A stretch of 64,000 nt of DNA from an uncultured Dehalococcoidia bacterium (lineage in GTDB: Bacteria; Chloroflexota; Dehalococcoidia; Lucifugimonadales; UBA3495), in contig CATOSK010000011.1 in the NCBI GenBank assembly GCA_951812535.1, positions 1 through 64,000 of the forward strand. Direction: 5' to 3'. Numbering within the stretch: the stretch's first letter is position 1; each line of letters opens with the position of its first letter. The notes under the pieces were generated by a model that saw only the letters and a list, made by a program, of their open reading frames with translations, searched no databases and had not been told where the DNA came from. Both the position numbers and the translations under genes were made by a program. Positions 1-64,000 of the stretch are shown piece after piece.

Positions 1-1
1 C

Positions 2-721
2 TACCAGGCCCGGGTCGGAGTCCATTCCTTCGGATCCGACGGCGCGCTGGATGCGAGTCCCATTGAGTGGCGGGAGACGGGCATCGGAGCCCATTACATC
101 CAGACCGACCGGACCAACTCCTACGCATTCACGCCTCACATCGCCGAGGGTTCACGCTCCGGCGCCAATGCCATTTTCCAGTTCCGGTTCGATGAGTCCA
201 CCGGAAAACTGACTCCGAACACCCCGGACCGGTGCATCCCCAACGCCCCGGAGGGGCCCCGTCACTTCTGCCTTCACCCAACTCTCGACATTCTCTACAC
301 TTCCAACGAGCAGGGGTGCGGCGTCACCGCCTACCGCCTGGACGGGGGCAAGGGCACCCTCGCGCCCTTCCACACGGTATCGACCTTGCCGGAAGGATTC
401 GACGGGACCAATTCCTGCTCCCAGATCCAGGTCACTCCGGCCGGGAAATTCCTGTACGCTCCCAACCGGGGCCACAACAGCATCGCCGGATTCGCCCTAG
501 ACCCGTCGGATGGAACGCTGACCCCGCTGGGCCAGACGCCCACCGAGCCCATTCCCCGGGCGTTCAGCCTGGATCCCTCCGGCTCGTATCTCTATGCCTC
601 AGGGCTGGAATCAGGGCGGCTGGCCTGCTACCGGGTAAACGCGGACAGCGGCGCTCTTGAACCCCAAGAGGTTTACGGCGTGGGCAATGGTCCCATGTGG
701 GTCCTGATTATCGACCTGTAA
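2..721 (+). CDS. Lactonase-family beta-propeller protein, 3' part (5' cut by window edge)
   Basis: The reading frame is open from base 2 to the TAA at 719-721, so about 239 C-terminal residues of a longer gene are present. The protein has regularly spaced propeller-blade motifs such as FCLHPTLDILYTSNE, AYRLDGGKGTL, FLYAPNRGHNSIAGF and YLYASGLESGRLACY, each followed by a D-G-T-L turn. This is the pattern of the seven-bladed lactonase family (6-phosphogluconolactonase YkgB-type and carboxymuconate cyclase). Family members hydrolyse sugar or aromatic-derived lactones in the cytosol, but many homologues are uncharacterised, so the substrate cannot be read here. A short direct repeat (acctgtaacatt) spans the stop codon. 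It is convergent with the next gene. Confidence 0.8.
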   Translation, partial: YQARVGVHSFGSDGALDASPIEWRETGIGAHYIQTDRTNSYAFTPHIAEGSRSGANAIFQFRFDESTGKLTPNTPDRCIPNAPEGPRHFCLHPTLDILYTSNEQGCGVTAYRLDGGKGTLAPFHTVSTLPEGFDGTNSCSQIQVTPAGKFLYAPNRGHNSIAGFALDPSDGTLTPLGQTPTEPIPRAFSLDPSGSYLYASGLESGRLACYRVNADSGALEPQEVYGVGNGPMWVLIIDL

Positions 722-809
722 CATTCTACCTGTAACATTACGTACCGCCGCGGGGCGGAAGCGGGGTACGGCATCGCCGAGGGAAAGCCGCTGCTCCCGT
801 GGCTGGCTG

Positions 810-1727
810 TCAGGAACGCCAGTGGGGAGGCAGGGCTGCCTCGCCGAGGCCCATTTCCCGGGCCAGCCATTGCTCGGCAAACACGCCGTCCCTGAAACCG
901 GAAAACTGGGACTTGTAGACCTCGGTCTGCCCTTGCATGGCCCCGGTCAAAGGCTCCAGGGCCGACGCGTCCAGCGCGGCGCCGTCGGCGCCCGAAATTA
1001 GCAGGGTGCGGGCAGATACGCGGGGAGCGAACCATCGCAGGTCGAAATGGGCCAGTGTGTCCCGGACGGGCGCTTCCCGGTCCGGATGCAGCCGGAGGTA
1101 ATCGTTAATCTCTTCCAGTGGGTACGCAGATGTGCGGGCAGCAACGTCCATCGTGCGGAACAGCAGCGTTGGGGTACAAATCACACGGGTTGCCGCCGAG
1201 CCAAGGGCCGCGGTGATCAGAGGCAGGTCCGTGCCCATTGCAGCGATGCGGCTGCCATCCACCTCGGGCCGGCTGCCCAGGTACTCGAGCCCCCGAAGGC
1301 AGTCGGCGACTATCCCCCGGTAGACAAACGAGGCCGGATTGTCTATCCCGTCCGTCAGCATCCCCGGGAAGGCTGCCGAGTAGGGCTCATCGGCCTTCCG
1401 CTGTCCCCGGGCACAGATGGAGAAGGTCACGCATTGTCCGCGCTGGCCGTTGGACGTGCCCTGGGGCACCAGGTCCACCACGCTGCCGTAACGGGGCAGG
1501 AAATACCGGGCCGGAAAGGGCCCCTGACCCCGGGGAATGCTCAGGTAGCCAAAGATCCGGTAGGGGCCGATGGATGTCAGACGGACGCCGTAGGCGGCGG
1601 CGAAGTCGGTACCGCGCAGGGGGATTTCCTCGACTTCGGGTGCGGCCGGAATTCGCTCCAGCTCGTCCAGGACTGACTGCCAGTAGGCATCGAATCCCTG
1701 GGGCTTTTCATCCGTCACGGTCGCCAT
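810..1727 (-). CDS. Acetylxylan-esterase-like alpha/beta hydrolase lacking catalytic residues
   Basis: This 305-residue protein aligns by eye along its length with the neighbour at 1842-2768 (shared YRG...CRGL, EVDGSRI, Y.EI.DYLR.HP and LAHFD/LAYFD blocks), so the pair are tandem paralogues of the acetylxylan esterase/cephalosporin-C deacetylase fold. The nucleophile elbow is GHSQGG in the neighbour but reads AMGTDLPL here, so the serine is gone. The His-bearing DGHGHD segment is FSGFRDG here, so the histidine is also gone. The frame is intact with no stops. It is therefore either a retained pseudoenzyme with a binding or regulatory role, or an early pseudogene. Start is the ATG at 1727. Confidence 0.75.
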   Translation of the reverse strand: MATVTDEKPQGFDAYWQSVLDELERIPAAPEVEEIPLRGTDFAAAYGVRLTSIGPYRIFGYLSIPRGQGPFPARYFLPRYGSVVDLVPQGTSNGQRGQCVTFSICARGQRKADEPYSAAFPGMLTDGIDNPASFVYRGIVADCLRGLEYLGSRPEVDGSRIAAMGTDLPLITAALGSAATRVICTPTLLFRTMDVAARTSAYPLEEINDYLRLHPDREAPVRDTLAHFDLRWFAPRVSARTLLISGADGAALDASALEPLTGAMQGQTEVYKSQFSGFRDGVFAEQWLAREMGLGEAALPPHWRS

Positions 1728-1737
1728 GGTGAACTCC

Positions 1738-1825
1738 GTAAGAGGGTGTGTGAGAATTGAGCTCTCACCCCCATCCTAACCCCCGCCTTCGCGGGGGCAG
1801 GCTCTTCCCCCATCAAAGGGAAGGG
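1738..1825. repeat. Intergenic palindromic repeat, partial relative of the 11.3 kb element
   Basis: Between the two esterase genes lies an agagggtgtgtgag motif followed by a GC-rich palindrome (ccccgccttcgcgggg). Its ends resemble the gggcgtgtgtgtgaa terminus of the element at 11249-11388. It is probably a degraded or divergent member of the same intergenic repeat family. Confidence 0.45.
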
Positions 1826-1841
1826 ACTCTTGAGATAGTTT

Positions 1842-2768
1842 CTATGGCCCGAGATGTTCGGCCAGGAAGGCGTCGACGATGGCGTCGTGCTCGTGCTGGT
1901 TGGCGTCGTGGCCGTGCCCGTCGTAGGCGTACATCCTCTTGTTGGCGCTGCCGATGGCGTTGAACATGGCGTATCCGGTTTCCGGCGGGCAGGTGCTGTC
2001 CTGCAGTCCCACGCTGACGACGATGGGGCAGCGGATGCGGGGCGCCAGGCTGATGCCGTCGAAGTAGGCCAGGGTTTCCTCGACCTGCGGGCGGCTGCCC
2101 GGGTGCATGCGCAGGTAGTCGGCGATCTCCTGGTATGGGTAGGAGTCGGTCAGCCCAATGGCGTCGATGTACCCGCACAGGTAGGGCGCCCCCGCCGCGG
2201 CCGCCCTGACAACCTCGGGGCGGAGGGCCGCAGTGGTCACGGTAAGTCCGCCGCCCTGGCTGTGGCCGGTGACGCCGATCCTGCTCCCGTCCACCTCGCC
2301 CCGGCTCAACAGGAAGTCCAGACCCCGGCAGGCATCCATGTAGAAGCCCCGGTAGGAGTAGGTGTTGCGGTCTACGATTCCGTAAGTGAGCAGCCCCGGG
2401 TACCCCGGATTGAACTGGCGGTTGCTCCTGAGCTTTCCTCTTGGAGCGACGCTGAGCGCGGCGTAACCCTTCCTGGCCCAGTTCTTCGGGACCGGCGGCT
2501 CCATCTGGTAACCGGGGACCTGGAGCAACCCCGGCAGGCCGGTCCGGCCCCTGGGAACGGCGTACCACCCCGCAATTCGGACCCGGTCCAAACTGGTGAA
2601 AAAGACCTCGTAGACTTCGATGTCCCCGGTAGACCTCAGGGGGTCGGGAAACGCCTCGGCCTCCAGGGGGATTCCGGCGGTTTCCGATAGCACGTCCTCC
2701 CAAAAATCGTCCAAATCGGGAGGGGCGGCGACCTGGGAAACGAATTGTTCCGGTGCGGTTCTGACCAT
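1842..2768 (-). CDS. Acetylxylan esterase-type alpha/beta hydrolase
   Basis: 308 residues, the usual size of the AXE1/cephalosporin-C deacetylase family. The nucleophile elbow GHSQGG places the serine near residue 170. An acid residue sits in LQDSTCPP (Asp about 257) and histidines lie in DGHGHD (about 285-287), giving a complete Ser-Asp-His triad. These enzymes remove acetyl or other short acyl groups from carbohydrates in the cytosol. No signal peptide is visible. It lies directly upstream, on the same strand, of a paralogue without the triad, so the two may be co-transcribed or form a mixed oligomer (family members are often hexameric); that part is inference. Confidence 0.85.
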   Translation of the reverse strand: MVRTAPEQFVSQVAAPPDLDDFWEDVLSETAGIPLEAEAFPDPLRSTGDIEVYEVFFTSLDRVRIAGWYAVPRGRTGLPGLLQVPGYQMEPPVPKNWARKGYAALSVAPRGKLRSNRQFNPGYPGLLTYGIVDRNTYSYRGFYMDACRGLDFLLSRGEVDGSRIGVTGHSQGGGLTVTTAALRPEVVRAAAAGAPYLCGYIDAIGLTDSYPYQEIADYLRMHPGSRPQVEETLAYFDGISLAPRIRCPIVVSVGLQDSTCPPETGYAMFNAIGSANKRMYAYDGHGHDANQHEHDAIVDAFLAEHLGP

Positions 2769-2820
2769 GGTTTGACACGTCCGAATGGATTGGGCGTTAG
2801 TTTAAGGCCGCGGGCGGGAC

Positions 2821-3205
2821 CAATCAAGCGGCCCCCGCAGGCAAAGCAGGGGAGGGACGGCCATACAGTTACCGAAGGCAATAGTTGAGAGGGAGATGCA
2901 TGGGTGTCGAGTTGCGGCATCTGCATGGTGGTAACTTTCGGATGGGAAAGGCCGATAATTTTGGCAGGGTACGGTTTCGGGTGGCGCGGTTCAGCTGCGG
3001 CGGGGTCTGGGTCCCGTTTGGCGACTCCGGCGCTGCCGCAAGGCAACCCCCGCCCCCGCCTCCGCGGGGCAGGTTCTACGCGGGGATGACGGGGAAGTGG
3101 GTTCCGGGGGATTGGTTGCACAGGGTGAAGAAATTATGACCAAATGCGTGGGGAAACAGGACATGGTCTCAAATTGCGCGGGAAGATACGACATAGTCTC
3201 AAAAA
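2821..3205 (-). repeat. Copy A of a dispersed ~390-bp REP-containing module with terminal repeat pair
   Basis: This gene-free interval holds three parts. First are two imperfect ~33-bp direct repeats containing gacatggtctcaaa and gacatagtctcaaa (about 3147-3203). Second is a GC-rich palindromic REP-like stretch (ccgcggggcagg...gcggggatgacggg). Third is a block that on the minus strand reads accaccatgcagatgccg. The second and third parts match, in the same order, the plus-strand module at 48505-48910. The direct-repeat pair looks like an insertion-sequence end (IS21 and IS481-type ends carry such repeats). No transposase remains. Confidence 0.5.
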
Positions 3206-3215
3206 CTGCCTCTAC

Positions 3216-3245
3216 TTGACATTGGGGCGTGGGTACGTTCAGAAT
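3216..3245 (+). promoter_or_regulatory. Predicted sigma70-type promoter of the His-rich protein gene
   Basis: TTGACA (3216-3221), an 18-bp spacer and CAGAAT (3240-3245) lie about 30 bp before the GAGGAGG ribosome-binding site and ATG at 3277. This also argues against the longer ORF start at 3229, which would lie inside the promoter. Confidence 0.55.
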
Positions 3246-3276
3246 AATTACATACATGGTTTTGAGGAGGGACCCA

Positions 3277-3516
3277 ATGACAACCCACAGCGGAGACCAT
3301 TGCCACCAGCATGAGGGCGAACACTGCCACGAGCACAGCGGCCAGCACTGCCATGAGCACGGCGCCGGTCATTGCCACGTTCACGGCGACTCTGCCTGCT
3401 CGGCCATCGGCGGAGCCGAGCAGTTGGACGAACACGGCGCGGAGCACTGCCACACCCACGGCGGGGAACACTGCGCCGCGGAAGCCGATCCCCACCACGC
3501 GGCCCACGCTGCCTAG
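3277..3516 (+). CDS. Small His/Cys-rich metal-binding protein
   Basis: 79 residues starting at an ATG preceded by GAGGAGG. The sequence is built on a repeated H-C-H-x-H unit (DHCHQHEG, EHCHEHSG, QHCHEHGA, GHCHVHGD, EHCHTHGG) with about a quarter histidine and about ten cysteines. No transmembrane segment or signal peptide is seen. Such a composition points to binding of several soft or borderline divalent ions (Zn, Ni, Co, Cu). It precedes the CDF exporter gene at 3632, which has a His-rich N-terminus of its own, so storage or delivery of metal to that exporter is a reasonable inference. I do not recognise a named family. Confidence 0.75.
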   Translation: MTTHSGDHCHQHEGEHCHEHSGQHCHEHGAGHCHVHGDSACSAIGGAEQLDEHGAEHCHTHGGEHCAAEADPHHAAHAA

Positions 3517-3563
3517 CGGAGCATTGGCTCCGGTTGCTCATTAAGGGCTCAACAAAAGGCCAA

Positions 3564-3603
3564 TGGTATAATGCGGCGGCGCCCCGTCCCAGATGGGGAG
3601 CCG
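3564..3603 (+). promoter_or_regulatory. Extended -10 element and GC hairpin before the CDF gene
   Basis: TGGTATAAT (3564-3572) is an extended -10 motif with no good -35. It is followed at once by a GC-rich hairpin (ggcgccccgtcccagatggggagcc) and a short tttcgtt run. The hairpin could terminate the upstream transcript or act as a leader attenuator for the exporter gene; the sequence alone cannot separate the two. Confidence 0.4.
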
Positions 3604-3631
3604 CTTTCGTTATCGGGGTAAGGATGCCGCT

Positions 3632-4969
3632 GTGACAACTCAACATGGCCACGGCCACGACCACGAGGGGGATGACCACGGGGAGTACGGCCACGAGGCC
3701 CACGCCCACGAAGGGCATGATCACGGGGAGCATGGCCACGAGGGACATGGCCACGGGGGAGACGCTCACGAGGGGCACGACCACGAGGGGCACGCCCACG
3801 AAGGGCACGACCACGAGGGGCATGATCACGGGGAGCATGGCCACGAGGGGCATGATCACGGGGAGCACGGCCACGAGGCCCACGGCCACGAGGGGCATGA
3901 CCACGGGGAGCACGGCCATGAGGCCCACGCCCACGAAGGGCATGATCACGGGGAGCATGGCCACGAGGGGCATGACCATGACGATCATGGACATGATGAC
4001 CACGGCCATCATGGTCACGGCCACCACGACCATGCCCACGACCTGCGGGGAGCCAGCAAGCGCAGCCTGGTTATCGCGCTGGTCCTAATCGGCACCTTCA
4101 TGTTTGTTGAGGTGGTGGGAGGCATCCTCTCCGGCAGCCTGGCCCTCCTGGCTGACGCGGCCCACATGCTCACCGACGCCGCGGCCATCGCCCTGGCCCT
4201 GTTCGCCATGTGGCTTTCCAACCGTCCCGCCTCCGCCGGCTCAACCTTCGGTTTCCACCGGACAGAAGTCCTGGCGGCGCTGGTCAACACCCTGAGCCTG
4301 TGGCTGATTGCCGGCTGGATATTCTTCGAGGCCTACCACCGCTTCGCCGAGCCGCCGGAAGTGCAAGGGCCCCTGCTGTTCACCGTCGGCGTCATCGGAC
4401 TGCTGGTGAACATCGCCGCGGCCTGGGTACTGCACCGGGCTGCTGGAGAAAGCCTGAACGTGGAAGGGGCATTCCAGCACGTGATGGCCGACCTGTTCGG
4501 CTCGGTCGGCGTCATCCTGTCCGGGGCGCTCATCGTCTTCGGGCCCCGCTTCCTGCCGGACTTCAACTGGGTCATCGTCGACCCCATCCTTAGCGTCCTG
4601 ATCGCCTTGCTCATCCTCAAGGTGTCCTGGGGCCTGTTCATGAGCGTGTTCAAGGTGCTGCTGGAAGGCACGCCGGACAGCGTGGACATCTTCGAGCTTT
4701 GCAGCGAGATGGAGGAGGTGCCGGGAGTCACGCTGGTCCACGACGTCCATGCCTGGACGATCACCTCGGGCTACAACGCCTTCACCGCCCATGTCCTAAT
4801 CGATCCGACCTACGGCGGCGGCGAGGACGAGCTGCTGCTCAGGCTGCGGGCCATCGCCAAGCGATTCGGCCTGACGCATCTGACCCTGCAACTGGAGCGT
4901 TCCGCTTCCGATTGTGACCAGGAAAACCACCACGTGGAGCACCTGTTCGCAGTCACCGCCGACGACTGA
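3632..4969 (+). CDS. Cation diffusion facilitator (CzcD/ZnT-type) with very long His-rich N-terminus
   Basis: The GTG at 3632, nine bases after a GTAAGGA site, is preferred over the ATG at 3593 that has no ribosome-binding site; the product is about 445 residues. The first ~130 residues are almost only H, G, E and D in HGHEGHDHGEHGHE-type repeats. Six predicted membrane segments follow, with the two metal-site motifs HMLTD (TM2) and HVMAD (TM5), and then a cytoplasmic dimerisation domain containing HDVHAW. This is the Zn/Co/Cd proton-antiport exporter family in the inner membrane. Ordinary CDF proteins carry His-rich stretches of 10-40 residues, so this tail is exceptional. It works with the HCH protein just upstream. 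Confidence 0.92.
   Translation: MTTQHGHGHDHEGDDHGEYGHEAHAHEGHDHGEHGHEGHGHGGDAHEGHDHEGHAHEGHDHEGHDHGEHGHEGHDHGEHGHEAHGHEGHDHGEHGHEAHAHEGHDHGEHGHEGHDHDDHGHDDHGHHGHGHHDHAHDLRGASKRSLVIALVLIGTFMFVEVVGGILSGSLALLADAAHMLTDAAAIALALFAMWLSNRPASAGSTFGFHRTEVLAALVNTLSLWLIAGWIFFEAYHRFAEPPEVQGPLLFTVGVIGLLVNIAAAWVLHRAAGESLNVEGAFQHVMADLFGSVGVILSGALIVFGPRFLPDFNWVIVDPILSVLIALLILKVSWGLFMSVFKVLLEGTPDSVDIFELCSEMEEVPGVTLVHDVHAWTITSGYNAFTAHVLIDPTYGGGEDELLLRLRAIAKRFGLTHLTLQLERSASDCDQENHHVEHLFAVTADD
3645..4043 (+). repeat. Minisatellite encoding the His-rich tail
   Basis: About 400 bp of degenerate 12-30-bp tandem units of the type ggccacgaggggcatgatca / cggggagca. Units are nearly identical in places, so copy number is likely to vary by slippage or recombination, and the region is prone to assembly collapse. 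Confidence 0.85.
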
Positions 4970-5156
4970 CGGGCGAGAAAGCCCCGGCCCGCGTTTGCCA
5001 TCCCGCTCGCCGGCCCCGTTGTCCCCCGCCGCGCCAAGAACGCTTGGCCGGGGACAGCAGAGGGCCGGTCCTGTTTGCCCGCTTTCCGGTGTTGGGGGGT
5101 TATAATCCCCGGAGGGGCACAGGCAGGACGAGGCCCCCGATATGGAGGAGTGAGTC

Positions 5157-6704
5157 ATGAAGTACGACTACATCGTGGTCGGCGGCGGCTCCGCCGGATG
5201 CACAATCGCCAGTCGGCTTTCTGAAGACCCGGACCGGTCGGTGCTGCTGCTCGAAGCTGGGCCGGACTACCCGGATTTCGACCGGCTGCCCGACGACCTG
5301 AAGCTGGGGAATAACGTCTGGCTTTCCGCCTACGGCCCCCACAACTGGGGATACAACGCCCAGCTGACGCCGGAGCAGCCCGAGCTGGTCATCCCCCGGG
5401 GCAAGGCCACGGGCGGCTCCAGCGCGGTCAACGGACAGGTCCTCTTCCGGGGGATACCCGAGGACTACGACCGCTGGGCCGAGTGGGGCAACGACGAGTG
5501 GGGGTTTACCCAGGTGCTGCCCTACTTCAACAGGCTGGAGACGGACCTGGACTTCGGCGGCGACGACTTCCACGGCACCACCGGCCCGGTGCCGGTGCGC
5601 CGGTCGCCGCGCAGCGAGTGGATGGCCCATGCCCTGGCTTTTGAGCAGGCCTGCGTAGCGGAGGGGTTTCCCATCAGCGAGGACCAGAACCACCCTGAGT
5701 CCACCGGCGTCTCGCCCCGGGCCCGCAACACCATCGACGGCGTGCGGATGAGCATGGCGATCAACTACCTGGACATCGCCCGCCACCGCCTCAACCTGAC
5801 TATCCGGGGGAACGTGACCGCGCGCCGCATCCTGTTCGAGGGCGAGCGGGCCACAGGGGTGGAGGCGGAAAGCGGCGGCGAGGTGTTCACCGTCGAAGGC
5901 GGAGAGATCATCGTCAGCAGCGGGGCGATCGCCTCGCCTCAATTGCTCATGCTGTCCGGCATCGGTCCGGCGGAGCACCTCCGCAGCCTGGGCATCCGGG
6001 TGGTACAGGACCTGCCCGGGGTGGGGCAAAACCTGCGCGACCATCCCTCGGCCGCGGTCATCTACCACGCCACCGGCGAGCGGCCCGACGTGCAGGCTCC
6101 GGTCATCCAGGTCGGTCTGCGCTACACCGTGGAGGGATCGGAGCTGCGGAACGACATGCAGCTGAGCCCCATGCTGATGACCAGCGAACACCGTCCGGCC
6201 CAGGTGGTGGTGGACGAGGACGTGAACTACATCGGGATGAGCGCCAGCCTGCAGCTGGCCCTGGGGCAGGGGGAACTGACCCTCCAATCCACCGACCCCC
6301 ACGTGCAGCCCCGGCTGGACTACAACTACTACCAGGAAGAGGAGGACCTGCGCCGGATGCGGGAGGCCATCCGCCTCGGTGTCCGCATGGCGGAGCATTC
6401 TTCATTCTCGGACATCCTGCTGGAGCGGCTGATGCCGACCGATGAGGAGCTGGAAGCGGACGAACTGCTGGATGACTGGCTGCGGCGCAACTCGGGGACC
6501 TCCCACCACGTCTCCGGCACCTGCAAGATGGGCCCCGACTCCGACCCGATGGCAGTGGTGGACCAGTACCTGAAGGTAAAGGGAGTGCAGGGCCTCCGGG
6601 TCGCCGACGCCTCGGTGATGCCGGACTGCATCCGGGCCAACACCAACGCAACCACGATAATGATTGGGGAGAAACTGGCGGACTTCCTCAAGGAAGGGCG
6701 CTGA
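5157..6704 (+). CDS. GMC-family FAD-dependent oxidoreductase
   Basis: 515 residues, normal for the glucose-methanol-choline family. The N-terminal FAD-binding Rossmann motif is VVGGGSAGC (residues 7-15), the GMC signature PRGKATGGSSAVNG follows at about 80-93, and the C-terminal catalytic segment SHHVSGTCKMGPDSD holds the active-site histidine. Members oxidise primary alcohols, choline, polyethylene glycols or similar compounds to aldehydes with O2 or an electron acceptor. The substrate is not predictable. No signal peptide is visible. The start is an ATG after GGAGGAG. A TATAAT lies upstream near 5099. It is a single-gene transcript ending at the terminator near 6762. Confidence 0.9.
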   Translation: MKYDYIVVGGGSAGCTIASRLSEDPDRSVLLLEAGPDYPDFDRLPDDLKLGNNVWLSAYGPHNWGYNAQLTPEQPELVIPRGKATGGSSAVNGQVLFRGIPEDYDRWAEWGNDEWGFTQVLPYFNRLETDLDFGGDDFHGTTGPVPVRRSPRSEWMAHALAFEQACVAEGFPISEDQNHPESTGVSPRARNTIDGVRMSMAINYLDIARHRLNLTIRGNVTARRILFEGERATGVEAESGGEVFTVEGGEIIVSSGAIASPQLLMLSGIGPAEHLRSLGIRVVQDLPGVGQNLRDHPSAAVIYHATGERPDVQAPVIQVGLRYTVEGSELRNDMQLSPMLMTSEHRPAQVVVDEDVNYIGMSASLQLALGQGELTLQSTDPHVQPRLDYNYYQEEEDLRRMREAIRLGVRMAEHSSFSDILLERLMPTDEELEADELLDDWLRRNSGTSHHVSGTCKMGPDSDPMAVVDQYLKVKGVQGLRVADASVMPDCIRANTNATTIMIGEKLADFLKEGR

Positions 6705-6740
6705 AACCGGAAGGGCGCTAAGGAAGGGCGCTGAAACCGG
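6690..6740 (+). repeat. Small tandem duplication over the GMC stop codon
   Basis: The 21-bp string aaggaagggcgctgaaaccgg occurs at 6690-6710 and again at 6720-6740. The stop codon sits inside the first copy, so the second is non-coding duplicate sequence from replication slippage. Confidence 0.8.
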
Positions 6741-6761
6741 TTTCCATGACGGGGAAAGGGA

Positions 6762-6795
6762 AGGGCCGCTTATTCGCAGCGGCCCTCTTATTTTC
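6762..6795 (+). terminator. Intrinsic terminator after the GMC gene
   Basis: A perfect 9-bp stem agggccgct / agcggccct with a 7-base loop is followed by cttatttt. It lies between the GMC gene and the convergent STAS gene and may also serve the latter. Confidence 0.7.
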
Positions 6796-6838
6796 GCGGG
6801 GTTGGAAGGGGCCGAACGCACGGCCCGGCCAGTCCAAG

Positions 6839-7273
6839 TTAATCGCGGCCGAGGAGAATGTCCCTTGCCCGTTTCTTCGCGGCGCCCAGGTCCGCAACGA
6901 AATTGTCCCTGGTGAGGCGGTCCCACTGCCCGTGGTTGTTCATCGATTTTTCCACTTCCCCGGACAGGCCGCAAACGATAACCTTATAGGGCAGCCGGCG
7001 GGTGGCGAGGCCGACCAGTTCGCTGATGATTATGGCGGCCGAATCATCCACGCGCAGTGTTTCCGACAGGTCGAAAATCACCATCTGATGCCCCCGGATG
7101 TCGGTACGCAGGACCCGGCTCACCTCCCGCGCCGACTCCTCGGTAACTTCTTCGGGGAATTTCACCATCCCCGCCCGCGCGGAAAATTCGTCGGCGTCGG
7201 GGCCCAACTCAGACTCGTCCAGAATGGCGCTGTCCAGAAGGGGGGTTGAGATGATGATCTCTCTTGGTTCCAT
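6839..7273 (-). CDS. Stand-alone STAS-domain protein
   Basis: 144 residues. The central segment HQMVIFDLSETLRVDDSAAIIISELVGLA, followed by LPYKVIVCGLSGEVEKSM, matches the STAS fold (beta strand, a D-S-S/D-S-A type loop, long helix) seen in anti-sigma-factor antagonists and at the C-terminus of SulP anion transporters. The usual phosphorylatable serine falls in DDSAA. No kinase/anti-sigma partner or SulP transporter gene is adjacent, so its partner is unknown. The GLSGEVEKS wording is closer to SulP-type than to SpoIIAA-type STAS domains. Start ATG at 7273 follows a purine-rich aaaggtaagga site. Confidence 0.65.
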   Translation of the reverse strand: MEPREIIISTPLLDSAILDESELGPDADEFSARAGMVKFPEEVTEESAREVSRVLRTDIRGHQMVIFDLSETLRVDDSAAIIISELVGLATRRLPYKVIVCGLSGEVEKSMNNHGQWDRLTRDNFVADLGAAKKRARDILLGRD

Positions 7274-7558
7274 TCCTTACCTTTCCCGGCAACCGGGCTG
7301 CGGGGCTGTTTCCGGCCCGCCTGGACCCACCCCGCGAATTCATCAATGACGACCAATTACGCGACAGAGTATGCCCTTATAGCATATCAAAAAGTCGAGC
7401 CGGCGGTATTTGAGGAGCGGAAGGGTCCAGTCCGGCGATGCCCTCCGGCAGCCACCGTCCCCGGCGCTGGGCAGGAAACCCCGGCGATGTTATAAATACG
7501 GGATGCTGCCGGAACGTCCGTTTCCGGGCCGATGCCATGTTCGCCGACGGAGGGACCC

Positions 7559-9229
7559 ATGCCCCAAGTAATGACCGGAAAACAGGCCCTGCTGGATATG
7601 CTCAAAGCCGAGGGCGTCAGGTGCATATTCGGCAACCCCGGAACCAGCGAAGGGCCGATCATCGACATCCTGGGAGACTACCCCGAGTTCCGTTACTACC
7701 TGGCCCTCCAGGAAAGCATCGCGGTGGGAATGGGCGAGTCCTACGCCCGGGCCACCGGCGCCGCCTCATTTGTGAGCCTCCACGTAGACAGCGGGCTGGC
7801 CAACGGCATTTGCCTGATGCTGGACGCTCTCAACACCGGCACCCCGATGGTCGTCACCTCCGCCAACTACGACGTCAGGAAAATCTCGGAAAACAAGACC
7901 GACCTGGCCGACCTGGTCCGGCCGGTCACAAAGTGGGCGGTTGAACTCACCTACCCGGACCAGATTCCCCAGGCCATCCGCCGCGCTTTCAACGAAGCCA
8001 ACAGCCACCCCCGCGGGCCGGTATACGTCGGGTTCACCTCCAACGCACTGGAAGGCACGGCCCCGATGGACATTATCCCCTCCCGCCCCAGCTTCGACGC
8101 CGTCCGTCCCAGCGTGGAGGGCATTGAGAAAGCCGCCGAGCTGCTCCTGGAAGCCAGCCGTCCCATGATGATGCTCGGCGACCGCGCCTCCGACGACGGC
8201 GCCAACGACCTGGCCGTGGAGCTGGCCGAACTGCTGGGCCTGCCGGTCTACCAGCACCGAGGGGCCGAGGCCGCCTTCCCGACCCGCCATCCCCAGTTCA
8301 TGGGCAACCACTCGCTCAGGGTCGCGCGGGACCGGGGCGTCCTGCAGGACGTGGACCTGGTGCTGGCGGTGGGGTTGGACGCGATCGAGGAGCTATTCTA
8401 CTGGGGCGATCCGGTGCTGAAGCCGGAAACGAAGCTGGTCCACATCGATCCCATTCCCGGAAGGGCCGGCAAGACGGAGCCTACGGACGTGGGGATCGTC
8501 GGCCACTGCGCCATGGCCCTCTCCGACCTGATCGCGGCGGTTAGGGAGCGGTTGTCCCCGGGGGACCGGGACGAGATCGACCGCCGCCGCCGGGCGGTCA
8601 CCGAGGAGAAAAAAGCCAGCCGGGAGGCCTTTGAGGCCGCCGCCGCGGAAAAGTGGGACCACACTCCCATGACACCGGCCCGCATGATGTATGAACTGGC
8701 AGAAGCGGTCCCGGACAACGCCATCGTCGTCGACGACACCATCAGCAACCGGGGGGCCATGCGGCATTATTTCCAGGCCGACCGGCGGGGCGACCTGCGC
8801 GGGGTCCGGGGCCAGGCCATTGGCGGCGGGATCGGGGCGACCATGGGCACGCAGGTTGCCAATCCCGACCGGCCGGTCTTTGGAATCATCGGCGACGGCA
8901 GTGCGATGATGACCGTACAGGGGCTTTGGACCGCCGCCAACGACAACATTCCCTGCGTTTTCTGCATCTGCAACAACGGGATGTACCGGGTTCTGAAGGT
9001 CAACTTCAACATCTACCAGAAGGACGTGCTGGAACTGCCGGAGACCTCCGGCGGAAAGCTGCTCTACTCCGATTTCGGCACCCCCTTCGACATGGCGTCC
9101 ATCGCCAACAGCATGGGAGTCCACGGGGAGCGAATCGCGCACCCGGAGGAAATCAGGCCGGCGGTGGAACGGGCCGTCGCCTCCGGCAAGCCGGCACTCC
9201 TGGACATTGTGATTGACGGGGCGCTGTGA
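7559..9229 (+). CDS. Thiamine pyrophosphate enzyme, benzoylformate decarboxylase-like
   Basis: Start is the ATG at 7559, directly after GGAGGGACCC; the track start at 7532 has no such site. The protein has 556 residues with the three-domain POX-family order: N-terminal pyrimidine-binding domain with the Glu in LQESIAVGMGESYA, central domain, and C-terminal pyrophosphate domain with GDGSAMM...CICNN (GDG-N motif). The FVSLHVDSGLANG stretch parallels the active-site histidine region of benzoylformate decarboxylase. Decarboxylation of a 2-keto acid to an aldehyde is the likely reaction; carboligation is possible. It is the first gene of a co-directional catabolic cluster and overlaps the next start (GTGA). 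Confidence 0.85.
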   Translation: MPQVMTGKQALLDMLKAEGVRCIFGNPGTSEGPIIDILGDYPEFRYYLALQESIAVGMGESYARATGAASFVSLHVDSGLANGICLMLDALNTGTPMVVTSANYDVRKISENKTDLADLVRPVTKWAVELTYPDQIPQAIRRAFNEANSHPRGPVYVGFTSNALEGTAPMDIIPSRPSFDAVRPSVEGIEKAAELLLEASRPMMMLGDRASDDGANDLAVELAELLGLPVYQHRGAEAAFPTRHPQFMGNHSLRVARDRGVLQDVDLVLAVGLDAIEELFYWGDPVLKPETKLVHIDPIPGRAGKTEPTDVGIVGHCAMALSDLIAAVRERLSPGDRDEIDRRRRAVTEEKKASREAFEAAAAEKWDHTPMTPARMMYELAEAVPDNAIVVDDTISNRGAMRHYFQADRRGDLRGVRGQAIGGGIGATMGTQVANPDRPVFGIIGDGSAMMTVQGLWTAANDNIPCVFCICNNGMYRVLKVNFNIYQKDVLELPETSGGKLLYSDFGTPFDMASIANSMGVHGERIAHPEEIRPAVERAVASGKPALLDIVIDGAL

Positions 9230-10110
9230 CGGTAGCTGCACAGCCCACCAGTGGCTACGTTGATGCCAACGGCATCCGGCAGCACTACCTCGAATGGGGA
9301 TCTCCCGACGCGCCGCCGGTGGTCATGCTGCACGGCATCGGCCTCTGCGCCAGCGTCTGGAGTTGCACAGCGGCCCGATTGGCCCAGGACTACCGGGTCC
9401 TGTCCTTTGACCTGCGCGGGCACGGGGGATCGGAGAAGCCCGGCGCTGGTTACACCTTCCGGGAACTGGGCCGCGACCTGGCGGCAGCAGTCCCCGTCCT
9501 GGGGCTCGGCCAGCCCTTCGCCGTGGGCCATTCCGCCGGAGGGTCGGCCGCCATCATCGCCCAGGCCCTTTCCCCAGGGACCCTCGGACCCACCGTCATC
9601 ATCGACTCCCGCGTCGGCGGCAGCCGGGCCCTGTCGTCCCGCCCGGAACTGAGAGACCGTCCCGCCCGCACCCGGCGCAAGCGGACGGTCTGGGACAGCC
9701 GGGAAGCCATCTACAACGCCTACCGGGAGCGGGGAGTGTTCCGCCGTTGGGACGAGCAGGTGTTCGCCGACTACATTGACGGAGGGACCCGGCGATTAGC
9801 AGATGGGCGAGTCGAGTTGAAGTGCCCGCCGGAGGTTGAAGCAGTCTTCTACGAACAGCGGGCCACCCTCGATTCCACCCCGTACGTTACGGGGCTGCGC
9901 GGGGACTACCTCATCCTCCTTGGCAACTACCCCGGGGCCCAGACGCTGGACGACGCAGGAATCCAGGCATTCATCCGGGAAACCGGCGGGGCCGAGATAA
10001 AAGTTGCCCCGCGTGGTTCGCACTTCCTGCCAATGGAGGAACCCGATTGGGTAACGGATGAAATTCTGATGTTTCTGCGGCGATATCCCGGGGTCGCCGG
10101 ATCCGGCTGA
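9226..10110 (+). CDS. Alpha/beta hydrolase
   Basis: 294 residues, with GTG start overlapping the TGA of the TPP enzyme (translational coupling). The oxyanion region is VVMLHGIGLC, the nucleophile elbow is VGHSAGG (Ser near residue 105), and the distal histidine lies in APRGSHFLPMEEPD near the C-terminus, so the triad looks complete. The family includes ring-fission hydrolases, lactonases and esterases acting on small molecules. Coupling to a decarboxylase suggests action on the same pathway intermediate, but the substrate cannot be inferred. Confidence 0.85.
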   Translation: MTVAAQPTSGYVDANGIRQHYLEWGSPDAPPVVMLHGIGLCASVWSCTAARLAQDYRVLSFDLRGHGGSEKPGAGYTFRELGRDLAAAVPVLGLGQPFAVGHSAGGSAAIIAQALSPGTLGPTVIIDSRVGGSRALSSRPELRDRPARTRRKRTVWDSREAIYNAYRERGVFRRWDEQVFADYIDGGTRRLADGRVELKCPPEVEAVFYEQRATLDSTPYVTGLRGDYLILLGNYPGAQTLDDAGIQAFIRETGGAEIKVAPRGSHFLPMEEPDWVTDEILMFLRRYPGVAGSG

Positions 10111-10113
10111 CCT

Positions 10114-10425
10114 GTGACAACCCCCGGCCCCATCCCGGCAACCCCAACGATCACCGAGACCGGCGTGACCAACCGGTCCCTGTCGGAGATCCTTCCCCCG
10201 TATTCGGTCATCCTGCACAACGACGACCACAACGGAATGGACTACGTGGTGGCCGCCCTGGTCAAGAGTGTGCCGTCCCTGAAGGTTCCCGATGCCATCC
10301 ACATCATGCTGGAAGCCCACAACCAGGGGAGGGCCGTCGTGATAACCTGTCCCCTGGAACCCGCCGAGCTGTACCGTGACCGTCTCCGCACTTTCGGCCT
10401 CGGCGCGACTATCGAAAAGGCTTGA
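10114..10425 (+). CDS. clpS: ATP-dependent Clp protease adaptor ClpS
   Basis: 103 residues with GTG start three bases after the previous stop. The core PPYSVILHNDDHNGMDYVV, then LEAHNQGRAVV and a C-terminal TIEKA, follows ClpS throughout, including the Asn-Asp pair of the N-degron pocket. ClpS binds proteins with bulky hydrophobic N-terminal residues and hands them to ClpA/ClpC for ClpP degradation. No clp ATPase gene is near. Its place inside a catabolic cluster, tightly packed behind the hydrolase gene, is unusual and may only reflect operon hitch-hiking. Confidence 0.88.
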   Translation: MTTPGPIPATPTITETGVTNRSLSEILPPYSVILHNDDHNGMDYVVAALVKSVPSLKVPDAIHIMLEAHNQGRAVVITCPLEPAELYRDRLRTFGLGATIEKA

Positions 10426-10461
10426 CACAACGTTTCCCGAAAATTCGATCCCGGAGGACTT

Positions 10462-11229
10462 ATGAAAACCAACACCACCAAGGCCAAGCTGGCCGACGGA
10501 CAGGTCGTATTCGGCGCCATCATCACCCGGTACGCGCCGGACATGGTCGAGATATTCGGCGCCCTCGGCTACGACTTCGTGATGATTGACTGCGAGCACG
10601 GCCCGGCCGACCTGGACCAGGTGGAGCACATGGTCCGCGCCGCCGAGTCCTTCGGGATAACGCCCATCGCCCGCATTCCCAACCACCACGAGTCCACGAT
10701 CCTCCGCTACCTGGACCGGGGCCTGCAGGGAGTCATCGTCCCCCACGTCAACACCGGAGAGGAGGCTGCCGCCGTGGCCAGGGCCTCCCGCTACCACCCG
10801 GACGGGTACCGGGGCATGGGCGGGGGCCGCGCCCAGGACTACGGGATCGGCGTCAACCGGGACGAGGCCCTGGCCTGGGTCAACGCCAACGTCCTGGTCA
10901 TTCCCATGGTGGAAGACGTCGAGGCCGTGGGCAACCTGGACGACATCCTGGCGGTTCCCGGGGCCGACGTGCTCCACGTTGCCGCCAGCGACCTGGGCCA
11001 GAGCCTGGGCAACCCGGGCGTCGCCGAGGTCCGGAAGGTGATGAGCGAGGTCATCCCCCGCGTCCGCGCCGGGGGCAAGAACGTTGGGGTCGGCGGCAAC
11101 AATCCTGCCGATACCGCCGGAGTGGCCGAGTTCATCAAGCTGGGGGCCAACTTCGTCACCGTGTCAGGCTGGGGTCTTCTCCGCATCGGGGGAGAGGACT
11201 TCTTGCGCAAGGTGAAGGAGCAGTTGTAG
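10462..11229 (+). CDS. HpcH/HpaI-family aldolase
   Basis: 255 residues, ATG after GGAGGACTT. The class II (divalent-metal) pyruvate-aldolase signature is clear: DFVMIDCEHGPADLDQVEHM, ARIPNHHESTILRYLDRGLQGVIVPHVNT, then GMGGGRAQDYG. Relatives cleave 2-keto-3-deoxy acids such as 2-keto-3-deoxy-L-rhamnonate or 4-hydroxy-2-ketoheptanedioate into pyruvate (or similar) and an aldehyde. Placed between two TPP enzymes it fits breakdown of a keto acid or sugar acid. It is followed by the repeat element at 11249. Confidence 0.88.
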   Translation: MKTNTTKAKLADGQVVFGAIITRYAPDMVEIFGALGYDFVMIDCEHGPADLDQVEHMVRAAESFGITPIARIPNHHESTILRYLDRGLQGVIVPHVNTGEEAAAVARASRYHPDGYRGMGGGRAQDYGIGVNRDEALAWVNANVLVIPMVEDVEAVGNLDDILAVPGADVLHVAASDLGQSLGNPGVAEVRKVMSEVIPRVRAGGKNVGVGGNNPADTAGVAEFIKLGANFVTVSGWGLLRIGGEDFLRKVKEQL

Positions 11230-11248
11230 CCCCGGTCCGTTCCATTAG

Positions 11249-11388
11249 GGCGTGTGTGTGAATAGGCGTCCGCTCTCCCACGTACCTTCCCTCCCGAGGC
11301 AGACGGGGGTCTGGATTCCCGCCTGCGCGGGAATGACGGGAGAGTGGGTGGGAATGGAGGGATAGCAAGCTGGTCCTTGTCACACGCC
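11249..11388. repeat. ~140-bp MITE-like element with REP palindrome and flanking 7-bp repeat
   Basis: Ends are inverted repeats (ggcgtgtgtgtga at the left, tcacacgcc at the right) and the flanks carry the same 7-mer ccattag (11242-11248 and 11389-11395), which looks like a target duplication. The centre contains the palindrome attcccgcctgcgcgggaat followed by gacggg, a motif widespread in intergenic REP repeats. There is no ORF. It separates the aldolase and the second TPP enzyme. Confidence 0.6.
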
Positions 11389-11482
11389 CCATTAGATTCC
11401 GCCGGCAGGAAGATGATAAAGTAACCCCGCCCGGGCCCGGTTGCTGTAACCGGGGCCGTCTCCAAAAACAGGAGGACTACTG

Positions 11483-13144
11483 ATGAATATTGACGTCGCC
11501 ACCGGCATAGCCCGCATCCTCAAGCAGGAAGGCGTAGAGTGGGTCTCCACCTTCCCGGTTTGCCGGGTCAACAACGCCCTGGGACGGGAGGGCGTGCCCA
11601 TGGTTATGATGCGGGATGACCGCTACGCGGTGGCCGTCGCCGACGCCTACTCCCGCATTACTGCCGGCCAGCGCATCGGCGTCTGCACCTTCCAGGGAGG
11701 CGTCAACGCCGCCGGAATGCAGTACGCCTACGCCGGAATGGCCCAGGCCTTCGAGGACGGCTCCCCGGTCCTCTGCATCACCGACGGGGTGCCCGCCGGA
11801 GGTTCCGACAACAGCCAGTTTGATGTCTTCTCCAGCATGAAGACCGTTTCCAAGTGGTTCGGCTACATCGACCGCCCCGAGCGCGTCCCCGAGTTCATGC
11901 GCCGCGCCTTCACCATGCTCCGCAGCGGCAGCCCCGGTCCGGTGATTCTCGCCGTTCCCTATCCGACCGGAGAGTACGACGACGAGGCCGATCCCTATGT
12001 TCCGGTCAAGGGCTGGAAGGCCGCCCCCGACCCCGCCGACGTATCCCTGGCCGTAGATCTCCTGCTGCAGGCGGAAAAACCCCTGCTGTACGCCGGAGAA
12101 GGCGTTATCTACGCCGGCGCCTCCGCCGAGCTGAAGGCCCTTGCCGAGGCCGCCAATATCCCGGTGGTGACCACCCTGAAGGGGATGGGAGCCTTTCCCG
12201 GAAACCACCCCCTCTCCGTGGGGGTTCGCGGCGACCAGGTCAGCAACTACCTGGTGAACAGCGACCTCATCCTGGCCGTCGGCACCAGCCTCTCCCCGGG
12301 CCGGTTCAGCCACGCCATCCCCAACGCGGCATCCAAGAAGATCATCCACTGCACCGTCAACGAGCTCCACGTCAACAAGGTCTACCCCACCGCCCAGGCC
12401 GTCATCGGCGACGCCAGGTATACCCTCCAGGCCCTTGCGGATGAGGTCGCGGAGCGCGCCGCCGGCCCGAAACGCTCCACTGAGGATGTGGCACTGGAAG
12501 TCAAGGAAGAACGCGACGCTGCCATGGCCCAGTACCGGGAGGCGATGGCGTCCGAAGACCAGCCCATCAATCCCTACCGGGTCTACGCCGGATTGATGGA
12601 AGCTTTGGACCCGATGAACTCCTTCGTCACGCACGAGTCGGGCAACACCCGGGACCAGCTCAGCACCGTCTACGAGACCGCCGTCCCGCGGGGCTTCCTG
12701 GGATGGGGAAACGTCTCGACCCTCGGGTTCGGCTGGGCCGGGGGAGTCGCCGCCCGCCTGGACGACCCGGACCGTCCGGCGGTGGTGGTCACCGGGGAGG
12801 CTGGCCTCGGATACATGCTGGGCAACCTGGAAGTCGCCCTCCGCAACAAGCTGGGAATCACCGTCGCCCACATCAGCAACGGCGGTTTCGCCGGCTACGG
12901 CCCCGGCTTCTGGGGCCCCGGCCACGATCCCTTCACCCACGCCGTGCTCGGACCGGATGAGGTGGACATGTCTCGCGTTATCGGGGAACTGGGATTCCAT
13001 ACCGAGCGGGTTTCCGAACCTGCCGAGGTCATTCCGGCCCTCAACCGGGCCCTGGCCGCGAACCAGAACAATCAGCCCGCGTACATTGAGTTTCTCTGCA
13101 GCCAGTATCCCATCTACGGCGGCTGGGTCGGCCCCCACGCGTAG
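11483..13144 (+). CDS. Thiamine pyrophosphate enzyme, acetolactate synthase-like (second TPP enzyme)
   Basis: 553 residues; ATG after AACAGGAGG. It has the POX-family three-domain layout: N-terminal domain with GVCTFQGGVNAAGMQYAYAGMAQAFEDGSP, central domain with LLYAGEGVIYAGA, and the C-terminal cofactor motif written GEAGLGYMLGNLEVALRN...HISNGG, a GEA variant of GDG. The protein is too divergent from IlvB for a firm name, and no small regulatory subunit is present. Carboligation or decarboxylation of a 2-keto acid is likely. The N-terminal region reads EGVEWVSTFPVCRVNN where the other TPP enzyme has EGVRCIFGNPGTSEG, so the two differ at the active-site entrance. Confidence 0.82.
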   Translation: MNIDVATGIARILKQEGVEWVSTFPVCRVNNALGREGVPMVMMRDDRYAVAVADAYSRITAGQRIGVCTFQGGVNAAGMQYAYAGMAQAFEDGSPVLCITDGVPAGGSDNSQFDVFSSMKTVSKWFGYIDRPERVPEFMRRAFTMLRSGSPGPVILAVPYPTGEYDDEADPYVPVKGWKAAPDPADVSLAVDLLLQAEKPLLYAGEGVIYAGASAELKALAEAANIPVVTTLKGMGAFPGNHPLSVGVRGDQVSNYLVNSDLILAVGTSLSPGRFSHAIPNAASKKIIHCTVNELHVNKVYPTAQAVIGDARYTLQALADEVAERAAGPKRSTEDVALEVKEERDAAMAQYREAMASEDQPINPYRVYAGLMEALDPMNSFVTHESGNTRDQLSTVYETAVPRGFLGWGNVSTLGFGWAGGVAARLDDPDRPAVVVTGEAGLGYMLGNLEVALRNKLGITVAHISNGGFAGYGPGFWGPGHDPFTHAVLGPDEVDMSRVIGELGFHTERVSEPAEVIPALNRALAANQNNQPAYIEFLCSQYPIYGGWVGPHA

Positions 13145-13199
13145 CCGTGCCTCGTAGCCAGGACCAGCCGTTTCCTGGCAAATTGAAAAGGAGTTACCC

Positions 13200-14078
13200 A
13201 TGACCACCGTCGGCTCAGGAACCTTTACCTACGAATACATCCAGGACTGGCCCAAGCTCCCGCCCGGGGAGGCTTTGGGAGTGGTCAGCACCGTCGCCAC
13301 CGATTCCCAGGACCGGGTCTACGCCTTCCAGCGCCAGGACCCGCCGGTGATGGTCTTTGACCGGGACGGCAGCTACCTCAACCGCTGGGGCATCGGGGCG
13401 ATCTCCGACCCCCACGGCATGACCATCGTCGATGACATCGTGTACGTGACCGACCGTTCCGACCACGTCGCCGTCAAGTTCACCCTGGATGGCAAGCCCC
13501 TGCAGGTCATTGGAGAGCGGGGCGTCCACTCGGACACCGGGTGCGAGAATCCCGGCGACCTGTGCCCCCGGGCCGCAGGTCCATTCAACTACTGCACCGA
13601 GATGGCCCCCCATCCCTCCGGGGACATCTATATCTCCGACGGCTACCGCAACGCCCGCGTCCACCGCTTCAGCGCATCGGGCGACTTGATCCAGTCCTGG
13701 GGCGAGCCCGGCAAGACAGATCCAGGGCAGTTCCACTTGCCCCACAGTCTGCTCATCGACCCGGAAGGAAAGGTCTACGTCTGCGACCGGGCCAACCGCC
13801 GGGTGCAGATATTCTCCCCCGACGGTGAATTCCTAACCATGTGGACCGGCATGGGCGGCCCGGACAACCTGGTGCGGGATAACGAGGGCATTTTCTATAT
13901 TGCCGAGCAGGCCGACGAGTCCGGCCACTCCCATTGCAGCATCTGGGACGGCGACGGCAACGTGCTGGAGCGCTGGCCCATCCGCCACGCCCACGGCCTC
14001 TGGGTGGACTCACACGGGGACATCTACCTGGGACTGACCATCGAGCAGAGCGTGGACAAGTACGTCCGGCAGCGGTAG
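13200..14078 (+). CDS. NHL-repeat beta-propeller protein
   Basis: 292 residues; ATG after AAAAGGAGTT. Repeated NHL blades are visible: DSQDRVYAFQRQDPPVMVFDRDG, DPHGMTIVDDIVYVTDRSDH, HPSGDIYISDGYRNARVHRFS, LPHSLLIDPEGKVYVCDRANRRVQIFS and SHGDIYLG. This pattern is shared with peptidyl-alpha-hydroxyglycine lyase-like and SMP-30-like proteins. No signal peptide is present. Within this catabolic cluster it may be a lyase or lactonase; the propeller itself does not tell the reaction. Confidence 0.82.
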   Translation: MTTVGSGTFTYEYIQDWPKLPPGEALGVVSTVATDSQDRVYAFQRQDPPVMVFDRDGSYLNRWGIGAISDPHGMTIVDDIVYVTDRSDHVAVKFTLDGKPLQVIGERGVHSDTGCENPGDLCPRAAGPFNYCTEMAPHPSGDIYISDGYRNARVHRFSASGDLIQSWGEPGKTDPGQFHLPHSLLIDPEGKVYVCDRANRRVQIFSPDGEFLTMWTGMGGPDNLVRDNEGIFYIAEQADESGHSHCSIWDGDGNVLERWPIRHAHGLWVDSHGDIYLGLTIEQSVDKYVRQR

Positions 14079-14121
14079 GCGCCCCGCCAGACCCCAACCA
14101 ACGGGATAGAGGAACAGAGCA

Positions 14122-15516
14122 ATGGCAGCCACCGAAATAACCGGCCCACTGGCCCGGTACATGGCCGGAGTGCATCAGCAGGAACTCCCCCCGGAGGTGC
14201 GCCAGGCCGCCCGCCACCGCATCCTGGACAGCCTGGGCGCCGTAGTCTCCGGCGGACGGCTCAAGGCTGGGGAAATGGCTATCCAGTACACCCGGATGCA
14301 GGGGGGCACCCCGGAATCCTCGGTGCTGACCACCGATATCAAGACCTCGGCGGTGAACGCCGCCCTGGCCAACGGGATGTTCGGCCACGCCGATGAGACC
14401 GACGACTTCGAGCCGGTCACCAAGTCCCACCCGGGATGTTCCGTTATTCCAGCGGCCCTGGCCCTAGCCGAGCGGGAAAACAGCTCAGGGATGGACTTAC
14501 TGCGGGCCGTGGTTCTCGGATACGACCTCTGCTGCCGTTTCCTGCTGGCTTTGGGACCGGACCTGGTCAGGGGCGGACACCGCAGCGCGGAAGGCACCAG
14601 CTCCACCATGGGCAGCGCCGCAGCAGCGGCAGCCTTGGCGGGCCTGGACGAAACGGGAATGCGCTATGCCCTGTCCTACGCGGCCCAGCAGGTGTCAGGA
14701 ATCTGGAGCTGGCCCCGCGACGCCGAGCACGTCGAGAAGGCCTTCGACTTTTCCGGGATGGGCGCCCGCAACGGCGTCACCGCTGCCCTGATGGTGCAGG
14801 CCGGATTCTCGGGCGTGGCCGACGTCTTTGAGGGCCGGGACAACGTTCTGGATGCCCTATCCCCTTCGCCGGAGCCAGGGCAGATGATTGCCGGGCTGGG
14901 CAGCCGCTTCTGCGTTACCGAGACCGCCATCAAGCCCTATCCGGTCGGATACCCCATCCAGGCCGCGCTGGACGCCTTCTTCGCTCTCCATCATGCTCAC
15001 GGGTTGACCGTGGAAAACGTGGAGCGGATCGTCGTCCGACTTCCCACCGACGGAGCCGGGATCGTCAACGACCGGGCCATGCCCGACGTGAATTGCCAGC
15101 ACATGGTCGCCATGGCCCTGGTGGATGGTGAGGTCACCTTTGAGGGCACCCACTCCTACCAGCGCATGTCCGACCCAGCGGTGCTGGCGGTAAAGCAAAA
15201 TGTGGAACTTGTCCCTGACGAGTCCCTGATGGACCCGGCGGCCCCCCGGGGCGCCCGCGTGGAAGTAACTCTCAAGGATGGCCGCACCGTGGAGCATCAC
15301 GTTCCCCACGCCTACGGCACCATGCAGAACCCCATGGACACGGAGACGGTCAACGGCAAGGCCCGCGCTCTGCTGATCCCAGTCCTGGGTTCCCAGCGGT
15401 CGGAGGCGGTGATCTCAGCGGTCAACGACCTGGAAAACCTGCCCAGCATCCGGGACCTCATCCCGTCCCTGACCCTGGAGCCGTCGGAGATGACGGGCCT
15501 GGTGTTTACCCACTGA
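14122..15516 (+). CDS. MmgE/PrpD family protein
   Basis: 464 residues, typical of the family of 2-methylcitrate dehydratase and cis-aconitate decarboxylase relatives. Recognisable segments are ILDSLGAVVSGG near the N-terminus, FGHADETDDFEP, the helix ARNGVTAALMVQAGFSGVADVFEG, and KPYPVGYPIQAALDAF leading into the C-terminal domain. Fragmentary function assignments in this family make a specific substrate unsafe; dehydration or decarboxylation/isomerisation of a tricarboxylate-like compound is expected. It is the last gene of the plus-strand cluster. Confidence 0.85.
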   Translation: MAATEITGPLARYMAGVHQQELPPEVRQAARHRILDSLGAVVSGGRLKAGEMAIQYTRMQGGTPESSVLTTDIKTSAVNAALANGMFGHADETDDFEPVTKSHPGCSVIPAALALAERENSSGMDLLRAVVLGYDLCCRFLLALGPDLVRGGHRSAEGTSSTMGSAAAAAALAGLDETGMRYALSYAAQQVSGIWSWPRDAEHVEKAFDFSGMGARNGVTAALMVQAGFSGVADVFEGRDNVLDALSPSPEPGQMIAGLGSRFCVTETAIKPYPVGYPIQAALDAFFALHHAHGLTVENVERIVVRLPTDGAGIVNDRAMPDVNCQHMVAMALVDGEVTFEGTHSYQRMSDPAVLAVKQNVELVPDESLMDPAAPRGARVEVTLKDGRTVEHHVPHAYGTMQNPMDTETVNGKARALLIPVLGSQRSEAVISAVNDLENLPSIRDLIPSLTLEPSEMTGLVFTH

Positions 15517-15542
15517 GCCCGGTCCCCACTATCTCCGCCGGT

Positions 15543-15845
15543 CTACGCCTCCGGCAGCACCGAGTTGACGAACCACCGCTCGGTTTTGGCGATCCATTGG
15601 GCCGGGTCCGGTTGCAGCGCCGCCCGCTCCGGGGAGCCGTAGTAGGCGGCCTGCTTCTCGTCCCAGTCCTCGTCCCCGTCGTAGGTCACTTCCCACACGA
15701 ACTCGTTGCGCTCCGGGATGGTTCCCGCCCGCTCTATCCGGTACCCGTGCTCCAGGTGCAGGGGATACACTCCCTCCAGCCACCCCTTCACGAAGTCGTC
15801 CAAGTGCCCCTTGTTGATAGTGTAGATCCTAAGTTGCCTTATCAT
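15543..15845 (-). CDS. NIPSNAP-like small protein
   Basis: The ATG at 15845 (GGGAGAGAAC before it) is preferred to the TTG at 15857, giving about 100 residues. The opening MIRQLRIYTINKGHLDDFVKGW and the closing W-F-V-N segment match the dimeric alpha/beta-barrel NIPSNAP domain, often found beside catabolic enzymes, where it may bind or process small hydrophobic molecules. It lies 59 bp downstream of, and on the same strand as, the DsbA-like gene, and may be co-transcribed with it. Confidence 0.7.
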   Translation of the reverse strand: MIRQLRIYTINKGHLDDFVKGWLEGVYPLHLEHGYRIERAGTIPERNEFVWEVTYDGDEDWDEKQAAYYGSPERAALQPDPAQWIAKTERWFVNSVLPEA

Positions 15846-15904
15846 GTTCTCTCCCAAGCCTGATTCCCCAATGATCGGGGCTGAATGTTTGAAAAACTAC
15901 TGCC

Positions 15905-16516
15905 CTACCCGTTCGCGCTCTTCCCGATCAGCGCCCGCAGGTCGTCGGCGCTCAGGTCTCCGAAAGTCGGTTCGCCGCCGTCCACCAGGTAGGTCGGAGT
16001 GCCTCCCACCCCCATTTCCCGCGCCGCGGCATCCTCCTCCAGCACCTGCTGCCGGAACATTCCCGCGTCCAGCGCGGCGGACAGGCCCTGTTCATCCAGG
16101 CCGCACTCCCTGGCAATCCCGAGGATCACCGGCCTGTCCCCCAGGTCCAACCCGTCCTCCCAGTAAGCCTGCGCCGCCCGGTGGTGGAACTCGCCGTCCC
16201 TCCCCTCGGACTTGGCATAGAGCGTTGCCTCCTGGACGAGCATCGTGTTCGGAGACCATTGGGGACGCCGCATGGTGACGCCCGCTCCGGCCGCCCTTTC
16301 CTGCCACGCCGCCGACATCTCCGTCTCCGTCTCGCCCTGCCGCAGCGGGCGGGGTTCCCCTTCAGGAGGCCGCTCCGGCGCCAGCAGGAAGGGCCGCCGG
16401 TCCACCTTGATGGGCATCTCATCCGCCACGTTTTCCAGCCTGACCAGGCCTACATAGCAGAAGGGTCAAGTGTAATCGAACCAGACCCGCAGGTTTACCG
16501 CGTTTTCCTCGGACAC
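15905..16516 (-). CDS. Probable selenocysteine-containing DsbA/FrnE-family oxidoreductase (UxxC)
   Basis: The ORF track shows only 174 residues from an internal GTG (16429). Reading upstream in the same frame gives 29 more codons to a GTG at 16516 with GGAGGAAGAAAC before it. The new N-terminus is VSEENAVNLRVWFDYT, then TGA (16466-16468), then PFCYVGLVRLENVADEMPIK. FrnE-type DsbA proteins have DYTCPFCYVG or DYVCPWCYIG at this point, so the TGA falls exactly on the first redox cysteine and the second (Cys20) is kept. A hairpin with a GGUC loop follows the UGA at the bacterial SECIS spacing. The rest is a normal thioredoxin-fold/helical-insertion protein ending in GVGGTPTYLVDGG (cis-proline) and DDLRALIG; total 203 residues with Sec17. 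Role: thiol-disulfide or peroxide chemistry, cytosolic (no signal peptide). The alternative is a nonsense mutation of TGC. Confidence 0.78.
16437..16450 (-). promoter_or_regulatory. SECIS-like hairpin downstream of the in-frame UGA
   Basis: On the mRNA, GGCCU-GGUC-AGGCU forms a 5-bp stem (four Watson-Crick pairs and one G-U) with a GGUC tetraloop. The loop begins 21 nt after the UGA. In E. coli fdhF the SelB-binding AGGUCU loop sits at nearly the same distance (GGU at 19-21). A UUC/GAA pairing could extend the lower stem. Confidence 0.6.
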
Positions 16517-16589
16517 GTTTCTTCCTCCAACCAATTGCGCTCGTTTTGCCTTTGCCCGGAGAGTCGCCAAAACCGCCCCGGGAAGGTTT

Positions 16590-17279
16590 TTACCACATCA
16601 GGTCCGGTCCCACCGCCTCGATTAGGCTGCACCCCTTGTTCCGCACCGCGTTCACATCCTGCGAAACGGGATAGGCCCGCATCATCGCCGGATCATACGG
16701 CTGCAGCATCTCCAGCAGGTTTTCGGCGTCCTGCTCCTCCGGGTCCATCCATGCCCCATACAGGCCGGACGGCAGGATGACCGGCATACGGTCGTGGACC
16801 TGGCTGCAAAGCTCATTCGGGGACGTGGTGATAATTGAACAGGACAGGACCTCCTCCCCGCCGGGCCTAGCCCGCTCCCAGATCCCGGCGAAGGCGAAGG
16901 GTTCACCGTCTTTGGACGTGAACCGGACCGGCCACCGGCTCCGGTTGGGCCCCTTCCTCCACTCGTAGAACCCGCTGGCCGGAATGAGGCACCGCTGGCT
17001 CTTGAAGGGACCCGTGTACGCCCGCCGCTGCAATATCTGATCGTCCCGGGCGTTGATCATGGTGTACTTGCTGCTGATTTCCTTGCTCCAACGGGGCACC
17101 AGCCCCCAGCGCATGAACCGGGGATAGTTCGTCTGCCCGCCGGAGATTACCGTGAGCACCCGGTCCGTCGGAGCAATGTTGTACGCCGGGATCCTCTCCC
17201 CGTACTCGGCCACGCCGCTCAGGTCGACCCCGAAATAGATTTCCAGTTGGTGCTGGTTCAGGTCAAATCTTCCGCACAT
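16590..17279 (-). CDS. SOS response-associated peptidase family protein (YedK/HMCES, SRAP)
   Basis: 229 residues beginning MCGRFDLN, so Cys2 becomes the N-terminal nucleophile after Met removal. Other conserved residues are Asn in INARDD (about 76), Glu106 in IPASGFYEWRKG and His162 in QVHDRMPVIL. SRAP proteins crosslink to abasic sites in single-stranded DNA through Cys2, shielding them during replication. Length and motif order are standard. It lies between the DsbA-like gene and an oxidoreductase on the same strand with no obvious functional link. Confidence 0.93.
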   Translation of the reverse strand: MCGRFDLNQHQLEIYFGVDLSGVAEYGERIPAYNIAPTDRVLTVISGGQTNYPRFMRWGLVPRWSKEISSKYTMINARDDQILQRRAYTGPFKSQRCLIPASGFYEWRKGPNRSRWPVRFTSKDGEPFAFAGIWERARPGGEEVLSCSIITTSPNELCSQVHDRMPVILPSGLYGAWMDPEEQDAENLLEMLQPYDPAMMRAYPVSQDVNAVRNKGCSLIEAVGPDLMW

Positions 17280-17320
17280 CGCTGCCCTCGCGAAGATACG
17301 CCCGCCGGGGCCGGCAGTTC

Positions 17321-18361
17321 CTATACCGCGACCGGGTCAATCCTGACGGTGCGCCCGGTCCGCGCGGATTGCACCATCGCCAAGGTGACTTCCACCACCC
17401 GAAGCCCGTCCTCTCCCGTGGCGCCCGGCTGCCGGTCATCCTCGATGGCCCGGCGGAAGTCCTGGATCTCCGCCACGAAATTTCCCAGGTATTCGCCGGG
17501 GTAGTCGCTAGACTCGTTGACCGTCTCACTGACGATCTCGACGCTCCCCTGGCGGGCCTCCCACAACGTGCCCTGGCTGCTGATGCGGCCATCGCTTCCG
17601 TAAATCGTGAAGTCGTTGCGCGAGTCCGGCAGCACCCGGCCGCAACAGACCGTCCCGATGGCGCCGTCTCCGAACCGGAGCGACATCGCTGCCAGTTGCT
17701 CCAGGGGCTGGCTCTCCGTCTGCCCATCGGTTATTGCGGCCACCTGCGTGATTTCCTGTCCCAGCAGGAACCTGAGCAGGTCCACCGCGTGGACCCCGGT
17801 GCCCATCATCGTCGACGCGTTGCCGATCAGGTCCGGCTGGTCCCACCACTGCCGCAGACCGGTTCTGCGCGGCGGCGGGCCCTGCCCCCTGACCCCGAAT
17901 CCCCACTGCCCCTGGGCCAGCGTCACCTTTCCCAGGCTCCCGCTTCCGATGACTTCCCTGGCCCGGACGTGCCCCGGGTGCTGCCTCAGGTGAAACCCAA
18001 CTCCCAGCTTCACCCCCGCTCCCCGGCAGGCCCGCACCATCGCGACGGCGTCGTCCAGGGTGGTCGCCATCGGCTTCTCCGATAGCACATGCTTCCCTGC
18101 CGCGGCGGCCCGCTGGGCCTGGGCCGAGTGCAGGGCATTGGGAGAACATATGAACACCGCGTCCACCCGGGAATCGTTCAGTAGGGCGTCCAGGTTGTCG
18201 CACCCGTAGTTTGCTCCATGTTTCTCGGCGAACGCCTCCGCCCGTCCCTGGTCCCGGCTGTAAACCGCGATCAGGTTGTTGTCCTCCGCCGCGGCAATGG
18301 CCGGGGCGATTTTCAGGTCGGGGTGATTTCCGGTGCTGACGATTCCCCAGCCGAGGGCCAA
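17321..18361 (-). CDS. Gfo/Idh/MocA-family NAD(P)-dependent oxidoreductase
   Basis: 346 residues. The N-terminal Rossmann motif appears as GWGIVSTGNHP, followed by the classic VLSEKPMATTLDDA and a C-terminal substrate domain with GNASTMMGTGVHAVDLLRFLLGQE. The family oxidises or epimerises sugars, inositols and related polyols. The glycine-rich loop (GIVSTG) is shorter than the canonical GxGxxG. The substrate is unknown. The gene stands alone, separated from the GNAT gene by about 160 bp. Confidence 0.88.
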   Translation of the reverse strand: MALGWGIVSTGNHPDLKIAPAIAAAEDNNLIAVYSRDQGRAEAFAEKHGANYGCDNLDALLNDSRVDAVFICSPNALHSAQAQRAAAAGKHVLSEKPMATTLDDAVAMVRACRGAGVKLGVGFHLRQHPGHVRAREVIGSGSLGKVTLAQGQWGFGVRGQGPPPRRTGLRQWWDQPDLIGNASTMMGTGVHAVDLLRFLLGQEITQVAAITDGQTESQPLEQLAAMSLRFGDGAIGTVCCGRVLPDSRNDFTIYGSDGRISSQGTLWEARQGSVEIVSETVNESSDYPGEYLGNFVAEIQDFRRAIEDDRQPGATGEDGLRVVEVTLAMVQSARTGRTVRIDPVAV

Positions 18362-18524
18362 AAGTCCACCTCCGGGAGTCCTGACTGATGCCTGGTTGCG
18401 GCGCCGGGACTAAAATATGAGAATCGCCTGGGTGTGTCAAACCGCACCCGTGCTTTGTCGAAGGGCTTCCTTCTTGAAAGGCTTCCTGCTTCCTGTGCCG
18501 TCGGTCTTCCTGTACCGTCGGTGC

Positions 18525-19040
18525 TCAATCCCGGGTCAGGGAATAAAGGAACATGTCGATCGTCTGCCCGTCCTTCGTGGCGCCCTTGCGCATCCGCCCC
18601 TCGTATTCGAAACCCGCCTTTTCGAGAACGCGGCAGGATGCTGGATTCCACTCGAACACCTCAGCATATATTCGTGCCAGGTCGAACTCGGCGAAGGCGT
18701 ATTCCGTCAGCATTTTCAAAGCCCTGGTTGCTATGCCCTGGCCCCAGAACGGTTCGCCCAACCAGTAACCCACTTCGGCCGAGCGGCGTTGGACATCCTG
18801 CTTCAGCTCCAGGCCGATGTTGCCAATGACTTCGGTGTCGGAAGCGACGGCGAAGATGGTCTCCGGCTTGCTCTCCATGGCTTCCTGGATCCAGTTTTCT
18901 GCATCCTGCAACGTATAGGGGTGCGGAAACCTGTCCCATATATTGATCCAGATCTTCCGGTTGTTGGCGTACTTCGCCAGGGAAGGCGCATCTGCGGGAT
19001 GCAGGCTCCGTATCTGCCATTCACCAAAGTCGATTTTCAT
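18525..19040 (-). CDS. GNAT N-acetyltransferase (RimJ/RimL-type)
   Basis: 171 residues with the RimJ/RimL layout: SLHPADAPSLAKYANN, VIGNIGLELK, EVGYWLGEPFWGQGIATRALKMLTEYAF (the acetyl-CoA-binding Q/R-x-x-G-x-G/A loop is WGQGIATRA), then RIYAEVFEWNPASCRVLEKAGFEYEGRMR. It acetylates an alpha-amino group of a protein or a small amine; the target is unknown. The ATG at 19040 is taken. Its upstream region ends at the ISAs1 insertion. Confidence 0.88.
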   Translation of the reverse strand: MKIDFGEWQIRSLHPADAPSLAKYANNRKIWINIWDRFPHPYTLQDAENWIQEAMESKPETIFAVASDTEVIGNIGLELKQDVQRRSAEVGYWLGEPFWGQGIATRALKMLTEYAFAEFDLARIYAEVFEWNPASCRVLEKAGFEYEGRMRKGATKDGQTIDMFLYSLTRD

Positions 19041-19139
19041 AACTCTGAGACATCCACCAGGTTACCGGGCGGGCCAGCGGCCCGGCGTTTCACAGATGAT
19101 ACACCCCTAGCGGTTCTTCCCTATCCCAGACGGCCCGGG

Positions 19140-20363
19140 CAGGACGATTGCAAAGTCAGGTAGGGGAGGTTATAAAGACGGGGAAGTGAGATGAGGGAGT
19201 GTGGGGATATGGAAGCGGCGGAATCTCTGTTCAGTTGTTTGGAGCAGGTGCCGGATCCCAGGAGGGCCAGAGGGGTCAGACATCCTTTTCAGGCCATTCT
19301 CCGTCTGACCCTGCTGGGCTTGGTCTGCGGTCAGACCACCATGGCCCACATTGCCCTCTTCGCCAGGATGCACTGGCCGGTGCTGAAAGAGCCGTTGGGC
19401 TTTGTACGGGACCATCCGCCCCATGCCACCACCATCTCCCGCACCTTGGCCGGGGTTCGCTATGAGGAGTTGCAGGGGGCCCTGACCGGATGGGTGGCCC
19501 GGGTGGTGTCGGACCAGGAGATGTACGCCTCGGTGGATGGCAAGTGGGCCAAGCAGTCCGAGGACGCAAGCGGGAACCCCTTGGTGATGGTGAACGTACT
19601 GGCCCACGACCTGAAGCTGTGCCTGGCCCAGTGGCCGGCATCGGAGAAAAGGTACGAACCCGGGGTGTTGCGGGAACAGGTGGGGCAACTGTTTGAGCGC
19701 TACCCCGGCCTTGGGCTGCTGACCATGGACGCTCTGTACGCGGAGCGGGACCTGTGCCAGGCCATAGTGAGACACGGACGGGACTACTTGGTGCGAGTCA
19801 AAGGGAACCGGCCCGAGTTGCTGGCCGCGTTGGCAGAGGGATTTGCCGAGGAGGAACTGGGGGAACCCGAGGCTGTGAGCGTTGAAAAAAAGCGGGGGTG
19901 ATTGAGAGTCGGCGTGTCTGGACCGATGAGGAACTGGCAGGCTATATCCGGGATGAGTTGGGCTTTCCGGGGGCTATGCAGGGGGTGATGCTGGAGAAGG
20001 AGACGGTGGACATAGCCACCGGGGAGGTGAGCCGGGAGCACTGGTATCTGCTGACCAGCCTGAGTTCCCGCAGGTGCAGCCCGAGAGAACTGCTTCGGGT
20101 GATCCGCAACCACTGGAGGGTGGAAAACAGCCTGCATCACGTGAAGGACCGCAGTTGGGACGAGGACGTCCACACGCTGCGGCGTCCGGGTTTGGGCGAG
20201 GTGTACGCCAGCCTAGTCAACACCGCCCTGAACGCCCTGCGCTTGGAGGGCTGGTTCCCTCTCCGCATGTCCATGCCCCTGCGAGCCAAGACCTGCGCCT
20301 TCCGCCCAATCCAGACCATCGCCCGCCTCTGCGGCCTATCCTCCTGACTTTGCAATCGTCCTG
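19140..20363 (+). mobile_element. Complete ISAs1-family insertion sequence
   Basis: 1224 bp bounded by perfect 21-bp inverted repeats, caggacgattgcaaagtcagg at 19140-19160 and its reverse complement at 20343-20363. A 9-bp direct repeat cggcccggg flanks it (19131-19139 and 20364-20372), consistent with the 8-10-bp target duplication of this family. Intact ends and duplication suggest a recent insertion. It sits between the GNAT gene and the B12 operon promoter. Confidence 0.9.
19191..20347 (+). CDS. ISAs1-family transposase in two frames (possible -1 frameshift)
   Basis: Frame one (19191-19901, 236 residues) carries the DDE_Tnp_1-associated N-terminal domain (LFSCLEQVPDPRRARGVRH), the first catalytic Asp in YASVDGKWAKQ and the second in LGLLTMDALYAERD. 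Frame two (from about 19886 to 20347) carries the last part with the Glu in NHWRVENSLHHVKDRSWDED. The two overlap at 19898-19901. Just before, frame-zero codons read gaa aaa aag, containing the A AAA AAG slippery heptamer; a -1 slip there joins the frames as ...EKKAGVIESRRVW, which fits the family. The joined product is about 385 residues, a normal length. Either programmed frameshifting or an indel in the A7 tract explains the split. Confidence 0.8.
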
Positions 20364-20380
20364 CGGCCCGGGGCCCGTGC

Positions 20381-20409
20381 TTGACAACCCATTCCCACAG
20401 GATTAGAGT
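20381..20409 (+). promoter_or_regulatory. Promoter of the cobalamin operon
   Basis: TTGACA (20381-20386), a 17-bp spacer and TAGAGT (20404-20409). Transcription would start near 20416, just before the cobalamin riboswitch. The ISAs1 target duplication ends at 20372, only 8 bp upstream of the -35 box. Confidence 0.65.
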
Positions 20410-20439
20410 AGCCGACAGCGTATCCCACCTTAAAAATCT

Positions 20440-20585
20440 GCTAGACACTTCGGGTACCGCAAAGGTTCAAACGGGAAAGGCGGTGAAAATCCGCCGCGGT
20501 TGCGCCACTGTGAACGCCGTCCACTCCCATGTCCCTTCCGGGGGGCGCAGGATGGCGTAAGTCAGGACACCGACCTGGGTGATTG
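20440..20585 (+). ncRNA. Cobalamin riboswitch
   Basis: Core conserved elements appear in order: ggttcaaacgggaa, the cggtgaaaatccgccgcgg stem, the B12 box gcgccactgtga, then aagtcaggacaccgacctg closing the domain. This is the standard adenosyl/aquo-cobalamin aptamer. A rho-independent terminator follows at 20668, so B12 binding should favour termination and shut the operon off. Exact boundaries are approximate. Confidence 0.93.
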
Positions 20586-20667
20586 GGGCTCTACTCTGCG
20601 CCATACAGATGGGGGTTCCCCGGGACTGGTTTCGCCAGCTTTCCCGAGTAACTGAAATCACAGCTTC

Positions 20668-20696
20668 CCCCCGACGCGCAGAGTCGGGGGTTTTTC
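20668..20696 (+). terminator. Riboswitch-controlled intrinsic terminator
   Basis: cccccgac (20668-20675) pairs perfectly with gtcggggg (20683-20690), followed by tttttc. It lies between the cobalamin aptamer and the first gene, so it is the likely expression platform. Confidence 0.8.
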
Positions 20697-20732
20697 ATTT
20701 GGGCCCCACTGGCATCGGACAGCAGACCGGCA

Positions 20733-21428
20733 ATGACCAGCAACAGCGACATAGCAATGACCATCATCGGCGTTGGGCCCGGTGACCCGCAGATGCTTAC
20801 CCTGCGGGCCCAGCAGGCCATCCGCAGCGCCGACCTGGTGGTCGGGTTTCGGACCGTCCTCAACGTGGTGGAGCAATGGGCCGGTGACGCCGAGCTTTGC
20901 CCCATGAGCTACCGGGACCAGGAGCAGGTGCTGGACTACGCCCAGGAGCAGGTCCGTTCGGGAAAGACCTGCGTGGTCTGTGCCTGGGGCGACCTCAACG
21001 TCTCCGCGCGGGAGCTGATCGAGAGGGTCCAGCGCCGCGCCGGAAGGGTCGAACTCATCCCGGGGGTCAGCTCCATCCAGTTTGCCGCCGCCCGAACCGG
21101 AATCTACATGGAGGAGTCCATCTTTGTGACCCTCCACAAGCGGGCCGACACCAGCGGCGATTTGGACGAACTGCGGCATCACCTGAACGAAGGGCTCCGC
21201 AACATTATCCTGTTGCCCCGGCCCTTCGACCTGATGCCTCCATTGATAGCCGGAAACCTGGTTGAGGCCGGGGTCCCGGGAGACCGGCCGGTCATCGTCT
21301 ACCAGCGGCTCACCTTCGACGACGAGCAGGCCTGGCGCGGCACCCTGGAACAATGCGCCGCAATCTCGGAAGAGTTCAGCGACCTGTCCATCATGGTCTT
21401 TCCCCGGCCTTCCCAGGAACCGGACTAA
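20733..21428 (+). CDS. cbiE: Cobalt-precorrin-7 / precorrin-6Y C5-methyltransferase subunit CbiE
   Basis: 231 residues in the tetrapyrrole methylase fold: TIIGVGPGDPQMLTLRAQQAIRSADLVVG at the start, VELIPGVSSIQFAAARTG in the middle and an NIILLPRPFDLMPPLIA segment. It methylates C5 of the corrin ring using S-adenosylmethionine in the cytosol. The decarboxylating partner CbiT/CobL C-terminal half is absent from this window. It is the first gene after the B12 riboswitch terminator. The ATG at 20757 is an alternative start; neither candidate has a clear ribosome-binding site. Confidence 0.85.
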   Translation: MTSNSDIAMTIIGVGPGDPQMLTLRAQQAIRSADLVVGFRTVLNVVEQWAGDAELCPMSYRDQEQVLDYAQEQVRSGKTCVVCAWGDLNVSARELIERVQRRAGRVELIPGVSSIQFAAARTGIYMEESIFVTLHKRADTSGDLDELRHHLNEGLRNIILLPRPFDLMPPLIAGNLVEAGVPGDRPVIVYQRLTFDDEQAWRGTLEQCAAISEEFSDLSIMVFPRPSQEPD

Positions 21429-21456
21429 CCGGAAAAACAGCGAGGACCGTCACAGC

Positions 21457-24400
21457 TTGACCACTCCCACTCGGACCGGGCAACAGAAGATCGTTTTCGT
21501 TACCACCGCGGACACGGACATCCTGACCGCGGAGCGCTCGGTGGCGGACCTTGACCTGTCCGACTTCCCCACCATCGCGGCCTTCAACCCGGTCGCCCTG
21601 GTGGATGACCAGTCCCGGGCGGACCTCCTGGACGCCGTGGACAACGCCGGCGTCGTGGTTTTGCGCCTCCTCGGCGGCAAGCGTTCCATGCCCGAGGTCT
21701 ACGACGACCTGGTTTCCCGCTGCCACTCCCAGGGCGTCCCCCTCATCGCCTGTCCCGGACACCAGGAATGGGACGAAGATCTCGTCACCGCCTGCACCGT
21801 CTCGGTGGCAGAGCTGGAAACCACCTTCTCCTACCTGATGCGCGGCGGCGTCGCCAACTTTCAGAATCTGTTCCTGTTCCTCAGCGATACCTACCTGGGG
21901 AGCGAGTACGGACACGAGGCCCCGGAACCGGTCCCCTGGGAGGGCGTGTACCACCCGGACGTTGACCGGGGATTGGACGTGGACACCTACATCGCCCGGC
22001 AGTTCAGGCCCGGCCTCCCTGCGGTGGGCGTCCTCTTCTACCGCGCTCATTGGATGAGCGGCAACCTCCAGTTCATTGACGAGCTTGTTCGCGGCCTGGA
22101 GGCCCAGGAGGTCAACGTCCTGCCGGTCTTCTCCTTCAGCCTCAAGCACAATCCCGAGGAGGAGGGCGAACACAGCCGCACCCTCACCGAGTTCATGCTG
22201 GACGACAACGGTTCCCCCCGGGTGGACTGCATCGTCAACACTATGGGCCTCGCCATGAGCGACATCAGCCAGGACGGCCCGACCATCGCCACCGGCTGGT
22301 CGGTAGACCTGCTGGACCGGATGGACGTCCCGGTTATCCAGGGCATCGTCAGTACCGGCACCCACGAGGAATGGGAGGAAAGCTCCCTCGGGCTCGGCCC
22401 AATCGACACGGCGATGAACATCGCCCTGCCGGAGTTCGACGGACGGATCATATCGGTCCCCATTTCCTTCAAGCAGGAAACCGCCGCCGCCCGGAACGGC
22501 AGCATGGTGACCAACCGGCTGCAACGCTACGTTGCCCAACCGGACCGCATCGACCTCGTCGCCCGGCTGGCCGCGAAATGGGCCAACCTGCGCCGCAAGT
22601 CCAACGCCGAAAAGCGCGTCGCCATCATAATGAGCAACTATCCGACCAAGGACGCCCGGATCGGCAACGCGGTGGGCCTAGACACCCCGGCATCCGTGGT
22701 CAACCTGCTGAACGCGCTTGACCGCGCCGGATACCAGGTCGAGGATATCCCCGAGGATGGCGACGAGCTGGTCCACCGCATCATCGAGCGGTGCAGCAAC
22801 GATCGGGACTCCCTCACGGAGGAACAGCTTCGCCTCGCCGCCGGCCACGTTTCCGCGGGACAGTACGCCGGGTGGTACTCGGGCTTTCCGGAATCCGTCC
22901 GCCAGGAACTGTTGGATTCCTGGGGCCCGGCTCCCGGAAACGTCTACCGCACCGGGGACCAGCTAGCCATCGCGGGTCTCCAACTGGGCAACGTCTTCGT
23001 GGGATTGCAGCCGCCCAGGGGCTTCGGGGAACACCCCATATCCATCTACCACAGCCCCGATTTGACGCCGACCCACCACTACATTGCCTACTACCGCTGG
23101 ATACGCGACGTCTTCCAGGCCGACGCGATGGTCCACGTCGGCAAGCACGGAACGCTGGAGTGGCTTCCCGGAAAGGGCATCGGCCTTTCCGCCGCCTGCT
23201 ACCCGGAAGTTGCCCTCCAGGATTTGCCCCTGTTCTATCCCTTCATCATCAACAACCCCGGGGAGGGCACCCAGGCCAAGCGCCGCACCCACGCGACGAT
23301 CATCGACCACCTCATCCCGCCCATGACCACCGCCGACAGCTACGGCGACATCGCCAAGCTGGAACAGCTCATGGACGAGCATTACCAGTGCCAGACCCTG
23401 GATCCCGGCAAGCTGCCGATGCTGGAGTCCCAGATCTGGGGAATGGTCCAGCAGGCGGAGCTTCACCGGGACCTGGGAGTCGACGCCCAGCCTGATGACT
23501 TCGCCGAGTTCATGCTGGAGATTGACGGCTACCTCTGCGAGATCAAGGACGCCCAGATCAAGGACGGCCTGCACACTCTCGGCGAACCCCCCACACAGGA
23601 ACAGTTGGTCGGCCTCATGTCCGCCCTGACCCGCCTGGACATTGGCGGCATTGCCAGCCTCCGCCGGGCCATCGCCGAGGCCCTGGGATTGGACTACCGG
23701 CAGTTGCTGGACGAACCCTCCACCCCGGTCAATGGAAACATGCCCGCTATCCTGCGGGACCTGGACCCGGACACTCCCCTCCGCAGTGCCGGGGATGTGC
23801 TGGAGCGGCTGGAAGTCCTCTGCCGCAGCTGCCTCTCCCAGATGCAGGACCACGGCTTCTCCCCGGAGCAGGTCGCCGGTGTTGTCGCCCGCGTCGTCGG
23901 ACAACCCGATGGCCCCACCGAGGAAATGCTGCGGTTCGCCACCGAGTCCATCTATCCCGCCCTGATGCGCACCACCGATGAAATAGACAACCTGCTGCGG
24001 GGACTGGAAGGCCGCTTCGTGCCCCCCGGCCCCAGCGGCGCGCCCACCCGGGGCATGGCCAACGTGCTTCCCACCGGGCGCAACTTCTACTCCGTTGACC
24101 CCAAGACCCTGCCTTCCCCCGCCGCGTGGGAGGTCGGAAGAGCCCTCGGCGACGCCCTCCTGGAAAAGTACCTGGAGGAAGAGGGCGCCTACCCTGAGAT
24201 GGTCGGGATCGTCGTCTGGGGCACCTCCGCCATGCGTACCCACGGCGACGACATTGCCCAGATAATGTACCTCCTCGGCGTCCGCCCGGTCTGGCAGCAG
24301 GAAAGCCGCCGGGTCTCCGGCATCGAGGTCATCCCCGTCTCCGAGTTGGGCCGCCCCCGCATCGATGTGACCGTGCGGATCAGCGGCTTCTTCCGCGACG

Positions 24401-25320
24401 CGTTCCCGAACCTCATATACCTCCTCGACCAGTCCATTGAGCAGGTAGCCGCCCTGGATGAGTCCCCGGACGACAACTATGTCCGAAAGCACCTGCTGGA
24501 AGACCGCCAGCGCCGCGAGGAGGAAGAGAACGCTCCCGCTGATTCCCCACGGGCTCCCGCGCCTCCGGTATCCGGCTCGCTCTACCGCATATTTGGGAGC
24601 AAGCCCGGGACCTATGGCGCGGGCATCCTCCCCGTTCTGGACGAGCGCAACTGGGAGACGGTGCAGGACCTGGCCGAGGTCTACACCGCCTGGGGCGGCT
24701 ACGCCTACACCCAGCAGGACTTCGGCGTCAATGCCCGGGAGCAGTTCCGCCTCCGCTTCAGCCAGATCGTCATCGCCGCCAAGAACCAGGACAACCGGGA
24801 ACACGATGTCTTCGACAGTGACGATTACATGCAGTATCATGGCGGCATGATCGCCACCGTCCGCGCCCTGACGGGGCGCAACCCCCGCCAGTTTTTCGGA
24901 GACAGTTCCGATCCTTCCCGCTCCCGCGTCCGTGACCTGCAGGACGAGGCCCGCCGGGTCTTCCGCAGCCGGGTGGTCAACCCCAAGTGGATCGATTCCA
25001 TGAAGCGCCACGGCTACAAGGGAGCTTTCGAGCTGTCCGCCACCGTGGACTACATGTTCGGCTACGACGCCACCGCCCAGGTCATCGAGGACTGGATGTA
25101 CCAGGACGTCACCGAGGAGTACGTCCTGAACCCGGAGATGCAGCAGTTCTTCCAGGAGAGCAACCCGTGGGCCCTGCGCGGCATCGTCGAACGGTTGCTG
25201 GAAGCCGTGGAGCGCGGCCTGTGGGAAGACCCGCCGCCGGAGATGCTGGAGCAACTGCGCCAGCTTTACCTTGATTTGGAAGCCGACCTTGAAGCCCGCC
25301 AGGAGGGACGGCCGGGTTAA
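21457..25320 (+). CDS. cobN: Cobaltochelatase large subunit CobN
   Basis: The ORF track begins at 21262, inside cbiE in another frame. The probable start is the TTG at 21457 after a GAGGAC site, giving 1287 residues, normal for CobN/ChlH. Family markers are SIYHSPDLTPTHHYIAYYRW, MVHVGKHGTLEWLPGKG, IINNPGEGTQAKRR and the C-terminal KWIDSMKRHGYKGAFELSATVDYMFGYDAT. CobN binds hydrogenobyrinic acid a,c-diamide and, with an AAA+ ATPase complex, inserts cobalt (aerobic B12 route). The ChlI-ChlD fusion at 27006 is the likely ATPase partner. It follows cbiE by 28 bp. Confidence 0.93.
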   Translation: MTTPTRTGQQKIVFVTTADTDILTAERSVADLDLSDFPTIAAFNPVALVDDQSRADLLDAVDNAGVVVLRLLGGKRSMPEVYDDLVSRCHSQGVPLIACPGHQEWDEDLVTACTVSVAELETTFSYLMRGGVANFQNLFLFLSDTYLGSEYGHEAPEPVPWEGVYHPDVDRGLDVDTYIARQFRPGLPAVGVLFYRAHWMSGNLQFIDELVRGLEAQEVNVLPVFSFSLKHNPEEEGEHSRTLTEFMLDDNGSPRVDCIVNTMGLAMSDISQDGPTIATGWSVDLLDRMDVPVIQGIVSTGTHEEWEESSLGLGPIDTAMNIALPEFDGRIISVPISFKQETAAARNGSMVTNRLQRYVAQPDRIDLVARLAAKWANLRRKSNAEKRVAIIMSNYPTKDARIGNAVGLDTPASVVNLLNALDRAGYQVEDIPEDGDELVHRIIERCSNDRDSLTEEQLRLAAGHVSAGQYAGWYSGFPESVRQELLDSWGPAPGNVYRTGDQLAIAGLQLGNVFVGLQPPRGFGEHPISIYHSPDLTPTHHYIAYYRWIRDVFQADAMVHVGKHGTLEWLPGKGIGLSAACYPEVALQDLPLFYPFIINNPGEGTQAKRRTHATIIDHLIPPMTTADSYGDIAKLEQLMDEHYQCQTLDPGKLPMLESQIWGMVQQAELHRDLGVDAQPDDFAEFMLEIDGYLCEIKDAQIKDGLHTLGEPPTQEQLVGLMSALTRLDIGGIASLRRAIAEALGLDYRQLLDEPSTPVNGNMPAILRDLDPDTPLRSAGDVLERLEVLCRSCLSQMQDHGFSPEQVAGVVARVVGQPDGPTEEMLRFATESIYPALMRTTDEIDNLLRGLEGRFVPPGPSGAPTRGMANVLPTGRNFYSVDPKTLPSPAAWEVGRALGDALLEKYLEEEGAYPEMVGIVVWGTSAMRTHGDDIAQIMYLLGVRPVWQQESRRVSGIEVIPVSELGRPRIDVTVRISGFFRDAFPNLIYLLDQSIEQVAALDESPDDNYVRKHLLEDRQRREEEENAPADSPRAPAPPVSGSLYRIFGSKPGTYGAGILPVLDERNWETVQDLAEVYTAWGGYAYTQQDFGVNAREQFRLRFSQIVIAAKNQDNREHDVFDSDDYMQYHGGMIATVRALTGRNPRQFFGDSSDPSRSRVRDLQDEARRVFRSRVVNPKWIDSMKRHGYKGAFELSATVDYMFGYDATAQVIEDWMYQDVTEEYVLNPEMQQFFQESNPWALRGIVERLLEAVERGLWEDPPPEMLEQLRQLYLDLEADLEARQEGRPG

Positions 25321-25353
25321 TCCCGTCCAGTTCAGCCAGCAAGGAGGCCGCAA

Positions 25354-25761
25354 GTGGAAATAACCCTGGAATTGCTCAATGAGCTGACCACCAACGAGGA
25401 GATGATGTGGGTCGTTGGGGTCGGTGAAGTCGTCAGCGAAAACCACGCCCACGGCATCAAGCAGCCGGAGATTCACAACGGCTGGGCCACGATCGAGGCC
25501 GACAACTGGCATTTCCACCTCAAGATGGAAAATGTTGATGGCATCCAGTTCGTCGAGGCCAACAGCCACGGGAACATGAAGTCCTACTACGTCCGGTTCT
25601 CCCGCAACTGGGAGGAAACGCTGGTCCGTTGCTACTTCCCCAACCCCCAGTTGGATGAGAATGAGAAACGGACCGAGTTCCAGCCGGAAAAGCTGAAGGC
25701 TTTCGAGGCAATGCGGGACCGCTATGTCGGCCGCGACGGTATCGTGTTCGTAGAACGGTAA
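25354..25761 (+). CDS. HutX/ChuX-like protein inside the cobalamin operon
   Basis: 135 residues, GTG start after AAGGAGG. The segment HNGWATIEADNWHFHLKMENVDGIQFVEA, then YYVRFSRNWEETLVRCYFPNPQLDE and EFQPEKLKAFEAMRDRY, resembles the one-domain heme-handling HutX/ChuX fold (F/W-HxHLK, a strand ending in the F-Q/V-E motif, and the closing K-x-x-x-F-E helix). I infer this from pattern similarity only. It sits between cobN and cbtB under the B12 riboswitch, so corrinoid, tetrapyrrole or cobalt handling is a better guess than heme use. There is no signal peptide or membrane segment. I cannot name its function. Confidence 0.7.
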   Translation: MEITLELLNELTTNEEMMWVVGVGEVVSENHAHGIKQPEIHNGWATIEADNWHFHLKMENVDGIQFVEANSHGNMKSYYVRFSRNWEETLVRCYFPNPQLDENEKRTEFQPEKLKAFEAMRDRYVGRDGIVFVER

Positions 25762-25888
25762 CCGCCGCCACAAATTCGGGTATTCTTCACCGGCACGGCC
25801 TGGTCTGGTACAATCGGCACCACCGTCCGGGAATACTAAAGGGCAAGACAATCTGGCCAGGCAGGCCAAAGAGGAAAGGGAGGGATCC

Positions 25889-26089
25889 ATGACTACTTTG
25901 ATGAATGCTCTTCGCTCGCGGGAGACCCCGGTCTGGGCGCCCTGGGTCGTCCTGGGCGCCGGCGTCCTGTACATGGTCGGCTACGTCGACGGCGCGGTTC
26001 ACGGTGCGGCCCTCGGCTCGCCCGCCATCCTGGGCGCGGTCCACGAGGTCTTCCACCACGCCCGCCACGTCGCCTTCATGTGCCACTAG
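25889..26089 (+). CDS. cbtB: Cobalt transporter accessory subunit CbtB
   Basis: 66 residues, ATG after AAAGGGAGGGATCC. One membrane helix (VWAPWVVLGAGVLYMVGYVDG) is followed by a His-rich C-terminus, HEVFHHARHVAFMCH, as in CbtB proteins that flank CbtA. B12-riboswitch control of cbtAB is well known in other bacteria. It is thought to pair with CbtA for cobalt uptake. Confidence 0.85.
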   Translation: MTTLMNALRSRETPVWAPWVVLGAGVLYMVGYVDGAVHGAALGSPAILGAVHEVFHHARHVAFMCH

Positions 26090-26108
26090 GCACCTGCTGA
26101 CGCATCCT

Positions 26109-26133
26109 GGGGCGGCTGACGCCGCCCCTAACC
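26109..26133 (+). terminator. GC hairpin between cbtB and cbtA (attenuator-like)
   Basis: A perfect 8-bp stem ggggcggc / gccgcccc with a TGAC tetraloop. The following sequence (taacccctttg) has only a weak T run, so it may set relative expression or mRNA stability rather than end transcription. Confidence 0.5.
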
Positions 26134-26222
26134 CCTTTGTAATCCAGCTGTGAACTGAGGAGGCATCGCCCCCCTTGGTTCAGCTCGCCCTGAAATATCA
26201 GTCTCGGAAAGGTGGTGCAGGC

Positions 26223-26996
26223 ATGACAAGCGTGCTTCCGGTTTCGCTGGTAATGGGTGTGGTCGTGGGATTGCTCGTCGGCGCCTACTTCAATGTTTTC
26301 AATGTCCCGGTCATGGAATGGGCCATTTCCCTAGAAGAGGCTGCGGCAGCCGCTGAAGCCCCCGCCGGTGAGGCTGAGGACGGAGGCGGTATCGCCGTTT
26401 CCCTTGGAGTACAGCGTGTGGGAATGGCCGCTGGATTGGCCGTCCTGGGAGTCCTATTTGGCGCTGTATTCACCGGCCTTTACCACCTGGTCAGACTCGC
26501 CTCTCCGGGTTGGAACATGTGGGCCTGGTCCTCCATCGCCGGGTTCCTGGGATTCTGGGCCATATCCCTGTTTGCCCAGTTGAAATACCCCTTGAATCCG
26601 CCGGGGATTGGAGAAGGCACGTCCCTGCTCGCCCGGCAGGGATTCCAGTTCCTGTTCATTGCCGTGTCCATTCTGGCGGTGGTTGGAGTCTGTTTCGCCG
26701 TGCGCAAGGTGGTCCAGTCCCAGCCCCACGGGGTCGGCCGCTGGCTCGGGCTGTCTGGAATCGCCGCCGCCTACGCCGTCGTCGCCATTGCGGCGTTCCT
26801 CCTCATCCCGGGAAACCCCGACGCCATCCCGGAGTGGGTGCCGGAGGGCCTGGTCATAATGTTCCGGTCCTTCAGCATCATCGGCCACTTCCTGCTCTGG
26901 ATGGGCATCGCCCTGGGAGTCGCCGGGTACATTCGCTACAAGGAAAAAGGCATCTGCGCCAATCCGGCGGCCGCCGAGCGGGTTTCGGTCGGCTAG
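26223..26996 (+). CDS. cbtA: Cobalt transporter CbtA
   Basis: The ATG at 26223 follows a GGAAAGGTGGTGC site, so the longer ORF start at 26175 is not needed; the product has 257 residues. About five membrane helices are visible (VSLVMGVVVGLLVGAYF, VGMAAGLAVLGVLFGAVFTGLYH, MWAWSSIAGFLGFWAISLF, FLFIAVSILAVVGVCFAV, WLGLSGIAAAYAVVAIAAFLLI), with the family NPPG segment in YPLNPPGIGEG. It is the membrane component for cobalt entry, paired with CbtB. The gene ends ten bases before the TTG of the chelatase ATPase gene. Confidence 0.85.
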   Translation: MTSVLPVSLVMGVVVGLLVGAYFNVFNVPVMEWAISLEEAAAAAEAPAGEAEDGGGIAVSLGVQRVGMAAGLAVLGVLFGAVFTGLYHLVRLASPGWNMWAWSSIAGFLGFWAISLFAQLKYPLNPPGIGEGTSLLARQGFQFLFIAVSILAVVGVCFAVRKVVQSQPHGVGRWLGLSGIAAAYAVVAIAAFLLIPGNPDAIPEWVPEGLVIMFRSFSIIGHFLLWMGIALGVAGYIRYKEKGICANPAAAERVSVG

Positions 26997-27005
26997 GAGT
27001 CATTG

Positions 27006-29111
27006 TTGACCACCCAAACCGAGACCCAGAAGGAACCCTGGTTCCCCTTCACCGCCATCGTTGGGCAGGAAGCCATGAAACGGGCGCTCCTGCTCAACAC
27101 CATCAACCCCAAGATCGGCGGCGTCCTCATACGGGGCAAGAAGGGCACCGCCAAGTCCACCGCCGTCCGATCCCTGGCCGCCCTGCTTCCCGAGGTTTCG
27201 GTGGTACAGGGCTGCCCTTACAGCTGCCCCCCGGAGCAGCGGCAGGGACTGTGCCAGCGCTGCGACCCTCCCCAGATGGCGTTCCAGCCGGTCAGCCACC
27301 AGGTCCGCATTGTGGACCTTCCCGTGGGCGCCACCGAGGACCGCCTGGTCGGGTCGCTGGATATTGAGTCCGCCATCAAGACCGGGGCCAAGAGCTTTGA
27401 ACCCGGCCTGATCGCCGCCGCCCACCGCGGCATCCTCTACATCGACGAGGTCAACCTGCTCAACGACCATCTCGTTGACGTCCTCCTCGATGCCGCGGCC
27501 ATGGGCCGCAACTATGTTGAGCGCGAGGGCATCTCCGTCAGCCACGCCGCCGAGTTCATCCTGGTGGGCACCATGAACCCGGAGGAAGGCGACCTGCGCC
27601 CCCAGCTCCTGGACCGCTTCGGACTGGCCGTGGAGGTGGACGGCTCCCTGGAACCGGAAGGCCGCCGCGAGGTCGTCCGCCGCCGCATCGCCTTTGAGGC
27701 CCAGCCGCATGACTTCATATCCGGCTGGGACGATGCGGAGGCCGCCGAACGGGAACGGCTCCTCCGCAGCCGGGAACTGCTCCCCCAAGTGACCGTTGGC
27801 GATGAGATTCTCGACCTCATCACCGACATCTGCGCCGAGTACCAGGTCGACGGGCTGCGCGGCGACATCGTCATGTACAAGACCGCCAGCACCATCGCCG
27901 CCTACGAGGGCCGCACCGAAGTCAACGTCGAGGACGTGCGGGAAGCCGCCCAGATGGCCCTGCTGCACCGCCAGCGCCGTCTCCCCTTCCAGCAGCCTCA
28001 CCTCGTCACCGAGCAGCTCGACGCCATGATCGACGAGCACCAGAACCGGGACCGGGAACCCCAGGACCAGCCCCAGGACTCCAACGACCGCAACGAGTCT
28101 GACGGCGACCCCCCGGACTTAGAACCCAACGAAGAACCCCCCGCCGAGGACAACTCCGGCGACTCCGGGCCCGGGGACCAGTGGTTTGAGACCGGCGACC
28201 CCTACTCCGTAGAGTCCCTCCAGCTTGAGCCCACCGACCGCCGCGCCCGGCAGAGCACCGGACGGCGCGCCGTTACCATCAGCAGTTCCTCCGTGGGACG
28301 CTACGTCCGCTCTGCCGTCCCCCAGGGGCCGGTGTCGGACCTTGCATTGGACGCTACCCTCCGGGCCGCCGCTCCCCACCAGCATCGCCGCCGTTCCGAA
28401 ACCCCGGAGGGATCAGGCAACGCTCTCCTGATAGAAACCTGGGATGTCCGCGAGAAGGTCCGCGAGACCCGCACCGGCAGCCTCATCCTCTTCGTCGTCG
28501 ACGCCAGCGGCTCAATGGGCGCCCAGCGCCGGATGGTTGCCGTCAAGGGCGCTATCCTTTCCCTGCTCCTGGATGCCTACCAGCGCCGCGACAGGGTCGC
28601 GCTGATCAGCTTCCGAGGCACCCACGCCGACCTTTTGCTTCCCCCGACCAACAGCGTCGATCTGGCCCAGGTCTACCTACAGGATATGCCCACCGGGGGG
28701 CGCACTCCTCTTTCCCGCGGACTCTATCTGGCCCTTGAGGTCCTGGAAACCGAGCGCCTCAAGGACCGGGAGGTGCTGCCCCTCGTGGTGGTGCTGTCCG
28801 ACGGCCGCGCCAACGTCTCCATGGACTATTCGTCCTCGGCCGCCGCTGCCGTCGCCGAGGCGCAGGGCGTGGCTTCCCTGTTCGAGGACAAGAAGTTTTC
28901 TTCCGTGGTAGTGGACACCGAGCTGGGCTTCCTCAAGCTGGGCATGGCGCAAAACCTGGCCGAGGGCATGGGAGCCCGCTGCATCAAGCTCGACGACCTT
29001 CGAGCCGACCGCCTGGCCGATGCCGTCCGACGGCAGTTGCCCGATGGGGAAGAACCCGACCTGGACGCAGCCGAAGTCCAGTCCATGGTCCGCCGCCTCG
29101 GCTTCTCCTGA
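27006..29111 (+). CDS. ChlI-ChlD fusion ATPase, putative cobaltochelatase partner of CobN
   Basis: The TTG at 27006, six bases after AGGAG, is preferred to the TTG at 27003; both give LTTQTETQ, echoing the TTG start of cobN. About 701 residues: AAA+ domain with Walker A GKKGTAKST, a four-cysteine insert CPYSCPPEQRQGLCQRC, Walker B ILYIDEVNLL and VGTMNPEEGDLRPQLLDRFG; an acidic/Pro-rich linker (about 345-395); and a C-terminal von Willebrand A domain with the MIDAS motif DASGSMG (about 500). Single-chain ChlI-ChlD proteins beside CobN are taken to replace CobS/CobT in ATP-driven cobalt insertion. It is the last gene of the B12 operon. Confidence 0.9.
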   Translation: MTTQTETQKEPWFPFTAIVGQEAMKRALLLNTINPKIGGVLIRGKKGTAKSTAVRSLAALLPEVSVVQGCPYSCPPEQRQGLCQRCDPPQMAFQPVSHQVRIVDLPVGATEDRLVGSLDIESAIKTGAKSFEPGLIAAAHRGILYIDEVNLLNDHLVDVLLDAAAMGRNYVEREGISVSHAAEFILVGTMNPEEGDLRPQLLDRFGLAVEVDGSLEPEGRREVVRRRIAFEAQPHDFISGWDDAEAAERERLLRSRELLPQVTVGDEILDLITDICAEYQVDGLRGDIVMYKTASTIAAYEGRTEVNVEDVREAAQMALLHRQRRLPFQQPHLVTEQLDAMIDEHQNRDREPQDQPQDSNDRNESDGDPPDLEPNEEPPAEDNSGDSGPGDQWFETGDPYSVESLQLEPTDRRARQSTGRRAVTISSSSVGRYVRSAVPQGPVSDLALDATLRAAAPHQHRRRSETPEGSGNALLIETWDVREKVRETRTGSLILFVVDASGSMGAQRRMVAVKGAILSLLLDAYQRRDRVALISFRGTHADLLLPPTNSVDLAQVYLQDMPTGGRTPLSRGLYLALEVLETERLKDREVLPLVVVLSDGRANVSMDYSSSAAAAVAEAQGVASLFEDKKFSSVVVDTELGFLKLGMAQNLAEGMGARCIKLDDLRADRLADAVRRQLPDGEEPDLDAAEVQSMVRRLGFS

Positions 29112-29274
29112 CTCCCAACCCCGTCGTCGGCACCGGGGATTCGCGTCGCCAAAGGAGCAGCGGCGCAATTTGGGCGGTTTTGTTCCCGGGGCTCTCTTCC
29201 TTCTCTCCCGGCCGCTGCGGCAGTGCTGTTCCAAGGGATGAGCAGGGGGGATTTTTCGCATCCTTCATGTCTCA

Positions 29275-30744
29275 CTAATCTTCGTCTGCTCCGGCACCCG
29301 CTATTGCGGAGGAGCAGATGGTCCGGGTTGATGTGGTCTGCTGGTCCAGGGGCAGGCGAATGGTGACGGTGACGCCCATTCCGGGCCCCGCGCTCTCAAC
29401 CGCGATTGCGCCGCCGTGGGCTTCGACTATGGTCCGGGTGATGGCCAGGCCCAGGCCGGTGCCGCCTATCCCCAGGCTGCGGGACCGGTCGGTACGGTAG
29501 AACCGGTCGAAGACGTGGGGAAGGTCGGCGGCGTCGATGCCGATCCCGTCGTCGGCGATCGAGACAGACGCCGTCCTATCGCCATTCAAGCCCGCCTTGA
29601 TCATGACCCTTCCTCCGGCCCCGGTGCAGTGAATGGCGTTGCCAATGACGTTTCCCAGCGCCTGGCTCATCCGCATCCGGTCCACGGCCAGGTCCGGCAG
29701 GCCGCCGGAGGCTTCCAGCGACAGTTCGACCTGCCGGGCCTGGGATTGGGGCTGCCACCGCTCCACCTCTTCCGCCAGCAGTTCGTAGAGCCGACTGGCC
29801 TCGAAGGACAGCCGCAACTCGCCGTGATCGGTCTCCGCCAGCCAGTTCAGGTCGGTCACCAGCCCGCGCAGCCGGCCCACTTCCTGGATGATGTGGTCCG
29901 AGGCACTCCCGGGGGCCTGGAGACCGTCGCGCAGCCCGGCCGCCTCCAGCTGTATCACGCTGAGGGGCGTGTTCAGTTCGTGGGAAACGTCGTTGATCAG
30001 CCGCCGGCGGAGCTCCCGCTGGGTCTCCAGGGCGGCGGTCATTTCATTGAATGCCGCGCTCATCCGTCCCAGCTCGTCCGAGGACCTGACCGGCAGCCGG
30101 GCCGTGTCTCCCTGGGCTATGGCCTGGGCAGCCTCCGTCAACGCCGTAACCGGCGCCGTTATCCGCCTGGACAACCAGGCGGCCAGCAGGATGGCGACAC
30201 CGGCCGTCAGCACTCCCCCGGCCAGGGTGATGTACAGGAGCGCGTTGAGGAACCCGTGCGATTCCGTCGCGAGGAGCTCACGGTTAACATCCACATAGAC
30301 GTGGCCCACGGGCTGGTTCCCGGCCAGGTCGAACACCGTCTCGCCATGCCCGCCCAGGTCCGGGGCGGAGGTCCCCGGGGAGAGTTCCGAGAAGTTGTCC
30401 TGCACGACACGGCCGCCGGCGTCGACGATGACGACCCGCACCGGGTCCTGGTGGAAACCCTCCAGGTGCTCTCCCTCGCCTCCCTCGGACCCCTCTCCCG
30501 GCGACCTTTGTCCGTAGATGTAACCGGCGTGGGACAGGGCCCGGTCCTGGGTTCCCCAACCACCGGCATTGGTGTACTCCAGGCCCAGGCTCCGGGCCAG
30601 CTGCGCCGCTTCGTCCCGGCCTATCCTCTCCACGAACACGCCCAGGCGGGCCTGGGTCGCGTAGTAGCCCACGCCGATGCTGGTGAGGACGGCAAGAAGT
30701 ACGACAACGATGGTGGCTCCCATGATTCGCCAGCGCAGCGACAT
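29275..30744 (-). CDS. Membrane sensor histidine kinase
   Basis: 489 residues. N-terminal helix (GATIVVVLLAVLTSIGVGYYA), an extracytoplasmic sensor of about 140 residues, second helix (LLYITLAGGVLTAGVAILLAAWL), HAMP linker (SRRITAPVTALTEAAQAIAQGD), H-box NDVSHELNTPLS with His255, N-box GNVIGNAIHC, G-boxes DDGIGI and GTGLGLAI. This is the BaeS/PhoR-like class. The N-box reads NAIH instead of NA-x-x-Y/H, which is still acceptable. Its TAATG start overlaps the stop of the response regulator, so the two are coupled. The signal is unknown; the adjacent Gly-rich lipoprotein may be a target or part of the envelope response. Confidence 0.92.
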   Translation of the reverse strand: MSLRWRIMGATIVVVLLAVLTSIGVGYYATQARLGVFVERIGRDEAAQLARSLGLEYTNAGGWGTQDRALSHAGYIYGQRSPGEGSEGGEGEHLEGFHQDPVRVVIVDAGGRVVQDNFSELSPGTSAPDLGGHGETVFDLAGNQPVGHVYVDVNRELLATESHGFLNALLYITLAGGVLTAGVAILLAAWLSRRITAPVTALTEAAQAIAQGDTARLPVRSSDELGRMSAAFNEMTAALETQRELRRRLINDVSHELNTPLSVIQLEAAGLRDGLQAPGSASDHIIQEVGRLRGLVTDLNWLAETDHGELRLSFEASRLYELLAEEVERWQPQSQARQVELSLEASGGLPDLAVDRMRMSQALGNVIGNAIHCTGAGGRVMIKAGLNGDRTASVSIADDGIGIDAADLPHVFDRFYRTDRSRSLGIGGTGLGLAITRTIVEAHGGAIAVESAGPGMGVTVTIRLPLDQQTTSTRTICSSAIAGAGADED

Positions 30745-31421
30745 TACTCCTCCTCCGCCACGAACCGGTAGCCGGCGCCGTAAACGGTCTGAATGGGCTG
30801 ACGGCCGTTCCGGTTGATCTGCCTTCGCAGGCGGGCGATCTGGCTGTCGATGGCGCGGTCCAGCCCGTCGAAGTCGTCGTTGAAGGCCAGGGAGATCAGC
30901 CGATCGCGGGTGAGCACCTGGTTGGGATGGCGCATCAGCGCGGACAGCAGGGCGATTTGCGCCTGGCTCAGGACCACGGGCTCTCCGTCAACCGTCACGC
31001 TCTGGGTGGACTCATCCAGCGTGATGTTGTCCCGGGTCAGGACCTGCTGGACCCTGCCCGTGGCCCGGCGAAGCACGGCCCCGGCGCGGGCAATGACTTC
31101 CCCCGGGTCGAAGGGCTTTACGATGTAATCGTCGGCCCCGCTGTCCAGTCCGATGATCCGGTCGGCGTGGGCCTCCCTGGCCGTCAGCATGATTATCGGA
31201 ACGTCCGACTCGCGGCGCAGGATTCGGCATAGCTCCACACCGTCGAGGCGGGGAAGCGTCAGGTCGAGGACAACCAGGTCCGGAACCAGCTCCCGGGCCA
31301 GTTCCAGGCCGGCTTCGCCGTCGTGAGCTACATCGGCGGAAAACCCGGCCCGCTCGAAGTAGACCTTGAGCCAGTTGGCGATCCTGGTGTCGTCTTCGAC
31401 TATCAATACTCTGCCGCTCAT
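30744..31421 (-). CDS. OmpR-family response regulator
   Basis: The ATG at 31421 after AGGGGACCGGCT begins MSGRVLIVEDDTRI; the 25 residues added by the track start look non-native. 225 residues: receiver domain with Asp53 in VVLDLTLPRLDG, Lys in IVKPFDPGE, and a winged-helix DNA-binding domain ending VYGAGYRFVAEEE. Phosphotransfer from the downstream kinase is expected. The lipoprotein gene at 31551-33074 lies directly upstream on the same strand. Confidence 0.93.
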   Translation of the reverse strand: MSGRVLIVEDDTRIANWLKVYFERAGFSADVAHDGEAGLELARELVPDLVVLDLTLPRLDGVELCRILRRESDVPIIMLTAREAHADRIIGLDSGADDYIVKPFDPGEVIARAGAVLRRATGRVQQVLTRDNITLDESTQSVTVDGEPVVLSQAQIALLSALMRHPNQVLTRDRLISLAFNDDFDGLDRAIDSQIARLRRQINRNGRQPIQTVYGAGYRFVAEEE

Positions 31422-31550
31422 AGCCGGTCCCCTGAAGGCTGTTGGTGACGCGGCGCCTGACAGAGGCGCCGCGTCCGTATTCCAGATGGCCCGCAACCGG
31501 ATTTTACTTCACCGGGTTTGGACAACGTTACTCAGCCGGGCCGCCTGGCC

Positions 31551-33074
31551 TCAGCCGCCGCCCCGGCGCTCACCGCCGGAGCCGTGCTCACCGCCGGACT
31601 CTCTCCCGCCATGCTCGCCACCGGACTGGCTGCCGCCGCGCTCTCCGCCGGCGCCGTGCTCGCCCCCGCCTTCACCGCCGCCCACCTCGGCGTGGGCTAT
31701 CCAGCCGGTGAAGGATGCCTGGGCCGCCGGCAGGTTGACTGCCAGCACTGCGCCGGGGGCCAGGTCCACCGGTGTGGTCGGACCGAGCTCGGTCCCATTG
31801 GAGAGGTGAACTTCGATCCTGACGTTGCTCAGGGCGTTGTTGGTGGTGTTCTCCACCGTGCCGCTGAAGGCATTGCCGGCAGCGTCGTAGTTCAGGATGA
31901 GGCGGGCGCCGCCGCGGACTGCGTCGAAGGTCTCATCCGGCGCCAGCATGTTGGCGCTGCCCTCTTCGCCGCGTGAGCCGGACTCAGGGCCTTCGCTGCC
32001 GCCTTCACTGGAGCCTTCACCGCCGGGGCCGTGACCCTCTCCGCCGGCTCCCTCGCCGCCGCTGCCCTCAGCGCCCTCTCCCCCGGTGTGAGGCTGCGGT
32101 CCCGGGCCGCCGCAGTCGAACACTTCCATGTGGACCACGTACCCGTCGAAGGCCACCCCGGCCAGGCTGGGCTCACTGCTGACCGACACGCTGGTGGTTG
32201 CCTGCTGACCGGGGGCCAGGTCTCCCAGCACGTCCGGGCCAAGCTCCCCAACCGTCTGCGTTCCCGACTTCAGGTGGGGTTCCGCCTGCACGTAGCAGAG
32301 GGTCTGCGGGGTGGTGTTCTCAACCGTTGAGTTGACCGTCTGGGTTGCCGGATCGTACCACGCGGAGATGGCCAGCCCACCGAGGACTCCGTTCCAGGTC
32401 TGGTCCAAGGGGGTGATGGGGCTGGACATGGCGGCCTCCATTGCCGCCTCGTTACCCGCTCCGCCGCTCTCGGCGCCTTCGGGACCGTCCGGCCCGCTCT
32501 CGCCGCCGCCACCCTCACTGCCCTCGCCGCCCGCCTGGCCGCCCTCGGTTCCGCTGCCCACCTCGGCGTGGGCGATCCAGCCGGTGAAGGACGCAGCTGT
32601 CGCGGGCAGGTTGACATCCATCGTCTGACCTGGCGCCAGGTCCACCGGGGCCGTCGGCCCAAGCTCAGTCCCGTTGGAGAGGTGCACCTCGATCCTGACC
32701 TGGTCCAGGACGTTGTTGGTGGTGTTCTCCACCGTGCCGCTGAAGGCATTGCCGGCAGCGTCGTAGTTCAGGATGAGGCGGGCGCCGCCCCGAACCGCGT
32801 CGAAGGTCTCACCGGGGGCCAGGGTGGCGCCGCTGCCTTCTTCGCTGCCGGAGCCGCCGGACTCCCTGCCGCTTTCTCCGCCGGGGCCGTGCCCGCCGCC
32901 GGACTCGCCGGGGCCGTGCTCGGAGACCTGCTGGGTTGTCGTTGCGCCGTTGGAATCGCGTCCTTCCGCCGACCCGGTGTCGACGGCGCAGCCGAACAGT
33001 ACCCCGGCGCCGAGCAGGGCCGCGAGGACCGGTCCAACCAGGTACGTCCTGTTCTTCAACTTCATCCGAATCAT
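31551..33074 (-). CDS. Gly/Glu-rich lipoprotein with three FxLYD-like domains
   Basis: 507 residues; ATG after AAAGGAGTGAACAG. An N-terminal helix ends in the lipobox VLFGCAVD, so it should be a lipid-anchored surface protein. Domains 1 and 3 are near copies (ETFDAVRGGARLILNYD, SGTVENTTNN, EVHLSNGTELGP, FTGWIAHAEVG). Domain 2 is a diverged version with two cysteines. All recall the FxLYD/immunoglobulin-like fold of envelope proteins. The linkers are long Gly/Glu/Ser/His tracts (SEGGSEGPESGSRGEEGS) and the C-terminus is a similar tract. The function is not known. It is adjacent to a two-component system on the same strand, about 130 bp away. Confidence 0.7.
   Translation of the reverse strand: MIRMKLKNRTYLVGPVLAALLGAGVLFGCAVDTGSAEGRDSNGATTTQQVSEHGPGESGGGHGPGGESGRESGGSGSEEGSGATLAPGETFDAVRGGARLILNYDAAGNAFSGTVENTTNNVLDQVRIEVHLSNGTELGPTAPVDLAPGQTMDVNLPATAASFTGWIAHAEVGSGTEGGQAGGEGSEGGGGESGPDGPEGAESGGAGNEAAMEAAMSSPITPLDQTWNGVLGGLAISAWYDPATQTVNSTVENTTPQTLCYVQAEPHLKSGTQTVGELGPDVLGDLAPGQQATTSVSVSSEPSLAGVAFDGYVVHMEVFDCGGPGPQPHTGGEGAEGSGGEGAGGEGHGPGGEGSSEGGSEGPESGSRGEEGSANMLAPDETFDAVRGGARLILNYDAAGNAFSGTVENTTNNALSNVRIEVHLSNGTELGPTTPVDLAPGAVLAVNLPAAQASFTGWIAHAEVGGGEGGGEHGAGGERGGSQSGGEHGGRESGGEHGSGGERRGGG
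31683..31945 (-). repeat. Intragenic direct repeat, copy encoding domain 3 of the lipoprotein
   Basis: About 263 bp closely matching 32559-32821 at a fixed offset of 876 bp. Conserved third-codon positions indicate recent duplication or gene conversion. Confidence 0.8.
32559..32821 (-). repeat. Intragenic direct repeat, copy encoding domain 1 of the lipoprotein
   Basis: Partner of 31683-31945. The longest identical stretches cover the LILNYDAAGNAFSGTVENT coding segment. Confidence 0.8.
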
Positions 33075-33856
33075 CTGTTCACTCCTTTCGTGAAATGCCT
33101 TTGACAGGACTCACGATAAGGGGGAAATGTCGCAGAAATTTGTCAGCGGCCGGGCCCCAAACGCCAACCGTGAGCGGCGGGCATGGGGACGTGGGGTGGA
33201 TACGCCGCTCCTCGGAAGCAACGATGTTGGCAGGGCCGTTCCACCGCCCTCGCCTGCATCACCAGGTTCCTGGGATCCCGGCGGCCTTCCCGGAACACGT
33301 GGAGCCCGACGATCAACTAGGCGTCCCCGGTCTCGTCCTTGACGGTGACGAACATCGTGACCTCCTGCCCTTTGGGGCGCGGCCGGGCGATGGGCCACCC
33401 CGTCACCAAGACTTCCTCTCCTTCACAGGCGCAGTCCACGGCAGCGGGTTGCGGTGACGGGGCCCACTTCCGCTGTTGGGAGGTGTTGGGGTTGTTACTG
33501 TCCACGAAGGGGATGACCCTCCGAGCTTGGGCTTGTCCTGGTATGCGCCACCGACCGGTCTGCGTAGGACCCAGTGTATGACTGGTGGGACTGCCTCGGC
33601 AGCATCTACCACGAGATCAGCAGCGCCGGGGACGTCCTGCGGGTCAATGACACCTCCGACGAGGATGCCCTGGATATCCTTCCAATCCGGTGCTTAACTG
33701 AAGCGGAGTGTTGGTTGCCCCCGGTCCCGGGCGTGAGCTCCGGTTGTGCCTGAGGCGCCGAAGGTGGCAGCGCCGCCGGATGGAGAAACCATCTCAATAG
33801 GGACGGATTGTTGCCGGCAGCGGCCGGCAATCGACGCTGCTTCCCTGGCTTGAAAG
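33075..33856. other. Gene-poor, apparently degraded interval
   Basis: No full-length gene. On the minus strand, 33317-33450 encodes GEEVLVTGWPIARPRPKGQ then FVTVKDETGDA, which resembles the OB-fold of DnaE/DnaE2-type polymerases (G..V.VAG...R.RP...F.TLEDETG) before a TAG; this looks like a remnant. On the plus strand, about 33565-33752 reads a stop-free stretch (DWWDCLGSIYHEISSAGDVL) of unknown origin. Both are low-confidence fragments. Confidence 0.35.
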
Positions 33857-35404
33857 CTATTCCGGGAAGAGGGTAAGGACAACGGCGTAGCGGCCGAGGG
33901 TGTCTTCCTTCTGGTTGCCGAGAGTGTAACTCACCGCGGCCGAGCCGATTGCCTCCTCGAGAATGGCCTGGCCGTCCACGTACTCGCCATCGGCGTAGAC
34001 TTCCAGGTCTTCCGGGTCCAGCTGCCGGATGATCTCGTTCAGGTTGGCGTAGACCAGGCCGTGCCGGACACCTGGGAGGAGGTCCAGCACCCGCCGGTAC
34101 TGGGGGTTGGAGTCGAGGGCATCGCCCCCTTCCCGCTGCAGCTCGACGGCGTCCGCCAGGGTATCCTCGGCCAACCCGAAGACCGACTGCCCGCGGCTGA
34201 AGACGTAACCGGGGGAGTACTCCTAGTCCTCCGGATAGTGGACCAGCGCATCCCGGTCGGCGCCCACGTCAACCTCCTCGAACCGGATGTCCACCTCGTT
34301 CTGAAGAAGGTCCAGAATCTCGTCGGCGGTGTCGGCGAGGGTGTCCTCGCCGCCTTCGTCGTAGGCCAGCAGGATAGCGACACTGGGCGGGTGGTCTTCC
34401 TCAATATCGCCGTATTCATCGAGTGAGAAGTCCCAGCCGGCCACGGAGAGCTGCCCCTCCAGATGGTCGAAGAGGTCCTCCTCCAGGTCGATGCCGGTCC
34501 ACTCGTCGAAGACCGCGATGCCCAGGTCGATGAAGAAATCGAACCCGGACCGTCTCGATGCAGTGGGCAGGCCGCTGATGTCCAGCTCGTCCTCCAGGGA
34601 CTCGATTCCGTCGTTCAGTTCATCGATGGTGTAATCGCCGCCGACGTCGGCGATCTCGTACTCCTCCAGGGTTGCGCGCCAGTTGTCCAGGTCGGGGTCG
34701 AAGGCGGCGGATATGAGGAACCAGGCGTCTTCCGGGACCATGCCGGCGGGCACATCCAGGTCCGGGAACTCCAGGGAATGTTCCAGGAGGGATGGGAGGA
34801 CCAGTTCGGCGGCAAGGGACCGGTCGCCCCAGGATGCGGAGGCGGCGAGCCACCCGGGGTCCGGGCCCAGCCCGGCCACGGGTGGCTGGGGCAGTCCCCA
34901 GTAGAGTTCCCGGTCCAGGTAGGAGGCCGCCTCCTCATAGACGACGTAGACTGAGGCGAAGCGGTTTTCGGAGAGGGCGGAGCGGGCGGCCTGGAAGTCC
35001 TCGTCGTCGGCCAGGGTCTCCTCCAGGTCTCCGTTGATGCCGTCAATGACCTCTTCCAGGAAGTCCTCGGAGCTGGCGACCACCAGGAAGTCGCCGGAGA
35101 GGCCAAAGGACGTCTCGTCCCAGCCCGACTCGTCGACCCAGATGTCGAAGCCCTCGTAGGAGTCAGACTCGAAATCCCCGGCTCCCACATCATCCCGCCA
35201 GGCGTCCAGGAAATCTTCGGCGGCGTCCTGGTCGCGGACCCCGGCGGTGAGCGCGGCCAGGTGTTCCTCGTCCCGGTCCTGGGCCACGACGGCTGCGGAG
35301 AGGTCGGGTCCGGCCCATTCCTTGAGGTCCTCGAAGTCGTAGTCGAGGTCGTCCTCGAACTCCTCCACCCAGTAGTCGTAGAGGTCCTCGAATTCGGGGA
35401 TTTC
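33857..35404 (-). pseudogene. DUF3352-type protein, 5' truncated and interrupted by an in-frame amber
   Basis: Two track ORFs (34223-35368 and 33857-34174) are one frame: HYPED, TAG at 34223-34225, then EYSPGYVFSRGQSVFGLAEDTLADAVE continues with no gap. The content is highly acidic with DUF3352-like segments (LAALTAGVRDQDAAEDFLDAW, GDFLVVASSEDFLEEVIDG, WLAASASWGDRSLAAELVLPS). The family's N-terminal membrane anchor and about 100 residues are missing: upstream codons run into a TAA at about 35405, and an IS3 end begins at 35450. The gene is therefore disabled at both ends. Function of the family is unknown. Confidence 0.65.
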
Positions 35405-35449
35405 GTTTTATAACCTCTCGAAAGACCCGGCATAATTGCCGCAGAGGGA

Positions 35450-36223
35450 TGACCTGCTCCCCGAAAACTGGTCCGGCCTGAATGCGAGTTTTGTGGGATG
35501 ACCTAAGCTTGTGGAATAGGAGGTTCGTCCCATGAGGAAATCCCGGTACAGTCCCGAGCAGGTGGCTTTCGGCCTGCGTCGGGCGGAGGAGGGCACGTCG
35601 GTGGCCGAGGTCTGCCGCAAGATGGGCATCAGCGGATCTACCGGCTCTACAGTCAGGAGGGCCTGATGCTGAGGAAGAAGAGACCCAAGCGGCACGTATC
35701 GTGCCAGAGGCGGGTGGAGCGGCCGGTGGCCGCGGGAGCGGATGAGATCTGGTCCATGGAATTCATGAGCGACGAGATCTTCAATGGGCGCCGGATCACG
35801 CTCTTGACGATAGTCGATAACTTTACCCGTGAGAGTCTGGCCATCAAGGTCGCGGCCAGCATCAAAGGGGAAGCGGTCGTGACGGTGCTGCAGCGGCTGA
35901 TGGAGCAGCGTCGCCTGCCCGGACCATCCGGGTTGACAATGGCCCCGAGTTCACTTCGAAACGCCTGGACCAATGGGCCCACCTTAGCGGGGTGTAACTG
36001 GACTTCAGTCGTCTTGGCAAGCCCACGGACAACGCCTTCATCGAGGCATTCAACGGCCGGTTCAGGCGGGAATGCCTCAATGAGAACTGGTTCCTGTCCC
36101 TGGAGGATGCCGAGGAGAAAGTGGAATCCTGGCGGAAACACTACAATGGGGAAGGGCCCCACAGCGCCCTGGGCAACCTGTCCCCCGGGGAGTTCGCCGT
36201 ACTGGCGGAATTGGCTGACTGAC
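35450..36223 (+). mobile_element. IS3-family remnant (orfA/orfB fused by deletion, frameshifted)
   Basis: The left end tgacctgctccccgaaaa fits the terminal repeat of IS407-group IS3 elements. OrfA starts at 35532 (MRKSRYSPEQVAFGLRRAEEG, VAEVCRKMGIS) and is cut after about 36 codons. The sequence then jumps into mid orfB (RLYSQEGLMLRKKRPK, ADEIWSMEFMSDEIFNGRRI, LTIVDNFTRESLAI). OrfB changes frame near 35920, has a TAA near 35998 (HLSGV stop LDFSRLGKPTDNAFIEAFN) and ends GEFAVLAELAD at 36221. No right terminal repeat is seen. It is inactive. Confidence 0.8.
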
Positions 36224-36504
36224 CCGCAAAACGCTCACAATGGCTGGTACAGGGAATGGGGCAAGACCCTTCCTGAGTATCCCGCAACGCGCTGAAACCG
36301 GTGCGTGCCAAGATGTAGCCCGTCTCCAGTGTCATGCGCTCCTCACCGGTAAGTCCTGCCCTCACCCTTTGATCAGCCTATCAACGTCTGGACCGCTCTA
36401 AGAACCTCCCGAACCCCTGCGAAACCCGGTTCTCGTCATTCCTTTTCTGTCAGGACTCCACCAAACAGCAAAACCGGTAGGGATTGTCCCGTGGCCAGCG
36501 GCCG

Positions 36505-38896
36505 TCAGATCAGCACCAAGAGCCCGTCCTGGACTTTCAGGTCGGGTCCTCGTTCCACCGCGGCCAGGAGTTCCCCGGCCAGCTCAATCCCCTTCACCTT
36601 GTCGATGTTGGCGTTGCTGATGTCCCAGGACCTGGCCGGCTCGATGCAGTTCTGGCAGCCGGAGGAGCACCGGCAGCTGGCCGCGATTTCAACGCCCTTC
36701 GCCAAGGCGACGTTCCAAACGCTGAACACCTTCTTAGCGACTCCTATTCCGCCCGGATAGTTTTCGTAGCAGTATGCGGCCGGTTCGTTGCCTGCCCCGG
36801 AGTAGGTGCTGGTGTCGAACCGGTCCGACGGGATCACGAACATGGCGCCGACGCGGATCATGTGCTCCACCGCGCCGATGCCGTCGACCGCGGCGGTGCC
36901 CTGGGGGATGTCGATCCAGAAGGGATCCAGAAGGAATGAAGATTGTTCAGGAAGAGGGCGTCGGGGTCCCCTCCGGTCCTGAGGGTCTCGCCGTTCCGTT
37001 CGTCCACCAGCTTGTAGCCAGTGAAGTTCATCACGATGTTCAGCGAGCCGTGGAATACGCTTATGTTCCCGTAGCCAAGGCCATCTAAGATGTCGGACCT
37101 GGAAAGGACTGAATAGAATCCCCCCTCGGTTCTCAGGTGCGGTTCCGAGTCCTCCAGGACAACGGTCTGCTCCTCGTGGGACCGGACGTGATAGCGCTGT
37201 CCGAAGAAGGGAAAATCGCTCCGATGCAGGCTTCCCGGAACCGGCGCATGGCGGAAATCTGGCCCATCTCTTCGGCGTTTCTGCGGAGGGCGAATGACTG
37301 GCTGATGCCGCCTCTCAGGTTCAGGCGGGGCTGGGGCTTGAAACCCCTGGGCACCGTCCCCTGGGTCTTCTGCGCCGCGTTGTAGAACGGGGTCCCGAGG
37401 ATGGCTTCCTCCGGGGGCCTGCCCTCCCCGCCCGTCTCTTCGGCCAGGGAGGGCAGGTGTCTCCCGATGAGTTCCTCATTGGCCGGGTCGACCACCAACT
37501 CGTCGAAGGGCTTGTTCAGGAAGGCATCCAGGTTGCCCACGAAGAAGCGGTCGGTGGGGTCGTTCATGGCGTAGAACAGGACGAAGGCATCCCGGGCCCA
37601 GCTCCGTCCAGCGCGTCCGATCTGCTGCCAGGCGGACATGATGCTGGGGGGGAATCCTGCCAGGATCACCCCGTCCAGCTCGCCGACATCCAGCCCGATT
37701 TCCAAGGCGTTGGTGGTGAACACCACCTTGATTTCGCCGACCTTGGTCCTTTCCTGGACCCGCTGGCGTCGTTCGGCGCCCAGGCCGGCGTGGTACGCGG
37801 AGAGTTGGCCGGGGTCCAATCCCAGTTCAGAAGCCCGGCGGCAGGAGTTGCTGAAGGCGGCCTCCAGGAACCGCTTGGTCGGGCAGAACACCAGCACCTG
37901 AAGGCCCTCCGCCAGGGCTGCCAGCGCGGCCTGCCCGACCCGCAGCCGGAGAATGTCCCAGTACTGGTAGTCGGGGATCTCGGGTTGGACGACAATGAAC
38001 TCCCGCCTGGGCCGCAGCACATTCCTGGCCGACACAACCTCCACATCCCGCCCGGTGAGGGACCTGGAATGCTCCCCGGGATTCGCGCAGGTAGCGGTGG
38101 ACAGGAACACCTGCGGGTGGGCCCCGATGCGGTCCAGGTGGAAGAACCGCCCCAGCAGGAGGGCCATGTTGCTGCCGAAGAAGCCGCGGTACTCGTGCAT
38201 TTCGTCGATGACGATGTAGCGCAGGGACCTCAGGAACTTGGCTCCTTCGGAATGCCTGTCCCATGACTCCCGGTTCCCCAAGGCTGCCACCGCATGGTTC
38301 TCCTGGTCCACGCCTTCAGCGAGGGTGGCTTCGACGGAATGAAGGACCTTCCGGTAGTCTACGGGTTCCCAGATTGCCTTATCTTCGGCATATTCGGGAG
38401 GGGCGCCCTTCGGGGACAGGAATAGGTAGCTCCTGCGCGAGCGAGGGTACCGCGCTTCCAACGCTTGCCGGTAACGGGTCAACTGGTCGTCGTGTTCCCG
38501 GTAGGCTATCTTGTTCTCGATGGCGCGGACGAAGTTCGCCCGTCGGGTCAGGACCAGGATGTCCAGGGACCCAGCCCCGGCTTCAACCTCCTTGGCCCAC
38601 TCTCTCACCACCGTAGTCCCCGACCAGTTGGAGGACCCAACCTCTTCCGGGGTGAGCACGCCTGATTCCGCCAGGAAATGCTTGAGGAAGCAATCGCCCG
38701 CCCCGTGGCTCTCCCGGGGGTTCAGCAGCCACGCGATAACATTGGAATGGGGATCCTCCTTACCAGATACTCATAGGATACTGAGGGGGTCGAACTCCCT
38801 GGTCAGTCGCTCCAGTTCCTCCAGGTCAGGATGGCCGATGGCGAACTCCTCCAGGAGTGAGATCTGTATCGAGGATTCCAGTGATTCCGAAGCCAT
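36505..38896 (-). pseudogene. PD-(D/E)XK nuclease fragment fused to a DUF1998-type DEAH helicase, multiply broken
   Basis: Reading from the ATG at 38896: MASESLESSIQISLLEEFAI, FDPLSIL, an in-frame TGA, then KEDPHSNVIAWLLNPRESHGAGDCFLKHFL, which matches the start of PDDEXK_4 nucleases, with DILVLTRRANFVRAIENKI following. Near residue 180 the sequence switches to a superfamily 2 helicase lacking motif I: LRYIVIDEMHEYRGFFGSNMALLLGRF, STATCANPGEH, TTNALEIGLDVG, QQIGRAGR. A frameshift near 37200 and an 11-bp duplication at 36913-36934 break the C-terminal part, whose remnant carries the zinc cluster CRCSSGCQNC typical of DUF1998 helicases. It looks like a deletion fused two neighbouring defence or repair genes, followed by decay. 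Confidence 0.75.
36913..36934 (-). repeat. Frameshifting 11-bp tandem duplication
   Basis: gatccagaagg occurs twice back to back. Removing one copy restores the reading frame between the HSFWIDIPQGTAAVDG segment and the downstream VEHMIRVGAMF segment of the helicase remnant. Confidence 0.85.
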
Positions 38897-38908
38897 CACG
38901 CGTATCTC

Positions 38909-39040
38909 CTATCCAGGGTTGTCTCTGGAGGTGACCATGTAAGAGCCGTCGGCGTTGGTATACACCGCGTCGCGTGTGCCCGCGAGACCGAAGACCAACC
39001 CGAAGCCTGGAGTAATGACCTGAGCGTAGAACCCGCCCTC
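38909..39040 (-). pseudogene. C-terminal fragment of an unidentified protein
   Basis: A stop-free stretch reads GFYAQVITPGFGLVFGLAG then TRDAVYTNADGSYMVTSRDNPG and a TAG, 13 bases before the nuclease ATG. It has the look of the end of a real gene whose 5' part was lost when the IS701-type sequence arrived. I do not recognise the family. Confidence 0.35.
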
Positions 39041-39079
39041 CGCCGGTCAACCCGGGCTGGCGCCGGGCCACCGCACACT

Positions 39080-39736
39080 CTCGGAGCCGTCGAGTATGAA
39101 TGCCCCCTTGCCCACCTCCTCCGCCAGCAAACAACGCGAAGGGGATTCCAGAGTCCACCGCCGACTCCAGCATCACACGGGCCAGTTGCCCCTTGGTCTG
39201 AAAGCAAACACCCTCAGGCACTCCGGCCTTCCGTCTGCGTTCCCGGTCATCAGCCCTCACCTGGGGCAGGTACATTTCCTGGTCCAGCAGGGTCTCCTCC
39301 TCCTGGAACCAGCGCAGGCCAAGAATACGCCGATCTGACAGTTGTAGATTCGCCCTGCCGTGCCGCTATACCGGCGGTGCACCCCAACCGGCTTGTTCCC
39401 ATTCTTCCGGAACCCGGTCTCGTCCACCACCAGGACCGCGGCAGTGTCGGCCAGATACTCCACCACATGCCTCCTCGGATCATCGCGGAACAAGTTGGCA
39501 TCCCAGCGGTAGTTGTACAACGGGCGCTGCACTCCGTCGGGAGTGGCGTCGCCCGCCCGCTCCGCCAACTGCCAGCCGTTCTTGCGCTCCACCGGGCCGA
39601 GCAGCCCCTTCAGGTATTCCAGCACACGACGGCGCGGCTCGGTACGCCTGAACCTCACTCCGATACACTCGTGCACCCGGTCCAGTCCCTCGGCCCACCG
39701 GGCAACCTCCGCCACGTAATCTCCACACCCAACCAC
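39080..39736 (-). pseudogene. IS701-type DDE transposase remnant
   Basis: The first frame (39257-39736) carries [53 protein letters not shown] and [18 protein letters not shown], characteristic of IS701-family transposases (first catalytic Asp in VVDETGF). A frameshift near 39270 moves to [27 protein letters not shown] and LARVMLESAVDSGIPFALFAG, after which homology stops. The C-terminal third is missing. It is non-functional. Confidence 0.8.
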
Positions 39737-42700
39737 GCCCTCACCTCAGCGGCACTCAGCTGCCCCGATTCTGCCCGCTCTTGATCTGCTGACCTGCTTG
39801 GTCTTGTGGGTGTGCGGGGCTATTCTCGCGGGCAGCGTCTGCCATAAGGCCGGGCCACGGGGATGAGCTGCTCCGCAACCGGCGCGAAGCCACTGATCCC
39901 CGCATCGAGTCCTGTCCCCGGCTCTGTCCCGGACAATGTGCGGGCTGCTTACTAATACGACCGGTCCACTTTGTGCACCGGATCGTGGCCGAGCCCATCG
40001 TGTTCCAGATGCACGTTAGCCTCGGCCGCCGCGGACCGGATCGCGCCGCCGTTCAATTGCAGCGTATCTGCCAGCACCGCGATGCCCTGGGTTGAGATGT
40101 TCGGCTGCACCACCTCGTAGGAGAAGACCAGATCCGCTGTGCCGCTCCCGCTCTCGTACACCGCCCACTTCTGGCCCCAGTGCGCCGGGTCCATGTCGAT
40201 TCTGAGCTGCGGCGCGCCCTCGACCTCGACCGCCTCGCTAAACGACAGCCGGACGCGGATCGTCTCGCCGAGGCGGTAGGTGGCGTCGTCGCCCGCATCC
40301 GAGACCACTTCAACCCCGGTCACCCCCAGCGTTTTCGGCACCGGAACGCCGGAGAAGTCCGCCATCTGCTTGCCCTCAGAGTCCCACAGGCCGGGTTCGC
40401 CCACCGGGCGCGCGTAGCCCAGCGTGACCGTCACTCCGGCGCCGTCGGCTGTGTACGCCGCGCTCTGCACCGCCGGCGCTCCCACAAGGCGGAACGCGGA
40501 CGCCTGCAGATCCCTGCCCATGTCCAGCGTCCGGTCGAACTTCATCGTCACGCTCCTGGCACGCGCCGACGAGCGGGTGAATCCCGGCGGGTTGCCATCG
40601 GCCGGGACCTCCACGCTCCCCTCCACGCACCAGGACAACCGCGCGTTGGTCGCGGTCTCGTTCGAGTATCCGATCGCTTGCAAACCGTCGAAGTTCTGCA
40701 GGTGGGGTGGAGTGCTCGCGGAGGTCTTTTTGTAGCTCACCGTAAATGGGATGGCGCCGGCGCACGGATACACCGGGTGCTCCAGTTGCAGCACGGCATC
40801 CTTACCCTCCACCGAGAAGGAGACGACGTTGACGTATTTCACCACGTCGTCGTTAGTCTCGTCGGAGGCCAGCGGATAGTTGAGCGTGTACCTGTCCGGA
40901 GCCGGCTCTTTGCCCGGATCGAGAGGCTTGTCGTAGGTCAGCGATAGACGAGCGCCGGCCACGGACACCGATTGCAGCTCCGGCTTGCCGGTGCCGGTGG
41001 CGGTCAGCACCTTTGCCGCAGGGAACGTCGGCACGGCGTTGTCCGCCAGGTCCAGGATCGGTTTAGTCCCGCGCGTGTAGGACACTTTGACCGTTGTCCC
41101 GGAAGCAATCGCCGAGTTCAGGGTCAGGACGACAGCGTTGTTCACGATGGCGACGGAGTTGGGGTTTACCGCACTATTCGTGCCTACGGTCATGCCGAAG
41201 TTGCCGGTTACCGGTACCGAGAATTCGTCCAGTGTCTCGTCGAAATACAGCGCCACCTTGGACGTCTCGGAGCCGGAAGTTGCCACCGTCTGCACGGCCG
41301 CGCCGGCGCGGTAGTTCGGGGGTATTCCGTCGTACACCTTCTCAACCCTGAAGCTATCGAACGACAGCACGTCATTCCCGTCAGAGTCCTCGAGCGGGTT
41401 GGAGGCTGGCTTTGTGTAGTACACCCTGGCCGACTCGTTGGCACGGACCGCCTTTGTCAGCGTAACCGTGACTTTCGCCCCTGAGACTGTCACCGTGCCA
41501 GTGCCTGAGATGGTACGCTTGTCGTCATCGAGGTCGTCGGTCCAGACTTCGAACGCGCTCCCAGCCGGCGCGGAATCCCCGTCCAGCGTCCCGTCGAAGA
41601 CCAGCGTCAGCTCCAGGCCCTTCACGGTCGCGTGCCACGGCTCGGGTCCCGCCGGGCCCGGGGTGTTGTTCGTCACCGCCAGGTCCACGAACGCGGGCGC
41701 CATCTTTCCGCTGGCGCCCGCGCCTTTCAGCAGCCCGGTGTGGTCCCTCAACTTGTAGGTCAGCCAGACGGTGTCGCCTGCCTGGGCGGGGTCGCCCAGC
41801 GTCATTTGCAGCTTCTCATTGCTGTCGCCCGTCACCGAATTCACGGACGGGTGCTGGTAGCCGTTGCGGTTGCCGGCGCCGACGCTTCCGGCGCCCCGTA
41901 CGGAGAAGTATGAGGCCAGGTTGGCCGTGTCCACTGACGTGTTCAGCGACTTGTCGTAAGTCACCGTCAGCGAAGCGCCGTTCACGGTCGCGCCTGTGGG
42001 GACTGGCCCCCTGTCACTCGACGTCTTGCTGCCGTCGGCCTTGGAAGACGGAACACCCGTGTCGGGCAGGCCGGTCTTGTACCGGTTCACGCTGCCGCCA
42101 GTCTCCACGCTCTTGACGGCGGTTGCGCCGCCCGGCCCGAAGAACAGCTGGCCCGACTCCAGGGTCTCCACAAACATACCGTCCGTATCCGAGTCGCTGG
42201 TAGTTACCGTGTAGGAAAAGCGGACCGTTATCCCGCCGTGGAGCACGCTTTCCATGTCCATGGTCTTGCTGGCGCCGCTGCCGTCCGTCCCCAGGTTCAG
42301 CCTCAGCTGAGGTCCAGTGCCGGGAACGACGACCGGCTCGCTGAACTCCGCGTCTACCAGCACTTTGTCGCCCAGGACGAAGGTGTCATTGACGCCATCG
42401 GCGTCCGAGTCGTACGTCGGCGCCGAGACGAACCGCACCAACTCGATTGCCGCTTTGGGCTTGGCATAGCCATGAAGGTCCATACGGACAGAGCCAACGC
42501 CGTCCTTCCACTCCGTGTCATCTTTCAGTCTATTCACGTGCCCCTGTCCCCCGGCTTTGATGCTCCATCCCTCCACGCTTCCCGTGTCATGAAGACCGCT
42601 GGTGGTGACATAGATGATTGAATCCTTGGTTCCGGTGCTGACGTCGATCACCACCCAATACTTGGTGTTGGCTCGGAGGTCGATGCCCTCGCCGGGCACG

Positions 42701-43402
42701 CTGAACGAATACAGGCCCTCCGTGCCCAACGCCCCGGCGGGTTTCTCCAGCAACGCCAGCCTGCTGCCCGGCCTGTTCGACGTTCCGCTGCCCAAGTCTT
42801 TGTGGATGGAGACAGTGTAGACGGGCGCACTGGCAGCGGTGGACGACATGCGTATCGCCACACTGGTCAGCTTGTACCCGTCATCGCCGGTGGTGAATTG
42901 CTGTGCATAATCACCGAGGAAAGTAGGCTTGAAAGCCCCTGTCTGGCTGCTCTTGCCCGCGAGCTTGCGGCTTGCCAAGCCCACCTTGCGGCCGGCGTCG
43001 CCGGTGGTTGCCAGGCCGCCCCTGGTGCGGACGGCGGTGTTGCTGGCCGGGTTGCCGCCGGTGATGGTGGCCCCGCTCTGCAGGAACACCACAGTGTTGT
43101 CAATGGCCGAGGCCGGCTGCAGCCACACCCCGTCGGCGTCCGCGTCATGCCGATTCACCGTGTACTCGAAGGTGAGGGTGTCGGTTCCCGAGCCCTCCCC
43201 GGTCCAGGCCATCTTCGTCCGGCTATTGGAGAGGTTGGAGTCGTCGGCGCCCAGGTCCAGCCGCAGCGACACGTTGGCGTTGGCGCCGCCATTGCCAACC
43301 GTGACCTTTTGGCTCCAGGTGACCTGCGCCTGGATGCTCTCGCCGCTCAGGTAGGTGTCTCTCCTGCCGTCGCGGTCCGCATCGTAGGTTGGCGACGATG
43401 TA

Positions 43403-43760
43403 AACCGCGCCCCGCGAATCGACGCCCCGCCCTTGGTGATCGCTTCAACCCAGTCGGACCATTGATTCGACGCGCCGTCCCACCACTTCACGAGGACCCA
43501 GTAGCGGGTGCCCGAATTCAGCCCGCTTTCGGTATGCACGTGGTGGTGGTTCACGTTGTCGGCCCTCTTATGGGACGTGCCGTCCGGCCGGCAGAACCAC
43601 AAGTCGTTATGGCCGCCGGTTCCGGCGCCGCTGGACCGGAACTTAATGGTGGAGTTGGTGGTTAGAATACCTGTGACCGTCTTGTTATTCGCTGTGTAAG
43701 TGCCCCCCGAGGGATGGGGGCAGGGAGCGCCGGTGGGATTGAGCGGCGGGCGCACCGCCA
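43403..43760 (-). repeat. Near-identical direct repeat inside the surface protein, copy 1
   Basis: About 358 bp matching 44432-44789 with only a handful of differences, at a constant 1029-bp offset. It encodes the TYTANNKTVTGILTT to TKGGASIRGARF module. Confidence 0.9.
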
Positions 43761-44431
43761 CCGTCACCGTGTCCCCGGTGCTGGGATTGGTCCCGTCATT
43801 CACCACCAGCGCAAACTCCAGGTCCGTGCGCACCGAGGGCGCCGTGAAGCTGGGCATCTGCGCTGTCGAGTCGTCCAACGTCACGTTCTCCCCGCCCGTC
43901 TGCGTCCAGGCGTAGGTGAATGTTGGATCGTTCAGGGTGGACGCCCCGCTGCCGTCCAGGGTCACGGTCGTCCCGGTCAGCGCCTCCTGGTCGGGACCGG
44001 CATCCGCCGTGGCCGTGGACGTGTCGTCCACCTTGCGGCCGGCGTCGCCGGTGGTTGTCAGGCCGCCCCTGGTGCGGACGGCGGTGTTGGAGGCCGGGTT
44101 GCCGCCGGTGATGGTCGCCACGCTCTCCAGGAACACCACGGTGTTGTCGGTGGCCGAGGCCGTCTGCAGCCACACCCCGTCGGTGTCCATGTCCGTCCCA
44201 CCGAACCCGACCGTGTACTCGAAGGTGAGGGTGTCCGTGCCAGAGCCCGAGACGTAGGCCATCTTCCTCCGGCTGTTGGTCAGGTCCGTGTCGTCGGCAC
44301 CCAGGTCCAGCCGCAGCGACACGTTGCGGTTGGCGCCGCCGTTGGCGACCGTCACCGGCTGGCTCCAGGTGATCTGTGCCTGGATGGCCTCACCGATTCC
44401 GAAGGTGTCCCCCGAAGACGGAGAGGAGGTG

Positions 44432-44789
44432 AACCGCGCCCCGCGAATCGACGCCCCGCCCTTGGTGATCGCTTCAACCCAGTCGGACCATTGATTCGAC
44501 GCGCCGTCCCACCACTTCACGAGGACCCAGTAGCGGGTGCCCGAATTCAGCCCGCTTTCGGTATGCACGTGGTGGTGGTTCACGTTGTCGGCCCTCTTAT
44601 GGGACGTGCCGTCCGGCCGGCAGAACCACAAGTCGTTATGGGAGCCGGTTCCGCCGCCGCTGGACCGGAACTTAATGGTGGAGTTGGTGGTTAGAATACC
44701 TGTGACCGTCTTGTTATTCGCTGTGTAAGTGCCCCCCGAGGGATGGGGGCAGGGAGCGCTGGTGGGATTGAGCGGCGGCCGCACCGCCA
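44432..44789 (-). repeat. Near-identical direct repeat inside the surface protein, copy 2
   Basis: Partner of 43403-43760. The flanking 1029-bp unit (PKD domain plus this module plus the beta domain) is duplicated as a whole but is more diverged outside the matched segment, suggesting gene conversion of the central part. Confidence 0.9.
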
Positions 44790-45640
44790 CTGAAACCGTG
44801 TCCGCGCCGCTGGCATTGGTCCCGTCATTGACCACCAGCGAGAACTCCAGATCCCTCCGCACCGAGGGCGCCGTGAAGCTGGGCATCTGCGCTGTCGAGT
44901 CGTCCAACGTCACGGTCACCCCGCTCGTCTGTGTCCAGGCGTAGGTCAGGGTTGCGCCGCTTGTTGTGGACGACGACCCGCTGCCGTCCAGGGTGACCGT
45001 TGCCCCGGTCAGCACCTGCTGGTCAGGACCCGCGTCCGCCGTGGCCGTGGATTGCTGCCGTTGCGCCCTGGCGACGGGCTCGATCGCTGCCATCCGGACT
45101 GCCGGACCTACGCAGCCTCCCTCGTTGCAGGCCACCAGGTGGAATTCCCACTCGCCAATTCCTCTAACCGCCGTCGTGGCGCTGGCGGTCTCGACATCCA
45201 GTTCGTCCTCCGGCTGGAAACTACTGCCCACAATCCGCCAGCGCATCCGGTAGGAGGACGCTCCCTCCACGGCGTCCCAGGTGGCGGATACGTCCAGCTC
45301 CCCGGGAGTGGTGACGACCTCCAGGTTCTCCGGCACATCCGGCAGCTCCACCCAGGCAACCGCCAGCGGGTCCGACGTGGCCGAAGGCCCCCCGTCGTAG
45401 GCCACCGTCACGCGGAACGTCTGGGACTCGGGAGTGCTGGTGAGGTATGAAAGGGTCGGGCCGGTTCCGGCGGAGTGCCAGTCCCCCTGCTCCAGTTCCC
45501 ATTGATAGGAAGGATTGGACTCCGCAGGGGGATTCGTGATTATCGCTGTCAGGACTACCGCTTTTTCAACCGGCACCACGGTGGCGTTGGCCGAAATGGA
45601 GACCTGCCACGGTTCCGTGTCCGGCCCGGGCGTGGGTTCC

Positions 45641-45835
45641 GGCGTGGGCTCGGGCGTGGACGTAGGCTCGGGCGTGGACGTAGGCTCGGGCGTTGACGTG
45701 GGCTCGGGCGTTGGCGTTGGCGTAGGCTCGGGCGTTGGCGTAGGCTCGGGCGTTGGCGTAGGCTCGGGCGTGGACGTAGGCTCGGGCGTTGACGTGGGCT
45801 CGGGCGTTGGCGTAGGAGTTGGTTCGGGGGCGGGT
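45641..45835 (-). repeat. Minisatellite encoding the Pro/Thr linker
   Basis: About 195 bp of 6/12-bp units (ggcgtaggctcg, ggcgtggacgta) coding PTPEPTSTPEP on the minus strand. Because the unit length is a multiple of three, all shifted frames through it stay open, which hides the upstream frameshift in ORF tracks. Confidence 0.85.
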
Positions 45836-46228
45836 TCTACCTTGAACCGCTGGGACAGGGGCTTCCCGCAGCCAGAGTCGTTGCAGGCGCATCACCCACT
45901 CTCCGTAGTCGTCCACGGCGATGGCTGCGCTGGAAGACTCTACCCTTACTCCCTCATTCAATTCCTGGTGCGGGCCGGACAACCGCCAGCGCACCAGGTA
46001 CTCGCCGGCTCCGTCGACGTCATCCCAGTCCGCCGATACGTCCAGGGAACCCTGCTCCGTTGAGACACTCAACCCGGTGGGCTTGGCCGGAGGTCCTCCG
46101 TTGCCGGCGGCTCCGGCCGGAGCCGCCGCGTTCCAGATCACGGCCAGGGCCGCCGAGACGACGAGGAGCGCCGTAAGCGAGATCAGAGTCCACTGGTGCA
46201 GTCGTTGCGAAACAGCTGGGAGGCTCAC

Positions 46229-46828
46229 GCCGTCACCTCCTGCGGGCGACGGGCAACGGGAGCTGGGTTTTCGAGGCTAGATGACGGGGAAAGTGGGGGT
46301 AGGCTGAATCACGCCTACTCGTATGTAGCGAGTAGGCCTGGGACCGTTCCGGTCACCCCGAACCCCGCTGCGAACGCGGGGAACAGCCAGACAAGACGGA
46401 AACCGGATGCGCGCGGCGAGGGCCGGACCGACATACAATCAGATTGGCTGGCAGATTGGCTGGCAAGATGAGCAAGGGTCACGACACACTCTCGCCCACG
46501 CCCATCGGGAATCTCAGTGTCCTCATCCCAGGCCGGAATCGACACGTCCGGCCACATCAACAATGAAGTCATACGGTTTGGAAACGGCGCTGCGCGATCG
46601 CGCCCCCACCCTCAACACTTCCATCCTGTGCATCAAAAAGACACGCTTCTATGCATATTTGCCATTATACCACCCACTGCATGAAGTTAATGTGCTCATA
46701 CCCCTATTGTTATATCGGTTTCATCAACTATCAGCTCCAGGGGGGCGGATATGTCCAGGCGGGCCGGCTCGGAACACCGCCAGCTCAGTCCGCTTGGGAC
46801 TGCGCACCGAACCCGGTAGGAGGAGCTG
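46229..46828. other. Intergenic region between surface protein and GAF pseudogene
   Basis: About 600 bp with no credible gene. It holds a perfect hairpin gcctactcg / cgagtaggc (46313-46337, 7-base loop, no T run), a GC palindrome near 46365, a short tandem attggctggcag repeat near 46445, and an unusually AT-rich stretch (46640-46730) that may contain the promoter of the downstream gene. Confidence 0.5.
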
Positions 46829-47490
46829 ATGAGCAGCAACAGCCAACCGGAGCGGGAGATCAATGCCCTACGGGAGCGGATCGCCGCCCTCTCCTTGGCC
46901 ATCCTGCGGCCCAATGCCAGCCTCGACGTTGACACCGTGCTGTACGAGATCGCCGGGTCCGCCGGCGCCCGCTATGCCGTGATCGTCACCATCGACGAGG
47001 ACCGCCGACGAGGACCGCGCCCTGAAGAACGCCGTCATCTCCGGCTTGACGCCGGAAGAGACGCGGCAGATCGAGGGGTGGAGCGACGGCCTGCGGGTCT
47101 TGGAGGCGCTGCGGGATGTGCCGTCGCCCCTGTGGGTGGCGGACATGCCCGCCTAGATCGCGTCGCTGGGCTTCAACACCGACGGCGTGATCGTCAACAC
47201 CTTCCTGGGGACGCCGATGCTCCATCACGGCCGGCAGGTGGGCAACTTCTCCCTGGGCGAGAAGCAGACCGGCCCCGAGTTCAACGGCGAGGACGAGGAG
47301 GCGCTGGCGCTATTCGCCGCCCAGGCGGCCTCGGCCGTGGCCAATGTCCGGACCCACCGGATCGAGCATGGCGCCGGGGCGGACCTGGAGGCCCTGATCG
47401 AGACATCTACCGTGGGCCGCGTTGGGTTCGATGCCCGCAGCGGGCGCCCGGTGTCAATCTACCGGGAGGCGCGGCGCCCGGCGCATGGTA
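46829..47490 (+). pseudogene. GAF-domain sensor protein, broken N-terminal part
   Basis: ATG after GGTAGGAGGAGCTG starts EINALRERIAALSLAILRPNASLDVDTVLYEIAGSAGARYAVIVTIDED, the helix and GAF start common in Chloroflexota-type GAF kinases. A frameshift near 47005 moves to ALKNAVISGLTPEETRQIEGW, ALRDVPSPLWVADMPA, then a TAG (47154-47156), IASLGFNTDG, and VNTFLGTPMLHHGRQVGNFSLGEKQTGPEFNGEDEEALALFAAQAASAVANVRTH to a PAS-like start (VGFDARSGRPVSIYREAR). No kinase domain follows. The gene is truncated and carries two lesions. Confidence 0.75.
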
Positions 47491-47711
47491 ATCAATGCCG
47501 GCATTCCGCCCGACGGATCGACTGCCGTGCGATTCAGGAGAAGACGTCCTTTCAGGGATGCGGAAGAAACGGGGATTTTCTCCGCCTGTTGGGTTTCAGA
47601 TGGTTCGCGGCGAGAAGCCAGGGTAGATACTGCCAGGCTGGATTCTACAAGGCCGTGATGAGAACCAGGACGCTTGGCCGGTGAACTGGTGCGGTGGTGG
47701 GACCAGCAGCG

Positions 47712-48455
<744 letters not shown>

Positions 48456-48504
48456 CTAGGTCGCTGGCCGCCTGGGCACTGACGGAATCGCTGACCAGGC
48501 GCGA

Positions 48505-48910
48505 CAAGGTGGGTCAGTTTTGTTCCGGCGATACCGCAATCAAACAGAAGGAGGTGGGTCAACTCTAAACCGGCGACAGAAACAACAGGGACATGGTGGG
48601 TCAGGTCACCACCGGCGATACCGGGTCAGAACTTCGTTGGCGTTGGCAGCCCCGCCTGTCCCTCCCCTCTCCCCATCATTCCCCTCAACGGCTTCACAGG
48701 CGGCCGGGAACCCAGACCCCGGCAGCCCCTTCCGACAACTGCCGTCCCCAAATCGCAACCTTACAATCCTCCTGTCCCACGTCCCGGGGCTACCGCACTG
48801 GAAAAATACCACCATACAGATACCGCAGTTCGACGCCGATACATCCTATCGTCAACTGTTGCTTTGGATAAGTGCCTGGCTGTCCATCCCTCACCTTATC
48901 CGGTGGGCCG
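48505..48910 (+). repeat. Copy B of the dispersed REP-containing module with terminal repeat array
   Basis: It begins with three copies of a ~40-bp repeat (ggtgggtcagttttgttccggcg, ggtgggtcaactctaaaccggcg, ggtgggtcaggtcaccaccggcg, 48508-48625), the arrangement seen at IS21-type ends. Then come a REP-like stretch (catcattcccc...gggaacccagaccccgg) and a block starting accaccatacagataccgcag. The REP and accacc blocks match the minus-strand module at 2821-3205. There is no transposase gene. Confidence 0.5.
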
Positions 48911-49369
48911 CTGCTCGTGAACATCACTGGGTCTTCAAGGGCCCAACTGCCATCGCCCTGCCAGCGGCCGGGTCTCGATTGACACTGCCAAACGCCTCGC
49001 CTACCATGGAAAGCGAGGCCGTGCTAGACGGGGAGCTAGCGGTGCCCTGTACCCGCAATCCGCTACAGCGGGGTGGAATTCCCCTTGAGAGGCCGGTCCC
49101 AACGGGCCGCTGTCCGCGACTGGCGGTGTTGATGGTCTGGTCCCACGCGGCGCAGCCTCGTGAACTCCGCCAGGTCCGAGAGGAAGCAACGGTAAGCGAG
49201 CAACTGCGGGTGCCGTGGGAGTGCCTGGCCTGAGTCGTTCATCCGGATACGCCCGGGGGAATCGTGTCGAAAAGGGGTGCGCGGTCTCTTTCGCTGCCAT
49301 ATTTCCCCCAATATCACTGACCTTGCATCACTGAATCGGGATGTGCCTGCCGTCAGGACGTTCCAGTAG
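48911..49369. other. Non-coding interval upstream of rsmA
   Basis: About 460 bp in which the long ORFs on both strands have no recognisable coding character. Apart from proline/arginine-rich shadow frames nothing could be identified; the rsmA promoter should lie in the last 100 bp. Confidence 0.4.
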
Positions 49370-50296
49370 ATGCGGGAAGCGGGACCCGTCTTGTCCGAAC
49401 ATTCCCCAACCGGACCCTTCCCAACCGGGATACGTCCCCGAAAGGCCCTCGGGCAGCATTTCCTGGCTGACTCGAACATCCTCAACCGGATCGTGGCCGC
49501 GTGCGGCCTGTCCGGGGAAGACCTTGCCCTGGAAGTCGGCCCGGGCCGGGGAGCGTTGACCAGAAGGCTGGTGGAGCGGGCTGGCACCGTCGTCGCCGTC
49601 GAACTGGACCCTCACCTGGCGGCAGAGCTTCCCCGGCGCCTGTCCAACCCCCCCAACCTGCAGGTCGTCACGGCAGACGCCCGCACGGTGAACCTGGCGG
49701 ACCTGGTGGGAGACGCTCCGTACAAGGTCGTCTCCAACCTCCCTTACTACGCGGCCAACCCCATCCTCCGGCACTTCCTCGAATCGGACACCCCCCCGGA
49801 CACCTGCGTGTTGATGCTGCAAAAAGAGGTGGCCCAAAGCATAACCGCCCGCCCGGGCCGGATGGGGCTCCTTTCGGTGGCCGTGCAATGCTACGCGGAC
49901 GCCAGGACGGTCTGCTCGGTGCCGCCCCGGGCGTTCCGGCCGCCGCCCAGGGTATCCTCGGCAGTGGTCCGGCTGGACGTGAAGCCGCATCCTGCGATAC
50001 CGCGACAGGAGGCGGAGGGATTCTTCGCCGTGGTGCGGGCCGGATTTTCCGCGCCGCGCAAGCAACTCAGGAATTCCATCAGCCAGGGATTGGGGGTAAC
50101 CGGCGAAGAGGCGGGACGGCTGCTGGCGGCGTCGGAAATAGATGGGACCAGGCGCCCGGGTACGTTAACCGTCGAGGAATGGGTGCGGGTCCACCAAGCC
50201 AGGAAAGGCCAGCCCCAGCGAGCCAGACACGACCCCAGAGGCGAGCGGCCCAGGAGGGGGAAACAGAGTGCGGCTGGCAGCTTACGCCAAGGTTAA
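49370..50296 (+). CDS. rsmA: 16S rRNA dimethyladenosine transferase RsmA (KsgA)
   Basis: 308 residues. RPRKALGQHFLADSNILNRIV is the family N-terminal signature, EVGPGRGALTRRL the S-adenosylmethionine site and NLPYYAANPIL the catalytic N-L-P-Y/F motif, followed by MLQKEVAQSITARPG. It dimethylates the two adjacent adenines in helix 45 of 16S rRNA during small-subunit maturation. The C-terminus has a basic tail (QRARHDPRGERPRRGK) and overlaps the ispE start by 29 bp, the common rsmA-ispE arrangement. The precise start is uncertain because residues 1-20 lack conservation. Confidence 0.93.
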   Translation: MREAGPVLSEHSPTGPFPTGIRPRKALGQHFLADSNILNRIVAACGLSGEDLALEVGPGRGALTRRLVERAGTVVAVELDPHLAAELPRRLSNPPNLQVVTADARTVNLADLVGDAPYKVVSNLPYYAANPILRHFLESDTPPDTCVLMLQKEVAQSITARPGRMGLLSVAVQCYADARTVCSVPPRAFRPPPRVSSAVVRLDVKPHPAIPRQEAEGFFAVVRAGFSAPRKQLRNSISQGLGVTGEEAGRLLAASEIDGTRRPGTLTVEEWVRVHQARKGQPQRARHDPRGERPRRGKQSAAGSLRQG

Positions 50297-51140
50297 CCTG
50301 ACCCTGGAGGTGCTGGGACGCCGGGACGACGGTTATCACGAGACCGTCTCGATCATGCAGACGGTTGACTTGGCCGACGAAATTGACCTGGAACCCGCCG
50401 GCGGGCTTTCGGTGGAGTGCGACGACCCGTCGCTGCGGGGAGAGGCCAACCTGGCGTGGCGGGCAGCGGTGTACCTGGCCGTCCAGGCGGGGATAGAGCC
50501 AAGGGCACAGATATTCATCCGCAAGCGTATTCCGACGGGGATGGGGCTGGGCGGGGGCAGCAGCGATGCCGCCTCGGTCCTGGCCGGGTTGAGCCGGTTG
50601 TGGGGACTGGGGCTGAGCGACCCGGAACTGGAAGAAATCGCTGCGGAGCTGGGTTCAGACGTTCCGTTCTTCATCCGGGGAGGCACCACCCTGGCTCAGG
50701 GAAGGGGGGAGGCCCTGACCCCGCTGCCGTCCCTAGAGGGCCTGGGCCTGCTGCTGGTATGCCCCCGGGAGTCCATCCCGGACAAGACCCGGGCGATGTA
50801 CGGAAGAATAAGCCGGTCCCACTACACTGACGGCGGCATCACGCAGCGGGTGGTGGACAACCTGGTGGGAGGCACGCTGGAAGTGGACGGTCTCCACAAT
50901 GTCTTCGAAACGGTGGCGCTTGAAACCTTTCCGGGGTTGAGGGACGTATTCCAACAGGTGGGAGAAGCAACCGGCCGGCGTCCCCGTCTCTCCGGAGCGG
51001 GACCAGCCCTGTTCTGCCTTCCCGCCGGAGAACAGCATCTGGCGGATGCGGGCAGGGCGTTGGGGAATCACCGGGCGGACGTCCACCTGGTACGTGCTAT
51101 AATGCCTCGGCTTTCCGGGGATGCCGCGTCCAGCGGCTGA
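50268..51140 (+). CDS. ispE: 4-diphosphocytidyl-2-C-methyl-D-erythritol kinase IspE
   Basis: 290 residues, GTG start after AGGAGGGGG. AYAKVNLTLEVLGRRDDGYHE is the GHMP-kinase opening, IPTGMGLGGGSSDAASVL the ATP-binding glycine-rich motif and SGAGPALFCLP the third GHMP motif. It phosphorylates CDP-methylerythritol in the MEP isoprenoid pathway. It is translated together with rsmA through the 29-bp overlap. Confidence 0.95.
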   Translation: MRLAAYAKVNLTLEVLGRRDDGYHETVSIMQTVDLADEIDLEPAGGLSVECDDPSLRGEANLAWRAAVYLAVQAGIEPRAQIFIRKRIPTGMGLGGGSSDAASVLAGLSRLWGLGLSDPELEEIAAELGSDVPFFIRGGTTLAQGRGEALTPLPSLEGLGLLLVCPRESIPDKTRAMYGRISRSHYTDGGITQRVVDNLVGGTLEVDGLHNVFETVALETFPGLRDVFQQVGEATGRRPRLSGAGPALFCLPAGEQHLADAGRALGNHRADVHLVRAIMPRLSGDAASSG

Positions 51141-51284
51141 ACGAGGGATTGAGCTGGTCCGGGACACCTGGACCGGTCCATTCCGGGGAGTCCCGGCCGG
51201 AATGCCCCGGCCACCGATGACGGGTAATCACGGCGACCCAAGCCGGAACGCAGAGTTGGGAAGCCCGGTTTAGAGAAGAAATAC
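51095..51284 (+). promoter_or_regulatory. Promoter and structured leader before lgt
   Basis: TGCTATAAT (51095-51103), an extended -10, lies inside the end of ispE and would give a leader of about 170 nt. The leader contains nested inverted repeats (cattccggg...ccggaatg; ggtccgggacacctggacc) and ends in a purine-rich site before the ATG. I could not match it to a known riboswitch class. Confidence 0.4.
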
Positions 51285-52154
51285 ATGGACGTTCTGGCGG
51301 TCATTCCCATTGGCATCAATCCGAACCTTTTCGAGATTGGGCCGTTCATCATTTCCTGGCACGGGTTCCTGACCTTCGTATCCGTGGCCGTGGCGGTGTA
51401 CCTGGTGCACCGCTGGGGAACGCGGGAGGGAATAAACCCGGATGCCCTGCTGTCGGTGGCGTTCTGGGCGGTGATCAGCGGGATCATCGGGGCGCGGGTG
51501 ATCCACATAGTCGACTGGTGGGACAGCTATTACCAGTACAACCCGGTGAGTGTGCTGTACTTCTGGCAGGGGGGCATCGCCATCTTCGGCGCGATCCTGG
51601 GAGGGTTCGTCGGCGGGTCGCTGTACATTATGGTCCGGAACTCGGACTGGTTTCTGAATCTATGGGGGAAGTGGTTCCGGTTCATGGGCGAGCCGGAACA
51701 GGCGCCCCTGCCGAGCATTGGGCACCTGGCCGACATTGCCGCGCCGGCACTGCTCATAACCATGGCCATCGGGCGGATCGGCGACGTTATCAACGGGGAA
51801 CATTTCGCCAGCTTCACGAGTCTGCCCTGGGCGTTTGTCTACACCCACCCGGACAGCCCCGCGTTTTTGCGGCCGGCCAGCCATCCCGCCGTGCTATACG
51901 AAATGATCTGGGACTTGGCGCTGGTGCTGGTCATCTGGCCGCTGCGAAGCCGTTTGCGGCCGCAGGGGATGACGTTCGCGATGTACCTGGCGCTTTACTC
52001 CGTGGGACGGTTCTTCATCAGCTTCCTGCGTGAGGAGCACAACCAGTACGTCCTGGGGCTGAACGAGGCCCAAATCATCGCGGTTATCGTGTTGCTGGTG
52101 ACCGTTCCCCTGCTGGTATACAAGGCCCAGTGGGTGCCGGCCCGGAGAGGGTAG
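51285..52154 (+). CDS. lgt: Prolipoprotein diacylglyceryl transferase
   Basis: 289 residues with about seven membrane helices. Lgt hallmarks are ISWHGFLTF near the N-terminus (Tyr/His-Gly region), GGIAIFGAILGG, the signature GRIGDVINGEHFAS and HPAVLYEMIWD. It moves diacylglycerol from phosphatidylglycerol to the lipobox cysteine of prolipoproteins in the cytoplasmic membrane. The lipoprotein at 31551-33074 would be a substrate. It is convergent with recJ. Confidence 0.94.
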   Translation: MDVLAVIPIGINPNLFEIGPFIISWHGFLTFVSVAVAVYLVHRWGTREGINPDALLSVAFWAVISGIIGARVIHIVDWWDSYYQYNPVSVLYFWQGGIAIFGAILGGFVGGSLYIMVRNSDWFLNLWGKWFRFMGEPEQAPLPSIGHLADIAAPALLITMAIGRIGDVINGEHFASFTSLPWAFVYTHPDSPAFLRPASHPAVLYEMIWDLALVLVIWPLRSRLRPQGMTFAMYLALYSVGRFFISFLREEHNQYVLGLNEAQIIAVIVLLVTVPLLVYKAQWVPARRG

Positions 52155-52194
52155 AAGCCGGCTCCAGGGGCACGGATCGGGCAGCAGCTGGGGA

Positions 52195-53892
52195 CTAGGA
52201 TTCCGAATCCCGGAGGTCGACGACCTTCAGGGTGGTCCGCTCGACCCCATTCCAGTGGTCTACCAGGACGCTGGCGGCAAGGTCTACAACGGAGGGTACA
52301 CTCGGCCAGCGGTCCGCTTGGTTGAAGGCTATGGCGAAGCAACGGTGGCCGTCGCGGTAGACCTGGAGCCTCAAGTGCTGTCCGCTGGCGCCCACCGGAC
52401 GGCTTTCCAGCACCTGCAGTTTTTCCGCCAGGAACACAGGGTCAGGGTTGCCGGCGCCGAAGGGTTCCAATTGCCTGAGCCATCCGACCAGATCAGGTCC
52501 AAGATCTGCGGGGACCAACCGCGCATCTAAATGCAGGACCGGACCCGCATTCGTGGTTTCATCCCCACTCAACCATTCTTCGGCGAGTCCCTGCAGGAGT
52601 TCCCGCAGGGCGGGAAGGTTATCCCGGTGGATGGTGAACCCGGCAGCTTGGGAATGCCCGCCGTAGCGCACCAGGAGACTGGCACAGCGGGAGAATGACT
52701 CTACCAGGTTGAACCCGGGGACGCTGCGCCCACTGGCAACAAGACGGTCCTCTTCCACCTCGGCCATGACGACGGCCGGCCTTCCCCACCTTTCGGCCAG
52801 GCGCCCCGCGACCAGTCCGGCGACCCCTGGAGTAATCACGGGATCGGTGACTACGATGATGGGCGGAACGCCGGACAATGCGTCGAGCTGCCCGACCGCT
52901 GCGCTGAAGCCCCGCTCCGTAAGCCCGCGTCGTTCCAGGTTCAGCTGTTCCAGGCGCTGGGCCAGTAATCCGGCCTCATCAGGGGACGTAGTGGTCAGCA
53001 GCCGGAGACTTTCCTCCGCATGGCTCATCCTTCCGGCGGCATTGAGGCGGGGGGCAATCTGGAAGGATATGGAACCGGCATCCAGCCGGGCCGGGTCTAT
53101 CGCGGCCTGGCGGAACAGGGCCTGGAGCCCGGCGCGGCGGGTGGAAGCCATCTGCTCCAACCCCCTCCTTACCAGGAACCTGTTTTCGTCCAACAGGGGA
53201 ACGAGGTCCGCGATGGTGCCGAGAGCGGCCAGTTCCAGCAGTTCAGGGGGCCAGGGTTGTCCATAGTGCTGGTAAAGTCCCTGGACCATCTTGAAGGCGA
53301 TCCCCGCTCCACACAGGTCGCCAAAGGGATAGCGGCTGCCTGGCATCCGGGGGTTGACGACAGCCACGGCGTTGGGAATGCCGCCGACAGGAGTGTGATG
53401 GTCGGAGATGATGACGTCCATCCCCAGCCCTCGTGCGTGGTCCACCTCGGCGATGGAGGTTACTCCGCAGTCCACGGTGACCAGCAGGCTGATCCCTTGT
53501 TCCGCCAGTTGCTCGATGGCTGGAATGGAGAGGCCGTGGCCTTCCTCGCTGCGGTGAGGCAGATAGGGGACCACCGGCACGCCGAAGCCGGTTAACCCCT
53601 CCTGGATGATGGCGGTACCGGTGATTCCGTCCACGTCGAAGTCGCCGAACACCCCGACGGTCTCACCATCCTCGATGGAGCGGTAGAGGCGGGCCACCGC
53701 CCGGTCCATGCCGCTCAACCCCAGGGGGTTGTGGGGCAGGTGGTGGGGCGGGTCGAGGAATACAGACAGCTCCTCCGGGGTTGTCACGCCGCGCCGGGCG
53801 AGTACGGCGGCAATGGGGGCGGGGATGTCCTCGGCCAAGCGGAGAGGGCCCGTGGGGGGAGGAAGAGCCCAGGTTTTTAAGGGTTGGGGCAT
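52195..53892 (-). CDS. recJ: Single-stranded-DNA-specific exonuclease RecJ
   Basis: The start ATG at 53892 (MPQPLKTWALPPP) is preferred because the 66 residues added by the track start are low-complexity; this gives 565 residues, normal for RecJ. DHH-family motifs are VGVFGDFDVDGITGTAI, TVDCGVTS, VIISDHHTPVG and VNPRMPGSRYPFGDLCGAG; the DHHA1 domain has GGHSQAAGFTI. It degrades single-stranded DNA 5'-3' in RecF-pathway repair. No good ribosome-binding site is visible. Confidence 0.92.
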   Translation of the reverse strand: MPQPLKTWALPPPTGPLRLAEDIPAPIAAVLARRGVTTPEELSVFLDPPHHLPHNPLGLSGMDRAVARLYRSIEDGETVGVFGDFDVDGITGTAIIQEGLTGFGVPVVPYLPHRSEEGHGLSIPAIEQLAEQGISLLVTVDCGVTSIAEVDHARGLGMDVIISDHHTPVGGIPNAVAVVNPRMPGSRYPFGDLCGAGIAFKMVQGLYQHYGQPWPPELLELAALGTIADLVPLLDENRFLVRRGLEQMASTRRAGLQALFRQAAIDPARLDAGSISFQIAPRLNAAGRMSHAEESLRLLTTTSPDEAGLLAQRLEQLNLERRGLTERGFSAAVGQLDALSGVPPIIVVTDPVITPGVAGLVAGRLAERWGRPAVVMAEVEEDRLVASGRSVPGFNLVESFSRCASLLVRYGGHSQAAGFTIHRDNLPALRELLQGLAEEWLSGDETTNAGPVLHLDARLVPADLGPDLVGWLRQLEPFGAGNPDPVFLAEKLQVLESRPVGASGQHLRLQVYRDGHRCFAIAFNQADRWPSVPSVVDLAASVLVDHWNGVERTTLKVVDLRDSES

Positions 53893-53926
53893 TGCGCAAG
53901 CCGGAAGCCAACGGGGCGCGGCCCGC

Positions 53927-54454
53927 TCAGGTCCGGCGCTCGTCGTCCCGATTCGGGCGGTCGACGCTGTAAGGCTGGCCAAACCGGCGGCGTTGTTCCT
54001 GCCGGCGAAGGTTGACATTGGCAACGTGGCGGAGGAGGCGGTTGATGCCGATGTAGCGGAAGTCCTCACCGAAGAGGACATCCCAGGCACCCCATAGTGT
54101 GTACAGGAAAAGGATCAGGGGGACGACGGATAGCCATGCCGGGGTCGCGGCCCCAAGGGCAAAAGGAAACAGGAAGAAGACAATTATCAGGTGGGCGACA
54201 GTGGCCTGAATTCCCTGAAAGGATCCCCAAGCTTTCTGGTGCCGGCGGAACGACCGGGCGATGAGATAGCAAACGATGGGACTGGAAATGTAGCCGAAGG
54301 CCGCCGGCATGCCGAACCACCATCCGCTGAGCAACACTATGGGAAGCCCAATGAGCAGTCCGCTACCGTGGGCAATCGCAGAACCCCGCCTTTCGCCCGG
54401 GGTTATCTCGTCCTCGGGCGGCAGGGTGACAGAAGGAATGTTGCGGGGCTGCAT
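53927..54454 (-). CDS. DUF4870/Tic20-like membrane protein
   Basis: 175 residues. ITPGERRGSAIAHGSGLL and SFRRHQKAWGSFQGIQATVAHLII match the DUF4870 pattern (R-x-x-A-x-x-x-H-x-x-x-L; S-x-x-x-x-x-x-Q). There are three or four membrane helices, then a basic, Arg-rich tail (NLRRQEQRRRFGQP). The function is unknown. The gene lies between fabF and recJ on the same strand with short gaps, so it may be co-transcribed with them. Confidence 0.72.
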   Translation of the reverse strand: MQPRNIPSVTLPPEDEITPGERRGSAIAHGSGLLIGLPIVLLSGWWFGMPAAFGYISSPIVCYLIARSFRRHQKAWGSFQGIQATVAHLIIVFFLFPFALGAATPAWLSVVPLILFLYTLWGAWDVLFGEDFRYIGINRLLRHVANVNLRRQEQRRRFGQPYSVDRPNRDDERRT

Positions 54455-54469
54455 TTCTCGTCCGTCCGA

Positions 54470-55723
54470 TCAGGCTTCCTGTCCCGGTTTGGAGAAGACC
54501 ATGACGGAGTTATGGCCGCCAAACCCGAAGGAGTCGCTGACGCACACGTTGATTTCCCCCTCCCGGGCTGTCCGGGGGATGTAGTCCAGGTCGCACTCGG
54601 CGTCTGCCTCGACGAGGTTGGCGGTGGGCGGCATGACGCCGTTCTCGATGGCCATGACGCAGATGGCGGCTTCTAGTGCGCCGCCGGCACCGAGGAGGTG
54701 CCCGGTCATGGATTTGCTGGAACTGATGGGGACGCGATAGGCGTCGCCGCCCAGTGCCAGCTTGAGGGCCTTGGTCTCCTGCCAGTCGTTGAGGGGAGTC
54801 GAGGTGCCGTGGGCGTTGAGGTAGTCGATGTCGGAAGGTTGGATACCGGCGGACTTCAGCGCCATCTGGACCGCTTTGGCGGCGCTCTGTCCGGTTGGAT
54901 TGGGTTCAGTGAGGTGGTAGGCGTCGGAGGTGGCGCCGTATCCCAGAAGATCGGCCAGCGGAGCAGCGCCCCGTTGGGCAGCGTGTTCCCCGCTTTCCAG
55001 GACCAACACGGCGGCGCCTTCGCTCATCACAAAACCGTCCCGGTCGCGGTCGAAGGGTCGGCTGGCCCGATGGGGGTCCCCGTTGAAGCGGGAGAGGGCC
55101 CTGCAAGAGTTGAACCCGGCGACGGCGATGGGGGTGATGGGAGCTTCGGCCCCTCCGGCAAGGACGACGTCGGCCTGACCGCGCCGTATCATTTCCCAAC
55201 CCTGGCCGAGGGCGTCGGCGCCGCTGGAGCAGGAGGACACTACGCAGTAGTTGGCGCCCATCGCTCCCATGGCCATGGACACCTGGGCCGAAGCCATGTC
55301 TCCCAGCATCATCGGGATCAGGAAGGGCGTCACCCGGCGGGGACCGCGATCGCTGAGGACCTGGTACTGTTGGGAGAGGGTGACGATGCCGCCGATGCCG
55401 CTGCCCACGATTACGCCGGTTCGGTAGGGGTCGAGGGACTGGATATCCAGGGAGGCGCTGCGGCAGGCTTCTTGAGCGGCGGCCACCGCGAACTGGGCGA
55501 ACCGGTCCATGCGGCGGGCGTCCTTGCGGTCCATGTAGTTTTCTGGAACGAACCCCTTGACTTCCCCCGCGAAGCGGGTCTCGAAGCCCTCGGTGTCGAA
55601 GGAAGTGATGTAGTCGATTCCCGAATGGCCCTGGGCCAATTCGGTCCAGGTATCCGGTGCGGACAACCCCAACGGGCTGACCGCGCCAATGCCGGTGATG
55701 ACTACTCTGCCTCCGCCACCCAT
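54470..55723 (-). CDS. fabF: Beta-ketoacyl-ACP synthase II
   Basis: 417 residues with RVVITGIGAVSPLG at the start. Catalytic Cys165 lies in VVSSCSSGADALG, the first His in YLNAHGTSTPLND and the second in SSKSMTGHLLGAGGALEA, with the Lys in SSKS; the active-site set is complete. It condenses malonyl-ACP with acyl-ACP during fatty acid elongation. There is no ACP gene next to it. It is followed at a short distance by the DUF4870 protein. Confidence 0.94.
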   Translation of the reverse strand: MGGGGRVVITGIGAVSPLGLSAPDTWTELAQGHSGIDYITSFDTEGFETRFAGEVKGFVPENYMDRKDARRMDRFAQFAVAAAQEACRSASLDIQSLDPYRTGVIVGSGIGGIVTLSQQYQVLSDRGPRRVTPFLIPMMLGDMASAQVSMAMGAMGANYCVVSSCSSGADALGQGWEMIRRGQADVVLAGGAEAPITPIAVAGFNSCRALSRFNGDPHRASRPFDRDRDGFVMSEGAAVLVLESGEHAAQRGAAPLADLLGYGATSDAYHLTEPNPTGQSAAKAVQMALKSAGIQPSDIDYLNAHGTSTPLNDWQETKALKLALGGDAYRVPISSSKSMTGHLLGAGGALEAAICVMAIENGVMPPTANLVEADAECDLDYIPRTAREGEINVCVSDSFGFGGHNSVMVFSKPGQEA

Positions 55724-55751
55724 GTCTGCCGTCTTTCCGGCTGCTTCCGCT

Positions 55752-57551
55752 CTATTCTTTGGCCGGGTTGCGCTGCCGGGATTCGGCGACCACGTTGTTC
55801 AGCATCTCGGTCAATTCGCTGATTCGGGCCGAAACGCTGGCGGCCAGGTCAGCCCTCCCCTGGGCTACCGGGTCGGACAGGTGCTGGAGGGACTCGGTGA
55901 TTTCGTTGATTCGGGTGGATACGGTCTCGGCCAGTTCCCGGCGGGTGTTGGCGAGCGGTTGGGACACGGCGCGGAGAGTGTCGGCCAACTCCTCGAGATG
56001 CTGGGAAAGGTTATCTCCAATATCCTTCCCGGCCAGCGCAACGGGGTCGGACCAGCTGCGGATGACGTCGCTGGCTTCACCGATGCGCGAGTTGATGCTG
56101 TCTCCTAGGTCCCTGCTGCTGGCCGCCAGCCGCAGGCGGTAGGACCGGAGCATGCGGAAGATGCGTCCGTACAGGGAGTCGATGGACGTCAAACGGGCCG
56201 AGTAGCGGTCGAACAGTTCCTGGCTTTCCTGCATGGTCCAGCGCTCGTCGTAATGGACTAACTGCCGGCCAGTGTACAGGTGGTAGGGCCGCATCTCTCC
56301 TTCCTGGAGGAGTTCGCCATTCTCGTTGAGGGGGGTGAGATCAGTCCAGTTGGAGGTCGCGGGCAGGGGAGTGAGCAGGTTGGCCGTCTGGTACTTGCTG
56401 TACTCGGTCACCCAGTCGGCCAGGTTCATGATGGTCTCCTCGGTGTCATAGGGCAGACCGATGATGGTCATTGCGACGACCGAGAAGTCCATGTCGTTCA
56501 GGATTTTGAGGCACCGTTCCATCTGGCCCGGTTCCTGGCGCTTGTTGACGGCCTTGAGGCTCTCGGCGTTGTTGGACTCGATGCCAAGATAGAGCATCCG
56601 GATGTTGGCTTCGAACATGGCGTTGGCCAGTTCCGGGTCCTCGCCTATCTCGGCCCGGGCCTGGCAGATCATGTACATGTCGTCGGTGTGGCCCTTCCAG
56701 TTCTTGAGCCGTTCCAGCCGCTCGTTGCGGTACTTTACGGCCCGCAGCGGGGGTGGGTGGAGGTCGTCGGAAATGAATACGTTGAACTTGCCGTTGCGTG
56801 AAGTGTGAATGAGTCCGTCGGAGGCAAGTTCTCGCAACTGCTGGAGGCGCTTGATTTCGGTGTCACGCTTGATGAGACGATAGCCAAGGAACTGCTGGAT
56901 CACCTGGCAGTAGGTGCATTTTTCGGTGCAGCCCCGGACAGTTTCCAGCACAGCTCCGGCCATGGGATACTCGGGGCTGAGGCCCTTGATGGACCGGAAG
57001 TCGGGCAACTCGACGAAGTCGGGGTCCACCAGTCCCACCCGGCGGGTCTGGATGACGTGTCCGTCGCGCATATAGCTGATGCCCGGCACTTTTTCCAGAT
57101 AGGAGTCAAGCAACGGGGACTTGCCATAGTCGATCATCAGGTCGCACAGGGAACCGATGATGTCCTCGCCCTCCCGGTTGACGATGACGTCGAACCGGCC
57201 CATGGTGATGGCCTCTTCGGGGAGAGGACTCATCTGCGGGCCGCCGCCGATGGTAATGATCTCGGGGTGGAACTGCTTTGCGAGGCGGGCGATCTGGTAG
57301 GCCCGGGGAGCCTCGTTGATGAGGGCGGTGACCAGGAGGATGTCCACCCCTTCCAGGTCCTTGTTGGGGTCCAAGAGGCCGCAGCGGTCTTCGAACCAGA
57401 TCTCCCGCTCGTAGCGGTAGGGACCCTGCCACTGTTCCAGCGCGCCCGACAGGAACAGGACCCCCTGGCGGGGTATGGCGATGTATTCGAAGTTTCCGCC
57501 TGCAGAGGCGGGCTGAACCATGACTACGCGCTTGGTCCTGGTGATGGTCAT
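55752..57551 (-). CDS. B12-binding-type radical SAM protein with C-terminal helical tail
   Basis: The ATG at 57551 follows AGGAGGTCAGCCGAA, giving 599 residues. Residues about 1-140 form a cobalamin-binding-like Rossmann domain (LVTALINEAPRAYQIARLAKQFHPEIITIGGGPQMSP) without the DxHxxG base-off motif. The radical SAM cluster is C208-T-E-K-C212-T-Y-C215, followed by LYLGIESNNAESLKAVNKRQE and VAMTIIGLPYDTEETI. From about residue 500 the protein is a long amphipathic helical region with repeated 35-40-residue blocks (SDPVALAGKDIGDNLSQHL; SDPVAQGRADLAASVSARI). Such tails are not usual in this enzyme class. The reaction is unknown. Confidence 0.82.
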   Translation of the reverse strand: MTITRTKRVVMVQPASAGGNFEYIAIPRQGVLFLSGALEQWQGPYRYEREIWFEDRCGLLDPNKDLEGVDILLVTALINEAPRAYQIARLAKQFHPEIITIGGGPQMSPLPEEAITMGRFDVIVNREGEDIIGSLCDLMIDYGKSPLLDSYLEKVPGISYMRDGHVIQTRRVGLVDPDFVELPDFRSIKGLSPEYPMAGAVLETVRGCTEKCTYCQVIQQFLGYRLIKRDTEIKRLQQLRELASDGLIHTSRNGKFNVFISDDLHPPPLRAVKYRNERLERLKNWKGHTDDMYMICQARAEIGEDPELANAMFEANIRMLYLGIESNNAESLKAVNKRQEPGQMERCLKILNDMDFSVVAMTIIGLPYDTEETIMNLADWVTEYSKYQTANLLTPLPATSNWTDLTPLNENGELLQEGEMRPYHLYTGRQLVHYDERWTMQESQELFDRYSARLTSIDSLYGRIFRMLRSYRLRLAASSRDLGDSINSRIGEASDVIRSWSDPVALAGKDIGDNLSQHLEELADTLRAVSQPLANTRRELAETVSTRINEITESLQHLSDPVAQGRADLAASVSARISELTEMLNNVVAESRQRNPAKE

Positions 57552-57987
57552 TTCGGCTGACCTCCTAGTTGTCCCCTGGGAGTCCCCGGACACTTGGGCG
57601 TGGCTATTATACACTACCGGGTTGCGGCAACGATACAAAGTGATGCGTAACTCGGGCGCCTCTAATTTGCGGGGCCACTGAGGGCGGCTACCAGTGCTTT
57701 CACGTCAAGGGTGATCGTTTGCGGGAAGACCGTCAGGTGCTGGGGCGCTATGACAGTGGAGCGGTATGGAGTCTGCCGAGCAACGGACCCCTGGCCCTGC
57801 TCCGTGGAGAATGCCAAATGCGGCGCAACAATGGACCACTGGCTGGCCGCTCCCAACGCCTCCGCCCTGCTCCTCCGCCACCCTCCCATCCAATCAACGG
57901 ACTTTCAACGGACTTTGAACCGGCTCTGGGGAGAGTGGGCCAGACCTTGTGCTATGATTAGGACAATTGAGCAAAAGGCGTCGTGGA
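57552..57987. other. Intergenic region between the radical SAM gene and the HEPN gene
   Basis: Mostly featureless. A minus-strand ORF ending near 57662 (TVFPQTITLDVKALVAALSG) has weak coding character only. TGCTATGAT near 57950 resembles an extended -10 for the HEPN gene, and a repeated caacggactttcaacggacttt sequence lies at about 57895. Confidence 0.4.
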
Positions 57988-58545
57988 ATGACCTTGCCCT
58001 TGAACACCACTCCCGGCCCTTCCCCCGACGAAGAGTCGGCGCGCAGCATCGAAATCGCCCGCCACCTCCTCCGCCAGGCCGGAGAGGAACTGGACCGCCA
58101 GGACCTCCTCCAAGCCTCGGAAAAAGTTTGGGGGGCGGCAGCCCACGCCGTCAAGGCAGTCGCCGAAAAGCGGCGCTGGTTCAACGACGCCGACTGGAAA
58201 CTGGCAAGAATAGCCACCGTCATTGCAACGGAACAGGGCGACAGGGATATATCGGCTTACTATCGTTCCGTCAGGGAAGCCCATTACAACTTCTATCACC
58301 ACGAATTAAACTGGCTGCAAGTGCAGGAAGTGATCAATGATGCGGCATCGTTGATCGGCAAGCTGGAAGAGGTTTTGGATAACAGCGACGTTCCCGCTCG
58401 CCACGTTAGCGTCGCACTGGACCAAGAAATCCGTCGGCTTGAACAACCGACTAGCGCCCTCGACCGCCAGCGGTTGCAGCAGGGAAGGCCACCGATGGAC
58501 CGGCGGCCCCCGGTCGAACCCGAGTCCGCTGATATCGAAGACTAG
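57988..58545 (+). CDS. PaREP1/HEPN-superfamily protein
   Basis: The ATG at 57988 has AAAAGG at good spacing, giving about 185 residues (TTG at 57967 is an alternative). The core [40 protein letters not shown], with later [19 protein letters not shown], fits the helical PaREP1-type HEPN domain. The classic catalytic R-x4-6-H of toxic HEPN RNases is not obvious. The C-terminal 40 residues are charged and disordered. No partner nucleotidyltransferase gene is adjacent. It lies 62 bp before copA. Confidence 0.68.
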
Positions 58546-58607
58546 CCCCCGGCTCCACCGGCCAACATCCCGCCCTAACTTGGACACCTCCACCGCCAAC
58601 TTCCCAC

Positions 58608-61190
58608 ATGTCTACCGACACAACATCGGCACCGGACGGCGGGGGCGGGTCACGCGAAAATTCCAGGCGTGACACCCGCCAACTCGTCCTGCCCATAAAG
58701 GGAATGACCTGCGCGGCTTGCGTCTCCCACGTGGAACACGCTCTGGCGGACGCCCCCGGCGTGACCGCTGTTTCGGTCAACCTCGCCACCAACTCGGCTT
58801 CGGTGTCTCTGGATGAAAAGGCAGCCTCTGGGGGCGTCGACATCGGTGCCCTCAGTGCTGCCGTCTACGATGCCGGATACAGCATCCCCACCGGCCGGAC
58901 GAATCTCGACGTCGGAGGGATGACCTGCGCCGCCTGCGTCTCCCACGTCGAACACGCCCTCAACCGGGTCAGCGGCGTCACATCCGTCTCGGTGAATCTT
59001 GCCACCGCCCGCGCCACCGTGGAGCACGTCCCCGGTCTGCCCGAGCTGTCCGACTTCCGCGAGGCCCTCGAGGACGCGGGCTACCGCCTGGAATCGTCGG
59101 AGGGCGGACCCGGATCAACCGGCGAACTGGACCGTTGGGCCCGGGTGGAAGAGGTCCGGTCCCTGCGTACCCGTTTCCTCTTCTCCGCCGCGGGCGGTCT
59201 TGTCCTCCTGGCCGGCACTATGGAGCTGTTGCCCTGGGTCCCCTCCTTGATGGAGCTGGCGTTCTACCCCTTCCTGCTCTGGGGCCTCGCCACCGTCATT
59301 CAATTCTGGGCGGGATGGCCCTTCTACGTCTCCGGTATCAGCGCCCTCCGCCACGGCGCCGCCAACATGCACACCCTCATCGCCCTGGGAACGTCGGTTG
59401 CCTACGGGTACAGCGCCGCCGTGGTGGTGATGACTTCCATGGCCCCGCGGCTGCTGGAAGGACTCGGCGTCGGCGCCCACTACTTCTTCGACACCTCCGC
59501 CATCATCATCGCCCTCATACTCCTTGGCCGTTACCTTGAGGCCCGTGCCGCCGGGCAGACCACCGAGGCCATCCGCCGCCTCGTCGGAATGCAGCCCGTG
59601 ACGGCGCGGGTCATCCGGGATGGAAACGAAGTGGAGGTCTCCGTCGACGCCGTGCAGTTGGAAGACTTGGTGGTGGTTCGGCCCGGCGAAAAACTCCCCG
59701 TGGACGGAGAAGTAGTGGATGGAGCGTCCGCTATTGACGAGTCCATGCTCACTGGCGAAAGCATCCCCGTTGACAAAGCCCCGGGCGCTGCCGTCTACGG
59801 GGCAACCATCAACGGCACCGGTGCCCTCGCCTACCGGGCAACGCAGGTGGGCCAGGACACGGTCCTCTCCCGCATCATCCGCCTCGTCGAGGAAGCCCAA
59901 GCCTCCAGGGCCCCCATCCAACGCTTGGCGGATGCCGTTTCCGCGTGGTTCGTCCCGGCCATCATCGCCATCGCGCTGGCCGCCTTCTTCTTCTGGCTCA
60001 TCCTCGGACCGCCTCCCGCCTTCACTCTCGCCGTCCTGGTGTCCGTGGCGGTGCTGATAATCGCCTGCCCCTGCGCCCTCGGACTGGCTACCCCCACCGC
60101 CGTCATCGTCGGCACCGGCAAGGGCGCCGAGTATGGAGTGCTGGTCCGCAGCGCCCAGGCCCTCGAGACCGGCCACCGGGTGAACGTCGTGGCGTTGGAC
60201 AAGACCGGCACCCTCACCACCGGACAACCCGCCGTCACCGACGTGATTGTCCTCGGCGGCGACGAAGCCGGACTGCTCCGGCTGGCCGCTTCCGCCGAAT
60301 ACGGCTCGGAACACCCCCTGGGACAGGCCATCGTCCGCGAAGCCCAGGCCCGGGGATCGGAATTTGCGGGAAACTGGAAACCTTCCGCCTTCGAAGCCCG
60401 CCCCGGCCTCGGCATCCAGGCCACCGTTGATGGGGGATCCGTGCTTCTCGGAAACCGCTCGTTGATGGTCTCCCAGGGAATCGATCCCTCCGGCTGGGAC
60501 GACACACTGGACCGTCTCTCCGAGGCGGGCAAAACCCCGGTCCTGGTCGCCTCGGATGGAGAGGTCCGCGGCGTAGTGGCCCTGGCCGACCCGGTCAAGG
60601 AATCGTCTAGGGGGACTGTGTCCGCCCTCCGCCGGCGCGGCATCGAAGTGGTCATGCTCACGGGAGACAACCCCCGCACGGCCCATGCCATTGCCGGCGA
60701 GTTGGGAATCGGCCAAGTCGAAGCCGGGCTCCTGCCCCAGGACAAGGTCTCCGTTATCCGCCGGCTCCAGTCCGAAGGACGGGTCGTCGCCATGGTCGGA
60801 GACGGGATCAACGACGCGCCATCCCTGGTCCAGGCCGACGTCAGCCTAGCCATGGGCACCGGCGCCGACGTGGCCATGGAGTCGGCGGACATTACCTTGA
60901 TGCGGGGAGACATCGGCGCGGTGGTCACGGCCCTCGACCTCAGCCGCCGCACTATCCGCGCCATCAAGCAGAACCTTTTCTGGGCCTTCTTCTACAACAT
61001 CCTGTTGATACCCGTCGCGGCGGGAGCCCTGTACCCGGTGTTCTTTTACCTGGGCGGAGTGCCGGAAAGCATGGGGTTTTTCTTCGGGCAGCACGGTTTC
61101 CTCAACCCCATGTTGGCCGCGTTGGCCATGGCATTCAGCTCCGTTACCGTGGTGACCAACTCCCTGCGGCTGAAGCGGGGTAATCTGTAG
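58608..61190 (+). CDS. copA: Copper-exporting P1B-type ATPase CopA
   Basis: 860 residues. Two N-terminal heavy-metal-associated domains each with GMTCAAC (Cys35/38 and Cys107/110); eight membrane helices; the translocation motif [13 protein letters not shown]; actuator TGES, phosphorylation DKTGTLTTG, nucleotide-binding HPLGQAI and hinge GDGINDAP. This is a Cu(I)-exporting pump in the cytoplasmic membrane. The start ATG lacks an obvious ribosome-binding site. It is convergent with the small membrane protein and secA. Confidence 0.95.
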
Positions 61191-61209
61191 CGGAGGGTAG
61201 CCCCTGCCG

Positions 61210-61434
61210 TTACCCCCTCGCCTTGCTGGACGCGCTCAATATCCACACCAGGTTGCCCACGCCAATAGCCCCCGCCGCTATCCACAGGATCGACCCGGCG
61301 GTTGGGCCGCTCAACGTCACCCCAGCCACCGTAACCCCCGGCCATGCCAAGCCGATACCCAGCCCCAGGTAGAACACCACGATGGCCACCAGGAACAAGA
61401 GTATGTGAAGGGACACCCGGAGTGCCACGCCCAT
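61210..61434 (-). CDS. Small two-helix membrane protein
   Basis: The ATG at 61434 is the likely start (74 residues, GAGG nine bases upstream); the longer track start is shadow sequence from secA. Two membrane helices (LRVSLHILLFLVAIVVFYLGLGIGL and AGSILWIAAGAIGVGNLVWIL) are joined by a short loop. I do not recognise the family. It lies 55 bp downstream of secA on the same strand. Confidence 0.55.
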   Translation of the reverse strand: MGVALRVSLHILLFLVAIVVFYLGLGIGLAWPGVTVAGVTLSGPTAGSILWIAAGAIGVGNLVWILSASSKARG

Positions 61435-61489
61435 GGGAAACCAGCCTCGCCTTAACGAATTGAAGTTAGGAGAAGAATTCCCTCCCCGG

Positions 61490-64000
<2,511 letters not shown>

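Follow-up and report, generated by a model that had tools for sequence, protein, structure and literature searches.

The window (i.e., the entire 64,000-nucleotide stretch of DNA analyzed here) carries an operon in which the genes downstream of a cobalamin riboswitch are ordered CbiE-CobN-HutX-like-CbtB-CbtA-CobI/D (Table 1). The placement given in the initial annotation, a soluble HutX-like protein between cobN and cbtB under a B12 riboswitch, agrees with our profile searches: the matches to PF06228, RF00174, and TIGR02257 (the CobN equivalog model) all exceed their cut-offs, and the CbtB-like call, which is weak by score (i.e., below the PF09489 threshold), also rests on a position before CbtA that is kept in relatives. 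A DDE_Tnp_1-type transposase in two overlapping frames (window positions 19191-20347) lies just 5' of the riboswitch.

Table 1. Features of the cobalamin-riboswitch operon in the window
Feature	Position	Strand	Evidence
Cobalamin riboswitch, upstream of operon	20435..20592	+	Rfam RF00174, 56.3 bits (gathering score, 31.5)
CbiE-like precorrin C5-methyltransferase	20733..21428	+	TIGR02467, 121.5 bits (cut-off, 92.9)
CobN, cobaltochelatase large subunit	21457..25320	+	TIGR02257, 1264 bits (cut-off, 822); PF02514, 1412 bits
Ribosome-binding site AAGGAGG	25341..25347	+	Read from sequence
HutX/ChuX-fold protein, 135 aa	25354..25761	+	PF06228, fold model, dN/dS
CbtB-like small membrane protein (weak call)	25889..26089	+	PF09489, 14.1 bits (cut-off of 27 missed); position
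CbtA, predicted cobalt transporter subunit	26223..26996	+	PF09490, 106 bits (cut-off, 30.7)
Fused ChlI/ChlD-type small and medium chelatase subunits (CobI/D, putative cobaltochelatase)	27003..29111	+	TIGR02442, 804 bits (cut-off, 779)

The open reading frame between CobN and the CbtB-like gene is a real protein-coding gene under purifying selection. Its GTG start codon lies six bases after the ribosome-binding site, and its dN/dS value is 0.04 against the nearest relative (L077; 89% amino acid identity) and 0.08-0.17 against three further relatives. A WHxH segment (His53/His55) is invariant in the encoded protein and its orthologues. Since this segment is also present in relatives that are unlinked to B12 genes, it is not corrin-specific and is unusable as a corrin signature.

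An AlphaFold2 model built on a 34-sequence alignment (pLDDT, 94.1; pTM, 0.89) bore out the HutX fold that had been proposed from the sequence. The top Foldseek matches in the PDB were 3na2 (E = 1.1e-8), 3fm2 (6e-7), ChuX (4e-6), 2hqv (9e-6), and HutX (1.6e-5). Each of the 18 matches at E <= 0.001 falls into the ChuX/HemS-type group, and sequence searches agree with this grouping. The window protein resembles HutX/ChuX (PDB 5exv, 2ovi, and 6u9j) in its fold over nearly the full length (TM, 0.60-0.71, normalized to the query), in a conserved His before the central strand, in being a small soluble protein, and in its Pfam score (PF06228 [ChuX_HutX]; 27.5 bits versus a cut-off of 25). However, it shares only 12-23% identity with them, is about 50 residues shorter than HutX, and falls far below the HutX equivalog cut-off (TIGR04108; 23.8 versus 110 bits). 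The curated model thus does not class it as a HutX, although it has the fold and falls within the broad Pfam family. A HutX carrier binds heme, passes it to HutZ, and is expected to be encoded with heme uptake or degradation genes, whereas the neighbors in the window and in relatives are CbiE, CobN, CbtBA, and CobI/D under a B12 riboswitch, and no hut/chu/hmu genes were recognized among the neighbors examined. The closest solved structures are 3na2 (Leptospirillum; LFE_1968-like, PF22684) and 3fm2 (AVA_4353, Anabaena), with TM values of up to 0.79 for 3na2. These proteins are similar in size to the window protein, and 3na2, which we take to be a member of PF22684, carries WHLH; however, the identity is about 19%, and the PF22684 score (19.6 bits) misses the cut-off of 27. 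A scan of 301 sampled Chloroflexota with PF06228 gave few matches, as these branches lie near the limit of what the Pfam model can detect.

Single-sequence scans of genome contigs returned no relatives, and scanning GTDB genomes with an alignment (profile) yielded 44 loci, almost all of them from SAR202/Dehalococcoidia metagenome bins. At 39 of the 44 loci, the HutX-like gene lies directly 3' of CobN on the same strand. The gap between the two, which was measurable at 38 of the 39, spans 4-273 bases (median, ~40), and the 39th locus (L077) holds only a CobN fragment. Within the window's family in the order-level sample, CobN occurs in 42 genomes, 37 of which also carry the HutX-like gene, and the two match positions, compared by hand, adjoin in all 37. 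Two of the other five genomes have only a truncated CobN; the gene is absent from the remaining three (G026, G009, and G034) despite the presence of CobN and sufficient downstream sequence. At four loci (L107, L111, L112, and L114), a further B12 riboswitch begins immediately 3' of the HutX-like gene, so that the gene could share a transcript with CbiE-CobN only. The riboswitch between the HutX-like gene and CobI/D was seen at L107:10489-15188, L114:10493-15451, and L111:10581-14742; at L107, the riboswitch precedes genes for a FhuF-like protein and an SBP_bac_5/Opp-type ABC transporter, a candidate importer of cobalt or a corrinoid.

The genome encodes a second, diverged ChuX_HutX protein (HutX2; G000:C4:547411-547806, L131:8409-8810; PF06228, 27.2 bits), which is the first gene after a 120-bit B12 riboswitch and is followed by CbiA, CobO, CobT, CobS, and CbiB. 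HutX2 adjoins CbiA in 25 of the 30 relatives retrieved, and each of the seven CbiA-linked loci that were scanned has a riboswitch in front of HutX2. The profile-profile probability between the HutX-like protein of the window (HutXl) and HutX2 is 96.1. At two other loci (L069 and L070), two 45%-identical paralogues are flanked by genes for a BtuF-like binding protein and a FecCD permease, in BtuF-BtuC-BtuD-like operons with a B12 riboswitch in front.

A more remote relative is DUF7676 (PF24724; profile-profile probability with HutXl, 97.7). It shares the GYLTV-WHFHL and PNP-LD segments and the B12-riboswitch context with the window protein but has an insertion of 20-odd residues that contains CIGEH and RAEFYR segments. 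The window protein scores 38.2 bits with PF24724 (cut-off, 27), with the best stretch covering profile positions 109-166 only; the invariant CIGEH/RRT-RAEFYR region of a full-length match is absent from it and from its orthologues. The partners of DUF7676 also differ, being a TonB receptor and BtuFCD-like genes, sometimes with a 2Fe-2S fusion. In Chloroflexota (L072 and L073), DUF7676 occurs in riboswitch/binding-protein/FecCD/ATPase operons. Plasmid records hold many further copies: DUF7676 is encoded near a TonB receptor and/or BtuFCD-like genes on plasmids of Paracoccus, Azospirillum, Methylocella, Diaphorobacter, Trichormus, Calothrix, and Rhodococcus (L214-L220 and L222-L225; three phyla besides Chloroflexota), and each of the seven plasmid loci scanned (L214-L220) has a B12 riboswitch. 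The Rhodococcus locus is without a TonB receptor, and ABC genes do not follow in the Methylocella locus. Because the BtuFCD-like and TonB operons follow cobalamin riboswitches, we rejected the possibility that they serve heme uptake. Plasmid records contained no close CobN-type or HutX2-type relative, and an alignment scan of viral contigs returned no relative of the HutX-like protein.

The expected co-occurrence with cobalt and B12 genes holds for homologues above about 58% identity, which essentially always adjoin CobN, but not for relatives from other families of the order, which share about 50% identity. Those relatives have no B12 genes nearby, and their neighbors encode a CoA-transferase, MFS, MoaC, or GAPDH. 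Neither of the two outcomes that the initial annotation had set as refuting its proposal (no structural match to the HutX fold, or homologues mostly unlinked to cobalt/B12 genes) was observed. At four unlinked loci (L130:7965-9646, L124, L125, and L127), the HutX-like relative is followed by a same-strand gene of about 397 aa, which in L130 belongs to CoA-transferase family III. A third HutX-like clade (L176-L181; e.g., L181:7704-8714, minus strand) has the HutX-like domain fused to a Cys-containing N-terminal domain. This N-terminal domain resembles a thioredoxin-like 2Fe-2S ferredoxin, and the clade is not B12-linked. Phylogenetically, the CobN-linked group clusters with the Btu-linked pair, and the two are nested among unlinked proteins; a separate deep branch comprises HutX2 and the fused clade. 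The tree and the unlinked relatives thus indicate that linkage to B12 genes characterizes particular branches rather than the fold as a whole.

The main corrin operon of the genome (L209; G000:C3:468569-476000) has its own riboswitch and a complete-looking gene set (i.e., CbiC-CbiX-CbiD-CbiT-CbiL-CbiF-CbiG-CbiH). These genes are the cobalt-early set, in a genome that also carries CobN, and most of the relatives with CobN also have CbiD. A cobalt-early pathway (CbiX, CbiD, and CbiG) is not expected to pass through hydrogenobyrinate diamide, and the natural substrate of the window CobN is therefore uncertain. With CobN and a ChlI/D-type subunit encoded alongside a cobalt-early gene set, it becomes less plausible that the HutX-like protein supplies the chelatase with hydrogenobyrinate diamide from the biosynthetic route. 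Haloferax likewise combines CobN and a ChlI/D-type subunit with a cobalt-early genome, and a salvage role has been suggested there (PMC8305020). The initial annotation had envisaged a tetrapyrrole or corrinoid carrier that feeds or protects the CobN substrate. The link to corrinoids is strengthened by HutX2-CbiA-CobO, the BtuFCD-like paralogues, and DUF7676, all of which are riboswitch-controlled, but the more specific role of feeding or protecting the CobN substrate is not supported, given the cobalt-early pathway.

On the basis of fold and gene context, we consider the chances about even that the window protein binds a corrinoid and hands it over to or from CobN. It would be a cytosolic tetrapyrrole-binding protein of the ChuX/HutX fold recruited to corrinoid metabolism, rather than a heme-uptake HutX, and would be made together with CobN under B12 riboswitch control. 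The corrin (i.e., the CobN substrate or the cobalt-bearing product) would most likely be held on the open face of the beta sheet, with His53/His55 of the WHxH segment as candidate holding residues, and would then be passed to or from CobN; both the identity of the corrinoid and the direction of transfer are what we infer. Precedents for such trafficking exist: ChuX is reported to shuttle anaerobilin from ChuW to ChuY (cited in PMC13227078) and to bind heme only weakly (~2e-5 M), as a trafficking protein would (PMC10470608). By analogy, the job may be likened to that of ChuX/HutX proteins handling heme products in heme-use operons.

Alternatively, the protein might regulate or scaffold the class I chelatase as one of its subunits, binding a tetrapyrrole and stimulating CobN rather than carrying a ring; Gun4 acts on Mg-chelatase in a comparable way. 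The tight, strand-specific pairing with CobN and the several loci with a CbiE-CobN-only transcript favor such a subunit. However, relatives sharing the fold are encoded beside CbiA and beside BtuFCD-like transporters, with no class I chelatase adjoining, and three CobN operons of the family lack the protein, and we regard this role as unlikely. It is likewise improbable that the protein takes part in corrinoid redox or upper-ligand processing, helping to reduce the cobalt or to remove a ligand before adenosylation. HutX2 is encoded near CobO, which needs Co(I), and thioredoxin-like [2Fe-2S] domains, identified by annotation and by weak Pfam scores just below the cut-off, are fused to DUF7676 (as in cyanobacteria) or lie beside it. 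The Cys-containing domain of L176-L181 also points in this direction, as does the hydride chemistry on heme reported for HemS-type relatives (cited in PMC13227078). On the other hand, no Fe-S domain, flavin-domain partner, or conserved cysteine was found for the window protein, and the N-terminal domain of L176-L181 was not recognized by Pfam.

We give little credence to a Co(II) metallochaperone serving CobN as CobW does. CobNST requires Co(II) delivery by CobW (PMC10206600), no CobW was seen in the window operon, and the HxH motif and the adjoining CbtAB would suit a cobalt carrier; however, ChuX-fold relatives bind tetrapyrroles, and relatives of the protein occur in BtuF-BtuC-BtuD-like and TonB-receptor operons, the cargo of which would be the completed ring. 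Heme handling is among the least supported readings: an ordinary HutX/ChuX that sits in a B12 operon by chance (e.g., sequestering heme from CobN) would explain the Pfam and fold matches but is very unlikely, given the widely missed HutX equivalog, the neighbors without recognized heme genes, and the repeated independent B12-riboswitch contexts.

The recurrence of a carrier fold in B12 operons of at least four phyla suggests that the fold is also used for B12-type rings. A broader reading, to which we give slightly less than even chances, is that the ChuX/HutX fold has B12-dedicated branches (i.e., CobN-linked, HutX2, BtuF/BtuC-linked, and DUF7676) that may carry corrinoids in the cytosol during import, amidation/adenosylation, and cobalt insertion in at least Chloroflexota, Proteobacteria, Cyanobacteria, and Actinobacteria. 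To our knowledge, the movement of corrinoids and their intermediates through the cytosol between importer, chelatase, amidase, and adenosyltransferase is largely an open question. If the fold does carry corrinoids, several "HutX" annotations would gain a testable function, as would DUF7676, for which a functional label becomes possible given its recurrence in TonB-receptor and/or BtuFCD-like operons. It would also offer a handle on the job of CobN in cobalt-early organisms, a question raised for haloarchaea too (PMC8305020).

The fold and the Pfam family are already known; in the open-licence literature examined, we found no paper linking the ChuX/HutX fold to B12 operons and none that names DUF7676. 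In the HmuS/BtuS CobN-like proteins of Bacteroidota, a CobN-type protein is likewise associated with the handling of tetrapyrroles (PMC13227078, PMC6460266). However, they belong to heme operons and are membrane-anchored with a signal peptide (PMC13227078), whereas the CobN of the window scores above the cut-off of the CobN equivalog model and is encoded in a cobalt/B12 operon. Elsewhere in the window, a bacterial large SRP RNA is located at 49019-49284 (RF01854, 162 bits).
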